Assembly: GCF_010894455.1 (NCBI RefSeq)
Contig: NZ_JAAIXY010000008.1
Span: 62,001-126,000 of the forward strand
Origin: Myxococcus eversor
GTDB lineage: Bacteria > Myxococcota > Myxococcia > Myxococcales > Myxococcaceae
Length of the DNA stretch: 64,000 nt
Reading direction: 5' to 3'
The notes under the pieces are model-generated. The model was not told where the DNA came from. It did no database searches and saw only the letters and a program-made list of their open reading frames with translations. Numbering within the stretch: the stretch's first letter is position 1; every line of letters begins with the position of its first letter. The position numbers and the translations under genes are program-made. This document shows, one piece after another, positions 1 through 64,000 of the stretch.

Positions 1-2
1 GC

Positions 3-1844
3 CTCGGCGGCGGACGACGACGCCACGGCAGTGACGGCTCGAATGGTTCCAACGGCTCGAATGGTTCGAACGGAACCAACGGCTCCAATGGCACCAACGG
101 TACGAACGGCACCAATGGTTCGAACGGAACCAACGGTTCGAACAAGCCGAAGCCGGGCACCACGACGACGAGCCCTGGCACTGACACTCGCACGGGTGCT
201 CCGACGGGTGGCCCCGAGCAGACCGGGCGTCCTCCCGGGAACCGGGTGGAGAACAGGCCCACGACTCCCACCGAGTACCGGGTGAACCCGGCGACGGGGC
301 AGTTGGTGCCCCTGCCTCCGACGGCGGCCCCCACGCGGCCCGAGGTGGGCACCGACAACACGGGACGTCCTCCCGTGCCCGTGGTGCGCAACCCGGAGCT
401 CCAGGGCCGCACGACGCAGGTGCGCTACGACGACGGCAAGGTGCGCATCGAGGCGGGCCCGGATGCGACGAAGGAGGACATCCAGGCGCACATGGAGACG
501 GCGCGCGTGCTCCAGCGCTACGAGGGCGCCACGGGCAAGGTGCGCCAGCTCATCGACAAGGTGAAGCAGGCCATCACCGGCATGCCCGGCTACGGCACCC
601 AGGGCTTCGAGTCGCGGCTGGAGGTGCAGAAGCTCTCAGGCATCCTCAAGAACCTGGAGGCCACGCAGGCCAGCCTCAACGACGCGGTCTCTGGCGCGAC
701 GGGCAAGACCACGCCCGCGACGGCAGACCAGCTCAAGGACCTGGAGCAGCGCATCGCGAGCGTGGAGAACCAGCTGCGCACCCATGCCTCCCAGGTGGAC
801 TCGCTCACCTCGGGGCAGGGCCACGTGGACATGGTGGACGATGTCACGCGCCCCCCCGCGGAGCGGATTCAAACGGCGCTCCAGAACACGCCCGAGAAGC
901 TCTACCCGCCCGCGTTGCGCGAGCAGTTCGCGAACGACACGCGGTTCCAGGAGACCTTCTCCAACATGACACCAGGAGAGCAGCAGCTCACGCTGGAGCG
1001 GCTCTCCACGCGGCGTTATACGCCCGAGCAGCTCACCACCGAGATGACCCGGCTGCGTGAGCAGCTCTCCACGGCGGCGGGCCCCATGAGCCAGGACGCC
1101 AGCCCGGAGCAGCGCACCTCCGAGCAGCGTGATGCCATCCTCAGGGACTTCCGGGAGGTGGGTGGCAAGCCTGGCCGCTATCAGACCTATGTCTCCGACT
1201 CGAACCTGGCGGCCAACCGCCAGCAGGTCTCCGCGATTCGCGACAACCTGAACGCCTTCAACCCCGACTCACTGATTGTCGTGGAGCGAGGTGGTGCGTT
1301 CCTGGGCGACGTCCTGACGCATGGCGACCCGGCGCTCGAGGCCAGGCGGACGACCATCGAGAAGGCCAAGGGCACCCAGCCCTACGACAAGATTCGCGAG
1401 GAGCTCGAGAGGAAGATCGCCAACGGGGAGACGCGCTTCGCCTTCGTGGATGCCTACATGGGTGGCGGCTTCGCCAACGGCCTCCAGAAGGTCATGGACG
1501 ACGTGCGCAAGGCGCATCCCGACAAGAACCTGGAGTTCCGCGTCAACTGGATGCGCGAGGAACTTGGGTTCGAGGACCAGGTCCCGTCCATCGGGAGCGA
1601 TGATGGTCGTCCGACGCTGCGGCTCCCGAGCTCCGGGTTGCCGGACTCGGGAAGCATCAGCCATCTGGAATTCAACGTGCCGCTCGTGATTGGAGATGAT
1701 GCGCCCGCGCTTCAGAACACCCAGGTGCCAGGGGAGTCGATTAAGATATTCGACAAGGATGGTCGCCTGAAGGTCGTGAACCCACGGGAAGGTGAGAGCA
1801 CTCGCGATTTGATCATCCGAGTGCTCAACGGAGAGGAGAGCTAG
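3..1844 (+). CDS. Toxin-like protein with Asn-Gly-Ser/Thr repeat linker and possible phosphoribosyltransferase-fold C-terminus (5' partial)
   Basis: The frame is open from the left edge, so the true start lies outside the window; the GTG at 246 is only an internal candidate. Bases 36-150 encode about a dozen tandem NGS/NGT tripeptides, a flexible low-complexity linker, followed by a Pro/Thr/Gly-rich stretch. A charged helical region follows (including RVLQRYEGATGKVRQL), of a kind I associate with large myxobacterial polymorphic toxins. The last 200 residues contain DSLIVVERGGAFLGDVL and RFAFVDAYMGGG, which resemble the two strand-loop elements of a phosphoribosyltransferase fold; this assignment is inference. 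The next gene starts 3 bases after the stop and may be its immunity partner. An interaction or secretion role is also possible. Confidence 0.75.
   Translation, partial: LGGGRRRHGSDGSNGSNGSNGSNGTNGSNGTNGTNGTNGSNGTNGSNKPKPGTTTTSPGTDTRTGAPTGGPEQTGRPPGNRVENRPTTPTEYRVNPATGQLVPLPPTAAPTRPEVGTDNTGRPPVPVVRNPELQGRTTQVRYDDGKVRIEAGPDATKEDIQAHMETARVLQRYEGATGKVRQLIDKVKQAITGMPGYGTQGFESRLEVQKLSGILKNLEATQASLNDAVSGATGKTTPATADQLKDLEQRIASVENQLRTHASQVDSLTSGQGHVDMVDDVTRPPAERIQTALQNTPEKLYPPALREQFANDTRFQETFSNMTPGEQQLTLERLSTRRYTPEQLTTEMTRLREQLSTAAGPMSQDASPEQRTSEQRDAILRDFREVGGKPGRYQTYVSDSNLAANRQQVSAIRDNLNAFNPDSLIVVERGGAFLGDVLTHGDPALEARRTTIEKAKGTQPYDKIREELERKIANGETRFAFVDAYMGGGFANGLQKVMDDVRKAHPDKNLEFRVNWMREELGFEDQVPSIGSDDGRPTLRLPSSGLPDSGSISHLEFNVPLVIGDDAPALQNTQVPGESIKIFDKDGRLKVVNPREGESTRDLIIRVLNGEES
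36..150 (+). repeat. Tandem 9-bp coding repeat (Asn-Gly-Ser/Thr)
   Basis: Degenerate 9-base units of the form ggttcgaac / ggcaccaac / ggctcgaat encode repeated Asn-Gly-Ser or Asn-Gly-Thr. The units vary at third positions but keep frame, which suggests selection on the protein linker, with expansion and contraction by slippage. Confidence 0.8.
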
Positions 1845-1847
1845 TTC

Positions 1848-2186
1848 ATGGCGCTGGCATGCCGCGAGTATGTGACGCCCTATCGCGCGGGCACGAAGAA
1901 GGACGACTACGAGCGGCTCATGGCGCTCAAGCAGGCGCTCGACCCGCTGCTCAAGCAGCGCAAGAGCCTGCGCTTCAAGGCGAAGGCCTTCCACAAGGTG
2001 GAGGAGCTGGAGAACGAGCTGCTGGACCCGAAGGTCGTCCTGAAGGTCTCGGGAGGAGAGCTCCCGGTCATCTGGCTCAACCTCACGTATACGCCGGGAG
2101 ACGTGTCCGCGGAGGCGCTCCAGCCGCTCGAGAAGCAGTTCAATCTGCGGCTGCTCGGTGAGTTCGTGGACGAGAAGGCCGTCTGA
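1848..2186 (+). CDS. Small hypothetical protein, candidate immunity partner
   Basis: 112 residues, no signal peptide or membrane segment, so probably cytoplasmic. The ATG is preceded by a purine-rich ggagaggagag stretch inside the end of the upstream gene, so translation is likely coupled. The protein is Lys/Glu/Leu-rich and predicted alpha-helical in its first two thirds, with a short beta-like end around LPVIWLNLTYTPGD. I do not recognise a family. Position immediately after a toxin-like gene, small size and cytosolic character fit an immunity protein; that role is inferred from context only. Confidence 0.7.
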   Translation: MALACREYVTPYRAGTKKDDYERLMALKQALDPLLKQRKSLRFKAKAFHKVEELENELLDPKVVLKVSGGELPVIWLNLTYTPGDVSAEALQPLEKQFNLRLLGEFVDEKAV

Positions 2187-2196
2187 TGTCGGGCGC

Positions 2197-2226
2197 ATGA
2201 GCCCCCGGGAGGTTTCGGGGGCTCAT
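2197..2226. terminator. Hairpin terminator between convergent genes
   Basis: A perfect 11-bp inverted repeat (atgagcccccg / cgggggctcat) with an 8-base loop lies between the rightward gene ending at 2186 and the leftward gene ending at 2253. There is no clear U-tract on either side, so it is a probable bidirectional stem-loop terminator rather than a textbook intrinsic one. Confidence 0.6.
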
Positions 2227-2252
2227 CGCCGCGCGGCGCTCTCAGGTCCGAC

Positions 2253-2906
2253 TCACGCTCCGCTCGCCGCCACCTCGTTCCACAGGCTCTCCCCTTCGAG
2301 CACCGTGTTCAGCGGTGCTCGCTTCAGGGCCACGTGCAGCAGCACCGCGGCGAGCTGGTCCAGGTGGATGGGGCGCAGGCCGCCCATCAGCGGCAGCTTC
2401 GCGAGCATGCGCAGCAGCGCGGGCGGGTGGTGGTACTCGCCCTCGAACGCGGGCGGGCGCACCACCGTCCAGGGGATGCCGCTCTCGCGCACCAGCCGCT
2501 CCGCTTCCGCCTTCGCCTTCAAGTACGCCCCCACCGGTCGGCCCGCGCCCACCGAGCTGAGCAGCACCAGGTGGTCCACCCCCGCGTGCTTCGCCGCCTC
2601 CACGAGCTGCCGCGTGGTGCCGATGTCGCTCGTCTCGTAGGTGTCTCCCGACGCGAAGCGCTTGCGCATCGTCCCGATGAGCTGGAGCACCGTGGTGCTG
2701 CCCTTCATCGCCTCCGCCAGCGGCTCGCCGCGCGCCAGCTCGACGACGGCCTTGCGCGGCCAGCTCTTCGCGGGCTCGGTGTCCGCGCTCTTGGGGCGCA
2801 CATGTGCAATCAACGGCACGTCGCGCGCCAGGGCCTGCTTCACCACGTTGCGCCCCGTGGCGCCCGTGGCTCCGGCGACGAAGAGAAGGCGGGACGGCTG
2901 CGTCAT
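2253..2906 (-). CDS. NAD(P)-binding SDR-like protein (NmrA / atypical SDR family)
   Basis: 217 residues. The N-terminus LLFVAGATGATGRNVV is the Gly-rich Rossmann dinucleotide-binding loop of atypical short-chain dehydrogenases. VLLSSVGAGRP, then YLKAKAEAERLVRESG and WTVVRPPAFEG, follow the usual order of the family: strand 5, the active-site-like YxxxK helix (here Tyr-Leu-Lys-Ala-Lys) and the substrate-side Pro-Pro loop. These proteins act as oxidoreductases, epimerases or redox-sensing regulators; substrate unknown. It sits 77 bases downstream of the phospholipase D gene on the same strand and could share its transcript. Confidence 0.85.
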   Translation of the reverse strand: MTQPSRLLFVAGATGATGRNVVKQALARDVPLIAHVRPKSADTEPAKSWPRKAVVELARGEPLAEAMKGSTTVLQLIGTMRKRFASGDTYETSDIGTTRQLVEAAKHAGVDHLVLLSSVGAGRPVGAYLKAKAEAERLVRESGIPWTVVRPPAFEGEYHHPPALLRMLAKLPLMGGLRPIHLDQLAAVLLHVALKRAPLNTVLEGESLWNEVAASGA

Positions 2907-2983
2907 GGCGGCGGCTCCAGCGTTGGGAAGAGAGGGCCCTCTTCAGCACACTGGAGGGTGGCTGCCCAGCCCGTCGGACGCGC

Positions 2984-4195
2984 TCAGCGCCGCGCCTGTC
3001 CGGTGTCGCCCACCTCGCGCGCGTGGGACAGGTCCTCCAGGAAGAAGGCCTCCATCTGCTTCGCGGCGTCCAGGTCCTCCATCACCAGCGAGCCCTCCTC
3101 CAGCACGTTGAAGGACAGCGGGTCGTAGTTGATGGAGCCCACCAGGACGAGCCGGTCATCCACGAGCATCGTCTTCGCGTGCATCATCGACGGCTGGTAC
3201 TCCCACACGCGCACGCCCGCCTCCAGCAGCGCCTCATACGACGCCCGCTGCGCCACGGTGATGATTCCCTGGTCGTTGAGGTCCCCTGGCGCCAGCACGC
3301 GCACGTCCACGCCCGCGCGCGCCCGCTCCCGCAACAGCTCCGACAGCGGCCCGTTCGGCGTGAAGTACGACTGCGCAATCCACAGCCGCTTCGTCGCCGC
3401 GCGCACCATCAACTGCGTCAGCCGCTCCGCGCGCGTCACCTCCGGGTTCGCCGTGCTGCCCACGAAGGCCGCCCAGCCCGCGCCCGCGTCGTCCAGCCCC
3501 GGCACCGGTTGCGCCAGCGTGGGGAAGTCGCTCACGGGCAACAGCTCTCCCGTCGTCTCCTGCCAGTTCTCCGCGAACGCCTGCTGCATCTGCTCCACCA
3601 CCGGGCCCACCACGCGCGCGTTCGTGTCGCGCCACTCCGACTCGCGCAGGCCCTCGCCCAGCCACTCGTCTTGAATCGCCAGCCCGCCGGTGACGCCCAC
3701 CCGTCCATCCACGACGAGCAGCTTGCGGTGGTTGCGCGCCAGGTTCTCGTCCGCGGGCAGCGGTCGGAACAGGTGCGCCCGACAGCCCGCGGCTTCCAGG
3801 CGCGGCTTCACGTTCGTCTCGAAGCCCGCGCTGCCCAGGGGGTCCACGAGCACTCGACACGCCACCCCCGCGCGCGCCCGCTCGGCCATCGCCTCCACCA
3901 GCCGGTCCGATGCGCGCCCCGGTCGCCAGATGAACATGACCAGGTGCACGGAGGAGCGCGCGCGGCCAATCTCCTCCACCATGACGTCGAAGACCGTGCC
4001 GTTGTTGGCCCACGTCAGCCGGTTGCCCGGCGCCATGCGCACGCCGACCGTCTGATACAGCGCCACCGCGAAGTCCGGCCCGTGCGAGCCCACCTCACCC
4101 GTGAGCTGGAACGGCTTCGACCGCTCCTTCGTGCACGCGACGGGACACCCCGTCAGCACCGACGCCGCCACCACCCAGGCCACCCACCACCGCAT
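2984..4195 (-). CDS. Phospholipase D / cardiolipin-synthase-like lipoprotein
   Basis: 403 residues. The N-terminus has a short hydrophobic stretch ending in the lipobox LTGC, so it is probably exported and lipid-anchored. Two HKD catalytic motifs are present, the signature of the PLD superfamily: NHRKLLVVDGRVGVTGG near residue 154 and MHAKTMLVDDRLVLVGSIN near residue 337. Length and spacing match bacterial cardiolipin synthase (phosphatidyl transfer between phosphatidylglycerol molecules), but those enzymes normally have N-terminal membrane helices, absent here. Hydrolysis or transphosphatidylation at the envelope are both possible. The following gene on the strand is the NAD(P)-binding protein. 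Confidence 0.88.
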   Translation of the reverse strand: MRWWVAWVVAASVLTGCPVACTKERSKPFQLTGEVGSHGPDFAVALYQTVGVRMAPGNRLTWANNGTVFDVMVEEIGRARSSVHLVMFIWRPGRASDRLVEAMAERARAGVACRVLVDPLGSAGFETNVKPRLEAAGCRAHLFRPLPADENLARNHRKLLVVDGRVGVTGGLAIQDEWLGEGLRESEWRDTNARVVGPVVEQMQQAFAENWQETTGELLPVSDFPTLAQPVPGLDDAGAGWAAFVGSTANPEVTRAERLTQLMVRAATKRLWIAQSYFTPNGPLSELLRERARAGVDVRVLAPGDLNDQGIITVAQRASYEALLEAGVRVWEYQPSMMHAKTMLVDDRLVLVGSINYDPLSFNVLEEGSLVMEDLDAAKQMEAFFLEDLSHAREVGDTGQARR

Positions 4196-4338
4196 GCGCC
4201 TTCGAGATAGGCACGCGCACCCCCTGGGTCATCCCGGAGGACGAGACAGATGTTCACCTGTGGATGTTTCAATCCACCTCGAATTCGGCAACCTGCCGGA
4301 TGCGGAGCGCACTGTCCTGTGCGTAGCATCCGCCCGCC

Positions 4339-4881
4339 TTGGACACCCGCGAGCCTCTCGTCTTCCCCCAGAGCTTTGAAGGCCTCATCCGCGCGCTGGG
4401 AGACCAGCTCGATGAGCGCTGCATCGGCCGGCTCAAGCAGGTGGGCATCGACACGAAGGGGCGTCTGGCGCCCGCGTATCCGCTGGACGTGTGGCTGGGC
4501 GCGCTGAAGGTGGCCGCCGACACGCTGGCGCCGCAGATGCCGCTGGAGGAGGGCGCCGTCGTCGTGGGCCGCCGCTTCGTGGAGGGCTTCGGCTCCACGC
4601 TCATCGGCAGCGCGCTGCTCACCACCGTGCGCCTGTTGGGACCTGAACGGATGCTGGCGCGCATGACGCGCAACCTGCGCACGGGCACCAACTACCTGGA
4701 GGCCACGCTGGAGCCTCGGGGACCCGGGCACTACGCGCTCACCTGCCGGCCCGTGGTGGTGGCGGGCTTCTACGTGGGCCTGTTCCTCGCGGGACTGGAG
4801 GCGAGCGGCGCTCGTCACCCCTCCGTGCAGGTGGTCCGTCGACAGGGCGAGGAAGCGGTGTACGACATCGCCTGGAGCTGA
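4339..4881 (+). CDS. DUF2378 family protein (myxobacterial TIGR02265 paralogue)
   Basis: 180 residues beginning with a TTG. LVFPQSFEGLIRALG at the start, VWLGALKVAADTLAPQ and GRRFVEGFGSTLIGSALL in the middle and GHYALTCRP near the end match the paralogous family expanded in Myxococcus (TIGR02265/DUF2378). Function is unknown; members are often near signalling genes and resemble heme-NO-binding-like folds only weakly. No signal peptide. The gene lies 17 bases upstream of the ExoD-like gene on the same strand and they may be cotranscribed. Confidence 0.85.
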   Translation: MDTREPLVFPQSFEGLIRALGDQLDERCIGRLKQVGIDTKGRLAPAYPLDVWLGALKVAADTLAPQMPLEEGAVVVGRRFVEGFGSTLIGSALLTTVRLLGPERMLARMTRNLRTGTNYLEATLEPRGPGHYALTCRPVVVAGFYVGLFLAGLEASGARHPSVQVVRRQGEEAVYDIAWS

Positions 4882-4919
4882 CCTGGGGTCGCCCGGCCGT
4901 GATAGTCAGCGGGGCGTCC

Positions 4920-5579
4920 ATGTCCACGCCCTCGCCGTCCTCGTCCTCCGCGCAGTTCTCCGACACCCAGACCCAGCTGTCCGCCACGTTGCGGGCCCTG
5001 GCCGCGCGGCTGCCCGAGTCGCTCACCGTGCGCGAGCTGATGCAGTCATGCGGCGAGCAGGGCCTGCTGCTCTTCTGCTGCATCCTCACCTTCCCCTTCC
5101 TCCTGCCGGTCTCCGTGCCCGGCGTCTCCACCGTGTTCGGCGCGCTCATCGTCCTCATCGGCGTGGGCGTGACGTTCAACCGCGTGCCCTGGCTGCCGCG
5201 CAGGCTGATGGACAAGAAGCTGGCGCGCGCATCGCTCCAGCCCGCGCTGGAGAAGGGCGCGGACGTCTTCACCAAGGTGGACCGCCTGAGCAAGCCGCGG
5301 CTGCTCGCGCTCACCCACGGCGCCAGCACCAACCGCTTCAACGGCTTCATGCTGTTCGTCGCCGGCGTGCTGCTGATGGCGCCGTTCGGCCTCGTGCCGT
5401 TCAGCAACACCCTGCCCGCGCTGGCCGCGCTGTTCTTCGCCATCGGCATTCTCCAGCGGGACGGTTACGCCATCCTGGCGGGCCATGGCATGACGCTGGG
5501 GACCATCGCCTACTTCGGCGCGCTCATCCTGGGCGCCATCCAGGGCGGCCGCGGCCTGGCGAGCCTCATCGGCCGCTGA
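4920..5579 (+). CDS. exoD: ExoD family membrane protein
   Basis: About 219 residues from the ATG at 4920 (a GTG at 4899 would add seven). A Ser-rich soluble N-terminus is followed by hydrophobic segments: LLLFCCILTFPFLLPV, STVFGALIVLIGVGVTF, a soluble loop, FMLFVAGVLLMAPFGLVPFS, LPALAALFFAIGILQRDG, and a final TLGTIAYFGALILGAI. The sequence LPVSVPG followed by IGILQRDG is typical of the ExoD exopolysaccharide-synthesis family (PF06055). ExoD influences exopolysaccharide production in rhizobia; the biochemical activity is unknown. Inner-membrane location is predicted. Confidence 0.85.
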   Translation: MSTPSPSSSSAQFSDTQTQLSATLRALAARLPESLTVRELMQSCGEQGLLLFCCILTFPFLLPVSVPGVSTVFGALIVLIGVGVTFNRVPWLPRRLMDKKLARASLQPALEKGADVFTKVDRLSKPRLLALTHGASTNRFNGFMLFVAGVLLMAPFGLVPFSNTLPALAALFFAIGILQRDGYAILAGHGMTLGTIAYFGALILGAIQGGRGLASLIGR

Positions 5580-5704
5580 ACATTCCAGCAGGCGGGCCCT
5601 CCTATCCTGGGGGGTGGTGGGCAGGCCGTCCCGTGCCGGGTGTGTAACACCCCGTGTATCAGCCGGGGAAAGCAACCCCCCGGATAACCTGAATCTTCGT
5701 TATC

Positions 5705-9263
<3,559 letters not shown>

Positions 9264-9271
<8 letters not shown>

Positions 9272-10148
9272 CGGATTGGAAGCGGGGGACGTCGCGTTGC
9301 TGGCCTGCCCGGCCTGCACGGGGACGCTGGTGTTCCACGGTCAGCAGGAGGAGGGTCGCCTGTCGTGGGGCTGGCTGCGCTGCGGAGGCTGTGGCGAGGC
9401 GTGGCCGGTGAAGCGGGGCCTCGCGCGGCTGTATCGCGAGGATGCGGTGCGCGGCACGGACCGGTTGATGCGCGTCATCTACGACGGGCTGCCCGCGCTG
9501 CATGACCCGCTGACGACGGTGCTGACGCCGCTGCTCCAGTCCGTCACCGAGTCGAAGATGCGCGCGGGCTACCTGCGCCGCCTGGAGCTGGGCGCCTTGC
9601 GTCCCACCGGGGATGGCGCGCCCCTGCGCATCCTGGAGGTGGGCGTGGGCGCGGGCGCGAACCTGCCGCTCATCCGCCGGGAGCTGGCCATGGGCCAGGA
9701 GGTGGAGGTCTGGGGCGTGGACCTGAGCGAGGGGATGCTGGAGCGTTGTCAGCGCCGGCTGCGCAAGGGGAGCTATCCGGGCGTGCGGCTGATGATGGCG
9801 GACGGGCACACGCTGCCGTTCCCCTCGGCCATGTTCGACCGGGTGCTGAGCGTGGGAGGCATTGGCGGCTATCGCGACCCGGCCGCGGGCCTGCGGGAGC
9901 TTGCGCGCGTGGCGAAGCCGGGTACGCCGGTGGTGGTGGTGGACGAGCAACTGGACGCGGCCCACCGCCCCTCGCTCTTCCAGCGCGCCGCGTTCCGCGC
10001 GCTGACCTTCTACACGCGCGACGCGCACTGTCCCCGGGAGCTTCTGCCCTCCCGCGCGATGGACGTGCTGGAGGAGCAGGTGTCGCCGTTCTTCTACTGC
10101 CTGCGCTTCCGGATGCCGGCCCTCGCGGTGGCCCCCGTCACGGGTTGA
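9264..10148 (+). CDS. Zinc-ribbon (Trm112-like) class I SAM-dependent methyltransferase
   Basis: 294 residues starting at a GTG that overlaps the kinase gene. An N-terminal zinc ribbon with CPAC and CGGC (about residues 13-45) precedes a methyltransferase type 11 domain. The SAM-binding motif I is ILEVGVGAGANLPL (about 118), the acidic loop VDLSEGML follows, and MMADGHTLPFPSAMFDRVLS is motif II-like. Substrate unknown; UbiE/MenG-like or secondary-metabolite methylation are possible. Translational coupling to the kinase suggests a regulated function. Its 3' end overlaps the convergent SDR gene by 11 bases. Confidence 0.88.
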
Positions 10149-10974
10149 GCACCAAATCCAAGAGGCGCAGCGTCATGCCTCCCGAGTAGTCGATGGTGGC
10201 GCCGTTGAACCAGCCGGCCTCGTCGCCGGCGAGCACGCTGACGAAAGTCGCGACCTCCTCCAGCGTGCACATGCGTCCGGCGGGGTTCATCCGCGCGTGG
10301 GCCGCCTCCAGCCGCGCCAGGGCCTCGGGTGAGTACACGTGCTTCAGCGCGGGCGTGAGCACCGTGCCGAACTTGAGCAGGTTCACCCGGTGCCCCTGGC
10401 CGCCCAGCTCCATCGCCAGGTAGCGCACGTACATCTCCAACGCCGCCTTCGACGCGCTGATGAGCGCCGTGTTCGACAGGTGCGTCTCGTCCAGCGAGTT
10501 CTGCAACCCGAGCAGCCTCGCATCCGGCGCTAGCATGTCCCCGGCCACCAGCGCCTGCGCCCAGAACACGAACGAGTGCGCCATCGTGTCGAACGTCCTG
10601 CGCATGCGCCGCGCGTGGAGCCGGTCCTCGCCTTCCGACAGGAATCGCCCCACGGATGCACCTGCAATCGAGTGGACGAAGAGCTTCACCGAGCGCGGCC
10701 CCGCCACCTCGCGCAGGGCTTGCACGCCCGCCTCCGCCGCCTCGGGTGTGGAGGCGTCCGCCTGCCACAGGAGCGCGCGCCGCCCGGCCTCCTTCACCTG
10801 CCGCTCCACCTGCGCCGCGCTGTCCACGTAGCGGCCCCGGTGCACTCCGAACACGTCCAGCCCGGGCTTGCGCGCCACCGCGTTGGCAATCGCCGCGCCC
10901 GTGCCCGACGAGGCCCCCAGGATGAGCGCCCACTGCCGCCCTCCGGTGCCTCTCTCCTCCTCCGAGTCGCTCAT
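10138..10974 (-). CDS. SDR family oxidoreductase, enoyl-ACP-reductase-like, catalytic Tyr missing
   Basis: 278 residues. LILGASSGTGAAIANAV is the N-terminal cofactor loop; VKLFVHSIAGASVGRF and LISASKAALEMYVRYLAMEL mark the central SDR core; HRVNLLKFGTVLTPAL and the AGWFNGATIDYSGGMTL end resemble FabL/FabI-type enoyl-ACP reductases and generic ketoreductases. The lysine of YxxxK is kept but the Tyr position is Ile, and no Tyr is found seven residues before it either. It is the last gene of a leftward operon with an acyltransferase and a FabH-like synthase, so a role in acyl-chain metabolism is likely, but activity is uncertain. A ggag ribosome site lies 3 bases before the ATG. Confidence 0.87.
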   Translation of the reverse strand: MSDSEEERGTGGRQWALILGASSGTGAAIANAVARKPGLDVFGVHRGRYVDSAAQVERQVKEAGRRALLWQADASTPEAAEAGVQALREVAGPRSVKLFVHSIAGASVGRFLSEGEDRLHARRMRRTFDTMAHSFVFWAQALVAGDMLAPDARLLGLQNSLDETHLSNTALISASKAALEMYVRYLAMELGGQGHRVNLLKFGTVLTPALKHVYSPEALARLEAAHARMNPAGRMCTLEEVATFVSVLAGDEAGWFNGATIDYSGGMTLRLLDLVLNP

Positions 10975-10999
10975 CGCTCCACTGCCTTCCCTGCTTCGC

Positions 11000-11758
11000 T
11001 CAGTCCATCGTCCCGGGCCGCCGGCCGCGTGCCCGGTCCAGCAGTGCCTGCACGGCGCCTGCCACTTCCTGGTGTGCTCCCAACATCGACTCCCTGTCGT
11101 CCGCGTCGAAGCCCGGCTCCAGATGGCGCGTCAGCGGCTCTCCCACCCACTGCGTCATCTTCACGGGGAAGGGCAGCGACAGCGGCCACACCCCCGTCGC
11201 GCCCAGCCCCAGCCACAGCGGCATCCGCGACGGCATCCCCACGCGCCGCCCCAGCGCGTACCCGTCATTGAGGCCCACGTAGGCGTCATCCATGCCGCTG
11301 CCCCCCACGGGGACAATCGGCAGCCGGTAGCGCACCGCCAGCCGCAGGTAGCCCAGCCGCTCGCCCCAGCTCACCCGGTAGCGATGCCGGAAGCTGCGAC
11401 AGCCCTCGCGCGTGCCACCGGGTTGCAACAGCACGTGCTCGCCTCGCGCCACCGCCTCCGCCAGCCGTGGGTCGTCTCCGGTGACGAAGCCCAGCCCGTC
11501 CACCACCGCGCGCATGCCGGGGATGCGGTCGAACGCGCCATGCGCCACGCCGTGCGGCAGGTAGCCCAGGTGCTCGTGCAGCGTCACCGTCAGCATGCAC
11601 AGGTCCACCGCGAGGGGACGCCCGTGATAGCCGACGATGAGCTTGGCCCCCGGACGCAGCAGCGGCTCCAGGTTCACCACCTCGTAGCGGTGGTAGCGCC
11701 GCAGCCACCCGAAGGCACCCAGCCACGCGGCGAGCGGGAGTCCGCCCGCGCGCTTCAT
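11000..11758 (-). CDS. Lysophospholipid acyltransferase (MGAT/DGAT-like LPLAT)
   Basis: 252 residues from the ATG at 11758, whose first bases form an ATGA overlap with the stop of the FabH-like gene. IVGYHGRPLAVDLCML carries the catalytic His, in a longer spacing than classical HX4D, and HVLLQPGGTREGCRSF corresponds to the PGG(A/T)RE acceptor-phosphate motif of the MGAT-like subgroup. IVPVGGSGMDDAYVGLNDG is also typical. It should transfer an acyl group from acyl-ACP or acyl-CoA to a lipid or glycerol acceptor at the inner membrane. Coupling with FabH-like and SDR genes suggests assembly of a specialised lipid. Confidence 0.87.
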   Translation of the reverse strand: MKRAGGLPLAAWLGAFGWLRRYHRYEVVNLEPLLRPGAKLIVGYHGRPLAVDLCMLTVTLHEHLGYLPHGVAHGAFDRIPGMRAVVDGLGFVTGDDPRLAEAVARGEHVLLQPGGTREGCRSFRHRYRVSWGERLGYLRLAVRYRLPIVPVGGSGMDDAYVGLNDGYALGRRVGMPSRMPLWLGLGATGVWPLSLPFPVKMTQWVGEPLTRHLEPGFDADDRESMLGAHQEVAGAVQALLDRARGRRPGTMD

Positions 11759-12723
11759 CTTCCCACCTGGTACAGCACCGCGCCGTGCGCCACGCCCGCG
11801 CCCACGCCCACCATGAGGATGCGGTCCCCGGCCTTCACCGGACGGGTGCGCAACAGCCGGTCCAGGCTCGTGGGCAGCGACGCGGAGCCCACGCTCCCCA
11901 CCGTGTCCACCACGCGCACCCCGCGCTCCTGCTCCACGCCCATCGCATCCAGGACCGCTTCCAACATCCTCCCGTTGGGCTGATGCGTCAGCACCCACTC
12001 CACGTCGCGCAGCTCCACCCGGGCCTCCTCCAGCACCGTGCGAGCGGCGCGCAAGAGCGCGTCCAACGCCACGCGCGTCATCGCCTTGTTGGGCGTCAGG
12101 AAGCGCATCCGCTCCGGCCTGCCCGTCACGTGAGGGTTCTCCAGCACCACGTCCGCGGGCAGCGTGCCGTCGTTGCCCAGCGCCACGCCCAGCACGCCTT
12201 CGCCCGGACGTCCGGCCCCGAGCACCGCGGCGGCGGCGGCGTCTCCCAGCACCAGGTAGGGCCTGGGGTCTTCCGGCGTCGTCGTGCGCGACAACAGCTC
12301 CACGGAGACGATGCCCACCGGCCCCAGCCCCGTCGCCACCGAGCGCGCCGCGAGGTCGAACGCGCTCAAGAAGCCCATGCACGCGTTGCTCAGGTCCATC
12401 GCGTCGCAGCTGCCCGACAGGCCCAGCGCCGCCGCCACCCGGTTCGCCGTGGCGGGCGTGGTGAGGTCGCCCCCCATGGACGAGACGCAGAAGATGCGCC
12501 GCAGCGCCTTCGCCTCCAGCCCCGCCGCCTCCAGCGCGCCGCGCAGCACCTGCGCCGCCACGTCCGCTGAAGTCGTCCCCGGCGGCGCGAAGTGCCGCGT
12601 GCGGATGCCCGTCTTGAGCAGCACCTCCGTGGCGTCGCGGCCCACGCGCGCGCACAGCGCTTCCGTCGTCACCGCCGGGCCCGGCTGCAGGCTCGCGGTC
12701 CCCAGGATTCGCACGGGAATCAT
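11755..12723 (-). CDS. 3-oxoacyl-ACP synthase III-like (FabH/KAS III family)
   Basis: 322 residues with thiolase fold. MDLSNACMGFLSAFDLA holds the nucleophilic Cys and WVLTHQPNGRML the active His. The third catalytic position (Asn in FabH GNTSAAS) reads GSVGSAS here, so Ser replaces Asn. YLVLGDAAAAAVLG and the final GVGAGVAHGAVLYQVGR are standard for the family. It likely condenses an acyl starter with an extender or transfers acyl groups in a specialised pathway. The gene overlaps by 4 bases both the patatin gene before it and the acyltransferase after it, so all are translated together. Confidence 0.9.
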   Translation of the reverse strand: MIPVRILGTASLQPGPAVTTEALCARVGRDATEVLLKTGIRTRHFAPPGTTSADVAAQVLRGALEAAGLEAKALRRIFCVSSMGGDLTTPATANRVAAALGLSGSCDAMDLSNACMGFLSAFDLAARSVATGLGPVGIVSVELLSRTTTPEDPRPYLVLGDAAAAAVLGAGRPGEGVLGVALGNDGTLPADVVLENPHVTGRPERMRFLTPNKAMTRVALDALLRAARTVLEEARVELRDVEWVLTHQPNGRMLEAVLDAMGVEQERGVRVVDTVGSVGSASLPTSLDRLLRTRPVKAGDRILMVGVGAGVAHGAVLYQVGR

Positions 12724-14651
12724 GCCGCCTGCTGTCCCCCACAGCGCCGCCCATGGGGACCGCAGTGCAGGCGCATCTGCTGCCAGTGGGCCTGCAGCTC
12801 CGTGAGCTTCGAGGCCAGCGCTTCATCCGACGCGGCGCGCTTCAGGATGTCTCGCGCCTTGCTGAACTCCATCGCCGTCCGCAGCGGTGTGTCCGCTGAC
12901 CGGATGTCGTAACTCACGTCCGCCATCGAGCTCTCCGCATCACCGCTGTGATGCAACAGCAACACACCGCTGGCAATCAGGTCCAGCGCCCTGGACACGG
13001 GATTGAGACCCGCGAGGAAGCGGCCCACGCGTGACTCCGGCATCCAGGCGGTTTCACGCATGCCGAAGGGGAAGATGTTGCTGGAGAACACGAGGTCCGC
13101 GCCCGCGCTCACCAGCACGCTCGCGGGCACCATGCTGGTGAAGGCGCCGTCCACGTAGCGTGCGGGAGGCACCAGCGTGGGGGCCCAGAGTCCAGGCGCG
13201 GAGCCACTCGCACGCACTCCGCGTGCCACGGGGCCCCGCTCCAGCGCCACGCACTCGCCGCTCGTCAGGTCCGTCGCGACCGGCAGGAAGCGGATGGGCA
13301 GCTCCTCCAGCCCCACGTCGCCCAAATCCTGAGTCACCAGATGCTCCAGCGAGTACGTGGAGACGACCGCCGCCATCGCCGCCAGCGACAGCCGGTGGCT
13401 CATGGCCCGCTCCTCCAGCCGGTGCAGCCCCTCGAGGCCGCTGTGTCCATCCAGCGCGGTGCCGCAGAAGTACGCCCCCACGAGCGAACCCATGCTGGAG
13501 CCGCTGATGAAGTCCACCGGCACGCGGTGCTCCACCAGCCAGCGCAAGATGTGCACGTGGTAGAAGCCCCACACGCCGCCGCCGCTGAGCGCCAGCCCCA
13601 CGCGACGGTGGGTGATGGCCCGGGCCCAGCGTGACAGCGCGTCCCGCTCGGCGGGGCTCAGGCCCACCTCCTTCAGCGGCCTCGCATCCACCACCAGCGA
13701 AGCCAGCCGTCGCAGGTCCACCCGCAGGCGACAAGGTGGCAGGACGTGGGCATCCTCGCGCGGGCCCGTGTACGCCCGGCCTCGCAGCTCCGGTTCCCGC
13801 GTCGGATTCCTCGGGTCGATGACCACCGTGGGCAGCACGCGGTGCTTGCCGGAGCGCGAGACGCGGGTGTCCTCGTGGCGTGTCACCAGCCGCACGTGCT
13901 TGTCCACCAGCGGCGCGTCGCCCTCCACCCGGCAGCCGTCGAGGAAGACGTAGTGGGGGTCGTGCTCCCGGGCCAGCTCGCGCAGCCGCTCCACGCTCAG
14001 GCGTCCCGGCGCGCCCGGCTCGGGCGCTGGCACCGTGGCGCGCAGCACGCCGTCCGCGCCCTTCACCGGCAGCTCGTCCGAGCCCGGCTCCGCGGTGCGC
14101 ACCAGCAACACCCTGTCCTTGAAGTCGTGGGTGATGACCTTGGCCACCAGCTCGATGAGCCGCGACAGGGGCGTGTCTCGCACCTCGCTCGCGAACGTCA
14201 CCACCTCCACGTTCGGCAGCGGGTCCTCTTGTTTCGGTGGCTCGGCGTGAGCCAGCAGCCGCTTCAGGTCCTGTCTCAGCCCCGCGCGCGCCTGGACGAG
14301 CGTCCACACGCCGTCGCGTGGAAAGAAGAGGCCCTTGCAGGACGTCGCCGCGCGCGCCGTGACGGAGTAGTGGCCGCCCATCAGCGCCTCGAATCCCAGC
14401 GGTGTTCCAGGGCGCAGTGTCAGCAGCAATTCGCCGTCACGGTGTGCCTCCAGCTCTCCTTCCAGCAGCAGGAAGAAGCCGTGGGCCTCCTGGCCTTCCT
14501 CGCACAGCACCGTGTCCTTGGCCCATGTGACATCCCAGGCCACATCCAACATCTGGAGCAGGACGGTGTTGCTGGTGTGCCGCAGGGCGGGAGCGCGCTT
14601 GAGTGCGTACAGCCGACGACGCTGGACGTCGAGGGGCATGGAGCGGGCCAT
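12720..14651 (-). CDS. Cyclic-nucleotide-binding patatin-like phospholipase (NTE type)
   Basis: About 643 residues from the ATG at 14651 (a TTG immediately before it is also possible). The first 125 residues form a cNMP-binding/Crp-like domain (DTVLCEEGQEAHGFFLLLEG, TPLGFEALMGGHYSVTARA). A central region of about 200 residues is less clear and resembles the NTE linker. The patatin domain has the oxyanion loop GLALSGGGVWGFYHV, nucleophile elbow SGSSMGSLVGAYF (GxSxG) and the catalytic Asp in ARYVDGAFTSMVP. This matches neuropathy-target-esterase-type lysophospholipases. It heads the lipid operon and may supply lysolipid or free acyl chains in response to a ligand. Confidence 0.9.
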   Translation of the reverse strand: MARSMPLDVQRRRLYALKRAPALRHTSNTVLLQMLDVAWDVTWAKDTVLCEEGQEAHGFFLLLEGELEAHRDGELLLTLRPGTPLGFEALMGGHYSVTARAATSCKGLFFPRDGVWTLVQARAGLRQDLKRLLAHAEPPKQEDPLPNVEVVTFASEVRDTPLSRLIELVAKVITHDFKDRVLLVRTAEPGSDELPVKGADGVLRATVPAPEPGAPGRLSVERLRELAREHDPHYVFLDGCRVEGDAPLVDKHVRLVTRHEDTRVSRSGKHRVLPTVVIDPRNPTREPELRGRAYTGPREDAHVLPPCRLRVDLRRLASLVVDARPLKEVGLSPAERDALSRWARAITHRRVGLALSGGGVWGFYHVHILRWLVEHRVPVDFISGSSMGSLVGAYFCGTALDGHSGLEGLHRLEERAMSHRLSLAAMAAVVSTYSLEHLVTQDLGDVGLEELPIRFLPVATDLTSGECVALERGPVARGVRASGSAPGLWAPTLVPPARYVDGAFTSMVPASVLVSAGADLVFSSNIFPFGMRETAWMPESRVGRFLAGLNPVSRALDLIASGVLLLHHSGDAESSMADVSYDIRSADTPLRTAMEFSKARDILKRAASDEALASKLTELQAHWQQMRLHCGPHGRRCGGQQAA

Positions 14652-14717
14652 CAATCACCGGAGGATAGCGAACCCTCCGGCTTGGGATATTGGGTCGTAT
14701 CGGCCCCGCCACGTGGC

Positions 14718-17700
14718 TCAGGCCGGCTGCGGACGCGGCGGCTCGTTGGGCGGTGGTGTCCCTCCGCCATCGGGCCGTGCGTGTTCGTGCCGCTTGAGAA
14801 GACGGGAGCGCGCGGACTCCACCACCGCGTACAGCACGGGGATGAAGATGAGGTTGACGAAGGTCGACAGCAACATGCCGCCGAAGACGGTGGTCCCCAG
14901 CGACTTGCGCGCCGCCGCGCCCGCGCCTGACGCGAGCACCAGCGGTATCACGCCCATGAGGAACGCGAAGGACGTCATCAGGATGGGACGCAGGCGCGTG
15001 CGCGCGGACTCAATCGCGGACTCCGTCACGCTCTTGCCCTGGTGACGCAGTTGCTCGGCGAACTCGACGATGAGGATGGCGTTCTTGCTGGACAGGCCCA
15101 CCAGCATCACCAGTCCCACCTGGCAGAAGACGTCGTTCTGCAGCCCGCGCAGGTTCTGGAACCCGAGCGCGCCCAGCATGGCCACCGGCACCCCGAGGAG
15201 GATGACGAAGGGCAAGGCGAAGCTCTCGTACTGCGCGGAGAGGACCAGGAACACGAAGATGATGCCGAGCGCGAAGATGATGAGCACGCGCCCGCCCGCC
15301 TCCTTCTGCTCCAGCGACAGGCCCGTCCACTCGAAGGTGTACCCCTCCGACAGCACCTCTCGCGCCGCGCTCTCCATGGCATCCAGGGACTGGCCGCTGC
15401 TGGAGCCGGGGGCCGCCTGGCCGTTCAATTCCGCGGAGCGATACAGGTTGTAGTGCTGGATGTTCTGCGCGCTGGTGATGGGTTTGATGCGCACCAGGGC
15501 CTCCAGCGGCACCATCTCCCCGCCCGCCGAGCGGACATACAGCGCGCCGATGTCGTTGGGCACGCTGCGGAAGGGCATCGCCGCCTGCACGTACACGCGA
15601 TACACGCGATTTGAGAAAGTGAAGTCGTTGACGTACTGGCTACCCAGGTACACCTGTAGCGTGGAGAAAAGTGCGTCCAGGGGCACACCCAGCGACAGCG
15701 CCTTCTCGCGGTCCACCTCGATGTCGAGCAGCGGCGTGTTCGCGGTGAAGGAGGAGAACACCCCGCGCAGCACCGGAGACTGGTTGGCCTTGCCCACCAG
15801 CGCCTCCGTCGTCTTCGCCAGGTCCGCCAGCGAGCGGCCTCCCTGCTGGTCCTCCAGGATGAACTCGAAGCCGCCCACGCTGCCCACGCCGCGGATGGCC
15901 GGCGGCTGGAAGGGCAGTACGCGCGCGCCGCCAATGGCCATGAGCGGACCGCGCAGCCGCTCAATCAGGCCCGCCACGCTCGACTCGCGCGTCTTGCGCT
16001 CGTCCCAGGGCTTCAGGTTGACGAAGAGGGTGCCGTAGTTGGCGCCGGTGCCCAGCAGCGAGAAGCCGCCCACGGTGAAGATGTCCACCGTTTCGGGCTG
16101 CTTCTTCAGCACGTCCTCCGTCTGGAGCAGCACCCGCCGCGTATAGTCGAGCGACGTGCCCTCCGGGCCCTGCACGGCGATGATGATGTAGCCCTGGTCC
16201 TCGTCCGGGATGAAGCCGGAGGGCGTGGACCGGTACACCAGCACCGTTCCGACGAGGCACAGGCCGAACACCGCGATGACCGGCCACTTCAAGGGACCGA
16301 TGAGCTTCTCCAGGAGCCGGCTGTAGCCGTCGCGGAAGCGGTCCAGGCCCTTGTCGAACTGGCGGAACACCTTCCACTTCTGGCCCTCCTGGGGCTTGAG
16401 CAGCCGGGCGCACAGGGCGGGGGAGAGCGTCAGCGCCACCAGCGCGGAGAGGCTGATGGAGAAGGCGAGGGTGAGCGCGAACTGGCGGTAGATGGAGCCG
16501 GTGGTGCCTGGGAAGAAGGATACCGGGACGAACACCGCGGAGAGCACCAGGGCGATGGCCACCACGGCGCCGGCCACCTGGCGCATGCCTCGCTGGGTGG
16601 CCTCGCGCGGCGAGAGGCCCTCCTCCATGGTGCGCTCCACGTTCTCGATGACGACGATGGCGTCGTCGACGACGAGGCCCGTGGCCAGCGTGAGGCCGAA
16701 GAGGGTGAGGGTGTTGAGCGAGAAGCCGAGCGCGTTGACGAAGAGGAAGGTGCCAATCAATGACACCGGCAGCGTGGTGGCGACCACCAGCACGCTGCGC
16801 CAGCCGTGCAGGAAGATGAAGATGACCAGCACGACGAGGAGCACGGCCTCGCCCAGCGTGATGAGCACCTCTTCAATCGACGCCTGCACCGCGACGGTGG
16901 TGTCGAAGGCGGCCTGGTAGTCCATGCCCGGAGGGAAGCTCGCCTTCAGGCGGTTGAGCTCCGTGACGACGCCGTCGCGCACCTGCAGCGCGTTGGAGCC
17001 CGGGAGCTGGAAGATGCCCAGACCCACGGCGTCCCGGCCGTTGAAGCGCAACAGCTGCGAGTAGTCCTCCGCGCCCAGCTCCGCCCGGCCCACGTCCCGC
17101 ACCCGCACCAGCGAGCCGTCCTGGCCCCGCTGCACCACGATGGCCCCGAACTGCTCCGGCGTGGCGAGCTGTCCCTGGACCTGCAGCGTGAACTGGTAGT
17201 TCTGCCCCGGAGGCGCCGGCGCCTGGCCCACCTTCCCCGCGCCCACCTGCACGTTCTGCGTGCTCAGCGCCGCGACGACGTCCGAGGCCTGCAGCCCGCG
17301 CCGCGCCAGCTCCGTCGGGTCCAGCCACAGCCGCATCGCGAAGCGCCGCTCGCCGAAGATGCGCACGTCGCCCACGCCCTTCACTCGCAGGAGCGCGTCG
17401 CGGATGTAGACGTCCGCGTAGTTGCTCAGGAAGCCCGTGTCGTAGCGGCCCTCCGCGTCGAACAGGCCAAAGGCCATGAGCAACTGCGTCTGCGCCTTGT
17501 TGACGGTGATGCCCAGCGCGTTGACGGCGGCGGGGAGCTGCGGCGCCGCGGTGGACACGCGGTTCTGCACGTCCACCGCCGCGATGTCCAAATCCCGGCC
17601 CTGGTCGAACGTCACGGTGATGGCGCTCGCCCCCGTGTTGCTGCTGGTGGAGGAGATGTAGCGCATCCCCTGGACGCCGTTGAGCTGGCGCTCCAGCACC

Positions 17701-17891
17701 GTCGTCACGGCGCTCTCCACCGTCTCCGCCGACGCGCCGATGTACGTCGACGTCACCTGCACTTCCGGCAGCGACAGGTCCGGATATTGCTCAATGGGCA
17801 GGGACGGGATGCTGATGGCCCCCGTCAGCGTGATGAGGATGGACAGCACGCTGGCGAAGATGGGCCTGCGGATGAAGAAGTCAGTGAACAT
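14718..17891 (-). CDS. RND multidrug efflux pump, inner-membrane subunit (HAE1 / AcrB-like)
   Basis: 1057 residues, usual length for AcrB/MexB. The start FFIRRPIFASVLSILITL, SSTSSNTGASAITVTFDQG, VGDVRIFGERRFAMRLWLD, the transmembrane core with LTLATGLVVDDAIVVIENV (proton-relay Asp pair DD) and the C-terminal MLVGLSSKNAILIVEFAEQ all match the HAE1 family. It exports hydrophobic compounds by proton antiport through a trimer. A gagagg ribosome site precedes the ATG. The adaptor and outer-membrane factor genes lie directly upstream, so the pump is complete. No local repressor gene is visible. Confidence 0.96.
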   Translation of the reverse strand: MFTDFFIRRPIFASVLSILITLTGAISIPSLPIEQYPDLSLPEVQVTSTYIGASAETVESAVTTVLERQLNGVQGMRYISSTSSNTGASAITVTFDQGRDLDIAAVDVQNRVSTAAPQLPAAVNALGITVNKAQTQLLMAFGLFDAEGRYDTGFLSNYADVYIRDALLRVKGVGDVRIFGERRFAMRLWLDPTELARRGLQASDVVAALSTQNVQVGAGKVGQAPAPPGQNYQFTLQVQGQLATPEQFGAIVVQRGQDGSLVRVRDVGRAELGAEDYSQLLRFNGRDAVGLGIFQLPGSNALQVRDGVVTELNRLKASFPPGMDYQAAFDTTVAVQASIEEVLITLGEAVLLVVLVIFIFLHGWRSVLVVATTLPVSLIGTFLFVNALGFSLNTLTLFGLTLATGLVVDDAIVVIENVERTMEEGLSPREATQRGMRQVAGAVVAIALVLSAVFVPVSFFPGTTGSIYRQFALTLAFSISLSALVALTLSPALCARLLKPQEGQKWKVFRQFDKGLDRFRDGYSRLLEKLIGPLKWPVIAVFGLCLVGTVLVYRSTPSGFIPDEDQGYIIIAVQGPEGTSLDYTRRVLLQTEDVLKKQPETVDIFTVGGFSLLGTGANYGTLFVNLKPWDERKTRESSVAGLIERLRGPLMAIGGARVLPFQPPAIRGVGSVGGFEFILEDQQGGRSLADLAKTTEALVGKANQSPVLRGVFSSFTANTPLLDIEVDREKALSLGVPLDALFSTLQVYLGSQYVNDFTFSNRVYRVYVQAAMPFRSVPNDIGALYVRSAGGEMVPLEALVRIKPITSAQNIQHYNLYRSAELNGQAAPGSSSGQSLDAMESAAREVLSEGYTFEWTGLSLEQKEAGGRVLIIFALGIIFVFLVLSAQYESFALPFVILLGVPVAMLGALGFQNLRGLQNDVFCQVGLVMLVGLSSKNAILIVEFAEQLRHQGKSVTESAIESARTRLRPILMTSFAFLMGVIPLVLASGAGAAARKSLGTTVFGGMLLSTFVNLIFIPVLYAVVESARSRLLKRHEHARPDGGGTPPPNEPPRPQPA

Positions 17892-17900
17892 GCCGTCCTC

Positions 17901-19046
17901 TCACTGGCCCGCGTCGGAGGCGCCGCCCACGCCCTGGCCCTCGGGCTTCGCGGGCGTGGGTTTGATGGGCTGGCCATCGCGCAGCAACTGCAATCCGGTC
18001 ACCACGACCTGCGCTCCCGCGTCCAGCCCTCCCGTCACCTCGTAGTCGTTGCCCGTGACGTCGCCCACCTCCAGCGGCGTGCGGCGGGCGACAGTGCCTC
18101 CGTCGGCGCTGCCCACCACGTACACGAAGGACTGGCTGCTGATTTGCGTCACCGCGACGATGGGCACGATGAGGGCCTCGCGCGCCGCGTACACCACGCG
18201 CACGCGCACCAACTGGCCGGCGCGCAGCTTCCCCGTGTTCTCGAAGGCGGCCTTCACCTCCACCAACTGCGTCGTCGAGGCGGGCGTCGGCGCCACGAAG
18301 AAGGCGGGCGCGGACACCACCACCTTGCCGTCCGCGTCCAGCACCTCCACCGGCGTCTTCCCCACCTGCACGCGCAGGGCGCGGTCCACCGGCACCTGCA
18401 CGGAGAGCTCCAATACCTTGCTCTGGTCCAGCGAGGTGAGCCGCGTCTGCGGCGTCACGTAGTCGCCCACCTTCACCGGGATGTCTCCCACCACGCCATC
18501 GAAGGGCGCGCTCACCTCGTAGAAGCCGAGCTGCACGCGCTGCGACTGGATTTGCGCTTCAATCGCCCGCGCGCTCGCCTCCGCCTGCTGCGCCTGCGCC
18601 ACCGCCTGGTCATAGTCCTGGCGGCTCTGGAGCCCCTCCTTGAGGAGCTGCGCGCTGCGCTTGCGGGTGCTCCGGGCGAACTCGCGCTGCGCCAGCGCCG
18701 ACGCACGCTGGGCCTGGGTGGCGCGCAGCCCCGCCGCCTCCCGACGCGGGTCCACCACCAGCAGCACCTCGTTACGCTGCGCTCGCGAGCCGGGCCGCAC
18801 CGGAATCGCCTGCACGTAGCCGGCGACCTGGGGATAGATGGAGATGCTGCTGCGGGAGATGAGCGTGCCCACGTACTCGCCCGCGTCCTGCACCTCGCCG
18901 GGTGCCAGCGCCAGCGTCTGCACGGGCAGGGCGGTGCCCGCGCCCGCCTGACCGCCCTGGGGACCGTCCGCGTCCTTCGAGCCCTTGCACCCCGCCAGCG
19001 CCAGGGCCACCGCCCACCCCGCGCCCCATGTCCTCACCAGTCGCAT
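17901..19046 (-). CDS. RND efflux periplasmic adaptor lipoprotein (AcrA/HlyD-like)
   Basis: 381 residues. The N-terminus ends in lipobox LAGC, so it is an inner-membrane lipoprotein. Membrane-fusion domains occur in order: a beta-barrel/lipoyl half (YVGTLISRSSISIYPQVAGY), a coiled-coil hairpin rich in Ala/Gln/Arg (about 95-165), the second lipoyl half (VSAPFDGVVGDIPVKVGDYV), and the beta-barrel and membrane-proximal domains. It links the pump encoded 9 bases downstream to the outer-membrane factor encoded upstream, which overlaps it by 13 bases. A strong ggagg precedes the ATG. Confidence 0.95.
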   Translation of the reverse strand: MRLVRTWGAGWAVALALAGCKGSKDADGPQGGQAGAGTALPVQTLALAPGEVQDAGEYVGTLISRSSISIYPQVAGYVQAIPVRPGSRAQRNEVLLVVDPRREAAGLRATQAQRASALAQREFARSTRKRSAQLLKEGLQSRQDYDQAVAQAQQAEASARAIEAQIQSQRVQLGFYEVSAPFDGVVGDIPVKVGDYVTPQTRLTSLDQSKVLELSVQVPVDRALRVQVGKTPVEVLDADGKVVVSAPAFFVAPTPASTTQLVEVKAAFENTGKLRAGQLVRVRVVYAAREALIVPIVAVTQISSQSFVYVVGSADGGTVARRTPLEVGDVTGNDYEVTGGLDAGAQVVVTGLQLLRDGQPIKPTPAKPEGQGVGGASDAGQ

Positions 19047-20674
19047 GCCGCCTCCGCAAGGAATGCCTCGACGCGCGCCTGCTCCAACTGGAACTCGCGC
19101 ACCACCAGCGCCAGCTCCGCTTGTCGCAACTGCGCCGCCGTCTGGATGAGCTCCAGGCTGGTGCCCGTGCCCACCTCGAAACTGCGTCGGGTGAGCCTGT
19201 CGTTCTCCTCGGCCAGCACCCGCTCGTGCGAGGAGATGTCCCGCGAGGCCTGGGAGACCTCCACCCCGCGTCGCGCCTGCGTGACTTCCACCGTGACGGA
19301 GCGCTCCAGTTCCACCACCTGCTGGCGCGCGATTTCCGCCTCCGCGCGGGCCTGTCGCAGCAACCCCTCGCGCGCCCCGCCGTCCCAGAAGGGCAGGAGC
19401 AGGTTGGCGCCGATGTTCCAGATGGGCACGTTCACGAAGTCGTCCGTCACCGTGAGGGCAATCGTCGTGCTCGTCAGGGATATCGAGGGCGCGTACTGCG
19501 CCTTCACCGAGCTGACCTGCCGCTGCGCCACCTTGAAGCGCGAGCGCGCCGCCGCCAGGTCCGAGCGCCCCTCCAGCTCCTGGAGCTGGCGACAGTCCTT
19601 CCTCGCGCTCTGGAGCAGTTCGTCCACGCGCACGCCCTTGGCCAGGCCCACCGCCTGCGGCAGGCCCAGGGCGAGCCCGAGCGCCTCGCGCGCCTGTCGC
19701 AAGTCCTCGTCACCCGTCACCACGAGCGCCCGCGCGGACTCGGTGTCCTGCTTCACGCGCACCACGTCCAGCTTGGTGCCCGCGCCCAAATCCAACCGGC
19801 GCTGCGCGAGCGCGAGCCGCTCCAGGGCGGTGCGCAGGTTGACGCGGTTGACCTCGGCCAGTCGCTCCTGCGCGGCCACCTGCACCAGCGCCCGCGCGAG
19901 CGAGGCACTGAGCTGACGCCGCGTCTCCGCGAGCGACCACCCCGCGGCGCGCTGGGCCTCGCGCGCCGTGCGCCGCTGGTCGATGGCCTGCAGGTCGAAC
20001 AGCGGCACGGACGCGGAGAGGATTCCGGCGAAGGGGGGCTGCGTGGGGGTCAGGGTGCTTCCCGTCCCCGACCCCGTGCCTCCGAGTCCGCCACTGATGC
20101 CGCCGCTGATGCTGTCGCCCGTTCCGCCGATGAAGGTCGTCGACTCGGGGTCCAGCACGTTGTACTGCACGCCCACCGTGCCGGTGATGACGGGCAGCAG
20201 GCCCGCCAGGGCGACTCGCGCCTGTCCCGCCGCGGACTCCACCTGGGCCAGCGCCGTCCTCAAATCGGTGGACCGCTGCCGCACCAGGTTCAGCGCCTCT
20301 TCCCAGGACTTCACCTGGATGGGCGCGGGCGGCATGGGTGTCAGGAGCGGGTCCGACACCTCGGGCTGTGGTGCCGCGGGTGGCTCTTCGCTCGTCTCCG
20401 TGGCTTCGTCGTCGGGCTCCTGGACGGGCGCATCCTGTCGCTGAGAGGAGGTGCTCGACGCCCGTGACGGCGCTCCAGGGGGCTTCGCGAGTGTGCCCTG
20501 TCCTGGGGTCGACGGTGGCCTGGGCGCGCCGGGATTCTGGATGGGCAGCACCTTGGGCGCGCCGTGTCCCTGGGTCCGCTGTCGCACGGCGGTCGGCGGT
20601 CTGGCCTGGGCGAGCGGCACCCCTGGCTCGGAGCCAGGGTGCGAGAGGAGGAGGGCGAGCAGCAGGGCGTTCAT
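19034..20674 (-). CDS. TolC family outer-membrane efflux protein with Pro-rich N-terminal extension
   Basis: 546 residues from the ATG at 20674, chosen because it begins the signal-like MNALLLALLLSHPG; the open frame upstream to 20932 looks non-coding. About 140 residues of Pro/Gln/Thr/Glu-rich low complexity follow the signal, then two OEP repeats: VKSWEEALNLVRQRSTDLRT with the first helical hairpin, and the second containing ARSRFKVAQRQVSSVKAQY through FEVGTGTSLELIQTAAQLRQAE. The Gly/Ser/Thr-rich insertion near GDSISGGISGGLGG is unusual. It forms the trimeric exit channel for the RND pump encoded downstream. Confidence 0.92.
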   Translation of the reverse strand: MNALLLALLLSHPGSEPGVPLAQARPPTAVRQRTQGHGAPKVLPIQNPGAPRPPSTPGQGTLAKPPGAPSRASSTSSQRQDAPVQEPDDEATETSEEPPAAPQPEVSDPLLTPMPPAPIQVKSWEEALNLVRQRSTDLRTALAQVESAAGQARVALAGLLPVITGTVGVQYNVLDPESTTFIGGTGDSISGGISGGLGGTGSGTGSTLTPTQPPFAGILSASVPLFDLQAIDQRRTAREAQRAAGWSLAETRRQLSASLARALVQVAAQERLAEVNRVNLRTALERLALAQRRLDLGAGTKLDVVRVKQDTESARALVVTGDEDLRQAREALGLALGLPQAVGLAKGVRVDELLQSARKDCRQLQELEGRSDLAAARSRFKVAQRQVSSVKAQYAPSISLTSTTIALTVTDDFVNVPIWNIGANLLLPFWDGGAREGLLRQARAEAEIARQQVVELERSVTVEVTQARRGVEVSQASRDISSHERVLAEENDRLTRRSFEVGTGTSLELIQTAAQLRQAELALVVREFQLEQARVEAFLAEAACDW

Positions 20675-20816
20675 ATCGGGTGCCCTGAGGTAGGGGAGGC
20701 ACCCGATACCGGCCACGTACCCCAGGGCCGGTCCACGCCTGTCGGACAGAAGGGACGAGAGGCTGCTCAGCAGTGGATGGAGCGTGCGGGGCTTGCGTTC
20801 GCCGCGTGGCTGCCGC

Positions 20817-22877
20817 TCAGCGGCCCTGTTTGAGCATGGACAGACGCTGCTTCGCCGCGCGGCTCTGCGGGTCGAAGCGCAGCGCGTCCTCGAGCTGCTC
20901 CTTGCCCTTCTCCACTTGTCCCTGGACGACATACAGGTCGGCCAGACGGACGAGCGCGTCGGCGTTGTAGGGCTGCAAATCCAACGCCCGCTCGAACTCG
21001 CGGATGGCGGTGGGCAGGTCCTTCCGGCGCACGGCGAGCTGCCCCAGCATGATGTGCGGCTGCACGAGCCCGGAGGTCTCCGGCCGCGACGCCAGCGCCT
21101 CCACGGCCGCGGTGCCGCGCGTGTCGCCGAAGCTCGCCAGCGTCAGCGCCGCGGACTGGCGCACCCACGTGGAGCCATCCTGGAGCAGCGCCGCCAGGTC
21201 CTCCGTGGCCTCCTTGCCACCCACGGCGCCCAGCGCATCGATGACGTCCGCGCGCAGCACGCTGTCCTGCGTTCCCTTTAGCGCGGCGCGCAGGGCCGGC
21301 ACGGCCTCTTTCTTGTACCGACGCCCGAGCACCTTCGCCGCCACGCCGCGCAGCGACGCCGCCTCCTTCGAGTCGGCGAGCACGGCCTCCAGCGCGGGCC
21401 GGCTGGTGTCCGCCGTCTTGTCATCGAAGGCATCCGCCAGGCGCACGCGCCGCTCCTGCCGCTTCGCGGAGTCCGGCCACAGTTTCGTCAGGGCCTGGTC
21501 CATGGCCTCGGGCGTCTGTTTCGTGTGGCAGGTGTTGCAGGCATTGGGGATGGCGTGGCGCGTGGTGTTCCCGGGCGCGGGCACGTCGAGCGCGTGGTCC
21601 GCGAACTTGTCGAGCACGCCGGAGACGACGGGCGGCATGTGACAGGCCAGGCAGTCCTGCGCGGCGCGGCCGGTGTGCTGGGTGTGTTTCGTGCCCGCGG
21701 CGAACAGGTCCGCGTGGCATTGCTGACAGGTGGCCGAGCCCACCGAGATTTTCGCGGCGGTCTTCTCCGGAAGGTTCAGCTCGTTGGGGGCGTGCGGCTC
21801 GTGCGGCGCGGTGTGACAGGTGAGGCAGGTGGCGCCGCCCTGGAGGTGGCACTGCGACTGGATGAGGGCCTGGTACTCGAAGCTGGAGGTGCTGGGGCGA
21901 CCGTCGGTGAAGTAGTCGCCGGAGCGCTCGTTGCCCACGAAGAGGACGATGGGCTGGTAGAAGTCCTCATATTTCTGGCCGGGCTGGAAGCGGTGCGCGC
22001 CGTCGAGGATGGGGAAGAGGGGACGGCGCGGGCCATGGCACTGCGCGCACACCGCGAAGCCCAGCTCCGAGGACAGCTTCGATGGCTGGACGATGTCCTT
22101 CGGGTCCTGCGTGTCGGCGTGCCTGGCGCCGGGGCCGTGGCAGCTCTCGCACGCGACGCCCGCGTCGGTGAAGCGTGTCGTCCACGTGTGGGTCGCGCGG
22201 TCATGGCGCGCGTCGAGCCCGGTGACGTGACAGTCCAGACACGCGTGCTGTGCGCTGCGACGGAAGTTGGCCCAGAAGAACGGATGGTCCGGAGTGAGCG
22301 CGCCCTGCTTCGTCTCCGAGTAGTCCACCCACTCGCTCTTGCCGGTGACGTGGTAGTAGACGGGCAGCACCTGCCAGCGACCGTCGGCGAGCACGGTGAC
22401 TGGGTCCTGCATGCGTTTGCCGCCCACCACCCACTGCACCGGGAACTCCGCGAGCTGACCGTCCGCGCCCTTCGTGCGCATGAAGTGGTGCTCGCCGTCG
22501 CGGCGCATCCACGCCTCGCTGGAGTCTCCCTTGAAGTGCGTATTCTTCCGGTAGTCGCCCACCACGAACTTCGACGTCGCCGGGGACAGCGCGCGCGAGT
22601 GCCAGCCCTTGCTCCATTCGGAGTGCTCGTCCTCGTGGCACTCACCGCACGCCTCGGCGCCGGCGTAGACACCGCGTGGCGGGTGTCCGTCCTTCACCTC
22701 CGTGGGAGGCGGCGTGGCCTGGGCCACGGGCACGGGAGCGGGCTTGGGAGGCGTGGGAGCGGAGGCGCTCGCGGTGGCCGGAGCAGCCGGCGTGCGCAGC
22801 GCGAAGGTGACTCCCGCGGCCGTGCCAATCAACGCGAGGAGGACGAGGGCGAGCAGGGCGGGACGAGCGGGGCGCAT
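20817..22877 (-). CDS. Eight-haem c-type cytochrome fused to HEAT and TPR repeats
   Basis: 686 residues from the ATG at 22877, which gives an immediate signal anchor (ALLALVLLALIGTAAGVTFAL). A Pro/Ala linker is followed by eight CxxCH haem sites (CGECH, CLDCH, CESCH, CAQCH, CLTCH, CQQCH, CLACH, CNTCH) over about 360 residues, in the cytochrome c554-like multihaem family. The last 220 residues carry HEAT-like repeats (LRADVIDALGAVGGKEATED, WVRQSAALTLASFGDTRG) and TPR units (IREFERALDLQPYNADALVR). It is probably periplasmic and membrane-tethered, an electron carrier or oxidoreductase; substrate unknown. Confidence 0.88.
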   Translation of the reverse strand: MRPARPALLALVLLALIGTAAGVTFALRTPAAPATASASAPTPPKPAPVPVAQATPPPTEVKDGHPPRGVYAGAEACGECHEDEHSEWSKGWHSRALSPATSKFVVGDYRKNTHFKGDSSEAWMRRDGEHHFMRTKGADGQLAEFPVQWVVGGKRMQDPVTVLADGRWQVLPVYYHVTGKSEWVDYSETKQGALTPDHPFFWANFRRSAQHACLDCHVTGLDARHDRATHTWTTRFTDAGVACESCHGPGARHADTQDPKDIVQPSKLSSELGFAVCAQCHGPRRPLFPILDGAHRFQPGQKYEDFYQPIVLFVGNERSGDYFTDGRPSTSSFEYQALIQSQCHLQGGATCLTCHTAPHEPHAPNELNLPEKTAAKISVGSATCQQCHADLFAAGTKHTQHTGRAAQDCLACHMPPVVSGVLDKFADHALDVPAPGNTTRHAIPNACNTCHTKQTPEAMDQALTKLWPDSAKRQERRVRLADAFDDKTADTSRPALEAVLADSKEAASLRGVAAKVLGRRYKKEAVPALRAALKGTQDSVLRADVIDALGAVGGKEATEDLAALLQDGSTWVRQSAALTLASFGDTRGTAAVEALASRPETSGLVQPHIMLGQLAVRRKDLPTAIREFERALDLQPYNADALVRLADLYVVQGQVEKGKEQLEDALRFDPQSRAAKQRLSMLKQGR

Positions 22878-22979
22878 GTCGGAAGTCCCCTCAGCCTGCC
22901 CGTCGCGCCCTGTCGTGACAAGCAGGGCTCCCAGGGATGGCGGGATTGAGCCGTCCTCCCAGGTTGGACCGTCCGTCAC

Positions 22980-23008
22980 CCCGCCCCGCGTGCGAGCAGC
23001 GGGGCGGG
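22980..23008 (-). terminator. GC hairpin downstream of the secreted-protein gene
   Basis: A perfect 10-bp inverted repeat (cccgccccgc / gcggggcggg) with a 9-base loop lies 17 bases past the stop of the leftward gene ending at 23025. There is no U-tract; a stem-loop terminator is the simplest explanation. Confidence 0.5.
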
Positions 23009-23024
23009 AGCGAGCGGTGTGTCG

Positions 23025-24044
23025 CTACTCCTTGGGCTCGTAGTACTTCACCGGTCCGGAGAGCCACACGGTGGTGCCCTCCGTGCGCTCCAGCAGTTCG
23101 TCCGCCAGCTTGCTCCAGTCCTCGTAGGGGCCCACGACCTCCAGGCTGGAGGGCACGTAGCCGAGGAACTTCTGGGGGCCCACCGCGCGGACCGTCGCGG
23201 AGGGCGCGCGGTACGGGCCTTCGTTGTGGAAGCCGTAGAGGCCCCAGGTCTTCCAGGAGCGGCTCAGCGCGTCGTAGCGCAGCGGTGCGCAGCTCGTCTC
23301 GGCGATTCGCGCGGCGTCCGTGTCGCTCTCACCCGAGCAGACCTGGAGGCTGTCACCGAGCTTCACGTCCTCGAGCGGGCAGGACACCTGGAGGGAGTGC
23401 TTGCAGTGGCCGATGGGCTCGGGCGCGCCGCGCTCGCTCCAGAAGGCCTGGACGAAGGCCGCCGAGCCCGTCGGGTCCTCCCACTGGATGGACTCACCCA
23501 GGCCCTGGAGCCGGACCCAGGGGACGGAGGTGCGCTGGACGAGCTCCTCCGCCAGTCGCTCCTTCTCCCACGTGTGTCCGATGGGCTCCAGCTTGAAGGG
23601 GACGAACCCCACGTAGCCTCCCGACTCCAGGGGAGCCAGGGTTCCGGCGCCGTCGAGCGTGACGCCTCCGCCCGTCGAGCCACCCGGACGTCCCGCGACA
23701 CCGCCGCCGGTTCCCGAATCATTCCTCGCCTGGTCGCAGAGGTTGGTACAGGCGTTCGGGGCGTCCTTCTTGGCCTCCTCCACGTTCTCCGTGGAGCAGC
23801 CCGTGGCGAACTTGAAGTTGGTGACGGTGGGCGGAGGGCAATGACAGGGGATTTCCCATGTGAACTTGCAATACGGCTCGAATCCCTTCGGAGGCTCGCC
23901 AGTTCCGTTGGACGCAAATCCGATGACGCCCCCGAAGGTGCGCGCCTGGGCCGGCGTGCTCCAGGTGACGACGCTCAGGGTGGCCAGGAGCCCGAGCAAT
24001 GAAATCCTCGACGTGAAACGAATCAGGCGCGGCTGAGGAAACAT
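23025..24044 (-). CDS. Secreted Cys-containing hypothetical protein with duplicated module
   Basis: 339 residues. A signal peptide (LLGLLATLSVVTWSTPAQA) precedes a Cys-rich region with EIPCHCPPP and ATGCSTENVEEAKKDAPNAC, then a Gly/Thr-rich linker. Two related segments follow: one around residues 143-190 (GYVGFVPFKLEPIGHTWEKE...) and one at the C-terminus (FLGYVPSSLEVVGPYEDWSK...), both with the pattern GYVP-x-L-E-x-x-G ... LAEEL-x-R-T ... VWL. I do not recognise the family. A strong ggagg lies 7 bases before the ATG. It is transcribed alone, with a hairpin after the stop. Confidence 0.8.
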   Translation of the reverse strand: MFPQPRLIRFTSRISLLGLLATLSVVTWSTPAQARTFGGVIGFASNGTGEPPKGFEPYCKFTWEIPCHCPPPTVTNFKFATGCSTENVEEAKKDAPNACTNLCDQARNDSGTGGGVAGRPGGSTGGGVTLDGAGTLAPLESGGYVGFVPFKLEPIGHTWEKERLAEELVQRTSVPWVRLQGLGESIQWEDPTGSAAFVQAFWSERGAPEPIGHCKHSLQVSCPLEDVKLGDSLQVCSGESDTDAARIAETSCAPLRYDALSRSWKTWGLYGFHNEGPYRAPSATVRAVGPQKFLGYVPSSLEVVGPYEDWSKLADELLERTEGTTVWLSGPVKYYEPKE

Positions 24045-24190
24045 GAGTGACCTCCGTCAATGAGTTGCACCAGCAGCCTGACTGTCACTGGGATTATTCA
24101 CAATGGGTGTTGATTGACTTCTCGGGGAGTAGCGTTTTGTGTCACAGGCAGGGTTGACCCTGGCGTGTCCGGGGGAGAGGCTGGCGGGCG

Positions 24191-25432
24191 ATGCTCAAGC
24201 TCCAGTGGCTCCAGGTCCACCAGTACCGCTCCGTGAAGCCCGGCACGCGGCTGTCGTTCAGCCCGTCCTTCAACGTGTTGCTGGGCCGCAACGGCACGGG
24301 GAAGACGTTGCTCTTGGACCTCCTGGCCGCCGTCGCCAGCTCGGACTTCACGGCCATGGCACAGGAGCCCTTCGAGTTGGAGTACGCGCTGAGCGCGGAC
24401 ACCGGCCGAATCACGGTGCGGGTCCGAAACGTGCCCCAGGAAGGGCCCTCGGGTGCGGGGCTGTCCATGGACATCGTCGTGTCGCCACGCGACATGGCCT
24501 GGCCGCTGGTCATCCGCCGCGAGGGGCTCCAGGTCACCGTCTCGCGCGAGGGTGACACCTCGCTCGTCGTCCAGGAGCGACTGGCCCCCGAGGTCGCCGG
24601 CCGGCTGTGGCTGGTCCTCATGTCCGGAGGCATCGCCTGGGTGGAGAAGACGGGCGAGGGCGCGGCCACGGTGGAGCCGCTCTTGGCCATGGCCCGTGAG
24701 GTGTCGGCGCTGGCGGGGCTGTGCCGCTTCGACGAGGGGCTGGCCTACTTCGAGCATCTCTATCAAGTCGAGCTGCGCCTCTCCCGCAGGGCGGAGGGCG
24801 TGCTGGCCACGGGCACGGGGCTCGCGTCGGAGGTGCTGTTGGACGGCCTGCGTCGGCTGGCGGCGGCGCAGTGGGGCTCCGCGCGCTACGTCGTCCCGTC
24901 GGACGCGGTGCCCTTCCTGCGCGACGCGGCGCGGCTGCTCGGCTTCACCTCCGCGGAGGCCACCCTCGTCCCCATGGAGGCACCGCCCGCGGGCAAGTAC
25001 GAGTCCCTCACGCTCGGGGGCCTGGAGCTGGACTTCCTGGGGCCCGGGGGCACGCGGGTGTCCGCGCGTCAGCTGGGGCATGGCCAGAAGCGCCTGCTCG
25101 CCCTCCAGCACTACCTGGCCCGGGCGCGCGCGGTGGTTGTCGTGGACGAGGTGGCCCACTCGCTCCACCCCCAGTTGGTGCGGGCCAGCGTCGAGCCGCT
25201 CAAGGGGCGGCAGAGCTTCTTCACCAGTCAGAGCCCCGTGTTGATGGACCTGCTCGTCTTCGAGTCCGCCGAGCACGTGCGCGGAAGCCTGGTGGTGTGT
25301 CGTCGGGAGGAGGCCACGGGGCTGTTGACGTGGGAGGACCCGTCGCCGGAGGCCGCCGAACGACTGTTCACCGCGAGCGCCGCCACGCCAGGCCAGACAG
25401 GGGCCCTGCTCCAGGCCCAGGGGCTCTGGTAA
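24191..25432 (+). CDS. AAA family ATPase (RecF/SMC-like, AAA_21 type)
   Basis: 413 residues. WLQVHQYRSVKPGTRLSFS is the typical start of OLD/RecF-like ATPases, followed by Walker A LLGRNGTGKTLLLDLL (about 31). The C-terminal half has an ABC-signature-like GHGQKRLLALQ, Walker B VVVVDEVAHSLHPQLV and switch region FFTSQSPVLMDLL, in which Gln replaces the usual His. No nuclease domain is attached and no partner gene follows closely, so it is a solo ATPase. Such proteins occur in anti-phage systems and in DNA repair; function not assignable. Confidence 0.85.
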   Translation: MLKLQWLQVHQYRSVKPGTRLSFSPSFNVLLGRNGTGKTLLLDLLAAVASSDFTAMAQEPFELEYALSADTGRITVRVRNVPQEGPSGAGLSMDIVVSPRDMAWPLVIRREGLQVTVSREGDTSLVVQERLAPEVAGRLWLVLMSGGIAWVEKTGEGAATVEPLLAMAREVSALAGLCRFDEGLAYFEHLYQVELRLSRRAEGVLATGTGLASEVLLDGLRRLAAAQWGSARYVVPSDAVPFLRDAARLLGFTSAEATLVPMEAPPAGKYESLTLGGLELDFLGPGGTRVSARQLGHGQKRLLALQHYLARARAVVVVDEVAHSLHPQLVRASVEPLKGRQSFFTSQSPVLMDLLVFESAEHVRGSLVVCRREEATGLLTWEDPSPEAAERLFTASAATPGQTGALLQAQGLW

Positions 25433-25553
25433 CCCAGGCACGTCCGTTCTCCCGTGGGAGTCCGCGAGTCGACAGCCGGCGCACCGCGGCATGACTGTTG
25501 CCATGTCGCGTCACGGGCTGGCCTATCCTGCGGGGAGTGGGGAGGGAACCGCC

Positions 25554-26387
25554 ATGCCGATGCTGTCCGTGAATGGAACTGAGTTGCATTACGAGGATAC
25601 GGGAGGCTCTGGAGAGCCCATCCTGTTCAGCCATGGGTTGTTGTGGAGCACGCGGTTGTTCGACCCCCAGGTGGATGCGTTGCGGGGGCGCTATCGCTGC
25701 ATCGCGTATGACCACCGGGGGCAGGGCCGCAGCGCGGTGCCCGACGTGAGCACCATCGACATGGAAACGCTGTACCTGGACGCGGTGGGGCTGATGGAGA
25801 AGTTGGACCTGGGGCCTTGTCACTTCGTCGGTCTGTCGATGGGGGGCTTCATCGGCATGCGCATCGCCGCGCGCCGGCCGGAGCTGCTGCGTTCGCTCAG
25901 CCTGCTGGAGACTTCGGCGGACCCGGAGCCGCTGGCCAACGTGCCGCGCTACACGCTGCTCAACCTCATCGCCCGGATGGCGGGGCTGCGGCCGGTGGTG
26001 GACGCGGTGATGCGCATCATGTTCGGCCGGACGTTCCTGTCGGACCCGAACCGGGCGGAGGAGCGGGCGCTGTGGCGGGCGCGCCTCCTGGAGAACCGGC
26101 GGGACATCTGGCGCGCGGTGAACGGCGTCATCCGCCGCAACGCGGTGTCGCACGAGGTGCCGAACATCCGCGTGCCCACGCTCATCGTCGTGGGAGAGGA
26201 GGACGTGGCCACCGTCCCCGCGAAGGCCGAGCGACTCCACCAGTTGATTCCGGGCTCGAGGCTGTCGCGGCTGCCAAGAGGAGGCCACTCGTCCACGGTG
26301 GAGGAGCCCGCGCTCGTCAACGCCGCGCTCGGCTCCTTCCTGGAGTCGCTGGAGCGCTCGCCCGTGCCGTCCTCGCGGGCGGGGTGA
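25554..26387 (+). CDS. Alpha/beta-fold hydrolase
   Basis: 277 residues from the ATG at 25554, chosen because ggaggg lies 8 bases upstream and the protein then begins with the family's first strand (MLSVNGTELHYEDTG). HG oxyanion motif ILFSHGLLW, YDHRGQGRS, nucleophile elbow FVGLSMGGF (Ser about 96), acid in VGEEDVATVP and His in PRGGHSSTVEEP form the full catalytic triad. Members hydrolyse esters, lactones or enol-lactones (3-oxoadipate enol-lactonase is close in motif pattern), but no pathway genes are near. Confidence 0.9.
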   Translation: MPMLSVNGTELHYEDTGGSGEPILFSHGLLWSTRLFDPQVDALRGRYRCIAYDHRGQGRSAVPDVSTIDMETLYLDAVGLMEKLDLGPCHFVGLSMGGFIGMRIAARRPELLRSLSLLETSADPEPLANVPRYTLLNLIARMAGLRPVVDAVMRIMFGRTFLSDPNRAEERALWRARLLENRRDIWRAVNGVIRRNAVSHEVPNIRVPTLIVVGEEDVATVPAKAERLHQLIPGSRLSRLPRGGHSSTVEEPALVNAALGSFLESLERSPVPSSRAG

Positions 26388-26470
26388 AGCGCCGAGGCAG
26401 TCGCGGGTGAGGCCGCCCGTGGTCGTCCGCGCGGGCGGGGTGATGCGACGAGGCTGGTGGCTCGCTCCGT

Positions 26471-26510
26471 CCTCACGGCGACGCTCGCGAATGATGCGAG
26501 CGTCGTGAGG
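26471..26510. terminator. Hairpin between convergent genes
   Basis: An inverted repeat (cctcacggcgacgctcgc / gcgagcgtcgtgagg, one bulged base) with a 7-base loop sits between the hydrolase gene and the convergent SWIM gene. It probably terminates both transcripts. Confidence 0.6.
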
Positions 26511-26538
26511 CGCGAGCGGAACCCGCCCGGAGGCGAGC

Positions 26539-29430
26539 CTAGGTCTTCACCCCGAGCGTCTTCTTCGCCGCGCGCGAGAGCGTCTTGTCCCCGGCCGCGT
26601 CGGGGATGTCGAGCAGGGCCGCCGCCACCGCCTTGCCCGCGCCGTGGATGTTCTCGTTCGCCAGCTTCAAGTACGTCCCGAAGCGCGTGAGTCGCTCGGG
26701 GTGTGAGCGCGCCGCCTCCAAACGGGCCAGCAACACCTTGGAGAGCGCGTCCGCGGGGAATCGCTCGAACAGATTGCGCAGCGCCTGTCGCTCCAGCGCC
26801 TCTGGCCGAATCTCCGCCAGCCGGACAAGGGGCTCCAGCATCGCCAGCCCGAAGGTCTTGAGCGAGTCGGACACGACGCCCGGCTTCCACCCGTCGACGA
26901 ACGCCGCCAGCAAGGTCTCCGCCCCGCGCACGTCACCCAGCACGCCCAGCGCGTACACCGCCGTCTTCGCCTCCTCATCGTCCGCGTCGCGCGCCTCGAC
27001 GCTGTGCACGTACTTGTCCAGCACCTCCGCGTCTCCCAGCCACGCCAGGGCCATGGCGGCGCGTCGCCGCACCTCGTTGGACGGGTCTCCGTAGAACACC
27101 TGTCGCAGCACCGGCCACGCCTGCGTCAGCCCCAGTCCCTCGAGCTGGTCCACCGCCGCCAGTCGAGCCTCTCGAGTCGGCTCCGACAGTGCCCGCTGCG
27201 CGAGCGGGCGGACTCTTCCCTGTCTCACCTGCGCGAGCGCCGCCACGGACCCAGGGCCAGTCTCCCGGGCCTGGATGTCGTTGAGCACCTCGCGCGCATG
27301 GAGCCGCAACCCCGCGTCGTGGCCCTTGCGAGTCAGTCCGTCCAGCAGCACTCGCGCCTCATGGACACCCAGCTGTCCCAGCACCTGCATGGCGGTGCGG
27401 CGCACCATCCGGCTGTGGTGCTCGGACAGGGCCTGCTTCGTCACCTCCAGCACGCGCTCCGGCGGGCATGACGCCAGCGCCCGGACGACGGCGGTGCTCG
27501 CCGCGCCGTCGCTCCACGCCGGATAGAGCGATTCCAGAAGCGAGTCCGCGCCCAGGCTCGCGTAGTAGTGCGCCGCATGGGCCGTGGCCTCGTAGCGCGA
27601 CAGCTCTCCGCGAGCCCGCTTCAGCAGCGCCTCGCCCGGAGGCAGCGGCGTCTCGGGCTTCCGGATGTGGATGCTCGGGTGCGTGGGCACCGGCTCCAGC
27701 GTGTCGGCCTGGACCTGCGCCGCGCCCGCCAGCCGCACCAGGGCGATGCCGAGCACCTGATACACCTTGATGAAGTCGTCCAGCCGCTCCGCCGCGTCAG
27801 GCCGCTGCGCCAGCGCCTCCAGCAGCGCCCCGGGCTTCTCCAGCCCCAGCTCCCGCAGCCGAGCCACCAGCGGCTCCACCGCGCGAGGTGAAAGCGACGG
27901 CAGGCCATTGGAGAACTTCTCCGCCAGCTCGTCCCGCACCTCGGCCAGGGCGATGGCGGCGCGAGACGCTCCCGCCGCGCGTGCCGCCTCCGCCCACCCG
28001 CTGCGAGGCACCGCCACCGGCGCCTCCGGCCGCGCGCGCCGACGCCGACGCCGCGAGGGCTCCTCCGGCGCTTCACGCAGCCCCAGGCCGCGCAGCTCCA
28101 GCCCGTCCGGAGTCTCCACCACCACCGCGAGCGGAAACAGGGTGGGGAGCGCCGCCTCCAGCCCCACGTCGCCCAACACCACTTTCAGGGTGGCCCCTTC
28201 CAGCGCCGCCGCGAAGGGCTCCTCCAGCCGCGGGTCCGCAGGCAGGAACAGTCCGCGCTCGCCCGAGTCCACCAGCTGCGAGCGCTGTCCGCTCGCCAGG
28301 AGCGTCTGCACGCGCAGCGCCACCGGCAGCAGGTCCGGCGCGAAGACGTCCTTGCGATGCTCCTGGAAGGCCGCCAGCGCGGCCCCCACGTCCGGAAGCG
28401 CCGCCTTCACCAGTTGCCGCAGCGCCGAGTCGTCCTGCGGATGCGTCGTCTTCGTGCTCTCCAAATCCAATCGTCGAGGAGGAAAGCCCGGGTACTGCCC
28501 GCCCTTGGCCTCCTCCAGGATGACGCCCGCGTGACTCTTCTTGGGCTCCACCGTCTTGAGGAACGCGGGGAGGATTTGCTTCTCCGTGAAGTGGGTTCCG
28601 GAGCCCAGCTCCAGGAAGCGGCTCTCCCGGACGAGGAAGTTGTCGGGCGTGACGCGCGTGGTGAACGAATACTCCACCAGCGTCAGTCCCTCGATGGGCG
28701 CCCGGTCCTTCTTCGTCCACGTCTTCCCAATCAGCTCTTCGACGTAGCGGTCCTCCAGCGGCTCTCCGCCCAGGTGCTTCTCCACCTTGCGCGCGGTGAG
28801 CAGCATGTCCGCCACCAGGTCGGTGAAGACGGGCGGCTCGAACGTGCCCGTGCGCGCCGCCGCCTGCTCCAGCAGGGCCGCCACCTCCACCGCGCGCGCC
28901 GCCAGTCGCCGCAGCCCATTGGCGCGCAGCGACTCCGCCAGGGCGCGCACCTGCTCGGCCCGGTCCTCGGAGAGGGACGCCACGCCGGACAGGCCCAGCT
29001 CCCGCACCAGCGTGGACACCTGCGCCACGCCCGCCTTCATCAGCTCGCCCGTCTCCGTCTTCCCCTTCTTCACGCTCTTCTTCGCGGGCCCGCCCGCGCC
29101 CGCCGGAGCCGAGTCGGTGGTGACGAAGGCCTCTGGCGCGCGAGCCCAGGCCACCAGCAGCGCCGCCGCGTGCTTGCAGAACGGCCGCGAGCGCGCGGCG
29201 ACACAGGAGCACCGCCCCTTCACCTCACGCCCGTCCCCGAACACCAGCGACACCTTGTAGGGCGTGGCCCCCGAGCCGAGCGCGTCCGCGAACAGGCGGT
29301 TCTCGAAGCGGGACAGGTGCAGGAGCTGTTTGTCATCGAAGATGCGCGTCCCCTTCGACACCTCCGAGGGGTCGCCGATGATTTCCGTCAGCCCTCCGAC
29401 GCTGGCCACCACCTTGCGTATCTCAGCCAT
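26539..29430 (-). CDS. SWIM zinc-finger protein with HEAT repeats (YehQ-type)
   Basis: 963 residues. A SWIM zinc finger lies near residues 73-90 (GRCSCVAARSRPFCKHAA, pattern CxC-x10-CxH). A long middle region with a charged RRRRRRARPEAP tract follows, then a C-terminal third of HEAT-like repeats (VRRTAMQVLGQLGVHEARVL, VRRRAAMALAWLGDAEVLDK, YALGVLGDVRGAETLLAAF). It is the last gene of a four-gene leftward operon with VWA, DUF5682 and MoxR proteins and overlaps the VWA gene by 8 bases. In E. coli the equivalent is YehQ. The zinc finger may bind nucleic acid or a protein target; role unproven. Confidence 0.88.
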   Translation of the reverse strand: MAEIRKVVASVGGLTEIIGDPSEVSKGTRIFDDKQLLHLSRFENRLFADALGSGATPYKVSLVFGDGREVKGRCSCVAARSRPFCKHAAALLVAWARAPEAFVTTDSAPAGAGGPAKKSVKKGKTETGELMKAGVAQVSTLVRELGLSGVASLSEDRAEQVRALAESLRANGLRRLAARAVEVAALLEQAAARTGTFEPPVFTDLVADMLLTARKVEKHLGGEPLEDRYVEELIGKTWTKKDRAPIEGLTLVEYSFTTRVTPDNFLVRESRFLELGSGTHFTEKQILPAFLKTVEPKKSHAGVILEEAKGGQYPGFPPRRLDLESTKTTHPQDDSALRQLVKAALPDVGAALAAFQEHRKDVFAPDLLPVALRVQTLLASGQRSQLVDSGERGLFLPADPRLEEPFAAALEGATLKVVLGDVGLEAALPTLFPLAVVVETPDGLELRGLGLREAPEEPSRRRRRRARPEAPVAVPRSGWAEAARAAGASRAAIALAEVRDELAEKFSNGLPSLSPRAVEPLVARLRELGLEKPGALLEALAQRPDAAERLDDFIKVYQVLGIALVRLAGAAQVQADTLEPVPTHPSIHIRKPETPLPPGEALLKRARGELSRYEATAHAAHYYASLGADSLLESLYPAWSDGAASTAVVRALASCPPERVLEVTKQALSEHHSRMVRRTAMQVLGQLGVHEARVLLDGLTRKGHDAGLRLHAREVLNDIQARETGPGSVAALAQVRQGRVRPLAQRALSEPTREARLAAVDQLEGLGLTQAWPVLRQVFYGDPSNEVRRRAAMALAWLGDAEVLDKYVHSVEARDADDEEAKTAVYALGVLGDVRGAETLLAAFVDGWKPGVVSDSLKTFGLAMLEPLVRLAEIRPEALERQALRNLFERFPADALSKVLLARLEAARSHPERLTRFGTYLKLANENIHGAGKAVAAALLDIPDAAGDKTLSRAAKKTLGVKT

Positions 29431-30634
29431 GGCGCGACTCCTTGTGGGCGGCCAGCAGCGGCGCCAGGTCCTGGTTGCGCATCACCCGCTCCACCACCTC
29501 CACCAGCCGCTTGGGCGTGCACCCGAAGCAGGGGATGCCCAGCGCGGTGAGCCTCTCCGCCATCGCGTGGTCGTACGTGGGCTGGCCCCCATCCGACAGC
29601 GACAGCAGGCACAGCACCTTCGCCCGCGAGTCCACGAGCTGGCGCAACCGCGCCACCAGCTCCTCCGCGTCGCCGCCCTCATAGAGGTCGGTAATCAGCA
29701 GGAAGAGGGTCTTCTCCGGCCGTTGCACGTGGTTCGCCTGGGCATAGGCCACCGCGCGGTTGATGTCCGTGCCGCCGCCGAGCTGCGCGGTGAACAGCAC
29801 CTCCACCGGGTCCGTGAGGAGCGGCGTCATGTCCACCACCTCCGTGTCGAACAGGATGAGGCGCGTGCGCAGCACATCCAGGGACGCGAAGATGGCCGCC
29901 ATGACGGAGCTGTACACCACGCTCTGGGCCATGGAGCCGGACTGGTCCACCACCAGCGTCACGTCCCACTCATGGTGACGGCGCTGGTTGGGCCAGAAGG
30001 AGAAGCGCTCCGGCACCAGCCGCTTGTGCTCCGCGTCCCAGCCCTTCAGGTTCTGCCGAATCGTGCGCTTCCAGTCGATGTTGCGCGCAATCGGCAGCGG
30101 GCTCGTCCTGTCCCTGCGCAGGGCGCCGAACACGGCCGTGCGGACGGTGGACTCCAGTTTCTTGCGCAGCTCCTCCACCACCTCGCGGACAATCTGCCGG
30201 GCAATCGCCTTCGCCTCGTCGGGGATGAGGCCGCGCGCGCTGACCAGCGTCGTCACCAGCTCCACGTTCTTGTCGAGGAAGGGCAGCGTCTCCGGCTCGA
30301 AGAGGAGCTGGGTGAGCCCCTTCTTCTCGATGGCGTCCTTCTGGACGAGCGCAATCACATCATCGCGGAAGAAGCCGCGCAGCGCGCCGAGCCACTCGGG
30401 GATGTAGGGGCGCGAGCCGGACGAACCCCCGCGCTTGTCGCCGTAGACGAAGGACAGCGCGTCATCCAGCGCCTCCAGGTCCCCCTGGCCCACGCCCACC
30501 GAACTCGCCTGGGCGCCCAGTGCGCGCAGCGAGGGACATGCCCCCGTCTTCTCCGCCATTGGACCGAGCGCGAGCCGCCAGCGCAGCAGCGCATCCCGGT
30601 CCTTCTCCGCCAGCTCCTTGGGGTCCACGCTCAT
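29423..30634 (-). CDS. VWA domain protein (YehP-type) of MoxR cluster
   Basis: 403 residues. The C-terminal half is a von Willebrand factor A domain with an intact metal-binding site: TLVVDQSGSMAQSV (DxSxS), LGGGTDINRAV (Thr) and LFLLITDLYEGGD (Asp). The N-terminal half is helical and family-specific (LGALRGFFRDDVIALVQKD). No signal peptide, so cytoplasmic. VWA proteins in MoxR clusters act as adaptors, presenting substrates to the AAA+ ring. It overlaps the DUF5682 gene by 4 bases and the SWIM gene by 8, consistent with a fixed-stoichiometry complex. Confidence 0.92.
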   Translation of the reverse strand: MSVDPKELAEKDRDALLRWRLALGPMAEKTGACPSLRALGAQASSVGVGQGDLEALDDALSFVYGDKRGGSSGSRPYIPEWLGALRGFFRDDVIALVQKDAIEKKGLTQLLFEPETLPFLDKNVELVTTLVSARGLIPDEAKAIARQIVREVVEELRKKLESTVRTAVFGALRRDRTSPLPIARNIDWKRTIRQNLKGWDAEHKRLVPERFSFWPNQRRHHEWDVTLVVDQSGSMAQSVVYSSVMAAIFASLDVLRTRLILFDTEVVDMTPLLTDPVEVLFTAQLGGGTDINRAVAYAQANHVQRPEKTLFLLITDLYEGGDAEELVARLRQLVDSRAKVLCLLSLSDGGQPTYDHAMAERLTALGIPCFGCTPKRLVEVVERVMRNQDLAPLLAAHKESRHG

Positions 30635-32943
30635 AGCAGGTCATCCAGGTCGTCGAGTGCCTTGCCCAGCTCGGCGCTCATGTCCTTGAGCTTCGCCGTG
30701 TCCTTCTCCTCGAGCACCGTCTTCACGGCCCGCCCCTTCTCTCCGAGCTGGCGCACCGCCACCACGTTCTCCATCAGGTAGCGACGCTCGGTGGTACCCA
30801 GCACGGCCAGTGCCCTCCTCAATACCGGCAGGGTCTGACGGAAGCGCTCCGGGTCGATGCTGGCCAGGAAGTCATCCAGGGCCTTCACCACTTCACGGTT
30901 CTTCACCAGCACCAGCGCGTTGACGCCCAGGAAGCCCTCCAGCCAGGACGCGCCCTCCTCCGGAGCCACCGCCAGCGACAGCCGCAATCCGACGATGGTC
31001 GCCACCTCCGCCTCGCTCAGCTCGTGCGCCAGGTACAACAGCCCCGTGGCCATTCCCGACGTCGCCGGGTGCACGGTGTTGCTGCCCATCAGCTCGCGAG
31101 CCTCCACCAGCCAACCGGCCTTGTCCGCGAGCGGCTGGGACAGCGCCACCTCGTGCAGGGTGCGCAGCGCCTCCGTCACGGAAGGCAGGGCGTCTGGACC
31201 GCAGGCGCAGGACTCGCGCACGCGCAGCAGCGCGCGGGAGAAGGTCTTCTGGCAGAGCACCGTCACCGCCTCGTCGCCCACGTCCGTGTGAGCGCGCGAA
31301 GTGCCATAGGCCACCAGTCCTGACAGCGCGCGAGCCGCCGACGCGAGCGACGGCAGGTCCACGTCCGTGGCCGCGTGCGTGTCACAGGCGCGCAGCGCCG
31401 ACGCCATGGTCTGCGGGCAGCCGGTAATCACCGACTCCAGCAACACCTCCGCTGCCGCGCCCGTGGTCTTCGCCAGGTCCAGTTGCTCTTGGAGGACGCG
31501 GGTCGTCACGGCTTCCAACGAGTCGCCGAGGACGATCTTCTCCACCAGCGCCACGTCCGTGGACGGGGTCCACTGTGCCTGCCAGGACTCGCGAACCCGC
31601 GTCAGCGCGGCCTGTCCTCCGGCCTCTTGTGGCGAAGCGCGCTGCTGTCCCGTGGCGGCCAGCGTCGCATACGGAATCCCGGCCACGCGCAGGCGGTGGA
31701 GGAACACCGAGGAGCCGACCTCCACCGTGTTGTTCAAGCGCAGCGTGAAGGTCTCCGGGCTGTCGGTGCTCGGCAGCCGGCGCGAGTCCAGCTCCCGCCA
31801 GAACTCCGCCTGGAGCGAGTTCTTGCCGATGCGACTGGCCACCCGTCCGACTTGATGACCGACGACGCTCTTCCACAGGAAGGCGTCGACATGCGTCGCA
31901 TCTCCCCGACACAGCGTGGCCACGGTGGCCTCGCGCAGCTCGTCGAGTCCCGGTGCGCTCTTCTCGCGCAGGTCCGCCAGCGTCATCGCCAGCCGGTACG
32001 CCTCCAGCACGTCCGACAGGGACGCGGTGAAGCCGCGCATGCGCAGGTGCGCGGCGAAGTCGATGAGCACCTCCAGCGTCGCGCGCCGGAAGTCGCACTG
32101 GGCCTCGTGGGCCTTCTGGTAGAAGTGCGGCGCCCGATTGCCCGCGCCGTAGCCAAGCTGCTCGGACAGCCGGGGGAAGCTGTACGGAATCACCGTCACC
32201 GCGCAGGGCACGGCCTTGGGCAGCTTCGCCTCCAGCGCGGGCTCCACGTCCCGGGCCAGGAAGGCCGCGATGTGCGCGGCGCCGGCCACCACGGCGACCT
32301 TGTCCGGCGAGACTCCGCTGGCCACCACCTCCAGCACCTTGCGCGCCATGAAGGCATCGCGCCAGCGGTGGTAGTCCTGTCGAGGACCCGCGTTGAGCAC
32401 ATCCGCCCAGGCGAGCAGCACGGGACGGAAGCCCTCGGGCGTCCAGTCGGGCGCCTCGAACAGCGCCTCCCACAGCTCTTCGAAGGAGCGGTAGCCCTGC
32501 TCGCGGGCGAAGCGCTCCGTGAGCGGCTCTTCGTCATGGACGTGCTCGTGACGCTCGGCCTCCGGGACATCCTCGCTCTCGACGCTGGCCGTCTCGGCGT
32601 GGCGGTCCATGCCCAGGCTGACGCCGACGGGGATGTCGATGAACGACGCGCGGGCGCGGTTCACCTTCGCCCAGCGCAGGGCCGCGTACTCGGGAGAGTA
32701 GTCCGCGAAGGGCCACAGCGCCGAGCCCGGGGTGTCATCCGTGCGGTAGCCGAGCAGCGCGATGGGTGGCTTCGTCTCCGAGTCACACAGCACGTCAATC
32801 AGGTCGGAGGCATCACAGGGTCCCTCGATGAGGACGACCTCCGGCTTCACGCGCTCCAGCCAGCGCCCGAGCACCGCCGTGGTGCGCGGCGAGTGGTGGC
32901 GCACCGGGAACAGGTGCACCCGGGAGAGCAGGTCCAGGTCCAT
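30631..32943 (-). CDS. DUF5682 family protein (YehM-type)
   Basis: 770 residues. The N-terminus VHLFPVRHHSPRTTAVLGRW followed by KPEVVLIEGPCDASDLI is the signature of DUF5682, thought to resemble the TraB/ChaN/erythromycin-esterase-like fold with conserved His and Glu. A second conserved region is VVAGAAHIAAFLARDVEP. The rest is largely helical. It is the second gene in the cluster, sharing a single base with the MoxR gene and 4 with the VWA gene. Enzymatic activity is unknown; if the esterase-like site is active it would be the catalytic part of the system. Confidence 0.9.
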   Translation of the reverse strand: MDLDLLSRVHLFPVRHHSPRTTAVLGRWLERVKPEVVLIEGPCDASDLIDVLCDSETKPPIALLGYRTDDTPGSALWPFADYSPEYAALRWAKVNRARASFIDIPVGVSLGMDRHAETASVESEDVPEAERHEHVHDEEPLTERFAREQGYRSFEELWEALFEAPDWTPEGFRPVLLAWADVLNAGPRQDYHRWRDAFMARKVLEVVASGVSPDKVAVVAGAAHIAAFLARDVEPALEAKLPKAVPCAVTVIPYSFPRLSEQLGYGAGNRAPHFYQKAHEAQCDFRRATLEVLIDFAAHLRMRGFTASLSDVLEAYRLAMTLADLREKSAPGLDELREATVATLCRGDATHVDAFLWKSVVGHQVGRVASRIGKNSLQAEFWRELDSRRLPSTDSPETFTLRLNNTVEVGSSVFLHRLRVAGIPYATLAATGQQRASPQEAGGQAALTRVRESWQAQWTPSTDVALVEKIVLGDSLEAVTTRVLQEQLDLAKTTGAAAEVLLESVITGCPQTMASALRACDTHAATDVDLPSLASAARALSGLVAYGTSRAHTDVGDEAVTVLCQKTFSRALLRVRESCACGPDALPSVTEALRTLHEVALSQPLADKAGWLVEARELMGSNTVHPATSGMATGLLYLAHELSEAEVATIVGLRLSLAVAPEEGASWLEGFLGVNALVLVKNREVVKALDDFLASIDPERFRQTLPVLRRALAVLGTTERRYLMENVVAVRQLGEKGRAVKTVLEEKDTAKLKDMSAELGKALDDLDDLL

Positions 32944-34028
32944 CAGCCCCTCAGGAGCTTCTTGCTGGCGGTGTAGAGGTCCTTCCAGGCGCCAGTGCGG
33001 CCCTTGGCGACGGTCTCCATGTACTCGCGCAGGGCCTTCACGTCGTCCTCCTGCTCCTTCACCACGGCGCCCACCAGCGAGGCGGCCAGCTCGTGGGGGG
33101 TGACCTTTCCGCCGCCGAACTGCTCCGCGAGGATGGAGCTGTTGAACAGCACGCTGATGGCCTCCGCGGTGGACAGCACGGCGCCCGGGGTGCGGACCTT
33201 CGTCTTGCCGTCCTTCGTCACGCCCTTGCGCAGCTCCTGGAAGAGCGTGAGCAGGATTCGCGACAGCTCCTCCGGAGGCGGCACGCCGACCTGATAGTCA
33301 TTGCGCAGCTCCGCCTCGCGCTTCGTCACGATCTGGATTTCCTGTTCCAGGTCCTCGACGACGGGGACGGTGACGAAGTTGAAGCGGCGCTTGAGGGCGG
33401 CGCTCATCTCGTTGACGCCCCGGTCTCTCGTGTTCGCGGTGGCGATGAGGTTGAAGCCGCGCTGGGCGCTGACCACCTCGCCCAATTCGGGGATGGAGAC
33501 CTGCTTCTCCGACAGGATGGAGATGAGCGCGTCCTGAATCTCTGGGGACGTGCGGGTGACCTCCTCGAAGCGGGCGAACTTGCCGGTGCGCATGGCGCGC
33601 AGGACGGGGGAGGGGACGAGGGCCTCGGGGGTGGGGCCCTGCGCGAGCAGCAGCGCGTAGTTCCACGAGTACTTGAGGTGGTCCTCGCTGGTGCCGGCGG
33701 TGCCCTGGACGATGAGGGCGGAGGTGCCGCTGACGGCGGCGGCCAGGTGTTCGGACAGCCAGCTCTTCGCGGTGCCGGGCTCGCCCACGAGCATCAGCGC
33801 GCGGTCCGAGGCGAGTGTGGCGATGCAGACCTGGATGAGTCCCTTGTCGCCGACGTACTTGGGCGTAATCGTCACGCCGCCCACGGGTTTGGCGGCGCCG
33901 AGGATGTATGTCTCCACGGCGCGAGGCGACAGCGCCCATCCAGGAGGACGGGGCTTGTCGTCATGGGCGGCGAGGGCTTCCAGCTCGGTCTTGAACTTCG
34001 CTTCGGCGGGCAGTCGGATGTCCGGCAT
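32943..34028 (-). CDS. MoxR-type AAA+ ATPase (YehL-type)
   Basis: 361 residues. Walker A is VGEPGTAKSWLSEH (82-89 core), the Walker-B-like segment is KFARFEEVTRTSPEIQDALI, sensor 1 is LIATANTRDRGVNE and the arginine finger region is SAALKRRFNFVTVP. This is the MoxR/RavA branch of AAA+ proteins, ring-shaped chaperones working with VWA partners. It heads the four-gene operon; the promoter should lie in the roughly 200-base gap shared with the divergent ptuA-like gene. Confidence 0.93.
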   Translation of the reverse strand: MPDIRLPAEAKFKTELEALAAHDDKPRPPGWALSPRAVETYILGAAKPVGGVTITPKYVGDKGLIQVCIATLASDRALMLVGEPGTAKSWLSEHLAAAVSGTSALIVQGTAGTSEDHLKYSWNYALLLAQGPTPEALVPSPVLRAMRTGKFARFEEVTRTSPEIQDALISILSEKQVSIPELGEVVSAQRGFNLIATANTRDRGVNEMSAALKRRFNFVTVPVVEDLEQEIQIVTKREAELRNDYQVGVPPPEELSRILLTLFQELRKGVTKDGKTKVRTPGAVLSTAEAISVLFNSSILAEQFGGGKVTPHELAASLVGAVVKEQEDDVKALREYMETVAKGRTGAWKDLYTASKKLLRG

Positions 34029-34231
34029 GCGTGCAAACTACCGGTTCGGTCTGACACGCCGCAATCCGAGGGGTTGTCTGGGCTGTGGCTCGGAAACCGA
34101 CCTCCGGGAGCGCGAAGCTGGAGCGGTCCTGGTGACGAAGTGCTTCGCCACGAGGCAGCGACGCACGGTGGCTTCACAATGTGGCCACGAGGCGGTTGAC
34201 CCTCTGCGTCGTTTCGGGCGTGCTGCGCGGC

Positions 34232-35551
34232 ATGTACCTGAAGAAAGTCGTCCTCGAGAACATCCGCTCCATCACCGAACTGGAGTGGGAGCCGCCAGCG
34301 GCGCCCTCACTGGCGGGATGGCACGTCATTCTCGGGGACAACGGCGCGGGCAAGAGCTCCGTCCTCCGAGCCATCGCGCTCGCCCTGGTGGGGCCCAGTG
34401 AGGCGATTGCGCTGCGTCAGGACTGGAACGAGTGGCTGCGGTCACGAACCCAGTCAGGTTCGATTCACCTGACCCTGACCTGGGACGAGACGCAGGACTT
34501 CTTCACGGGGAGCGGCAGGCGACCCAAGGCCGCGCATGCGGACCTTGCCGCGGGCCTCAAGCTGGATCGGCCCGAGTCAGAGTCCCCGCATGTCCGCTTG
34601 TCCGCTGCGGCGTCTGGCAACGCGGACCCCAGTCGGAATATCTGGGGAGATGGCCAGGGCTGGTTCGCTGCCTCATACGGTCCTTTCCGCCGCTTCACCG
34701 GGGGCGACAAGGACCAGGAGAAGCTCTTCTATTCAAACCCCAAGCTTGCCCGCCATTTGTCTGTCTTCGGGGAGTCTGTAGCGCTCTCGGAGTGCTTGGA
34801 ATGGCTCAAGCTTCTTGAATTCAAGCGACTGGAAGGCGGACCCGAAGGCGCGCTGTTGGAGCCACTGAAACAGTTCGTCAACCAGCCCGACTTTCTGCCG
34901 AACGAAGCCCGCTTGGAGTCCATCTCCTCGAATGGCGTGCGCTTCGTCGACGGCAATGGCTGCGAGGTTCCTGTCGAGAACCTGAGCGATGGATATCGCT
35001 CCATCCTGAGCATGACGTTCGAGCTCATCCGCCAGCTCGCGAAGACCTACGGTGCCGGGAAGCTTTTCGCTCTGAATGATGCGACGACCGTGCGCGTTCC
35101 GGGCGTCGTCCTCATCGACGAAATCGACGTGCACCTGCACCCCACCTGGCAGCGCCGCGTGGGTCAGTGGTTCCGCAAGCACTTCCCCTTCATCCAGTTC
35201 ATCGTCACTACGCACAGCCCGCTCATCTGTCAGGCCGCGACGGTGGGAAGCATCTTCCGGCTTCCGCAGCCGGGGAGCGATGATTCGGGTGGCATGGTCA
35301 CCGGCCTCGCGAGGGACCGACTCCTCTATGGGAACGTGCTGGACGCCTACGGAACGGGCGTCTTTGGAGATATCTCCACGCGTTCACCGGAGGCGCTCGA
35401 ACAGCTCGAACGCCTCGCCGTGCTCAACCAGAAAGAGTTGGCCGAAGGGCTCAGCGACGACGAGCGTACGGAGCAGCAGACATTGCGCGCTCGGACCCCC
35501 ACGTCCGCGAGTGCCTTGCCTGCCCCCGACGTGAAGGACCTGCTCAAGTGA
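34232..35551 (+). CDS. ptuA: PtuA-like ATPase of a Septu-type defence system
   Basis: 439 residues from the ATG at 34232 (the open frame starts 51 bases earlier). YLKKVVLENIRSITELEW opens a RecF/SMC-type ATPase; Walker A is VILGDNGAGKSSVLRAI, the signature loop VENLSDGYRSIL, Walker B VVLIDEIDVHLHPTWQRR and the H-loop FIVTTHSPLICQ. The stop overlaps the GTG of the HNH nuclease gene (GTGA), the usual arrangement of Septu PtuA-PtuB. In known systems PtuA assembles and controls PtuB. Codon use looks less strongly GC3-biased than in neighbouring operons, which may mean transfer (visual impression). Confidence 0.88.
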   Translation: MYLKKVVLENIRSITELEWEPPAAPSLAGWHVILGDNGAGKSSVLRAIALALVGPSEAIALRQDWNEWLRSRTQSGSIHLTLTWDETQDFFTGSGRRPKAAHADLAAGLKLDRPESESPHVRLSAAASGNADPSRNIWGDGQGWFAASYGPFRRFTGGDKDQEKLFYSNPKLARHLSVFGESVALSECLEWLKLLEFKRLEGGPEGALLEPLKQFVNQPDFLPNEARLESISSNGVRFVDGNGCEVPVENLSDGYRSILSMTFELIRQLAKTYGAGKLFALNDATTVRVPGVVLIDEIDVHLHPTWQRRVGQWFRKHFPFIQFIVTTHSPLICQAATVGSIFRLPQPGSDDSGGMVTGLARDRLLYGNVLDAYGTGVFGDISTRSPEALEQLERLAVLNQKELAEGLSDDERTEQQTLRARTPTSASALPAPDVKDLLK

Positions 35552-36357
35552 TTCGCCTGCCGGACAGCCCGTTGTCGGCCGATGCGCTAAAGGGCCTCGC
35601 GGAGCACCAGCGGGCCATCGATTCGCTGCCGGACTACGCGGAGCGTGTGGCGAGCGCGAAGAAGAGATTCTCCTCGGTGAACAAAGTCGGCAATCCCACC
35701 TTCGATGACGTCAAGGCGACGCTGACGAGGATGTGTTCCGGAGCGCGCCGCTGCGCCTATTGCGAGGACTCGTGTGCGGACGAAGTGGAGCACATCCGCC
35801 CGAAGTCGCTGTATCCCGAGGTCGTCTTCGCGTGGATGAACTACCTCTACGCGTGCGGCATCTGCAATCTGCACAAGAATGACCACTTCGCGGTCTTCGC
35901 CGAGGACACGGGACTCCTCACCAGCGTGCAGCGTACGTGGAAGGCGCCAGTCGTGCCCCCCATCGTGGGCACGCCCGTGTTCATCGACCCGCGCATCGAG
36001 GACCCGACCGAGTTCCTGTCCCTCGACCTGCGGGACACCTTCTGGTTCCTTCCACGCGCAAAGCCGGGGACCGTCGAACATGCTCGCGCCGAGTACACGA
36101 TTCGCGAGCTCCGATTGAATCTGCGCGACATCCTGCCCAGTGCGCGACGCGACGCCTATCTGGACTACCTCAATCACCTCAAGGTCTACGTCCACGACAA
36201 GTCACAGGGCATGCCGCAGGCTCACCTCGACATGTTTGCAGGGCGGTTGAGAGCGCGTCAGCACCCCTCGGTCTGGTTCGAAATGAAGCGTCAGCACGCG
36301 CTCATCGGAGAGCTGCTACTGCCCTTCTCCAAGGCGCCCGAAGCACTCGACTGGTGA
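35548..36357 (+). CDS. ptuB: PtuB-like HNH endonuclease of a Septu-type defence system
   Basis: 269 residues, GTG start inside the ptuA stop. The HNH site is visible: CAYCEDSCADEVEHIRPKSL (zinc CxxC and the first catalytic EH), then WMNYLYACGICNLHKNDHFA (Asn and CxxCNxxK). This layout matches the retron/Septu-associated HNH family (TIGR02646), which cleaves nucleic acids upon phage infection. The rest is helical, with FIDPRIEDPTEFLSLD in the middle as in the family. It ends 6 bases before the convergent small secreted-protein gene. Confidence 0.9.
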   Translation: MIRLPDSPLSADALKGLAEHQRAIDSLPDYAERVASAKKRFSSVNKVGNPTFDDVKATLTRMCSGARRCAYCEDSCADEVEHIRPKSLYPEVVFAWMNYLYACGICNLHKNDHFAVFAEDTGLLTSVQRTWKAPVVPPIVGTPVFIDPRIEDPTEFLSLDLRDTFWFLPRAKPGTVEHARAEYTIRELRLNLRDILPSARRDAYLDYLNHLKVYVHDKSQGMPQAHLDMFAGRLRARQHPSVWFEMKRQHALIGELLLPFSKAPEALDW

Positions 36358-36363
36358 CGTGCC

Positions 36364-36834
36364 TCACTCCGCGCACGGAAACGAGGTGTCCAGCGTCTTG
36401 CTCCCGTTGATGCCCGGGCCCGTCAGGGTGACGACCACCTTCACGGCGGAAGAGCACTCGTAGGGCAGCAGGAAGGGCACCGTCGTCTCGCCTTTCTCCG
36501 CGAGCGCATGCAGCTCACGCGTCTGCGTCACCTTCCACGCGCGCCGCGAGCCCGCCTCCGACTCCTCCTTCGGCGCGCTCACCACGAGCTTCAGCTTCAG
36601 CGGCTTGTCCCCCTCGTAGGTGCCCTGCACCTTCACCAGCAGCAGCGCGTCCACGTTCATCCCATACGGGTCCGCGGCCTCGTCCGTCGTGACGATGGAG
36701 GCCTTCTGCCGGTCGAAGACCCGCAGCACGACTCCTCCCAGGGACACGCTCGGAGCGCTCGCGCTCCCGGCGGTGGAGGACAGCAACAGGACACCACTCA
36801 CGAGCAGCGAGAGCAGCTTCGTTCGCGACGACAT
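36364..36834 (-). CDS. Small secreted hypothetical protein
   Basis: 156 residues from the ATG at 36834, preferred over the GTG six bases earlier because ggagg then sits 5 bases upstream. Signal peptide LLSLLVSGVLLLSSTAGSASA with an Ala-x-Ala end. The mature part is all-beta in character (VSLGGVVLRVFDRQKASIV, LLLVKVQGTYEGDKPLKLKL) and has two cysteines near the C-terminus (YECSSA, SFPCAE), possibly a disulfide. I do not recognise a family. It is convergent with the HNH gene. Confidence 0.8.
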   Translation of the reverse strand: MSSRTKLLSLLVSGVLLLSSTAGSASAPSVSLGGVVLRVFDRQKASIVTTDEAADPYGMNVDALLLVKVQGTYEGDKPLKLKLVVSAPKEESEAGSRRAWKVTQTRELHALAEKGETTVPFLLPYECSSAVKVVVTLTGPGINGSKTLDTSFPCAE

Positions 36835-37033
36835 CTCCACCTCCGGAAACCGTCAGGTCACATCCGCCGCGCGACTGTACGCCAGCCTGGTGTCCTCCCG
36901 TGCCTGTAAGGCGAGCATGAGGCCGTGCCCTGGCTCGGGGCTTCGTCACTCCGACTGCAATCCGCCCCGCCCATGCCCAGCCTGCGGAGGAACCCTGTCC
37001 GACGCGGGCCTCCACCCGCGAGGAGCCACTTCC

Positions 37034-38014
37034 ATGAAGACCTCCGTTCCCTCTCAGATGAAGGCCGCCGCCATCGACCGTTTCGGCGGACCGGAAGTAC
37101 TCGGCACCAAGACGGTGCCCGTCCCCCAGGTAGGCCCCGGTGAGGTGCTCATCCAGGTGGAGACCGCTGGCATCGGCCAGTGGGACCCCGCCGAGCGCGC
37201 GGGCGAGATGGAAGGCTACAAGCCGGGCAGCAAGGCCTCCTTCCCATACGTGCTCGGCACGGATGGCGCGGGCACCGTCGTGGCCCTGGGCGAAGGCGTC
37301 AAGAACCTCAAGGTCGGTGACAAGGTCTACGCCTTCGGCTTCCTGAACGAGAAGGGCGGCTTCTACGCGGAATACACCGCGGTGAGGGCCGTGGACACCG
37401 CGCTCGTGCCCAAGGGCTTGAGCGCGGAGCAGGCGGGCGTGCTGGCGGCGGATGGAATCACGGCCCTCCAAGGCGTGGAGGACACCCTCAAGGTCGGCCA
37501 GGGCACCACGCTGCTGGTGTACGGCGCGAGCGGCGGCGTGGGGCACCTCGCGGTGCAGCTCGCCAAGCGGCTGGGTGCGAAGGTCCTCGCGGTGGCCTCC
37601 GGTGCGGACGGCGTGGAGCTGATGAAGAAGCTCGGCGCGGACAAGGCCGTGGACGGCCGCTCCGACGACGTCGCGAAGGCGGTGCGGGACTTCGCCCCGG
37701 ATGGCCTCGACGCGGCGCTGGTGCTCGTGGGTGGAGACAAGGTGGACGAGCTGCTCAAGGGCGCCGTGAAGAAGGGCGGCCACATCGCGTACCCCAACGG
37801 CGTCGAGCCCGCGCCCAAGGGCGCCGATGGCATCAAGGCGACCGCCTACAACGGCGAGGCGAACCCCAAGGTGCTCGGCCGCCTCAACAGCCTCATCGAG
37901 TCCGGCCCCTTCCACGTGGAGATATCGAAGGTCTACCGCCTGGATGACGTCCGCGGCGCGCACGAGGCCGTGGGCAAGCACCACCTGGGCAAGCTGGCCC
38001 TGCGCATCAACTGA
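37034..38014 (+). CDS. Zinc-independent quinone oxidoreductase-like / NADP-dependent alcohol dehydrogenase
   Basis: 326 residues from the ATG at 37034, with gaggag 10 bases upstream. N-terminal GroES-like domain (MKAAAIDRFGGPEVLGTKTV, VLGTDGAGTVVALGEGVKNL) and Rossmann domain with TLLVYGASGGVGHLAVQLAK. The Cys/His zinc ligands of alcohol dehydrogenases are absent, so it belongs with QOR/enoyl-reductase-like MDR enzymes, reducing quinones or activated C=C bonds with NADPH. Single-gene transcription unit followed by a strong hairpin. Confidence 0.92.
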   Translation: MKTSVPSQMKAAAIDRFGGPEVLGTKTVPVPQVGPGEVLIQVETAGIGQWDPAERAGEMEGYKPGSKASFPYVLGTDGAGTVVALGEGVKNLKVGDKVYAFGFLNEKGGFYAEYTAVRAVDTALVPKGLSAEQAGVLAADGITALQGVEDTLKVGQGTTLLVYGASGGVGHLAVQLAKRLGAKVLAVASGADGVELMKKLGADKAVDGRSDDVAKAVRDFAPDGLDAALVLVGGDKVDELLKGAVKKGGHIAYPNGVEPAPKGADGIKATAYNGEANPKVLGRLNSLIESGPFHVEISKVYRLDDVRGAHEAVGKHHLGKLALRIN

Positions 38015-38045
38015 GGCGCGCGAAGCACGTGCCCGCGGATGAACG

Positions 38046-38076
38046 CCGCCGGGGCCCTGAAGCAGGGCTCCGGCGG
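38046..38076. terminator. Strong hairpin between convergent genes
   Basis: A 14-bp stem (ccgccggggccctg / cagggctccggcgg, one G-U type pair) with a 3-base loop lies 31 bases after the oxidoreductase stop, before the convergent lipoprotein gene. It likely ends both transcripts. Confidence 0.65.
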
Positions 38077-38134
38077 AAGTCCTTCCAGCGCCCGAGCTCC
38101 GGCACGGCGCCGGAGGCGGGTCGCACGGCGAGGA

Positions 38135-38881
38135 CTACTCGGCCCGGCAGACGGCCGGTGCGGAGAGGTTGGGGCGAATCATCTTGAACGGCTGGAGCAG
38201 GTCCGGGACGCGGAGCAGCGCCTCACGGCAGCTCGTCTCGTCATTGCCAGACATCTCCACCTTGAAGCTGCAGTCCTGAGCACCTTCGCAGACCGACCTG
38301 GCCAGCCGCGCATAGCAGTCCACGGCGCGAGCGCAGGTGCCATCGCCCACGTCCATTGAGGCGGAGGAGGACGTCGTCGAGGCCGAGGCCGTGTTCGTGT
38401 TCGTCGAGACAGAGGCGCCGGCGGACATGGTGTCCCTCGAGTTCGCGCCCGGGGTGTTCACGTTGATGGTGACGTTCGTCTGCGTGGGCTCGTGGGCGGG
38501 GGCGACTGCGACGAAGCGCGGGTTGATGCGGTCCTGGGCGCAGACGTACAGCTCCTCGCCCTTCTTGCGCACGGTGGTGAGCTTCGCCTCCAGCTCCGCC
38601 GGAGGAACCTGCTTGTCATCCACGGAGACCTGGAAGGTGTACGCGTCCTGGCCGTTGTACCGGTAATACATCGTGGACGTCGCGTCGTAGGTGACGGCGA
38701 TGGCCGAGTGGTCCAGGGACTGCGACTCGAGCCCGCTCTCCAGGGCGCAGACGCCGATGGACGTCTTGGTCGCCGAGACGTCATGCGAGTCGACGGGCAG
38801 CATGTAGAACTTGTTGGCACCGCAGGCCGCCAGCGAAAGACACAGAGACGTCAGGGACAGTCCCTGGATGAGGCGCTTCAT
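38135..38881 (-). CDS. Lipoprotein of unknown function
   Basis: 248 residues from the ATG at 38881, with aggag 9 bases upstream. Signal peptide with lipobox LAAC. The N-terminal half is beta-rich (MYYRYNGQDAYTFQVSVDDK); a Thr/Asn/Ser-rich linker (about 135-175, e.g. NVTINVNTPGANSRDTMSAG) leads to a C-terminal segment with four or more cysteines (GTCARAVDCYARLARSVCEG, AQDCSFKVEMSGN). No family recognised. Probably anchored at the cell envelope. Confidence 0.8.
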   Translation of the reverse strand: MKRLIQGLSLTSLCLSLAACGANKFYMLPVDSHDVSATKTSIGVCALESGLESQSLDHSAIAVTYDATSTMYYRYNGQDAYTFQVSVDDKQVPPAELEAKLTTVRKKGEELYVCAQDRINPRFVAVAPAHEPTQTNVTINVNTPGANSRDTMSAGASVSTNTNTASASTTSSSASMDVGDGTCARAVDCYARLARSVCEGAQDCSFKVEMSGNDETSCREALLRVPDLLQPFKMIRPNLSAPAVCRAE

Positions 38882-38974
38882 GAGATGTGCTCCTGGGGAA
38901 TGAGGCCGCGCGGGGATGCCCGACGGCGTCGCGCGGTGGACGTGTACACCGATGACACATTCAAGCCCGACACG

Positions 38975-39008
38975 AAAAAGCCCGCCCCCGGAGATTCCAG
39001 GGACGGGC
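38975..39008 (-). terminator. Intrinsic terminator with U-tract
   Basis: On the minus strand a 12-bp stem (gcccgtccctgg / ccgggggcgggc, two G-U pairs) with a 5-base loop is followed directly by five T. It lies 46 bases past the stop of the leftward Ntn hydrolase gene. This is the clearest intrinsic terminator in the window. Confidence 0.85.
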
Positions 39009-39054
39009 GTGTCGAGAAGCTCTCTCTGTCTCGAAGCTTGAGACTCCGTGGGAA

Positions 39055-40077
39055 TCAGGTCGTCAGCTTGGAGGTGATGTCGATGGACGTGGGGTGGGTG
39101 GGCACGGCGAACGTCTTGCCGTTGGCGGCCTTGAAGTCGAGCGTCTTGAGGTTCACGGAGTAGATGAGCAGGTCCTCGTAGAAGCGCACGTTGAGGACGG
39201 TGTGGGTGAGGTCCTTGACGACGGTCCACTGGGTGTAGTCGTCCTCTTCCTTGAGGGACTTCTCGTCGAGCGAGCGGACCGTGCCGCGCGGGATGTCGAC
39301 GGTGTTGAGCAGGTGGAAGGCGAGGGTGGTGGCCTCGGTGGCGTTGGCGACGGGGCGGGCGAACTGCTTGAGGTACGCGGCGCGCACGAAGCGGGAGGGC
39401 GGCATCGGGTCGCCGGGGAGGCCGCGCAGGCCGCTGCCGTGGCCGGGCTGGGTGAAGGTCTCGCTGCCCAGGTCCACGGCCTTGGCGTCCCACGGGGACA
39501 GGCCCACGTAGTCGCGGAGGTTCTGGAGTTGGACGGGGAAGGGGGGCGCGTTGGTGAGCACGGCGACGGGGTTGTCGTGCAGGTGCATCTCCCCGTCGAT
39601 GAACTCGACGACCAGGCTGTTGCCCTGGGCGTCGTGGATGGGGAAGTGGAGGGGGAGGTACTGGGCCAGCCAGTCGCTCTCCCAGATTTGGGCGGCGCCT
39701 TCCTGGAGGGCGGTCTTCACCTCGGCGACGGTGGCGAAGTTGCCGAGCACCCAGCCGGGGAACAGCGCCAGGGACACGGCCTTGGAGTTGTCGGTGACCT
39801 TGGGGTAGCGGGAGTTGGGCAGCCACAGGCTGCCGGTGGACAGGCCCGAGGTGTTGAGCCCGTCGACCATGATGGGGAGGCTGCCCTTGGCGGTGAGGCC
39901 GACGTAGCCGTAGGTGGAGGTCCAGGTCAGGCCGTTGAGGCCCTTGGGGGAGGGGGAGATGAACTTCTCACCGGGGGCGCGGACGAGGAGCTTCGAGTCG
40001 AGGTCGACGCCGAACTCCATGCTGCGGCCATTGACGACAGTCTTGTCCGAGGCGACGACGAGGAAGTCGGTGCACAT
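39055..40077 (-). CDS. Linear amide C-N hydrolase, choloylglycine hydrolase / penicillin V acylase family
   Basis: 340 residues. Cys2 directly after Met (MCTDFLVVASDKTVVNGRSMEF) becomes the N-terminal nucleophile after Met removal, as in Ntn hydrolases. Arg18-like R in GRSMEF, DGLNTSGLSTGSLWLP, and VVEFIDGEMHLHDNPVAVLTN (the conserved Asn/Asp region) support the family. It may cleave bile salts, penicillin V or N-acyl homoserine lactones; no export signal, so cytoplasmic or released by lysis. An aaggag ribosome site lies 7 bases before the ATG and a U-tract terminator follows. Confidence 0.92.
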   Translation of the reverse strand: MCTDFLVVASDKTVVNGRSMEFGVDLDSKLLVRAPGEKFISPSPKGLNGLTWTSTYGYVGLTAKGSLPIMVDGLNTSGLSTGSLWLPNSRYPKVTDNSKAVSLALFPGWVLGNFATVAEVKTALQEGAAQIWESDWLAQYLPLHFPIHDAQGNSLVVEFIDGEMHLHDNPVAVLTNAPPFPVQLQNLRDYVGLSPWDAKAVDLGSETFTQPGHGSGLRGLPGDPMPPSRFVRAAYLKQFARPVANATEATTLAFHLLNTVDIPRGTVRSLDEKSLKEEDDYTQWTVVKDLTHTVLNVRFYEDLLIYSVNLKTLDFKAANGKTFAVPTHPTSIDITSKLTT

Positions 40078-40288
40078 GTGGCGGCTCCTTGTGAGGGGTT
40101 GGCGCGCCGGCCCTGTGCAGTCGCCGCGCCAGCGACGTCCTGTCAGTGAATCCCGGAGGTTGAAATCGCACGCGGGTCTGGCGGCCCGGGGCGTGTTGTC
40201 TATCGCACGTGGGGCGGTCGCGAGGTGCGTTCCCGCGGAAGGCACCTGCGTCCCGAGAAAACGCGGCGACCCGAGGGAATTTCCCAAC

Positions 40289-41188
40289 ATGAGGACGTTT
40301 GTGATGTTCATGCATCCCATGTCGAAGTCACCCCAGGTCGTGGTCGTCGAACACGGAGCTCCCGCGCAGCAGGCCGCCTTCTGTGAGTACGTGCCCCAGG
40401 TCTTCCGGACGGTGGATTTCCGCCGCTGGTGCGAATGGGGCGAGTGGACCGACGACTACCGCGCGTTCAGCGTGGTGGATGGAGGCCGCGTGGTGGCGAA
40501 CGCCTCGGTGATGCGGATGTGCCTGCGCGTGGAGGGAAGGGACGTCGTCGGCTATCAGCTCGGCGCCGTGGGTTGTGTGCCCGAGCGAAGGGGGCAGGGC
40601 CTGGCGCGGGTGGCGATGGAGGCGGCGATGGAGGCGTGTGGAGATGCGCCGGTGTTGTTGTTCGCGAACAAGAAGGTGCTCGACTTCTATCCGCGCTTTG
40701 GCTTCGTGCCTCGGGAGCAGACGTTGTTCGGGGTGACGCGGGACGTGGTGCCGGGAGGCGAGCCCGCGCCGGTGTTGGACGTGGCCGAGGCGTCGGTGCG
40801 TGCGAGGCTGGTCGAGTTGGCGGAGGAGGGAGTGCCCGTGACGGAGCGCTTCGGAGCGCGGCGGCACGGGCAAATCGCGACCTGGTACGCGGCGGCGAAC
40901 TTCGCGCGTCCGCTGCGGAAGTTGAGCGAGGATGCGTGGGTCTTCGCGGGAGTCGAGGACGGCACGCTCCATATCGAAGACATCTTCGCGAGAGAGGGGT
41001 TTGATTTGCGCCCGCATCTGTCGCGACTGGTGGAAGAGCCCGTGAAGACAGTCCAATTCGGCTTCACGCCCGAGCGGTGGTGGCCGGGTGCTGAGGTGTT
41101 GGGTGAGGACATGGAGGCGGACCTCTTCGTGCGCAACCTGCCGCTGCCCGAGGGCCCGAATCGCTTTCCGGTGATGGCGCGGACGTGA
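40289..41188 (+). CDS. GNAT family N-acetyltransferase
   Basis: About 299 residues; the start is uncertain (ATGs at 40289, 40304, 40310 and 40319). The acetyl-CoA site VGCVPERRGQGLARVAMEAA (motif A, R/Q-x-x-G-x-G/A) is clear at about residues 96-110, and LLFANKKVLDFYPRFGFVPRE is motif B. A further C-terminal domain (about 160-295) resembles the sterol-carrier-like tail of Eis-type GNATs only in position. Substrate unknown. It is divergent from the Ntn hydrolase gene with about 210 bases between, and 22-55 bases upstream of the T6SS cassette on the same strand. Confidence 0.85.
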   Translation: MRTFVMFMHPMSKSPQVVVVEHGAPAQQAAFCEYVPQVFRTVDFRRWCEWGEWTDDYRAFSVVDGGRVVANASVMRMCLRVEGRDVVGYQLGAVGCVPERRGQGLARVAMEAAMEACGDAPVLLFANKKVLDFYPRFGFVPREQTLFGVTRDVVPGGEPAPVLDVAEASVRARLVELAEEGVPVTERFGARRHGQIATWYAAANFARPLRKLSEDAWVFAGVEDGTLHIEDIFAREGFDLRPHLSRLVEEPVKTVQFGFTPERWWPGAEVLGEDMEADLFVRNLPLPEGPNRFPVMART

Positions 41189-41243
41189 TGTTTGGCTCGG
41201 CAGGGCTTCTTTGACCCGCCAAATGTGCGTCTGCTATTGTCGG

Positions 41244-42536
41244 ATGGGGGCCGACGTGTCGAACCACTTCATTGCTTTCAAGCCCGGCGAGATTGGTCGG
41301 ATGGTCGTGGAGTCGGTGGTGCATCAGCACGCCGAGGAGGCTGCGTTCCAGTGGGCGCGAAGGTCCAGCGCCATCCGGTCGCCCAGGTACTCGCTCAAGG
41401 ATGTCGCCGCACTCGACAACCGCGTGGAGGCCCATGTCGCCGGCCTGCGACTGGCTGGAGAGCCGGCCTGGGTCGCTTGTGAAGAAGCCCTGGAGGATGG
41501 CCCCGGCGAGATGTTCGCCGCGACCGCCTTCGTATTCCGAACAGAGCCCGACAAACTGGCGTCGAGGCTCGAGACCCTCCTGGCCCGACTGGAGTCCACC
41601 CCGGAGCTCCAGAGGGGGTTCGTTGGCGGCCTTGGCTTCAGCTCGTGGCCGAGCATCAGCACTCATGCTCGGTCCTGGGTGGAGTCGGAGGCGCCCTTGC
41701 TCAAGGCCCTGGGGCTCACGGCTTTTCGAGTCCACCAGAAACCTCCACCGGAAGTCACCCTGCAAAGGGCTCTCGCCATGGTTGACCCTGGGGTCATCCA
41801 AGAGGCGCTGCGTCTTGTGGGTGAAATGGCGGTGGGGCGCTCGGTTCAATTGCTTCCCTCTGAGCCAAAAGGCCCGGCACCGCTGCGTCTTCTGTGGGCT
41901 CGCTCGAACCTGCACCTCCAACGTACTGCGCCCGCGATGCCTGTCCTCCACGCCTTGGCGGACGAGGACAGCTCCGAGGCCCAGCCCGCGGCGGAGTTGC
42001 TCGTGCGTCGGCTGGACGAGCAGTCCGCCCTGAAGTGGATTCGCCAGGGCCTGGGGCGGAATGACCGTCGCCGCCGTGCCGTATTCGCGGTGGGCGCCGC
42101 GGGGTATCCGAAGCTGGTGGACGACCTGCTCTCCGTGATGGAGGACGAGTCCATCTCTCGAGTCGCGGGCTTCGCTTTCACGATGCTGACCGGCGCGGAT
42201 CTGGAGTTTCTGGACCTCAACAGGGAGCCGCCGGAGCCCTCGGATGAAGACGTGGACCCGGCCATCGAGGACCCAGACGCGGAGCTGCCATGGCCGCACG
42301 TGGCCCGGGTTCGAGACTGGTGGACCCAGTACAAGAAAGACTACGTCGCGGGCCGCCGATACCTGATGGGGCTGCCAGTGGAGCGCACGAGCCTCCAGCG
42401 GGTATTGGCTGTCGGGAAACAGCCACACCGCCGAGCCGCCGCTCTGGAGCAGGTCCTGCTGGATGCGAAGACGCCGCTCTATCTCACGTCGAAACCCGGC
42501 TGGGCGCAGGCCCGGGAGCTCCTGGGCTGGCCATGA
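41244..42536 (+). CDS. TIGR02270 family protein, T6SS-cassette associated
   Basis: About 430 residues; start chosen at the ATG at 41244, though a TTG at 41211 and ATG at 41223 are in frame. FIAFKPGEIGRMVVESVVHQ, then YSLKDVAALDNRVEAHVAGL are the conserved beginning of TIGR02270. Helical HEAT-like repeats follow (VLHALADEDSSEAQPAAELL, RRRRAVFAVGAAGYPKLVDD), then the conserved FTMLTGADLEFLDLNREPPE and LMGLPVERTSLQRVL. In proteobacteria these genes accompany VgrG/PAAR effector loci; role unknown, perhaps effector loading. The stop overlaps the next ATG (ATGA). Confidence 0.88.
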   Translation: MGADVSNHFIAFKPGEIGRMVVESVVHQHAEEAAFQWARRSSAIRSPRYSLKDVAALDNRVEAHVAGLRLAGEPAWVACEEALEDGPGEMFAATAFVFRTEPDKLASRLETLLARLESTPELQRGFVGGLGFSSWPSISTHARSWVESEAPLLKALGLTAFRVHQKPPPEVTLQRALAMVDPGVIQEALRLVGEMAVGRSVQLLPSEPKGPAPLRLLWARSNLHLQRTAPAMPVLHALADEDSSEAQPAAELLVRRLDEQSALKWIRQGLGRNDRRRRAVFAVGAAGYPKLVDDLLSVMEDESISRVAGFAFTMLTGADLEFLDLNREPPEPSDEDVDPAIEDPDAELPWPHVARVRDWWTQYKKDYVAGRRYLMGLPVERTSLQRVLAVGKQPHRRAAALEQVLLDAKTPLYLTSKPGWAQARELLGWP

Positions 42537-43633
42537 AGCTCACGAACCAGACATCCTTCGAAACTGGTTGGACGGTGGGCTTCATGCCGGACGGCCGGGA
42601 GATGGTCATGGTGGCGGTGAAGGCCACCTATCGGCTCCGCGCGGAGAAGGGGGCGCCACCCGCCCTGGCCGAAACACAGGAGAAGCTTCGGGAGGCCGAC
42701 GAGTTCGGCGACGACCCCGCTGCCGATGCACCTCGACACGAGAACGACTTTGCCCTGTTCAAGCCAAGGTGCGACGTCCTCATGAAGGGTCAGGCCTATG
42801 CCCCCCAGGGGCGGACCATCAAAAGAGTGGATGTGGGGCTCAGGGTCGGGAATGTCGAAAAGACCTTCTCCGTGGTGGGCCCTCGCGTCTGGGTACATGG
42901 GCTGATGGGCACGACCGCGAGTGACCCGCTCGAGTTCGGGGTCCAGCCCATTTCGTACGACACCGCCTTCGGTGGAACGGACGTGGAGCCCGGGTCGCCC
43001 CACCGGACTGAAACCTACCTTCCGAATCCCGTGGGAATCGGCTTCTGCAAGTTCAAGAAGAACCTGGATGGAATGCGCATGCCGCTCACCGAAGAGCGTG
43101 GCGTTCCCATCCGAGACCCCATGGGCGCCTATACCCCGATGGCCCTGGGGCCCATCGGCCGATCCTGGGCTCCGCGTTTCCGCTACGCCGGTACCTATGA
43201 CACCCGGTGGCAGGAGGAGAAGCTCCCGTTCCTTCCGGACGATTTCGACTTCCACTACTTTCAAGCCGCTCCGCCAGACCAGACCCTTCCCTATCCCACC
43301 GGGGGCGAGCCCATCGTGCTGGTGAATCTGAGCCAGGAAGGCAGACTCGTCTCCCAACTCCCGCGCACGCAGGTGTTCGTCACCTTCCTCAAGAAGAAGG
43401 GAGGCGTCGTGGAGACGGCAGCCAACCTCGACACCGTTTTCATCGAGCCCGACAAGGACCAGCTCTGTCTCACGTGGCGGGCTCGGTACATCCTGGAGCG
43501 CGACCCCTTCGAGCTGTCCGAGATGGTGGTGGAGCGCGGCGAAGACCGAAGCCCAGGCAAGAGCAGGGCGCGAGCCACGGGCAAGACGTACTACGCCAGT
43601 CTGGCGGACCTGCCACCGCGAAGGAGGCGCTGA
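42533..43633 (+). CDS. DUF2169 protein, T6SS effector adaptor
   Basis: 366 residues from the ATG at 42533, 4-base overlap with the previous gene. KLTNQTSFETGWTVGFMPDG and VAVKATYRLR begin the DUF2169 fold; YDTAFGGTDVEPGSPHRTE, NPVGIGFC and PIGRSWAPRFRYAGTYDTRW are family hallmarks; DDFDFHYFQAAPPDQ follows. DUF2169 genes sit in T6SS cargo operons beside VgrG, PAAR or pentapeptide proteins and are thought to act as adaptors that help load effectors. Cytoplasmic. The ketosynthase-like gene starts on the last base of its stop. Confidence 0.92.
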   Translation: MKLTNQTSFETGWTVGFMPDGREMVMVAVKATYRLRAEKGAPPALAETQEKLREADEFGDDPAADAPRHENDFALFKPRCDVLMKGQAYAPQGRTIKRVDVGLRVGNVEKTFSVVGPRVWVHGLMGTTASDPLEFGVQPISYDTAFGGTDVEPGSPHRTETYLPNPVGIGFCKFKKNLDGMRMPLTEERGVPIRDPMGAYTPMALGPIGRSWAPRFRYAGTYDTRWQEEKLPFLPDDFDFHYFQAAPPDQTLPYPTGGEPIVLVNLSQEGRLVSQLPRTQVFVTFLKKKGGVVETAANLDTVFIEPDKDQLCLTWRARYILERDPFELSEMVVERGEDRSPGKSRARATGKTYYASLADLPPRRRR

Positions 43634-44736
43634 TGGCAGGGACAACGCCCTTGGCCGTGGTGGAGTACGGAATGGTCACCGCGGTGGGCTTCAATGGTCC
43701 CGCGACCTGTGCGGCGATGCGGGCGGGTATCAGCGGCATCCATCAGGCGAACCTGTGGGACTTCACGATTGGGGAGTGGCTGTCGGCGGGGCGGCCGCCG
43801 ATGCCTCAGTGGTGGGAGGGGCCGGACATGCTGCCAGAGCTCCTGGCCCCGGCCATCGCCGAGTGTCAGGAGAAGGCGTGCGCCCTCAAGTTCCGCTCGG
43901 GCCCCGTCCGGCCAGGGGACATTCCCATCCTCACCCTGGTGGCCCCGCCAGACCGGCCCCACCGGGCTTCAGATCTCGAGACCCGGGTGGCGAGAGGTCT
44001 CGCGCACAAGCTGGGCGGTGCTCTTCCTCCGGGCTCCGAGGTCATCCCGGAGGGCCGCACGGGCCTGCTGACGGCGCTCGACGTCGCGCGGAAGTACCTC
44101 GACAGTCGACGAGTACAGCTGGTCATCATCGCGGGCGTCGAGAGCTTCCTCCGGCAGGTCCTTGTGGAGCACTACATCCAGCAGGGCCGACTGCTGTGCG
44201 GAACGAACAGCAATGGCTTCATCCCAGGAGAGGCGGCCTGTGCCGTGGTGGTGAGCCGGGCCTCGGATGCCCAGGGCCCCCGGCTCGTCATCGCGGGTGT
44301 GGGTGAAGGCCATGAGCCCGGCCAGGCGGGAGGAACACCCCAGTCACCGGTGACGGGCGACGGCCTGACCAAGGCCATGCGGACGGCCCTCTCCGCGGCG
44401 GGCACCGAGTACCACCAAATCAATACGTCGCTCTCCGACCTCAACGGTGAGCGGTTCAAGTTCAAGGAGCGAACCATCGCAACCGGTCGCCTGGACCGAT
44501 TGCCGCCATCCGGCAAGTCCACCCGCCCGCTCGGCTACGTGGACGAGTGGCATCCCATCGAATACCTCGGCGAAATCGGGTCCGCGGTGTTTCCGTGCCT
44601 CCTTGGGTGGGCCTTCGAAGCGGGGCGTACGGGCCATGCCCTGGGGGCGAAGATGATGTTGTTCTCGGGAGAGGACCAGGGAACCCGGGCTGCCGTCGTC
44701 ACGATGTTCGAAGGGGGGAAACACGATGAGCGGTAA
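43633..44736 (+). CDS. Ketosynthase/thiolase-like protein lacking catalytic Cys, T6SS cassette
   Basis: 367 residues, aaggagg directly upstream. The thiolase fold is indicated by VVEYGMVTAVGFNGPATCAAMRAG at the start, VQLVIIAGVESFLRQVLVEHY (the nucleophile strand), FIPGEAACAVVVSRAS and GEIGSAVFPCLLGWAFEAG at the end. The nucleophile position has no Cys (AGVES instead of a DxACxS-type loop), so condensation chemistry is unlikely. Such dead ketosynthase-like proteins recur in T6SS effector loci and may bind or fold the cargo. It overlaps the effector gene by 11 bases. Confidence 0.85.
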   Translation: MAGTTPLAVVEYGMVTAVGFNGPATCAAMRAGISGIHQANLWDFTIGEWLSAGRPPMPQWWEGPDMLPELLAPAIAECQEKACALKFRSGPVRPGDIPILTLVAPPDRPHRASDLETRVARGLAHKLGGALPPGSEVIPEGRTGLLTALDVARKYLDSRRVQLVIIAGVESFLRQVLVEHYIQQGRLLCGTNSNGFIPGEAACAVVVSRASDAQGPRLVIAGVGEGHEPGQAGGTPQSPVTGDGLTKAMRTALSAAGTEYHQINTSLSDLNGERFKFKERTIATGRLDRLPPSGKSTRPLGYVDEWHPIEYLGEIGSAVFPCLLGWAFEAGRTGHALGAKMMLFSGEDQGTRAAVVTMFEGGKHDER

Positions 44737-45754
44737 AGTCTTCGCGAACGGCATGGAAATCTCCAGCAAGTCATCTGGCAACAAGTCCATCGCCGCCATG
44801 CCGGACGTGTGCATGTCTCCCCCGCCGCCCCCGGCGGGGCCGGTGCCCATTCCTTATCCAAACACCGCGACGACGTCGGACACCACCGACGGTAGCAAGT
44901 CGGTGCAGATAGAGGGCAAGGAGGTCCACCTCAAGAACAAGTCGTCCTACAAGACGAGCAATGGCAACCAGCCCGCCACGAACAACTTCGGTGCGAACGT
45001 CATCACCCACAAAATCACGGGGGCGATGAAGTTCGCGGCCTGGTCCTTCAACGTGAAGGTGGAAGGCCAGAACGTGGTCCGGTTCATGGACCTGACCACC
45101 CACAACCACGCGAACACCGGGGGCGGGGCTGTCACCTCGAGCATCGCCGCCTTGAAGATGGCCCAGGAGGCCAAGACCGATGAGGTGACCTGCGAGCAGC
45201 TCGAAGCGGCGAATCAGAAGACCCGTGAGGAAAAGAAGGCCCCGAGCGAAGGCCAGCTGACGGACGGCGACGTCGTCACGCAGGGCATCTTCACGAATCC
45301 AGACGGGCGGCGCGAAGTGGTGAGGGCCTCGAGTCGAGGTCTGCTCTCGAAGTATGACAACTCCTTCCTCAATGGCCTCCTGCCCCGTGGATTGACCCAA
45401 GAGAAGAAGGAGGCCCTCATGGAGCGAATCAAGAAGGGCGGCCTCATCGCCGAGAATGAACGGGTGATGTCCCAGGCGTGCGGGGGAGGCAAGTTCACCT
45501 ATGCCTCGAAGCCCTACCAGTATCCGCACTACCCCAGCCACGCGGAGGCGCGAATCATCGAAGAGCTGTTCGCGAGGTATCCCAATGGGGGTGGCAAGCT
45601 CCTCATGTCCATCGACTGGCCCACTCATCCGAGCACCAGGACGAGCAGATCTCCCTGCGTCCAGTGTGAAGCGCTGCTATGCGCGGCCTCCGAGTGCATG
45701 GACATTCAATTCTGTGACGCGAACAACGAGCCGACGAAGCCCGATTGTCCATGA
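44726..45754 (+). CDS. DUF4150 PAAR-like effector with C-terminal deaminase-like toxin domain
   Basis: 342 residues. The first 135 form a DUF4150/PAAR-like domain (VFANGMEISSKSSGNKSIAA, MPDVCMSPPPPPAGPVPIPY, VKVEGQNVVRFMDLTTHNHAN), which caps the VgrG spike. A helical linker rich in Lys/Glu follows. The C-terminal part has HAE at 272-274 (YPSHAEARIIEELF) and PCVQC at 310-314 (SPCVQCEALLCAASE): the HxE + PCxxC zinc site of nucleic-acid/nucleotide deaminase toxins. It is likely injected by type VI secretion to deaminate a target's DNA, RNA or nucleotides. Two candidate immunity genes follow. The exact deaminase clade is not clear. Confidence 0.9.
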   Translation: MSGKVFANGMEISSKSSGNKSIAAMPDVCMSPPPPPAGPVPIPYPNTATTSDTTDGSKSVQIEGKEVHLKNKSSYKTSNGNQPATNNFGANVITHKITGAMKFAAWSFNVKVEGQNVVRFMDLTTHNHANTGGGAVTSSIAALKMAQEAKTDEVTCEQLEAANQKTREEKKAPSEGQLTDGDVVTQGIFTNPDGRREVVRASSRGLLSKYDNSFLNGLLPRGLTQEKKEALMERIKKGGLIAENERVMSQACGGGKFTYASKPYQYPHYPSHAEARIIEELFARYPNGGGKLLMSIDWPTHPSTRTSRSPCVQCEALLCAASECMDIQFCDANNEPTKPDCP

Positions 45755-45769
45755 CCGGAGCCGCTTTCG

Positions 45770-46540
45770 ATGACGACACGACCTGGCTACATCCCTGAGA
45801 CCATCGTAGGGGCCCCCATCGACTTCCCCTGGCAGGGGGCCCTGGAACACCTCGGGCCCGCGGAAGCCGTCACCCCTCTCATGAAGATGTTGGACAACAA
45901 GTCCATCACCGCCTACCTGACGTTGGGCGCGGGCCTCCTTCAGTGGGCCGGATGGAGGCTGCTGAATCAGACGGAGGTCGGCTTCCTCCTGGAGCTCTCC
46001 GATGCGCTCTTCGCCTACCAGGTCGATCCGCGGTACTTCAAACGAAGCGCTCACCCGAAGGGAACCCCTCCCGACCAGCCGCCTGCCTTGTCCGCCGCGC
46101 TGCAGGTCGGATGGCTCATGGTGAAGGCCGCGAATCCCGAGCGCTACTGGTACAGCTACTATGCCCCCATTTCGGAGGTCTTCCACGGGGCTCACCTCGT
46201 CCGCCATATTCTTCCCGAGCCCGCTCAGAAGACCTTTGGTGACTGGTTGAAGAACGTCTCGAAGAGGCTCGACGCCATTGCCCCGAAGCCCGACGAGCCT
46301 TTCCGGAAGAAGTCCACCTTCGCCACCATTGAGGCGTATCACGCGTTCCTCGCGCCCCACCGAGGAGTGGCCCTTCCTCCACGGGTACTCGACCCCTCCA
46401 TCGAGTACCGGCCCGAAGAGCGGGAGGCGCTGCTCGATGCGCATCTGGCGAAGCTCGACTGGCGCTCGAACCGCTATCTGCAGTCGCCCGATGAGATGCG
46501 CGCGCAAGGCTTCGAGGGTACGCCCTATCGTCAGTCTTGA
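45770..46540 (+). CDS. Candidate immunity protein 1 for the deaminase effector
   Basis: 256 residues, no signal peptide, starting 15 bases after the effector stop. Mostly alpha-helical (ITAYLTLGAGLLQWAGWRLL, ALSAALQVGWLMVKAANPER). The C-terminus has VLDPSIEYRPEEREALLDAH and NRYLQSPDEMRAQGFEGTPY, which match in order the C-terminus of the next gene, so the two are paralogues. Cytosolic location, size and position fit immunity. I cannot name an Imm family from memory with confidence. Base composition appears a little less GC-rich than the rest. Confidence 0.82.
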   Translation: MTTRPGYIPETIVGAPIDFPWQGALEHLGPAEAVTPLMKMLDNKSITAYLTLGAGLLQWAGWRLLNQTEVGFLLELSDALFAYQVDPRYFKRSAHPKGTPPDQPPALSAALQVGWLMVKAANPERYWYSYYAPISEVFHGAHLVRHILPEPAQKTFGDWLKNVSKRLDAIAPKPDEPFRKKSTFATIEAYHAFLAPHRGVALPPRVLDPSIEYRPEEREALLDAHLAKLDWRSNRYLQSPDEMRAQGFEGTPYRQS

Positions 46541-46565
46541 GCACGTGCTCGAGTGGAAATCCTGA

Positions 46566-47312
46566 ATGCGTCCGACCCCCCAGTACATCACCGCGGCAGG
46601 GATAGCGTTGAACGTGGTCCGCTTCCCTTGGGATGAATGGAATTGCAGGCAGTATTACGGGAGCGTGGATGACGCGATGTTGGCGCGGTTGGAGCACCTG
46701 ACGAACAAGGCCAACACCGGCCTCGCCATCGCGACGGGTGAGTGGACCTGCGAGCGATTCTCCACGGTGGAGCCAGACCCTACGCCCAAGGCGTACCTCG
46801 AGGCGGCGTGGGCTGGTGCCATCCACCCCGCGTACTGCAAGTACACGGAGACCCACGACGATGACTGGAGAGGACCCATCCGGGCGCCTCTGGCCCTGAC
46901 CATTGCGCTGGTGAACGACGCTTTGTTCGGTCTCGCGTATGACCCTCGTGTGGCTGTGCGGGTTTGCTGGCTCTACAACCTGACCCGTCACGTCCTCCCG
47001 GACCTCCGCGCCTTCGAAGCCTGGTTCGAGGCGTGCATCCAGCGGATGGAGCAGTTTCATGACAAGGCCGTCGACAGCCAGGGTGAGGAGGACATCTTCG
47101 CTGATGCTCCCTCGCAAGGCTCGCCGGTGCCGAGAGAGGCATTCGATCCCGCATTGGCCTACTCGCCCGTCGCGGCCCCCGCGCTACTGGATGCCTTCTT
47201 GCTCGGGCTGCGGCCCGAGTTGAATCCCTTCCTGCGAAGTCCAGGGGAGCTCGCTGGCGAGGGGGGGATTTCGAAACCCTATCAATACACCCCATCGCCC
47301 CGGGGCTCATGA
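46566..47312 (+). CDS. Candidate immunity protein 2, paralogue of the preceding gene
   Basis: 248 residues, 25 bases after its paralogue. It shares the layout: N-terminal YITAAGIALNVVRFPWDEW, central helices (LALTIALVNDALFGLAYDPR), and the C-terminal FDPALAYSPVAAPALLDAFL ... NPFLRSPGELAGEGGISKPY pattern. Identity with gene 1 is low outside the last 60 residues, so the duplication is old or the copies diverged under selection. It may cover a variant toxin or be a second immunity layer. Confidence 0.8.
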   Translation: MRPTPQYITAAGIALNVVRFPWDEWNCRQYYGSVDDAMLARLEHLTNKANTGLAIATGEWTCERFSTVEPDPTPKAYLEAAWAGAIHPAYCKYTETHDDDWRGPIRAPLALTIALVNDALFGLAYDPRVAVRVCWLYNLTRHVLPDLRAFEAWFEACIQRMEQFHDKAVDSQGEEDIFADAPSQGSPVPREAFDPALAYSPVAAPALLDAFLLGLRPELNPFLRSPGELAGEGGISKPYQYTPSPRGS

Positions 47313-47370
47313 GCCCGGGCGCGCCCGAGCCGGTATGCCGATGCCAAACCCGATTCCTCCTATTTCCACC

Positions 47371-48144
47371 TCAAGGAAGGTCAATCCAGAGCGCTGAACT
47401 CGCGGTGTCCGCCATCACCGCGACCGAACCGTCGCCGAGCGCTGCGCCCTCACCGAGCGCCAGGTCCACCCCCGAGCCACCTTGGAGCGCCTCCACCCGG
47501 AGCGGTCCCGTCGTCGCGAGCAGGTATCCGGTACGGGCGCGGTCGAGCGTCAGTCGCTCGGGTCGGCCCGCGACGAGCGGGAGCCACCAGACCCGCACGT
47601 CGGCGCGCAGAGGCATTCCTTCGTCGCCCGCGATGAGCTGACGCCCGTCATCCGAGAGCTGGCGCGAGTAGTAGGCAGGGGGGCCGCCGTAGGTGTGCGG
47701 CCGGAACCACAACTGGAGCATCCGCGTCGGTTGGTCCGTGTCGTTTCCTTCGGCGTGCAACATCCCGCTCCGCGCCGAAATCAACTGCGCGGTCCTCGGA
47801 CCCAGCGTCGCGCCGTGAGCCTGGTCTCCGTGATGAGACAGCGTCCCGTCCACGACGATGCTGAGGATCTCCATCTCCTCGTGCGGGTGAAGCGGGAACC
47901 GGGACCGCGGCGCAAAGGTCGCATCCGCGAGGACGAGCAGTGGCCCCAGTGGTCGACCCTGGCCGGAGTGGGGTCCCACCGTCGCGACGAAGTGGTCCCG
48001 GAGCGAGAGCCACGAAAGCGTGGTGCGCGGCAGCGATGCGAGCGTGCGGTGTTCGAGGCGCGGCATGGGCAGGTTTCTTTCGGTGTGACAACCGGAGAGG
48101 GCCACGGCGCTTCCGGCGACGAACGTGCGACGTGAGAGCTTCAC
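47371..48144 (-). CDS. Pirin family protein with twin-Arg-like lipoprotein signal
   Basis: 257 residues from the GTG at 48144. That start gives KLSRRTFVAGSAVALSGC: an RR motif of twin-arginine type plus a lipobox Cys, so the protein may be exported folded. The bicupin is intact: RFPLHPHEEMEILSIVVDGT with the His-His-Glu metal ligands of the pirin cupin (HPHEEME, HHGDQAHG, HAEG). It resembles YhhW-type pirins, some of which are quercetin dioxygenases. The open frame continues upstream to 48351, but that would overlap the divergent LysR gene. Regulation by that LysR protein is likely. Confidence 0.85.
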   Translation of the reverse strand: MKLSRRTFVAGSAVALSGCHTERNLPMPRLEHRTLASLPRTTLSWLSLRDHFVATVGPHSGQGRPLGPLLVLADATFAPRSRFPLHPHEEMEILSIVVDGTLSHHGDQAHGATLGPRTAQLISARSGMLHAEGNDTDQPTRMLQLWFRPHTYGGPPAYYSRQLSDDGRQLIAGDEGMPLRADVRVWWLPLVAGRPERLTLDRARTGYLLATTGPLRVEALQGGSGVDLALGEGAALGDGSVAVMADTASSALWIDLP

Positions 48145-48343
48145 GATGTCGGCCTCGTCGAAGAGCGAGCCGTCGGCATCGAGCGGGAGGAGCGCATCGA
48201 CGTCCGTGCCTTGAGTGTGGCGGGCCCTCTGTCCCAGTGCCTGCCCATGTCCGTCTCCTCCCACGCTGGGGTGCGCGGTGAAGGAGTTAGCCCGGCCCGG
48301 CTCGTTTGACAGCCCTAGATAGGCGCACAGAAGATGTGCGCGA

Positions 48344-49174
48344 ATGCACATCTCCTGGGACGAGCTTCAGACCATCGAGGCGCTTGTACGCACTGGCAGC
48401 GTCGAAGCCGCCGGACGTGAGCTGTCGCTTCGACATTCCTCGGTGTCGAGGCGCATCGCGGCGCTGGAGGCGCGCCTCGGCACGGCGCTGTTTGCGAGGG
48501 GCGCGCGCCTGGTGCCGAGCGCGCTGACGCTGCGAATCGCGGAGCGGGCCGCGACCATGCGCGTGGCCGCGAGGGACATCGAGGACTTCGTGGGGGCCGA
48601 GAGACGGGGCCGGGAACGAACCGTGGTCATCACGACGAGCGACGTGCTCGCTCCGCTCTTGTTCCTCGCGCTCTCGAAGGCCAGGCCCGCGCAGGCGGTA
48701 GAGGTGCTCGTGAGTGACGACGAACTCGAGCTGCTGCCAGGTCAGGTCGACCTCGCGCTGCGTCCTGGTCAAAACCCGAGCGGGGCGCTGCGCGGTCGAC
48801 GGCTTGGACGGTTGAAGGTCGGAGTCTATCGCGCACGAGGCGGAGCGCCGGAGTGGCTGCAGCCGAGCGTGGACCTGCGCGCCAGGGCCTCGATGAGTTG
48901 GTGGCGCGAGGTGCCCAAGGACGTGCCTGGGGCCGTGACGTGCAGCTCTCTGCTGGCCATGCGCGACGCGTGCTGCGCTGGCCTCGGACGAGCCGCGCTC
49001 CCGGCCTTCCTCGCGCATGGAGACGCCCGGCTCCAGTTCGAGAGGGAGCTCGACGCAGGGCCACCCCTCTGGCTCCTCGCGCCGATGGCCCATGGCATCC
49101 CGAAGGCGCTTCGCGAGGTGCAGCGGGACATCTTCGCCGCGCTGCGAGCGACGGAAGGAGCCTTCGTCGAATGA
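48344..49174 (+). CDS. LysR family transcriptional regulator
   Basis: 276 residues. N-terminal winged helix-turn-helix WDELQTIEALVRTGSVEAAGR with RHSSVSRRIAALEARLG as recognition helix, then a substrate-binding-like domain (VITTSDVLAPLLFLALSKAR, GQVDLALRPGQNPSGALRGR). It is divergent from the pirin gene, with about 200 bases between starts, the classical arrangement in which LysR controls its neighbour. Ligand unknown. It is convergent with the AraC gene 19 bases downstream. Confidence 0.92.
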   Translation: MHISWDELQTIEALVRTGSVEAAGRELSLRHSSVSRRIAALEARLGTALFARGARLVPSALTLRIAERAATMRVAARDIEDFVGAERRGRERTVVITTSDVLAPLLFLALSKARPAQAVEVLVSDDELELLPGQVDLALRPGQNPSGALRGRRLGRLKVGVYRARGGAPEWLQPSVDLRARASMSWWREVPKDVPGAVTCSSLLAMRDACCAGLGRAALPAFLAHGDARLQFERELDAGPPLWLLAPMAHGIPKALREVQRDIFAALRATEGAFVE

Positions 49175-49193
49175 GTTCCTCTCAAGGCACGCC

Positions 49194-50216
49194 TCACGAA
49201 CCCGAGCGAGCCCGAGCCGGCGTGCCGAAGCGGCTCGGAGGCTGTCCCGTCCACCGCCGGAACGCGCGGGTGAACGTGCTCACATCAGAGAACCCCAACA
49301 GATACGCAATCTCGCTCACCGACCGCCCCGGCTCGGAGAGATACGACAGGGCCAGCGTCCGGCGAGTCTCCGCGAGCAACTCACGAAACCCCGAACCCGA
49401 GTCCACCAACCGCCGCTGCAGACTCCGCGCGCTCATGTGCAGCCGCTCTGCCACCTTCTCCTGTGACGGCTCACCCTGTGGCAGCAGCTCCAGCAGCACC
49501 GCGCGCACGCGCGCCACCACGTCCTGCCCCGCCTGCAGCGCCAGGTGCCGGGTGATGAGTTCGTCATTGATGCGCGCCAGCTCCGGGTTCGCTCCCGGCA
49601 GCGTCACCTCGAACGGAGCCCGCTCGTACACCAGCACGTCCGCGTTGGCCCCGAACGTCACCTTGCACCGGAACAGCTTCGCGTAGGGCGTCAGGTCCGC
49701 CGGCGCCGGGCGACGCAGCAGCACCTCGCGCGGCGACAGCTCCTTGCCGTACACCACCCGGCAGAAGCGCACGAGCAGGTACGCCACCGCATCCGTCTCC
49801 TCCTCGCACAGGTGCGGCCCATCGCCCCCGTCGAAGAGGATCACCTGATAGCAATCTCCATCCCGAGTGAAGGCGGGCCGGAGCGCGTCGGAGACCAGCG
49901 CCACCGCGTGCACCAGCCGCTCGAAGGCCTCGCGCAGCGTGCTCGAGGCATTGAGCCGGTAGCCCACCGCGTGGAACGTGGTGGGGCTCACCTGCCGCGC
50001 CATCGCCAGTCCAATGGCCGGCTCTCCCGAGCGCTCCACCGCCAGCCGCCACAGCCGAGTCATCCCCTCCTGCGGATACCGCGCGTTGGCGTCGCCGAGC
50101 AGCCCCGGGTTCAGCCCCGCCTGCACGAACAGCGCATGCGAGTCCACGCCGCGCAGCTCCAGCGTGCGGTGGAGCGCCAGCGCCCAGCTCGTCAACATGG
50201 TCGCCGGAGAGCTCAT
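49194..50216 (-). CDS. AraC family transcriptional regulator (arabinose-binding-like sensor type)
   Basis: 340 residues from the ATG at 50216 (aaagg 8 bases upstream). The N-terminal 200 residues match the Arabinose_bd-type domain of OruR/ArgR-like AraC proteins (LYRLWRLAVERSGEPAIGLA region, FHAVGYRLNASSTLREAFER). The C-terminal HTH has SQEKVAERLHMSARSLQRRL and RSVSEIAYLLGFSDVSTFTR followed by AFRRWTGQPPSRFG. It is divergent from the propeller/di-haem gene across about 308 bases and may regulate it. Effector unknown. Confidence 0.92.
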   Translation of the reverse strand: MSSPATMLTSWALALHRTLELRGVDSHALFVQAGLNPGLLGDANARYPQEGMTRLWRLAVERSGEPAIGLAMARQVSPTTFHAVGYRLNASSTLREAFERLVHAVALVSDALRPAFTRDGDCYQVILFDGGDGPHLCEEETDAVAYLLVRFCRVVYGKELSPREVLLRRPAPADLTPYAKLFRCKVTFGANADVLVYERAPFEVTLPGANPELARINDELITRHLALQAGQDVVARVRAVLLELLPQGEPSQEKVAERLHMSARSLQRRLVDSGSGFRELLAETRRTLALSYLSEPGRSVSEIAYLLGFSDVSTFTRAFRRWTGQPPSRFGTPARARSGS

Positions 50217-50524
50217 GTTGTCGCCTTTGGTCAAAGGAATTGGCGGAACGGAGCAAGCACCCAAGGCGCGTCCCCCGGTACCTTGTCTTCCTCGGAATCC
50301 TGCCATGTCGGAGGTGAGGATGCTTGCCCTCGCATCGCGTGCCCTCCTTGTGACGCATTGCATTATGTCTGTCTGTAGACGGCCTCGAACGTAGCGGTTC
50401 AGAGGCTCCACGCTTTTCCACCCCGCTCACATTCCGGCTTCACCCGTCCGTCGGCAGATGCCCGCCGCGCCTTGGTCGGCGTGTGCGTCGTCCCCCTCGT
50501 CATACCCAGAGGTCTGGCTTCCCC
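50217..50524. promoter_or_regulatory. Divergent intergenic region with possible leftward promoter
   Basis: The 308 bases between the AraC and the haem-protein genes hold no gene. An A/T-richer patch near 50355-50370 stands out. On the minus strand CATAAT (50367-50362) lies 16 bases after TTCGAG (50389-50384), a weak -10/-35-like pair reading towards the AraC gene. No operator repeat was evident. Confidence 0.3.
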
Positions 50525-53326
50525 ATGACTCCCCCGAGACTCAGAAGCATCCAGAAGTCCTTGCTGGCGGCGCTGTCGCTGCTCGCTGTCATGACTCCGG
50601 CCTTCACTCCGGCGGAAGCGGCGGCACCTTCCTTCCTCGCCTTCGAGAGCGGCCATGTCCGTCCGCTCGCGCTGTCACCGGATGGCACGCGGCTGTTCGC
50701 GGTGAACACGCCGGACAACAGTCTGTCCATCTTCACGGTGGGGGCCGCGGGGCTCGCGCTGCAGGCGAAGGTTCCGGTGGGACTGGAGCCCGTCGCGGTA
50801 GCGCCTCGAGGCAACAACGAGGTCTGGGTGGTCAACCACCTGTCGGACAGTGTCAGCGTCGTTTCGCTCACGGGGACGCCGCGCGTGGTGCGCACGCTGC
50901 TGGTGGGCGACGAGCCACGAGACATCGTCTTCGCGGGCACGGGAGGCCGGGCGTTCATCACCACGGCGCACCGGGGACAGCACCGCACGCACTCGTCGAT
51001 TGCGGGAGTGCCGGGCGCGGGAGACCCTCAGCTCACCACGCCGGGCGTGGGTCGCGCGGACGTCTGGGTCTTCGACCCGGCGAGCCTGGGCACGACGCTG
51101 GGTGGCACGCCGGTGCGCATCCTCAACCTGTTCGGTGACACGCCTCGGGCGCTGACGGTGAGCCCGGATGGACAGACGGTGTACGCGGCCGTGTTCAAGT
51201 CCGGCAACCAGACGACCTCCCTCCTGGAGGAGACGGTGTGTGAGGGCTTCAATCCCTATCTGCCCTGTCTGGTGAATGGCTCCATCTATCCAGGCGGCAG
51301 CCCGGGCCCGGCCACCAACCACCAGGGCGTGCCCGCGCCCGAAGTGGCGCTCATCGTGAAGTACAACAACCAGGTCAATCAGTGGAGGGACGAGCTGGGG
51401 CGCAACTGGAACAACGCGGTGCGCTTCCGGCTGCCGGACCAGGACGTCTTCGCGCTCGACGCGAACACACTGGGCCAGAAGGCGGCCTATCCGCACGTGG
51501 GCACCACGCTGTTCAACATGGTGACCAACCCGGTGACGGGCACGCTGTACGTGTCCAACACGGAGGCCTTCAACCACGTCCGCTTCGAAGGCCCTGGCAA
51601 CTACGGCGGCACCACGGTGCAGGGCCACCTGGCGGAGACGCGCATCACCGCCATCCTCGGTGGCAGCGTGTTGCCCCGGCACCTGAACAAGCACCTGGAC
51701 TACACGAAGCTGGCGAACGAGCCCGGGTTCGACCCGGCGGCGAAGGCGCACAGCCTCTCCATGCCGCTGGACATGGTGGTGAGCCGCGACGGCCGCAAGC
51801 TCTACGTGGCCGCGTACAGCTCCAGCAAGGTGGGCGTGTTCGACACGCAGGCCCTGGAGGCGGACAGCTTCAATCCGAAGGTCGCCAGCGCCGCGTACAT
51901 CCCGGTCAGCGGCGGTGGGCCCAGCGGCCTGATTCTGGATGAGACGCGCAACCGGCTCTATGTGATGACCCGCTTCGACAACGCGGTGAAGGTCATCGAC
52001 TTGGCGACGCGCGCGGAAACGGGCAAGCAGGTGCTGGCCAATCCGGAGCCGGCGTCGGTGGTGCAGGGGCGGCCGGTGCTCTACGACGCCTCGACGCTCT
52101 CCGCCAACGGCGAGGCCTCGTGCGCGAGCTGCCACATCTTCGGCGACATGGATGACCTCGCGTGGGACCTGGGCAATCCGGACGAGGACGTGACGGTGAA
52201 CACGATTCCGGGGCGCCTGTTGGGCGCGGCGGAGCTGCTCAAGCCGCACATCAACGGCTCCGGCAACGTGGAGGACTTCCACCCGATGAAGGGCCCCATG
52301 ACGACGCAGACCTTGCGCGGCATGGTGAACTCCGGGGCGATGCACTGGCGTGGGGACCGCTCCACCGGCTTCTTCGGCGTGGGGCAGTTGGACCCGAACC
52401 TGTCCTTCATGAACTTCATCGTCGCGTTCGAGGGCCTGCTGGGCCGGGCGAGCATGCCCACGGTGGCGGAGATGCAGCGCTTCACCGACTTCCAGTTGCA
52501 AGTCCAGTTGCCGCCGAACCCGGTGCGCAACCTGGACAACACGCTGACGGCGGCGCAGCAGCGGGGCCTGAACTTCTACTCGGGCACGCGTCGCTCGGAC
52601 GGCATTCCGTTTGGAGAGGGGTTGGGCTTCACGTGTGAGGGATGTCACCGCATCGACGCGTCTCAGGGCTTCTTCGGGACGGACGGTCGGGTGAGCTTCG
52701 AGAACATCCCCCAGATTGTGAAGATTCCCCAACTGCGCAACCTCTATCAAAAGGTCGGCATGTTCGGGAACGCGACGACGCCCTTCTTCCTGGCGCCTGA
52801 CAGTGGTTGGCAGGGGGACCAGGTGCGTGGCTTTGGCTACGTGCATGACGGGGCGGTGGACACGACGTCGCGGTTCCTGTCGGCCATCGTGTTCATCCCG
52901 AGCCTCGGTGTGGGCTTCCCGTTGAACAACCCGGATGCGACGCGGCGGGACGTGGAGCAGTTGTTGCTCGCGTTCGACACGGACCTGGCGCCGATTGTCG
53001 GTCAGCAGGTGACGTTGACGAACACGAACTCCGCGAGCGCGGGGCCGCGTGTCGACCTGCTGTTGCAGCGTGCGCGCACGCCGTTCACCTCGAAGATTCT
53101 GGGCGGTGCGGTGACGGAGTGCGACCTGGTGGCGAAGGTGGCGCTGGGGGGCCGGGTGAAGGGCTTCCTCTTCAGCCCGTCCTCGAATGCCTTCACGCCG
53201 GATGACGGGACGACGGCGAACGTGACGGACGCGACGCTGCGCAACCATGCGAAGACGGCGGGCCAGGAGGTGACCTACACCTGCGTGCCGCCGGGCTCGG
53301 GGCCGCGCATCGGCCTCAATCGCTAG
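50525..53326 (+). CDS. Exported YVTN-type beta-propeller protein with di-haem cytochrome domain
   Basis: 933 residues from the ATG at 50525. Signal peptide SLLAALSLLAVMTPAFTPAEA. The first half contains propeller repeats (RPLALSPDGTRLFAVNTPDN, PRALTVSPDGQTVYAAVFKS, LDMVVSRDGRKLYVAAYSSS, LILDETRNRLYVMTRFDNAV). The second half has two haem sites, CASCH and CEGCH, in the cytochrome-c-peroxidase/MauG-like order (AQQRGLNFYSGTRR, then IPQLRNLYQKVGMFG). Such proteins are predicted periplasmic or surface oxidoreductases; no substrate known. A hairpin follows the stop. Confidence 0.88.
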   Translation: MTPPRLRSIQKSLLAALSLLAVMTPAFTPAEAAAPSFLAFESGHVRPLALSPDGTRLFAVNTPDNSLSIFTVGAAGLALQAKVPVGLEPVAVAPRGNNEVWVVNHLSDSVSVVSLTGTPRVVRTLLVGDEPRDIVFAGTGGRAFITTAHRGQHRTHSSIAGVPGAGDPQLTTPGVGRADVWVFDPASLGTTLGGTPVRILNLFGDTPRALTVSPDGQTVYAAVFKSGNQTTSLLEETVCEGFNPYLPCLVNGSIYPGGSPGPATNHQGVPAPEVALIVKYNNQVNQWRDELGRNWNNAVRFRLPDQDVFALDANTLGQKAAYPHVGTTLFNMVTNPVTGTLYVSNTEAFNHVRFEGPGNYGGTTVQGHLAETRITAILGGSVLPRHLNKHLDYTKLANEPGFDPAAKAHSLSMPLDMVVSRDGRKLYVAAYSSSKVGVFDTQALEADSFNPKVASAAYIPVSGGGPSGLILDETRNRLYVMTRFDNAVKVIDLATRAETGKQVLANPEPASVVQGRPVLYDASTLSANGEASCASCHIFGDMDDLAWDLGNPDEDVTVNTIPGRLLGAAELLKPHINGSGNVEDFHPMKGPMTTQTLRGMVNSGAMHWRGDRSTGFFGVGQLDPNLSFMNFIVAFEGLLGRASMPTVAEMQRFTDFQLQVQLPPNPVRNLDNTLTAAQQRGLNFYSGTRRSDGIPFGEGLGFTCEGCHRIDASQGFFGTDGRVSFENIPQIVKIPQLRNLYQKVGMFGNATTPFFLAPDSGWQGDQVRGFGYVHDGAVDTTSRFLSAIVFIPSLGVGFPLNNPDATRRDVEQLLLAFDTDLAPIVGQQVTLTNTNSASAGPRVDLLLQRARTPFTSKILGGAVTECDLVAKVALGGRVKGFLFSPSSNAFTPDDGTTANVTDATLRNHAKTAGQEVTYTCVPPGSGPRIGLNR

Positions 53327-53342
53327 CAGTCCGAGGGGCGCA

Positions 53343-53373
53343 CCCGCGAGGAGACGGCCAGGCTCCTCGCGGG
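53343..53373 (+). terminator. Hairpin after the propeller/di-haem gene
   Basis: A perfect 11-bp stem (cccgcgaggag / ctcctcgcggg) with a 9-base loop starts 17 bases after the stop codon. No U-tract. Confidence 0.6.
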
Positions 53374-53536
53374 GCCTCGAAAGGGGGGCCGCACCGTGCG
53401 GAAGGCCGCGCACGGGACGTGGATGTGGATGAACGGCTGACCGTGCCTCGTGAAATACTTGCGTGAGTAAAGCATTCCACTCGGTGGATGGCCGGGGCTT
53501 GGATTTCCAGGAATGCGCCGTGGCATCCTGTCCGGC

Positions 53537-55186
53537 ATGCAAGCAAGGCATGTTCAGGCGGGGGTGGGGTTGCTGCTGCTGGCGGTGCTGGCGGCGGCGT
53601 GTGGCTCGTCGGGTTCGAAGAATGAGGGGCCGCGGGACTCGGGTCCGAGCGTGGTGGAGGACGCAGGGGGAGATGGGGGCCGGCCCGAGGACGCAGGGGG
53701 CACCGTCAGCGATGCTGGACCGGATGGGGGTGTGCCCGAGGATGCTGGCACCCCGGAGCCGGATGCGGGCGCGCCCGAGGACGCTGGCACGCTTGAGGAT
53801 GCAGGGACTCCCGAACCGGATGGCGGCGTGGAGCCGCTGGCGTGTGAGAAGACGCACGGCGTCTGTGCGGGGGCGCGGCGGGCCTGGGTGGACGGTGCCT
53901 ATGAGGCGGTGTGCACGGGGCGCTCGTATGGCGCGGACTACGAGGAGGGCGCGGAGACGCGCTGCGACGGACTCGACAACGATTGCGACGGCGTGACGGA
54001 CCCTTCGATCTGGTCCCGCGTCACGAGTCTGGAGACGGCGCTCGGGCGCGTGTCCAGTCTCAAGACGGACAGCGGCGTGTTCGTGAGCATTGGAGACAAC
54101 AACAGGGTCCTCATCCTGCGGTTGAGCTCGGAGCTGGCCATCCAGGGGACGGCGAGCGTGTCGATGCCGTGGATTCGGACGGGAGCCGAAGCAGGGCTGC
54201 TCCAGCACGCGCAGCTCGTGCGCACGGAAGCCGGCTTCGCGCTGCATTACTCCACCGCGGCGCTCAATGGGGCGGCGCCGCTCCGGGCGTACCTGGTTCC
54301 GCTCGATGCCCGAGGTGCACCGACTCCGCTGCCCGAGGGAGGGCTGGTGGAGCACCTGCTCCTCGACAGGGCGTCCGACAGTGGAAGCACCCGCGTGGCG
54401 ACATCCGTCGCGGGGGACAAGGTGGTGGTCATCTGGCGCTCGGGTTCCGCGCAGTCCCCTCCGATGCAGGTGATGGGAACGGTGACGGATGCCCAGGGAC
54501 AGGTGCTCATCGCGCCCAAGTCACTCTTCACGAGCGAGGGGAACGTTACTCAGAAGCTGGCGAATGCCCTGTGGCTGCGCAATGGCGAGATTCTGGTGGG
54601 CATGAGTGACGAGCGGTCGGGGCTCACGGGTGACACCGTGCGACTGCGCCGCTTCGATGCCAACCTGGACCCGGTGGGTGCCGAGCGTTCCTTCGAAACC
54701 TCCTATGAGGCGATGCCCTTGTTGCTGGACCTGGGCTCCGCGCGCGGTGGGCCGCTGGCGTCGCCCGTGCTGGTGCTGCGAGTGAGCTACGCGCCTGACT
54801 GGACCCGACAGCTTCAGGTGGTCCAGAACCTCTTCGGTGGCGGGGGGCCGGAGAAGTGGGCGGAGGCGCCCACGACAGAGACCGTCTGGTACGGCGCACT
54901 CGCGGACGAAGGCGTGCTGCGGCTGGGGTGGCTCGCTGAGTTCAAGGACCATGAGGCGCCGCCGCCGGGAGGCGATGACTGGCTCGGGTGGAACGGGCGC
55001 CTGTGGACCTTGGACGAGGGGCAGGCCGCGGTGGACAGGTCTCCGGACTCCGAATACCTGCCCCTGCATCGGTATGCGCAGTGGGTCCTGATGGAGAAGC
55101 TCGCGCCCCGTCGCGTGGGAGCCATGTACATGACGACCACTCCGGACGGCAGCTCGCTGGACTCGGTGCGCTACTGCACGCCGTGA
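53537..55186 (+). CDS. MopE-like motif lipoprotein, copy 1
   Basis: About 549 residues from the ATG at 53537. Signal peptide with lipobox LAAAC. An Asp-Ala-Gly-Pro-rich linker (about 30-105) leads to LACEKTHGVCAGARRAW and ETRCDGLDNDCDGVTDPSIW, the Asp/Cys motif of MopE-like putative metal-binding proteins (PF11617). The remaining 380 residues are a beta-rich domain (LVRTEAGFALHYSTAALNGA, VRLRRFDANLDPVGAERSFE) with a propeller-like rhythm and end in VRYCTP. Surface lipoprotein of unknown role. The next gene is a close paralogue. Confidence 0.85.
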   Translation: MQARHVQAGVGLLLLAVLAAACGSSGSKNEGPRDSGPSVVEDAGGDGGRPEDAGGTVSDAGPDGGVPEDAGTPEPDAGAPEDAGTLEDAGTPEPDGGVEPLACEKTHGVCAGARRAWVDGAYEAVCTGRSYGADYEEGAETRCDGLDNDCDGVTDPSIWSRVTSLETALGRVSSLKTDSGVFVSIGDNNRVLILRLSSELAIQGTASVSMPWIRTGAEAGLLQHAQLVRTEAGFALHYSTAALNGAAPLRAYLVPLDARGAPTPLPEGGLVEHLLLDRASDSGSTRVATSVAGDKVVVIWRSGSAQSPPMQVMGTVTDAQGQVLIAPKSLFTSEGNVTQKLANALWLRNGEILVGMSDERSGLTGDTVRLRRFDANLDPVGAERSFETSYEAMPLLLDLGSARGGPLASPVLVLRVSYAPDWTRQLQVVQNLFGGGGPEKWAEAPTTETVWYGALADEGVLRLGWLAEFKDHEAPPPGGDDWLGWNGRLWTLDEGQAAVDRSPDSEYLPLHRYAQWVLMEKLAPRRVGAMYMTTTPDGSSLDSVRYCTP

Positions 55187-55288
55187 AGCGCGCGGGGCCA
55201 CTGTCTGGGTTTTGACGCACAGAGAGTGGGTCTGTCCCCGTGAGGTGGTGTTGGCTTTGGATGAGAGGCCTGTGCCACCCTGCGGGGC

Positions 55289-56818
55289 ATGACTCGACAG
55301 TGGATTCCGGCGGGATGGGGGCTCCTGCTGCTGGTGATGGTGACGGCGGGGTGCAGGTCCGGAGGTTCGAAGGACGAGCCTCTCGACGACGCGGGCCCGG
55401 CGGTGGCGGACGCCGGCCCGGGGGAGGCCGATGGGGGCTCGGACGCAGGGGTGGATCCGCTGGCCTGTGAGAAGCAGCAGGGCGTCTGCGCGGGTGCGAG
55501 GCGAGCGTGGGTGGACGGCGCCTATGAGCAGGAGTGCACCGGGCGCTCCTATGGCACCGCCTACGAGGCCGCCGAGACGCGCTGCGATGGGCTCGACAAC
55601 GACTGCGATGGCGTGACGGACCCCGAGGTCCGGTCTCGCGTCACGCGTCTGGATGCGCCGTCGTTCGCGTCGAACGCATCGAGCTTCAAGACAGCGCATG
55701 GTGTTTTCATGACCGTGGCGAGCCTCGATGAGGTCCGCATCCTGCGGCTGGATTCGGAGCTGGTGCTCCAGGCCACGACTCGCGTGCCGATGCCATGGAG
55801 GCGGACCGGAGGTACCCCCGAGGCGCTCTATCGCACCCAGCTCGTGCGCACGGCGAATGGGCTCGCGCTGTACTACTCCACCGTTGCGCGCAATCAAGGG
55901 GCGCCGCTCCGTGCCTATCTCGTTCCGCTCGACGACCTGGGCGCACCGATACCGCTGGCCGAGGGTGGACTGGTGGAGTACCCGCTCCTCGACAGGTCGC
56001 TCGATAACGAGTCCACGCGCGTGGCGACCTCTCCCACGGGTGACCGCCTGGTGATTCTCTGGCGCTCGGGTTCCCCACAGTCCCTACCGTTGGAGGTGAT
56101 GGGGACGGTGACGGATGTCCAGGGGCAGGTGCTCACCGCGCCCAAGGTGCTCTTCAAGGGCGAGCGGAACATCAGCCCCCGCCTCGCGAGTGTCATCTGG
56201 CTGCGCAATGGGGAGGTCCTCGCCGCCATGATTGACGTGCGGCATGGGAATCTGGATGAGGTCGTACGGCTGCGCCGCTTCGACGCGAACCTGGACCCGA
56301 TAGGTGAGGAGCGCTCTTTTGAAACGCCAGCGCAGTTTCCGGCGATGCCCCTGCTGGTGGACCTGGGCTCCACGCGGGGTGGGCCACTGGAGTCGCCCGT
56401 CCTGGTGATGCGGATGGCGGGCGCACCCGATTGGACTCGCAGGATTCAGGTGGTCCAGAACCTCTTCCAAGGGGGCGTCCCGGAGGACTGGGCTGTGACG
56501 CCTCCGCCCCATGTCGCCTGGTTCGGAGCGCTCGCGGATGAAGGTGTGCTGCGACTGGGGTGGCTCTCCTATTACAAGGACTTCAGTGCGCCGTCGCCGG
56601 GGGGAAACATCAACCTCGGGTGGAGTGGGCGCCTGAGTACGCTGGACGAGGGGCACGCCCAGGTGGAGCGGTTCGCGGAGTCCGAACCCCTGTTACTGAG
56701 CGGCTATTCGCAGTGGGTCCTGATGGAGAAGCTGGAGCCCCGGCGCATGGGGGCCCTGTACATGACAGCCACCACGGACGGCACCTTCCTGGACGCCGTG
56801 CGCTACTGCACGCCGTGA
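55289..56818 (+). CDS. MopE-like motif lipoprotein, copy 2
   Basis: 509 residues. Signal peptide with lipobox VTAGC, a much shorter Asp/Gly-rich linker than copy 1, then LACEKQQGVCAGARRAW and ETRCDGLDNDCDGVTDPEVR. The large C-terminal domain is colinear with copy 1 (LVRTANGLALYYSTVARNQG, VRLRRFDANLDPIGEERSFE, VRYCTP). The genes are 102 bases apart in the same direction, a tandem duplication. Convergent with the ABC gene 22 bases on. Confidence 0.85.
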   Translation: MTRQWIPAGWGLLLLVMVTAGCRSGGSKDEPLDDAGPAVADAGPGEADGGSDAGVDPLACEKQQGVCAGARRAWVDGAYEQECTGRSYGTAYEAAETRCDGLDNDCDGVTDPEVRSRVTRLDAPSFASNASSFKTAHGVFMTVASLDEVRILRLDSELVLQATTRVPMPWRRTGGTPEALYRTQLVRTANGLALYYSTVARNQGAPLRAYLVPLDDLGAPIPLAEGGLVEYPLLDRSLDNESTRVATSPTGDRLVILWRSGSPQSLPLEVMGTVTDVQGQVLTAPKVLFKGERNISPRLASVIWLRNGEVLAAMIDVRHGNLDEVVRLRRFDANLDPIGEERSFETPAQFPAMPLLVDLGSTRGGPLESPVLVMRMAGAPDWTRRIQVVQNLFQGGVPEDWAVTPPPHVAWFGALADEGVLRLGWLSYYKDFSAPSPGGNINLGWSGRLSTLDEGHAQVERFAESEPLLLSGYSQWVLMEKLEPRRMGALYMTATTDGTFLDAVRYCTP

Positions 56819-56840
56819 GGCTCGCCGTTCGACGGAAGTC

Positions 56841-57638
56841 TCAGCTCCCGGCGGTGCGTCCGCGCTGGGAGCGGCGTCGGAGGTAGTTGTTGAGGAAGGC
56901 CTTCACCGCGGGGTGCTGGGACTCGCGGAAGGCGTCGGGCGGGCCGTATTCGACGACGCGGCCCTCGTGCATCAGCGCCAGGTGGTCCGCCATGCCGAAG
57001 GCGGAGGCGACGTCGGGCGTAATCACCAGCGACGTGGCGCCGAGCTGCTGCTTGCCGGTGAAGATGATTTCGTTCACGGAGGCCGTGGTGAGCGGGTCCA
57101 ACCCGGCCGTGGGGTCGTCGTAGAGGAGGATTTTCGGCTGGAGGATGGCGGCGCGCGCGAAGCCCACGCGCTTCTGCATGCCGCCGGACAGCTCGCCCGG
57201 AAAGCGCGTCGTCGCGTGGGACAGCCCGACGCTGGCGAGCGTCTTGTCCACCGTCTGGCGAATCTCCTCCTCGGACATCCGGGTGCGCTGGCGCAGCGGG
57301 AACGCCACGTTGTCGTAGACGTTGAGCGAGTCGAACAGGGCGTTGGCCTGGAACAGGATGCCCTGCTGCCGGCGCATCTGGTCCAACGCCTTCTCGCTCA
57401 GCTCGGACACCTCCTCGCCGTTGACCTTCACCGAGCCCCGGTCCGGCTTCATCAGCCCCATGATGTGCTTCATCAGCACGGACTTGCCGGAGCCGGACAC
57501 GCCCATCAACACGCAGGTGGTGCCCTCGGGCACGACGAGGTTCGCCCCGCGCAGCGCCTCGTTGTCGCCGAAGGACTTGTGGAGGTCCTTCACCTCGATG
57601 ACCCGCTTCGCCGCCGCCTGACTGCCCGATTCACTCAT
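56841..57638 (-). CDS. mlaF: ABC transporter ATP-binding protein, MlaF-like, with altered H-loop
   Basis: 265 residues. Walker A MGVSGSGKSVLMKHIMG, Q-loop GILFQANALFDSLNVYDNV, signature GELSGGMQKRVGFARA and Walker B ILLYDDPTAGLDPLT match the MlaF/Ttg2A branch that energises retrograde phospholipid transport. The Walker B end is DD instead of DE, usual for some MlaF proteins, but the H-loop reads VITPDVASAFGMADH, so the switch His is Pro. ATP hydrolysis may be weak or depend on another site. No permease or MCE gene is next to it in the window. gaggag precedes the ATG. Confidence 0.88.
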   Translation of the reverse strand: MSESGSQAAAKRVIEVKDLHKSFGDNEALRGANLVVPEGTTCVLMGVSGSGKSVLMKHIMGLMKPDRGSVKVNGEEVSELSEKALDQMRRQQGILFQANALFDSLNVYDNVAFPLRQRTRMSEEEIRQTVDKTLASVGLSHATTRFPGELSGGMQKRVGFARAAILQPKILLYDDPTAGLDPLTTASVNEIIFTGKQQLGATSLVITPDVASAFGMADHLALMHEGRVVEYGPPDAFRESQHPAVKAFLNNYLRRRSQRGRTAGS

Positions 57639-57912
57639 CGCTCCTCACCATAGTGCGCCCCCCTCCGCTCCGCCCCTCCCAAGACGCGTGACCTCGGTGT
57701 CCCACCACCAGGCGGCACCTCGTCCCCCTGCCCGCCACACCGGCGCAACCACCACCTGGCCTGGATTGATGCAGCCTCCCGGTGGGCTTTCGCGGCCGAG
57801 CGCTCGAAAGATGACGTCCCGTTCACCAAGGCATGCACTATCTCGTTTTCCTGGTTAAGAGGGCTTTAGGGCCGAGCCGGACTCGGGCCCTGAACCCTCA
57901 CCCCCGAGCACA
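57639..57912. promoter_or_regulatory. Divergent intergenic region
   Basis: These 274 bases separate the ABC gene and the polysaccharide lyase gene and should hold both promoters. The stretch 57835-57870 is relatively A/T-rich. I could not pick a convincing promoter box or operator. Confidence 0.3.
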
Positions 57913-58680
57913 ATGAAAACCAAGAATCTGGGTGTCGTCGCTGGTGCCACGTTGTTGGCGTTTGGTCTGGTCGCCGAGGCCGCGTCCCTCTTCGGCAACA
58001 CGGGCACGTTGTCTGGCTGGAACTCCATCAACCGGGAGCACCGAGGCTCGGTGACCGAGGTGACGAACGTCACCTACGAGGGACCGACGGCGCTCAAGAT
58101 GATGCAAACCTACGACCCGGCATACAGCGGCCGGTACCACTCGGAGGTGATGCGCAGCAACGTGTACCGTCGAGGAGACACGGGCTTCTACGGCTTCGCG
58201 TTCCGGCTGCAGGCGGACTGGCAGTTCCAGCCGCAGTCGTACAACATCGCGCAGTTCATCGCGGACTTCTCCGACACGGGCTGTGACGACTACATGCCGT
58301 CGAGCATGGTGTGGCTTTCGGGCAACCAGCTCTTCACGCGGGTGAAGCAGGGCACCATCTGCAATCAGAAGACGGTGACGTTCGGCAACCTGGCCACGGT
58401 GACGGCGGGGGAGTGGCACAAGATCGTGATTCAGGCGAAGTGGGCCACGGACGGGACGGGCTTCTACAAGATGTGGTTCGACGGGGCGAAGGTCCTGGAG
58501 CAGTACAACCTGAACACGACGATAGCGGACGACCGCTACTTCCAGTTCCGCGTCGGCCTGTATGCCAATGGCTGGTACGACAACGGGTACATGCAGGGCA
58601 GCCAGGGGACGCGGAGCATCTGGTTCGACGAGATTGGCGTGGGCACGACCTTCGCCGACGCCGACCCGGCGCAGTGGTAG
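57913..58680 (+). CDS. Secreted polysaccharide lyase-like protein (PL14/PL20 jelly-roll type)
   Basis: 255 residues. Signal peptide GVVAGATLLAFGLVAEAASL. Conserved-looking segments: YSGRYHSEVMRSNVYRRGDT (strand with Tyr/His/Glu), GFYGFAFRLQADWQFQPQSY, GEWHKIVIQAKWATDGTGFY, KMWFDGAKVLEQYNLNT and RFRVGLYANGWYDNG-like text near the end. This order matches the heparin-lyase-I/glucuronan-lyase-like jelly-roll (PF14099). It probably cleaves an acidic polysaccharide outside the cell. Substrate class not determinable from the sequence. Convergent with a lipoprotein gene. Confidence 0.78.
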   Translation: MKTKNLGVVAGATLLAFGLVAEAASLFGNTGTLSGWNSINREHRGSVTEVTNVTYEGPTALKMMQTYDPAYSGRYHSEVMRSNVYRRGDTGFYGFAFRLQADWQFQPQSYNIAQFIADFSDTGCDDYMPSSMVWLSGNQLFTRVKQGTICNQKTVTFGNLATVTAGEWHKIVIQAKWATDGTGFYKMWFDGAKVLEQYNLNTTIADDRYFQFRVGLYANGWYDNGYMQGSQGTRSIWFDEIGVGTTFADADPAQW

Positions 58681-58695
58681 CCAGCGCGTGATGGA

Positions 58696-58726
58696 GCCCC
58701 GTGACTCGTGGACGGGGTCGCGGGGC
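58696..58726. terminator. Hairpin between convergent genes
   Basis: A 10-bp stem (gccccgtgac / gtcgcggggc, one G-U pair) with an 11-base loop lies between the lyase stop and the convergent lipoprotein stop at 58730. Confidence 0.55.
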
Positions 58727-58729
58727 GCT

Positions 58730-59221
58730 TCAATACGGGCACTCGGGATTCTTGCAGACAATGCGCAAGGACACGGTGGCGGCGAACCTCTCGGGACTGA
58801 GCTCCCTGCATCTCTCGAGCTGCACGGTTTCACTGCACGCACCATTGAGGGGACAGAGGCTGTCGACCCGCGAGCGCGCTGACATGAATGCTTGTTCCAT
58901 CGTGGATTCGCAGTCCGAACCCAGGACGGTTGATGTCGAGGGCTTCGCGGGTCCCCCGCAGATACACGCCGGCACGCAGTAGGCCCTGTCCAGGTCGCAC
59001 TCCACCCAACCGCCCAGGTCCGTTCCGGAGAGACATGCGGTGCCCTCGGACATGCAAGTGACGTAGCTTGCATCCGGGCACTCCTGGAAGACCTGGCATG
59101 TCAGCTCGGCTTCGGACGACTCCAAGGAGGGCGCTGTCTCGTCAGGGACCTCCACACCGCAGCCGTACACGGACAGCGCCATCAGGACTGCCGCGAGGAA
59201 CAGGGGAGGTCGTGTCCGCAT
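58730..59221 (-). CDS. Cys-rich lipoprotein, copy 1 of a tandem pair
   Basis: 163 residues from the ATG at 59221. Signal peptide LFLAAVLMALSVYGCG with a Cys at the end (lipobox-like). The mature part has many cysteines: ELTCQVFQECPDASYVTCMS, EGTACLSGTDLGGWVECDLD, YCVPACICGGP, SDCESTM, SLCPLNGACS, ERCREL and IVCKNPECPY. The spacing suggests several disulfides. A paralogue lies about 320 bases upstream in the same direction. No known family recognised. Confidence 0.82.
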   Translation of the reverse strand: MRTRPPLFLAAVLMALSVYGCGVEVPDETAPSLESSEAELTCQVFQECPDASYVTCMSEGTACLSGTDLGGWVECDLDRAYCVPACICGGPAKPSTSTVLGSDCESTMEQAFMSARSRVDSLCPLNGACSETVQLERCRELSPERFAATVSLRIVCKNPECPY

Positions 59222-59253
59222 CTCCGGGACGCTAGTGGCCCCGGCGAGAGGGA

Positions 59254-59274
59254 CTCCATCGTGGCATCCCACTA
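59254..59274 (-). promoter_or_regulatory. Upstream element shared with copy 2 (identical 21 bp)
   Basis: These 21 bases are identical to 60063-60083, and each copy begins exactly 33 bases upstream of its gene's ATG (ATG ends 59221 and 60030). The match extends imperfectly towards the gene through gctagtggcc. A shared promoter or operator duplicated with the gene is the simplest reading. Confidence 0.5.
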
Positions 59275-59364
59275 CCGCGCTTGGAGTCGCGAGCCGCACG
59301 GCCGTCATGGCAGCGGCATCGCGTGGCCCCGCCCTCGCGTATCTTCCACGGCAAGAGGTGAAGA

Positions 59365-59541
59365 ATGAGCGAGCGTCAGCACGCGGCCATCGCTCCTGGC
59401 GTGGTGCGCTTCGCCCTGGAGCGCGCGCTCGCCGCGCAACCTCCCTTCACGGGCGGGGTGGGGCCTCCGGACATGTGGCTGTCGAAGGAGGACCTGAAGG
59501 AGGCTCAGCGTCTGGCGCGACTTCCAATCGAGCGGGGGTGA
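59365..59541 (+). CDS. Small 58-residue hypothetical protein
   Basis: ATG at 59365 preceded by agaggtgaag, a good ribosome site 3-7 bases upstream, and ending in TGA immediately before the stop of the convergent lipoprotein copy 2 (59542). The protein has an amphipathic helix (GVVRFALERALAAQ), a Gly/Pro turn and a second charged helix (LSKEDLKEAQRLARLP). No signal peptide. No family recognised. It lies in the gap between the two lipoprotein copies, on the opposite strand. Confidence 0.55.
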   Translation: MSERQHAAIAPGVVRFALERALAAQPPFTGGVGPPDMWLSKEDLKEAQRLARLPIERG

Positions 59542-60030
59542 CTAGAAGGGGCACGCCGGGTCCCTGCAGGAGACGCGCAGGTGGACTCGGACGAATCTTT
59601 GAGGGAACGACTCGACGCAGGTTCTCAGCCGTTCCGCCATGGCGCAAGCTCCCCCAGGGCAGACGGACGAAATGGAGTTCACTGCGTCGGTGAAAGCATT
59701 CTGATAGGCGGCGTCACAGTCTAAGCCCGTGCCGGTTCCCTCCAGGGCGATAGGAGGAGGGTCGTCGCAGGCACAGGCCGGAATGCAGTAGGTCCGAGCG
59801 CCGTCACACTCCACCCAGCCACCACTGCCTGTTCCAGGGCGGCAGGCGGTGCCCTCGGACATGCAGGTGACGTGGCTTCCGTCCGGGCACTGCTGGAAGA
59901 CCTGGCACGTCAGCTCGGCTCCGGAAGACTCCATGGAGGGTGTTGTCTCGTCGGGAGCGGCTACACCGCAACCGCATAGGGACAGCGCCATCAGGAAGCC
60001 CGAGAGGAACGGGGAGCGTCGTGTCCGCAT
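59542..60030 (-). CDS. Cys-rich lipoprotein, copy 2 of a tandem pair
   Basis: 162 residues from the ATG at 60030. Signal peptide FLSGFLMALSLCGCG, then a pattern closely matching copy 1: ELTCQVFQQCPDGSHVTCMS, EGTACRPG, GGWVECDGARTYCIPACACD, LDCDAAYQNAF, SVCPGGACAM, RTCVES and VSCRDPACPF. The last third has diverged most. Tandem duplication with its upstream region is evident (see 59254-59274). Confidence 0.82.
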   Translation of the reverse strand: MRTRRSPFLSGFLMALSLCGCGVAAPDETTPSMESSGAELTCQVFQQCPDGSHVTCMSEGTACRPGTGSGGWVECDGARTYCIPACACDDPPPIALEGTGTGLDCDAAYQNAFTDAVNSISSVCPGGACAMAERLRTCVESFPQRFVRVHLRVSCRDPACPF

Positions 60031-60062
60031 GGAGAGGATGCTAGTGGCCACAATGCGGGATG

Positions 60063-60083
60063 CTCCATCGTGGCATCCCACTA
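60063..60083 (-). promoter_or_regulatory. Upstream element shared with copy 1 (identical 21 bp)
   Basis: Second copy of the element at 59254-59274, at the same distance (33 bases) upstream of the ATG of lipoprotein copy 2. It lies just beyond the decayed 3' end of the upstream pseudogene. Confidence 0.5.
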
Positions 60084-60113
60084 CGAGTCGGCTGAAGCCG
60101 GTTGAATGTGCCC

Positions 60114-60681
60114 TCACGGCTTCTTGAGTGTCGCGGTCGGGGGGGGGCGGCCGGGGCGGGAGCCACCAGCGTGTCCCACTCGATGTCCGAGCTGATATCC
60201 TTCAGCATCCCGGTGGTGTCCTGCCGCTTGTCCTCCTTCCGGCGGTCGCCGGGGTGGACGCGACCGAAGGGCAGCTTGATGGCCTCCGCCGCATCTTCAG
60301 CTCCTCGCGTTCCTGACCGTCCTTCAGCTTCGAGAGCTCGCGCTGCACCTACTTGCCGGCGTCGGGGGCTGTCGCGGCTGGGTACTGGGTCTGCCGCCAG
60401 CTCTCGTTGACGGGCTCGTAGCACGTGCCCTTGTAGACCACGGAGTCGCCGGGGCACCGCCCCTTGATGCGCTTCACCTTGAACCAACAGGCGCCGTTGA
60501 TTTCGAACTGCGGCGGGTTCGTGGCCTGCTCGCATGGGGCCTCTTCCTGCGCCGGGTGTCCGCCGGCAGGCATCGGCTTATCGGTCTTTCCGTCTGCTTC
60601 GGCACGGGGAGGGAGGAGTGCCGCACCCGCGAGGATGCCCACACCACCCACCGTCACTGCCATCATCAGCAACCGCCGCAT
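60114..60681 (-). pseudogene. Degraded exported-protein gene (premature stop and two frameshifts)
   Basis: Frame 1 starts at the ATG at 60681 with a signal-like LLMMAVTVGGVGILAGAALL and a Cys-containing segment ACWFKVKRIKGRCPGDSVVY, and stops at a TAG at 60349. Codons after that stop continue the protein in the same frame (VQRELSKLKDGQEREELK), then the reading shifts near 60294 into AEAIKLPFGRVHPGDRRKED and KDISSDIEWDTLVAPAPAA, and shifts again at a run of nine G (60139-60147), after which TATLKKP and a TGA at 60114 follow. Adding one base at each shift gives a 190-codon frame broken only by the TAG. The short 110-residue product may still be made. Family not recognised; similar Cys-segments occur beside myxobacterial kinases. 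Confidence 0.65.
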
Positions 60682-60744
60682 GGTGCAACCCCTTTCGAGG
60701 GCAGCGACGATAGACGCATGCGCCAGCGGGCGCCACGCCGTGAA

Positions 60745-61332
60745 TCAGGACGTCGTGCTCGCGCAGCGGTCGATGATGGCGCGCAACTGCGCTTGCACCC
60801 CCGTGAGCGCGCTGCGCAGTCGCGCATGTCGCAGCGAGCCGGCGAGCGCATTGGACAGCGCTTGAAGCACCGAACTCTCCGCCTCGGGCCACGCGCGCTC
60901 CGTCCGACAATCGTCGAAGCCCACGAACCCCCACCACTCGCCACCCACCGTGATGGGACACACCAGCAGCGAGCGGATGTCCTGGCTCTCCAGCACCTCC
61001 CTCACGGGTGACGTGAATTCGCGCGGACGCCCCTTCACCACCTGCCCCGAGGACAGCGGCTGCACCCACGAAGGAAGCGCCTCCTCATACGACACGTTCT
61101 GCAACACGGGGTTGTCGAGCTGCGCGGAGGCACTGGCCGCGGTCCACTCGTAGCGCTGGCTGCACAGCAGCTTTCCGCCGACATCCCTGCTGTTCTCGAA
61201 AACATAGACACGGTCGACATCGAGCGCGGCGCCCACCTGCCCGAGCGCCTCCGCGACATTCCCGGGCTCGAAGCCCTTGTCCAACAACAACCGCGAAACA
61301 TCCATGAGGGCGTCGTACGCCTGCGAGGCCAT
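60745..61332 (-). CDS. GAF domain protein
   Basis: 195 residues from the ATG at 61332 (ggag 9 bases upstream); the open frame above it to 61476 overlaps the start of the divergent gene's upstream region and looks spurious. GAF core: VGAALDVDRVYVFENSRDVG, CSQRYEWTAASASAQLDNPV, WVQPLSSGQVVKGRPREFTS, IRSLLVCPITVGGEWWGFVG, FDDCRTERAWPEAESSVLQA. No output domain, so it is a stand-alone ligand or redox sensor. It is divergent from the crystallin lipoprotein gene. Confidence 0.88.
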   Translation of the reverse strand: MASQAYDALMDVSRLLLDKGFEPGNVAEALGQVGAALDVDRVYVFENSRDVGGKLLCSQRYEWTAASASAQLDNPVLQNVSYEEALPSWVQPLSSGQVVKGRPREFTSPVREVLESQDIRSLLVCPITVGGEWWGFVGFDDCRTERAWPEAESSVLQALSNALAGSLRHARLRSALTGVQAQLRAIIDRCASTTS

Positions 61333-61474
61333 GAGGGGGAACTCCAGATGCGGGGACAGGCCCGTCGCGCCGGGGGAAGCGCGAATCAGAAGCGTTGCAT
61401 GGCACCGCACCCTCGGGTCAAGCCATGCTCCTGGACTCACCATGTCCACACACTCCGTTGCTTCCAAGGAAACC

Positions 61475-62977
61475 ATGCCCCTTCATCCCCGCACCTCTTC
61501 CCTGACGTGGGTCCGCGCATTGGCCGGAATCCTGTCACTCACCGCCTGCGGCCCCGCGCCCACGCCCGCCGAGCCCACCGTCACCACCGCGTCCGCGGCG
61601 CTCGTCCCCCTCCAGGGAGACACCTCCTGTGTCTGGGGAAGCCCGGACTGCAACCTCTGCGTCCCCGACGTCCCCGCGCGCTTCAATGAGCTCAGGGACC
61701 ACGGCGAGGTGCTCGGATTCCGTCCCGGCCCGTTCAACTTCAACGTCGCCCATCCCGGGGACAATCACTGGCAGGGGATTCAACGCCTGTCACTCGGCTC
61801 CGGGCGCTACCTCGTGGTGTCCAAGCGGGACGGCAACACGAACGGCAACGTGGGCCACGTGGTGCACCTGCCCTCGCGCAATGGTGACGGGCTGCGCTTG
61901 CGCTCCAACCGGCTGTCCCCCTCCACCTCCCAGCCCGAGGACACCGCCCCACCCGCCGACGACCGCGCGGTGACGGCGCTCCCCCTCGTCGACGGCTACG
62001 CCCACGGCGGCGGCATGCAAGCCGTTGGCAACCTCGTCGCGCTCCCCATGGAGCAGGGCGCTGGTCCCGGCCGCGTCGCGCTGTATGACTTCAACCAGGG
62101 CCTGGCCCCCGAGCCCTTCGCCCTCATCGACGGCGCCTCCGTGAACGCGGGCACCGCGTCCCTCACGCGCCTGTCCGACAGGCGCTACCTGCTGCTGCTC
62201 GGCCAGTACGACGCGAAGGTGCTCGAGGTCTTCCTCTCCACCTCCACGGACCTCCGCTCGCCGACGAACGGGTGGACGCGCGTGGACCAATGGACCCGCG
62301 AGGAGCTGGCCTCCGACACCTGGGGCCCCTTCCAGAGCCTCAACTTCGTCACCGACTGTCGGGACGGTCAGCTCTACCTGGTGGGCACGCTGCTCGGCGG
62401 ACTGCGCTGGGGTCCCGTCAGTGACGACCATGCCCACCTCTACCGCGTGAGCCTGGACGGCCACCTGCGCCTGGAGCACGTCGCGGCGAAACACCTGTAC
62501 TGCAGCAACGACGGCGCGCGGCAGTGCAACCTCGACGCGGCCGGCGGCGTCTTCGTGGGCGCGGACCGCAAGCTCATCCTCTACGCCACCGAGCACGCCG
62601 ACGATGGCCCCTCGGGTTCCGTGAAGATGGTGGAATTCAGGAACATCTGGGCGAACGACGGCTGCGGCACCCACCTCGCGAGCGCCTTCGTCGATTTCTA
62701 CGACGACTCCGACTTCAGCGACCGGGGTTTCATCTTCGATTTCGCGGACCGGGGCGCGAAGAACTGGGCCCGCTTCCAGGACATCGACGGGCTCAACGAC
62801 AAAGTCTCGGCCGTGCGCTGGTGCCTCCCACCCGGACACCGTGTGCGGCTCCACGCCGACTCGAACTACAGCGGCAAGACTCAGGACCTCGTCGGCGACG
62901 GTTCACTCAGAGAAGTGAATCTCAATTCCTGGGGATTCGGAGACAAGGTCTCCTCGGCGCGCTGGCTCGCGGACTGA
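61475..62977 (+). CDS. Lipoprotein with C-terminal beta/gamma-crystallin domain
   Basis: 500 residues from the ATG at 61475, with aagga 5 bases upstream. Signal peptide WVRALAGILSLTACG with lipobox LTAC. The central 350 residues are beta-rich, with LGSGRYLVVSKRDGNTNGNV and LTRLSDRRYLLLLGQYDAKV, perhaps a propeller. The last 95 residues form a beta/gamma-crystallin fold: FVDFYDDSDFSDRGFIFDF, DGLNDKVSAVRWCLPPG, RLHADSNYSGKTQDLVGD and WGFGDKVSSARW, with two N/D-x-K-V-S-S type calcium sites. Related to the myxobacterial spore-coat protein S fold by class. Likely surface or coat associated. Confidence 0.85.
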   Translation: MPLHPRTSSLTWVRALAGILSLTACGPAPTPAEPTVTTASAALVPLQGDTSCVWGSPDCNLCVPDVPARFNELRDHGEVLGFRPGPFNFNVAHPGDNHWQGIQRLSLGSGRYLVVSKRDGNTNGNVGHVVHLPSRNGDGLRLRSNRLSPSTSQPEDTAPPADDRAVTALPLVDGYAHGGGMQAVGNLVALPMEQGAGPGRVALYDFNQGLAPEPFALIDGASVNAGTASLTRLSDRRYLLLLGQYDAKVLEVFLSTSTDLRSPTNGWTRVDQWTREELASDTWGPFQSLNFVTDCRDGQLYLVGTLLGGLRWGPVSDDHAHLYRVSLDGHLRLEHVAAKHLYCSNDGARQCNLDAAGGVFVGADRKLILYATEHADDGPSGSVKMVEFRNIWANDGCGTHLASAFVDFYDDSDFSDRGFIFDFADRGAKNWARFQDIDGLNDKVSAVRWCLPPGHRVRLHADSNYSGKTQDLVGDGSLREVNLNSWGFGDKVSSARWLAD

Positions 62978-63084
62978 AATATTCAGACACATGGCCCCAG
63001 GGGGTGGGGTGGAAATCAACAGGTAACTTCCTGATACATTGTGGCGATAACTCTTCAGCCACCTCGTATGGAGTCCTGAGACCC

Positions 63085-64000
63085 ATGAGCATTCGCCGCA
63101 CTGATGGTTCGAAGCCGACGGTCCTCCCCACCATTTCCACTGAGGCTCAGCCGAAGAACGCTGCGAAGGCTGCGAAGGCTCCGAACGTCATCAAGGACGG
63201 CTTCGGTCCCGCGGCGAAGACCACCGACCTGGCGCGCGCCGAGCAGACGCTGAAGCCGCTGCCGGCGCCCACGGGCCGCCTGTCGCTGGAGAGCAAGGAG
63301 GCGCAGACCGCCATCCAGACCTCGCTGGAGCACCTCACGCCCGCCGCCAGCAAGCCCGCGACGCAGGGCCTCCGGGGTGGCATCCAGTTCCCGGCCTTCG
63401 TCCCGAAGAACGTGGAGCGCGACGAGCTGGGGATGACGCACGTGCGCCTGGACCGGCAGCACGAGGGCGTGAAGGTCTACGCCGAGCAGGTGGTGTCCCA
63501 CCTCGGCAAGGACGGCAAGGTCAGCAGCGTCACCGGTGACCAGTCCACGATTCCCGCCGGCCTGGGCACGCAGAAGCCCCAGCTGTCCCACGCGCAGGTG
63601 CTGGACATCGCGCTCAAGGACTTCGCGGGCAAGCCGGACCGCCAGCCGAACTCCGAGCGGGTCATCTACAAGGACCCGACCGGCGTGTACCGCTCCGCGT
63701 ACCGCGTCGAGGTCGCCAATGTGAACGGCACCGAGAACCCGCGCCGGATGAACTACCTGGTCGACGCGAACAGCGGGAAGATCTACGAGAAGTTCAACAC
63801 CATCGACGGCTTCAAGAACTGCCCCTGCGCCACGCACGGCACGGGTGACACCGCCGCCGCCAAGGGCAGCAAGCCCGCCGCCGCCGCGCCCGCGGACGTG
63901 AAGGTCTCCTCCACGCCGAACGCGGCCATCAAGGACAACGCCACCGTCACCTCCAAGGTGAAGGTCGCCGACGACGTCACCGTCGACAAGCTCAAGCTGT
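63085..64000 (+). CDS. FTP/PepSY propeptide-type protein leading into a P-domain (3' partial)
   Basis: At least 305 residues; the frame is open to the right edge. After a basic, Ala/Lys-rich start without a clear signal peptide comes the FTP-like region (FPAFVPKNVERDELGMTHVR, LDRQHEGVKVYAEQVVSHLG), then PepSY-like SHAQVLDIALKDFAGKP and RMNYLVDANSGKIYEKFNTI. This is the prosequence of M4/fungalysin-type metalloproteases. After CPCATHG and an Ala/Lys linker the text SSTPNAAIKDNATVTSKVKV looks like the start of a proprotein-convertase P-domain. No HExxH site occurs in the part seen. Confidence 0.75.
   Translation, partial: MSIRRTDGSKPTVLPTISTEAQPKNAAKAAKAPNVIKDGFGPAAKTTDLARAEQTLKPLPAPTGRLSLESKEAQTAIQTSLEHLTPAASKPATQGLRGGIQFPAFVPKNVERDELGMTHVRLDRQHEGVKVYAEQVVSHLGKDGKVSSVTGDQSTIPAGLGTQKPQLSHAQVLDIALKDFAGKPDRQPNSERVIYKDPTGVYRSAYRVEVANVNGTENPRRMNYLVDANSGKIYEKFNTIDGFKNCPCATHGTGDTAAAKGSKPAAAAPADVKVSSTPNAAIKDNATVTSKVKVADDVTVDKLKL

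What the first reader, a model, noticed from the sequence alone, without database searches (positions are those of the whole stretch)
34232..36357. Septu-type PtuA-PtuB defence pair
An SMC-like ATPase with all motifs is followed through a GTGA overlap by an HNH nuclease of the retron/Septu family. No reverse transcriptase or msr/msd RNA is visible, so it is a stand-alone Septu rather than a retron.
Basis: partly seen in the sequence, partly recalled or inferred. Interest (0 to 1): 0.6.

Follow-up and report, generated by a model that had tools for sequence, protein, structure and literature searches.

The report
Ordinary stand-alone Septu (PtuAB) phage defence
A myxobacterial genome carries a normal two-gene Septu anti-phage system, an ATPase plus a nuclease, in a small cassette that close relatives lack at the same spot; it is a new copy of a known kind.

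Summary
ptuA (34232-35551 +, 439 aa) and ptuB (35548-36357 +, 269 aa) overlap by 4 bases. They match PADLOC PtuA1 (544.8 bits, near full length) and PtuB1 (369.4 bits, full length). The ATPase and HNH residues are invariant in the homologues aligned, and predicted folds match Septu and retron I-A PtuAB complexes. No reverse transcriptase lies on the window's contig, no Rfam match occurs in the window, and PtuA is 439 aa against 550 aa in Eco7. NCBIfam retron-PtuB and Pfam HNH models match below their cut-offs.

Added here: in the closest relative the spot is empty. Flank homology stops at 34102 and resumes at 36356, so the insert is ptuAB plus a ~130-base leader. Among 11 genomes where both flanking genes lie within 10 kb, 5 carry ptuAB between them, 4 are empty and 2 hold other sequence. 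The genome holds a second pair (60%/49%). New member of a known kind; whether this branch cuts tRNA or DNA is unknown.

The parts
34232..35551 (+). ptuA: ABC/SMC-type ATPase, 439 aa
   Evidence: PADLOC PDLC00269 PtuA1 544.8 bits, residues 1-429; fold matches chains of PtuA complexes, e.g. 8eea_D E = 3.5e-16
34334..34360 (+). Walker A GDNGAGKSS (PtuA residues 35-43)
   Evidence: G35, N37, G38, G40, K41, S42 identical in 22 of 22 aligned rows
35105..35122 (+). Walker B VVLIDE (PtuA residues 292-297)
   Evidence: D296 and E297 identical in 22 of 22 rows
35548..36357 (+). ptuB: HNH nuclease, 269 aa, GTG start overlapping the ptuA stop by 4 bases
   Evidence: PADLOC PDLC00340 PtuB1 369.4 bits, residues 1-269; the nine best fold matches are 205-234-residue chains of Septu or retron I-A complexes
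35752..35877 (+). HNH/zinc region of PtuB (residues 69-110: CxxC, H82, N98, CxxC-N, K110)
   Evidence: residues identical in 22 of 22 rows and 16 of 16 rows
34103..36355 (.). stretch absent from the close relative G004 (ptuAB plus leader)
   Evidence: flank homology ends at 34102 and resumes at 36356
34029..34231 (.). intergenic leader between the divergent MoxR-like gene and ptuA; promoter presumed here
   Evidence: gene positions; no promoter scan was run

Best explanation
This is a stand-alone type I Septu system. Shown here: a two-gene ptuA-ptuB cassette with intact ATPase and HNH motifs, no retron parts found nearby, and presence or absence at one chromosomal site. Inferred from studied Septu and retron I-A systems (partly recalled): PtuA forms ATP-binding oligomers that carry and restrain PtuB. 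Phage infection releases the restraint, and PtuB's HNH site then cuts a nucleic acid so that infection aborts. For the target I favour host tRNA (as for Septu EcB88 and Eco7 PtuAB) slightly over nicked DNA (as reported for the ATCC 25922 Septu), at about 55 to 45. No data here decide that.
For: PtuA1 544.8 bits and PtuB1 369.4 bits. Motif residues invariant. Fold matches to 8eea (E. coli Septu PtuAB) and retron I-A complexes. The HNH spacing H82-N98 (16 residues) equals H75-N91, the residues needed in Septu EcB88 PtuB (passages of PMC13096335). No RVT_1 hit on contig C113 or C124; the three hits lie on C43, C30 and C47. In 13 of 13 relatives' genomes no RVT_1 hit shares a contig with a PtuA hit. 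A cassette of about 2.25 kb is missing in G004, and ptuAB fills all but about 130 bases of it. G+C of ptuAB is 63.2% against 68.6% for the window.
Against: NCBIfam PtuA, PtuB and TIGR02646 (retron) models and Pfam HNH models score below their curated cut-offs. The PtuA model is of middling quality (mean pLDDT 77.6), and the five PtuB models differ widely in confidence (90.1 down to 61.5; the best was used). The fold matches have TM-scores of only 0.42-0.58 over the query, with about 20% identity and large rmsd (nine PtuB matches; the 50 listed). Several contigs in the RT check are short (4.7-19 kb), so absence of a nearby RT there is weak. No activity, expression or target data exist.
Confidence: 0.93

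Rival explanations
1. It is the effector half of a type I-A retron whose RT and msr-msd lie elsewhere in the genome and act in trans.
For: PtuAB is shared with retron I-A, and three RVT_1 proteins exist elsewhere in the genome.
Against: The RTs are on other contigs; no Rfam match in the window; PtuA is 439 aa against 550 aa in Eco7, its residue 2 aligning to residue 65 there, though that stretch scores only 7.1 bits; no RT hit shares a contig with a PtuA hit in 13 of 13 relatives.
Confidence: 0.03
2. It is an accessory of the neighbouring MoxR-DUF5682-VWA operon rather than an independent defence cassette.
For: Divergent, 203 bases apart; five of 11 genomes with both flanking genes within 10 kb carry ptuAB there, and three further genomes carry it 3.4-7.9 kb from MoxR on the same side.
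Against: The MoxR gene stands without directly adjacent ptuAB in 13 of 18 genomes, and in 12 of 13 named loci no MoxR match lies in the stored flank (flanks up to 6 kb, some shorter, and one of these twelve, L014, has it 7.9 kb away).
Confidence: 0.03
3. It is a decayed remnant, no longer active.
For: A relative (L009, Myxococcus vastator) has ptuB split between two frames, so loss of function may occur in the family.
Against: Both window frames are intact and the motif residues are kept.
Confidence: 0.04

Closest known systems
Septu type I, E. coli (PDB 8eea, 8ee4, 8sux; Septu EcB88)
   Same: Two genes, ABC ATPase PtuA plus HNH PtuB, no RT; fold matches; same H-to-N spacing in the HNH motif (passages)
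   Different: About 20% identity in the structure alignments; target and trigger in this branch untested; different host group
Retron I-A / Septu type II (Eco7/Ec78, Ec83)
   Same: Homologous PtuA and PtuB
   Different: No RT on the contig and no Rfam match in the window; PtuA 439 aa against about 550 aa; below the NCBIfam cut-offs for the retron PtuA and PtuB
PADLOC PDLC00269 / PDLC00340 subfamilies
   Same: Near full-length PtuA match and full-length PtuB match
   Different: Nothing noted

Membership tests
Septu type I | PtuA: ABC-type ATPase with Walker A, signature, Walker B and His motif | tested here: met
Septu type I | PtuB: HNH nuclease of the PtuB family with H and N residues kept | tested here: met
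   PADLOC 369.4 bits; H82, N98, N107 invariant; fold. Pfam HNH below cut-off
Septu type I | ptuA and ptuB adjacent in one operon | tested here: met
   4-base overlap here; 19 of 22 rows read show the same overlap; 9 of the 31 loci given were skipped because the match was on the reverse strand
Septu type I | No reverse transcriptase gene beside ptuAB | tested here: met
   RVT_1 hits only on C43, C30, C47; the window is in C113
Septu type I | Anti-phage activity needing both enzymes | not testable with these tools
   needs a phage assay
Retron type I-A (Septu type II) | RT gene next to ptuAB | tested here: not met
   PADLOC defines type II by a preceding RT (passages of PMC8565338)
Retron type I-A (Septu type II) | msr-msd RNA | tested here: inconclusive
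   no Rfam match at gathering score in the window; msr-msd types outside Rfam would be missed
Retron type I-A (Septu type II) | NCBIfam retron PtuA and PtuB cut-offs | tested here: not met
   110.9 of 500 and 35 of 150 bits

The most novel reading that the evidence does not exclude
The stretch between the MoxR-DUF5682-VWA operon and the dehydrogenase gene is a swap site where a bare ptuAB cassette is gained and lost at the same place by recombination in shared flanks, without any mobile element. It would give a natural set of paired strains with and without Septu.
Probability: 0.35. Interest if true: 0.35.

Novelty: new member of a known kind. Interest (0 to 1): 0.15.

Why it matters
It is one more Septu, in a myxobacterium. 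Whether myxobacterial Septu has been studied I cannot say: the one search for it found 166 papers, and the 15 listed deal mostly with cell division and polarity, because the term also matches 'septum'. The use is practical. Close relatives with and without the cassette at one site, and two divergent ptuAB pairs in one genome, are a handy set for asking whether different Septu branches cut tRNA or DNA, on which published work differs (passages).

Tried and rejected
Rejected: retron with an RT nearby. One suspicion came from contig numbers (an RT seemed to lie beside the L013 Septu). The ORFs of L013, a tblastn of the genome's three RTs against the loci and the contig check (PtuA on C28, RT on C35) showed it was a different contig.

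Rejected: ptuA and ptuB partner swapping in G005. FastTree trees and identities and sliding identities suggested it, but an AU test does not reject the PtuB grouping for PtuA (p = 0.201), so it is not shown.

Not settled: gain or loss at the site. At least 3 changes of occupancy are needed on the MoxR tree over 11 genomes; the tree cannot tell direction. Identities of ptuAB track the flanking genes only loosely: some pairs fit old presence with losses, but PtuA of G000 is about as close to G019 (79%) as to G005 (81%). The lower G+C would fit acquisition.

A PADLOC scan of ten neighbouring proteins gave only two weak hits (27.2 and 14.8 bits), so no defence island is shown; not every protein of the window was scanned. 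Phage and plasmid searches: 7 phage records, none covering 80% of PtuA and all under 60% identity; 100 plasmid records, all under 60% identity, 32 covering at least 80%.

Full report
What is there. The window is G000:C113:62001-126000 in an 11.4 Mb, 124-contig genome. Three genomes of its own genus group have the same PtuA contig, coordinates and score as genomes reached through named loci: G015 = G061, L009, Myxococcus vastator; G012 = G066, L014, Pyxidicoccus fallax; G019 = G071, L019, Myxococcus sp. RHSTA-1-4. So the genus is a Myxococcus/Pyxidicoccus group (inference).

Family. PADLOC gives PtuA1 544.8 bits over residues 1-429 and PtuB1 369.4 bits over 1-269; the tool shows no PADLOC cut-offs. 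NCBIfam retron models match below cut-off: PtuA 110.9 of 500, TIGR02646 39.3 of 52.15, PtuB 35 of 150. Pfam: AAA_21 at 86.1 bits is above its cut-off for PtuA; the HNH models for PtuB are below theirs (HNH 14.8 of 21.4; HNH_5 15.2 of 27.5). The best PDB sequence matches are retron I-A PtuA, with E. coli Septu PtuA (8ee4) also found, for the ATPase, and retron-type PtuB/TIGR02646 chains for the nuclease (the E. coli Septu PtuB chain was not among its nine matches).

Motifs. In one search, 31 loci were given; 22 were read and 9 were skipped because the match was on the reverse strand. The 22 rows include two repeats of the same genome (L009/L024, L014/L026), and ptuB of L009/L024 is read only to the frame break. 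In all 22, PtuA keeps G35, N37, G38, G40, K41, S42, D253, G254, D296, E297 and H328, and PtuB keeps C69, C72, H82, N98, C103, C106, N107 and K110. In 19 of 22 the two genes overlap by 4 bases; in the other three (L020, L036, L037) the PtuB match begins 2 to 10 bases after the ptuA stop. Alignments of 17 PtuA and 16 PtuB sequences chosen from these agree.

Fold. The best PtuB model has mean pLDDT 90.1 (the other four 86.8 to 61.5). Its nine best PDB matches are 205-234-residue chains of retron I-A or Septu complexes, several of them named PtuB or HNH, and the tenth match has E = 4.5. The PtuA model is fair (77.6); the 50 listed matches, of 202 with E up to 0.001, are all chains of Septu or retron I-A structures. 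TM-scores are moderate (0.42-0.58 over the query), so this supports the family and gives no detailed geometry.

Retron or not. The genome's three RVT_1 proteins are on contigs C43, C30 and C47, the Septu pairs on C113 and C124. In 13 of 13 genomes behind the named loci no RVT_1 hit is on a contig with a PtuA hit, though several contigs are short. No Rfam family reaches its gathering score in the window. This PtuA is 439 aa against 550 aa for Eco7 PtuA; residue 2 aligns with residue 65 there, in a weak stretch of 7.1 bits, so the N-terminal extension of the retron form appears to be missing. By PADLOC's rule, where type II is ptuAB preceded by an RT (passages of PMC8565338), this is type I.

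The site. Upstream, divergent, is a MoxR-like AAA gene (32943-34028), then DUF5682 (30631-32943), VWA_CoxE (29423-30634) and a HEAT/SWIM gene (26539-29430). Downstream, after a small reverse-strand ORF (36364-36840), is a zinc-type dehydrogenase gene (within 36620-38014). At E up to 1e-60 the MoxR gene occurs in 18 of 27 genomes of the genus and the dehydrogenase in 23 of 27. In 11 of the 18, counting the window's own, the two lie within 10 kb on one contig: 5 hold ptuAB between them (G000, G005, G013, G009, G014), 4 have only about 350-390 bases between the matches (G004, G025, G003, G008), and 2 have other sequence and no ptuAB (G016, G011). Of the remaining 7, three hold ptuAB 3.4, 4.6 and 7.9 kb from MoxR (G020, G019, G012) and four show none in the 15-17 kb fetched, though two of these (G002, G026) have PtuA relatives elsewhere. 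Against the nearest relative G004 (flank DNA about 95% identical) homology stops at 34102 and resumes at 36356. The missing 2,253 bases are ptuAB and its leader, which leaves no room for an integrase or transposase. The other empty sites break at 34079-34112 and resume at 36363. On the MoxR tree both states occur within three small clades, needing at least 3 changes. G+C of ptuAB is 63.2% against 68.6% for the window and 70.0% for the MoxR operon.

Mechanism. [quoted passage not shown] The structural paper behind the last claim was not held; that PtuA oligomers restrain PtuB and respond to ATP is recalled. The residues that matter in EcB88 have counterparts here, with the same H-to-N spacing, so abortive cutting of a nucleic acid by PtuB under PtuA's control is the best reading. 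The target in this branch is open.

Verdict. The finding is correct and ordinary. The only additions are the cassette boundaries, the filled/empty pattern, and a second, diverged pair in the same genome.

Noticed in passing
26539-34028 (-): Four-gene operon: MoxR-like AAA, DUF5682 (425.7 bits), VWA_CoxE and a HEAT/SWIM protein. It recalls MoxR-vWA conflict-type systems; PADLOC gives only one weak hit among the four, to PDC-S62 (27.2 bits), and the main text of PMC7159879 does not mention DUF5682 or SWIM (term search).
   Followed up: partly
G000:C124:65694-67819 (L002, L004, L057): A second ptuA-ptuB pair in the same genome, 60% and 49% identical to the window's pair.
   Followed up: partly
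L009 7308-8115 (Myxococcus vastator): ptuB is split between two reading frames, a broken gene or a sequencing error.
   Followed up: no
L042 (G005): Among eight genomes PtuA of G005 is nearest to G019 (82%) but its PtuB is nearest to G013, G009 and G014 (74%); the tree test does not prove an exchange (p = 0.201).
   Followed up: yes
L046 and L047, between the MoxR and dehydrogenase genes (coordinates as oriented: L046 1191-10267, L047 1149-5257): Two relatives carry other sequence in this interval instead of ptuAB; in L046 a LysR-type regulator, an aldo/keto reductase and a 635-aa protein (names by eye, not from a search). In L047 the extra 3 kb lies beyond the small reverse ORF, not at the ptuAB point itself.
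   Followed up: no
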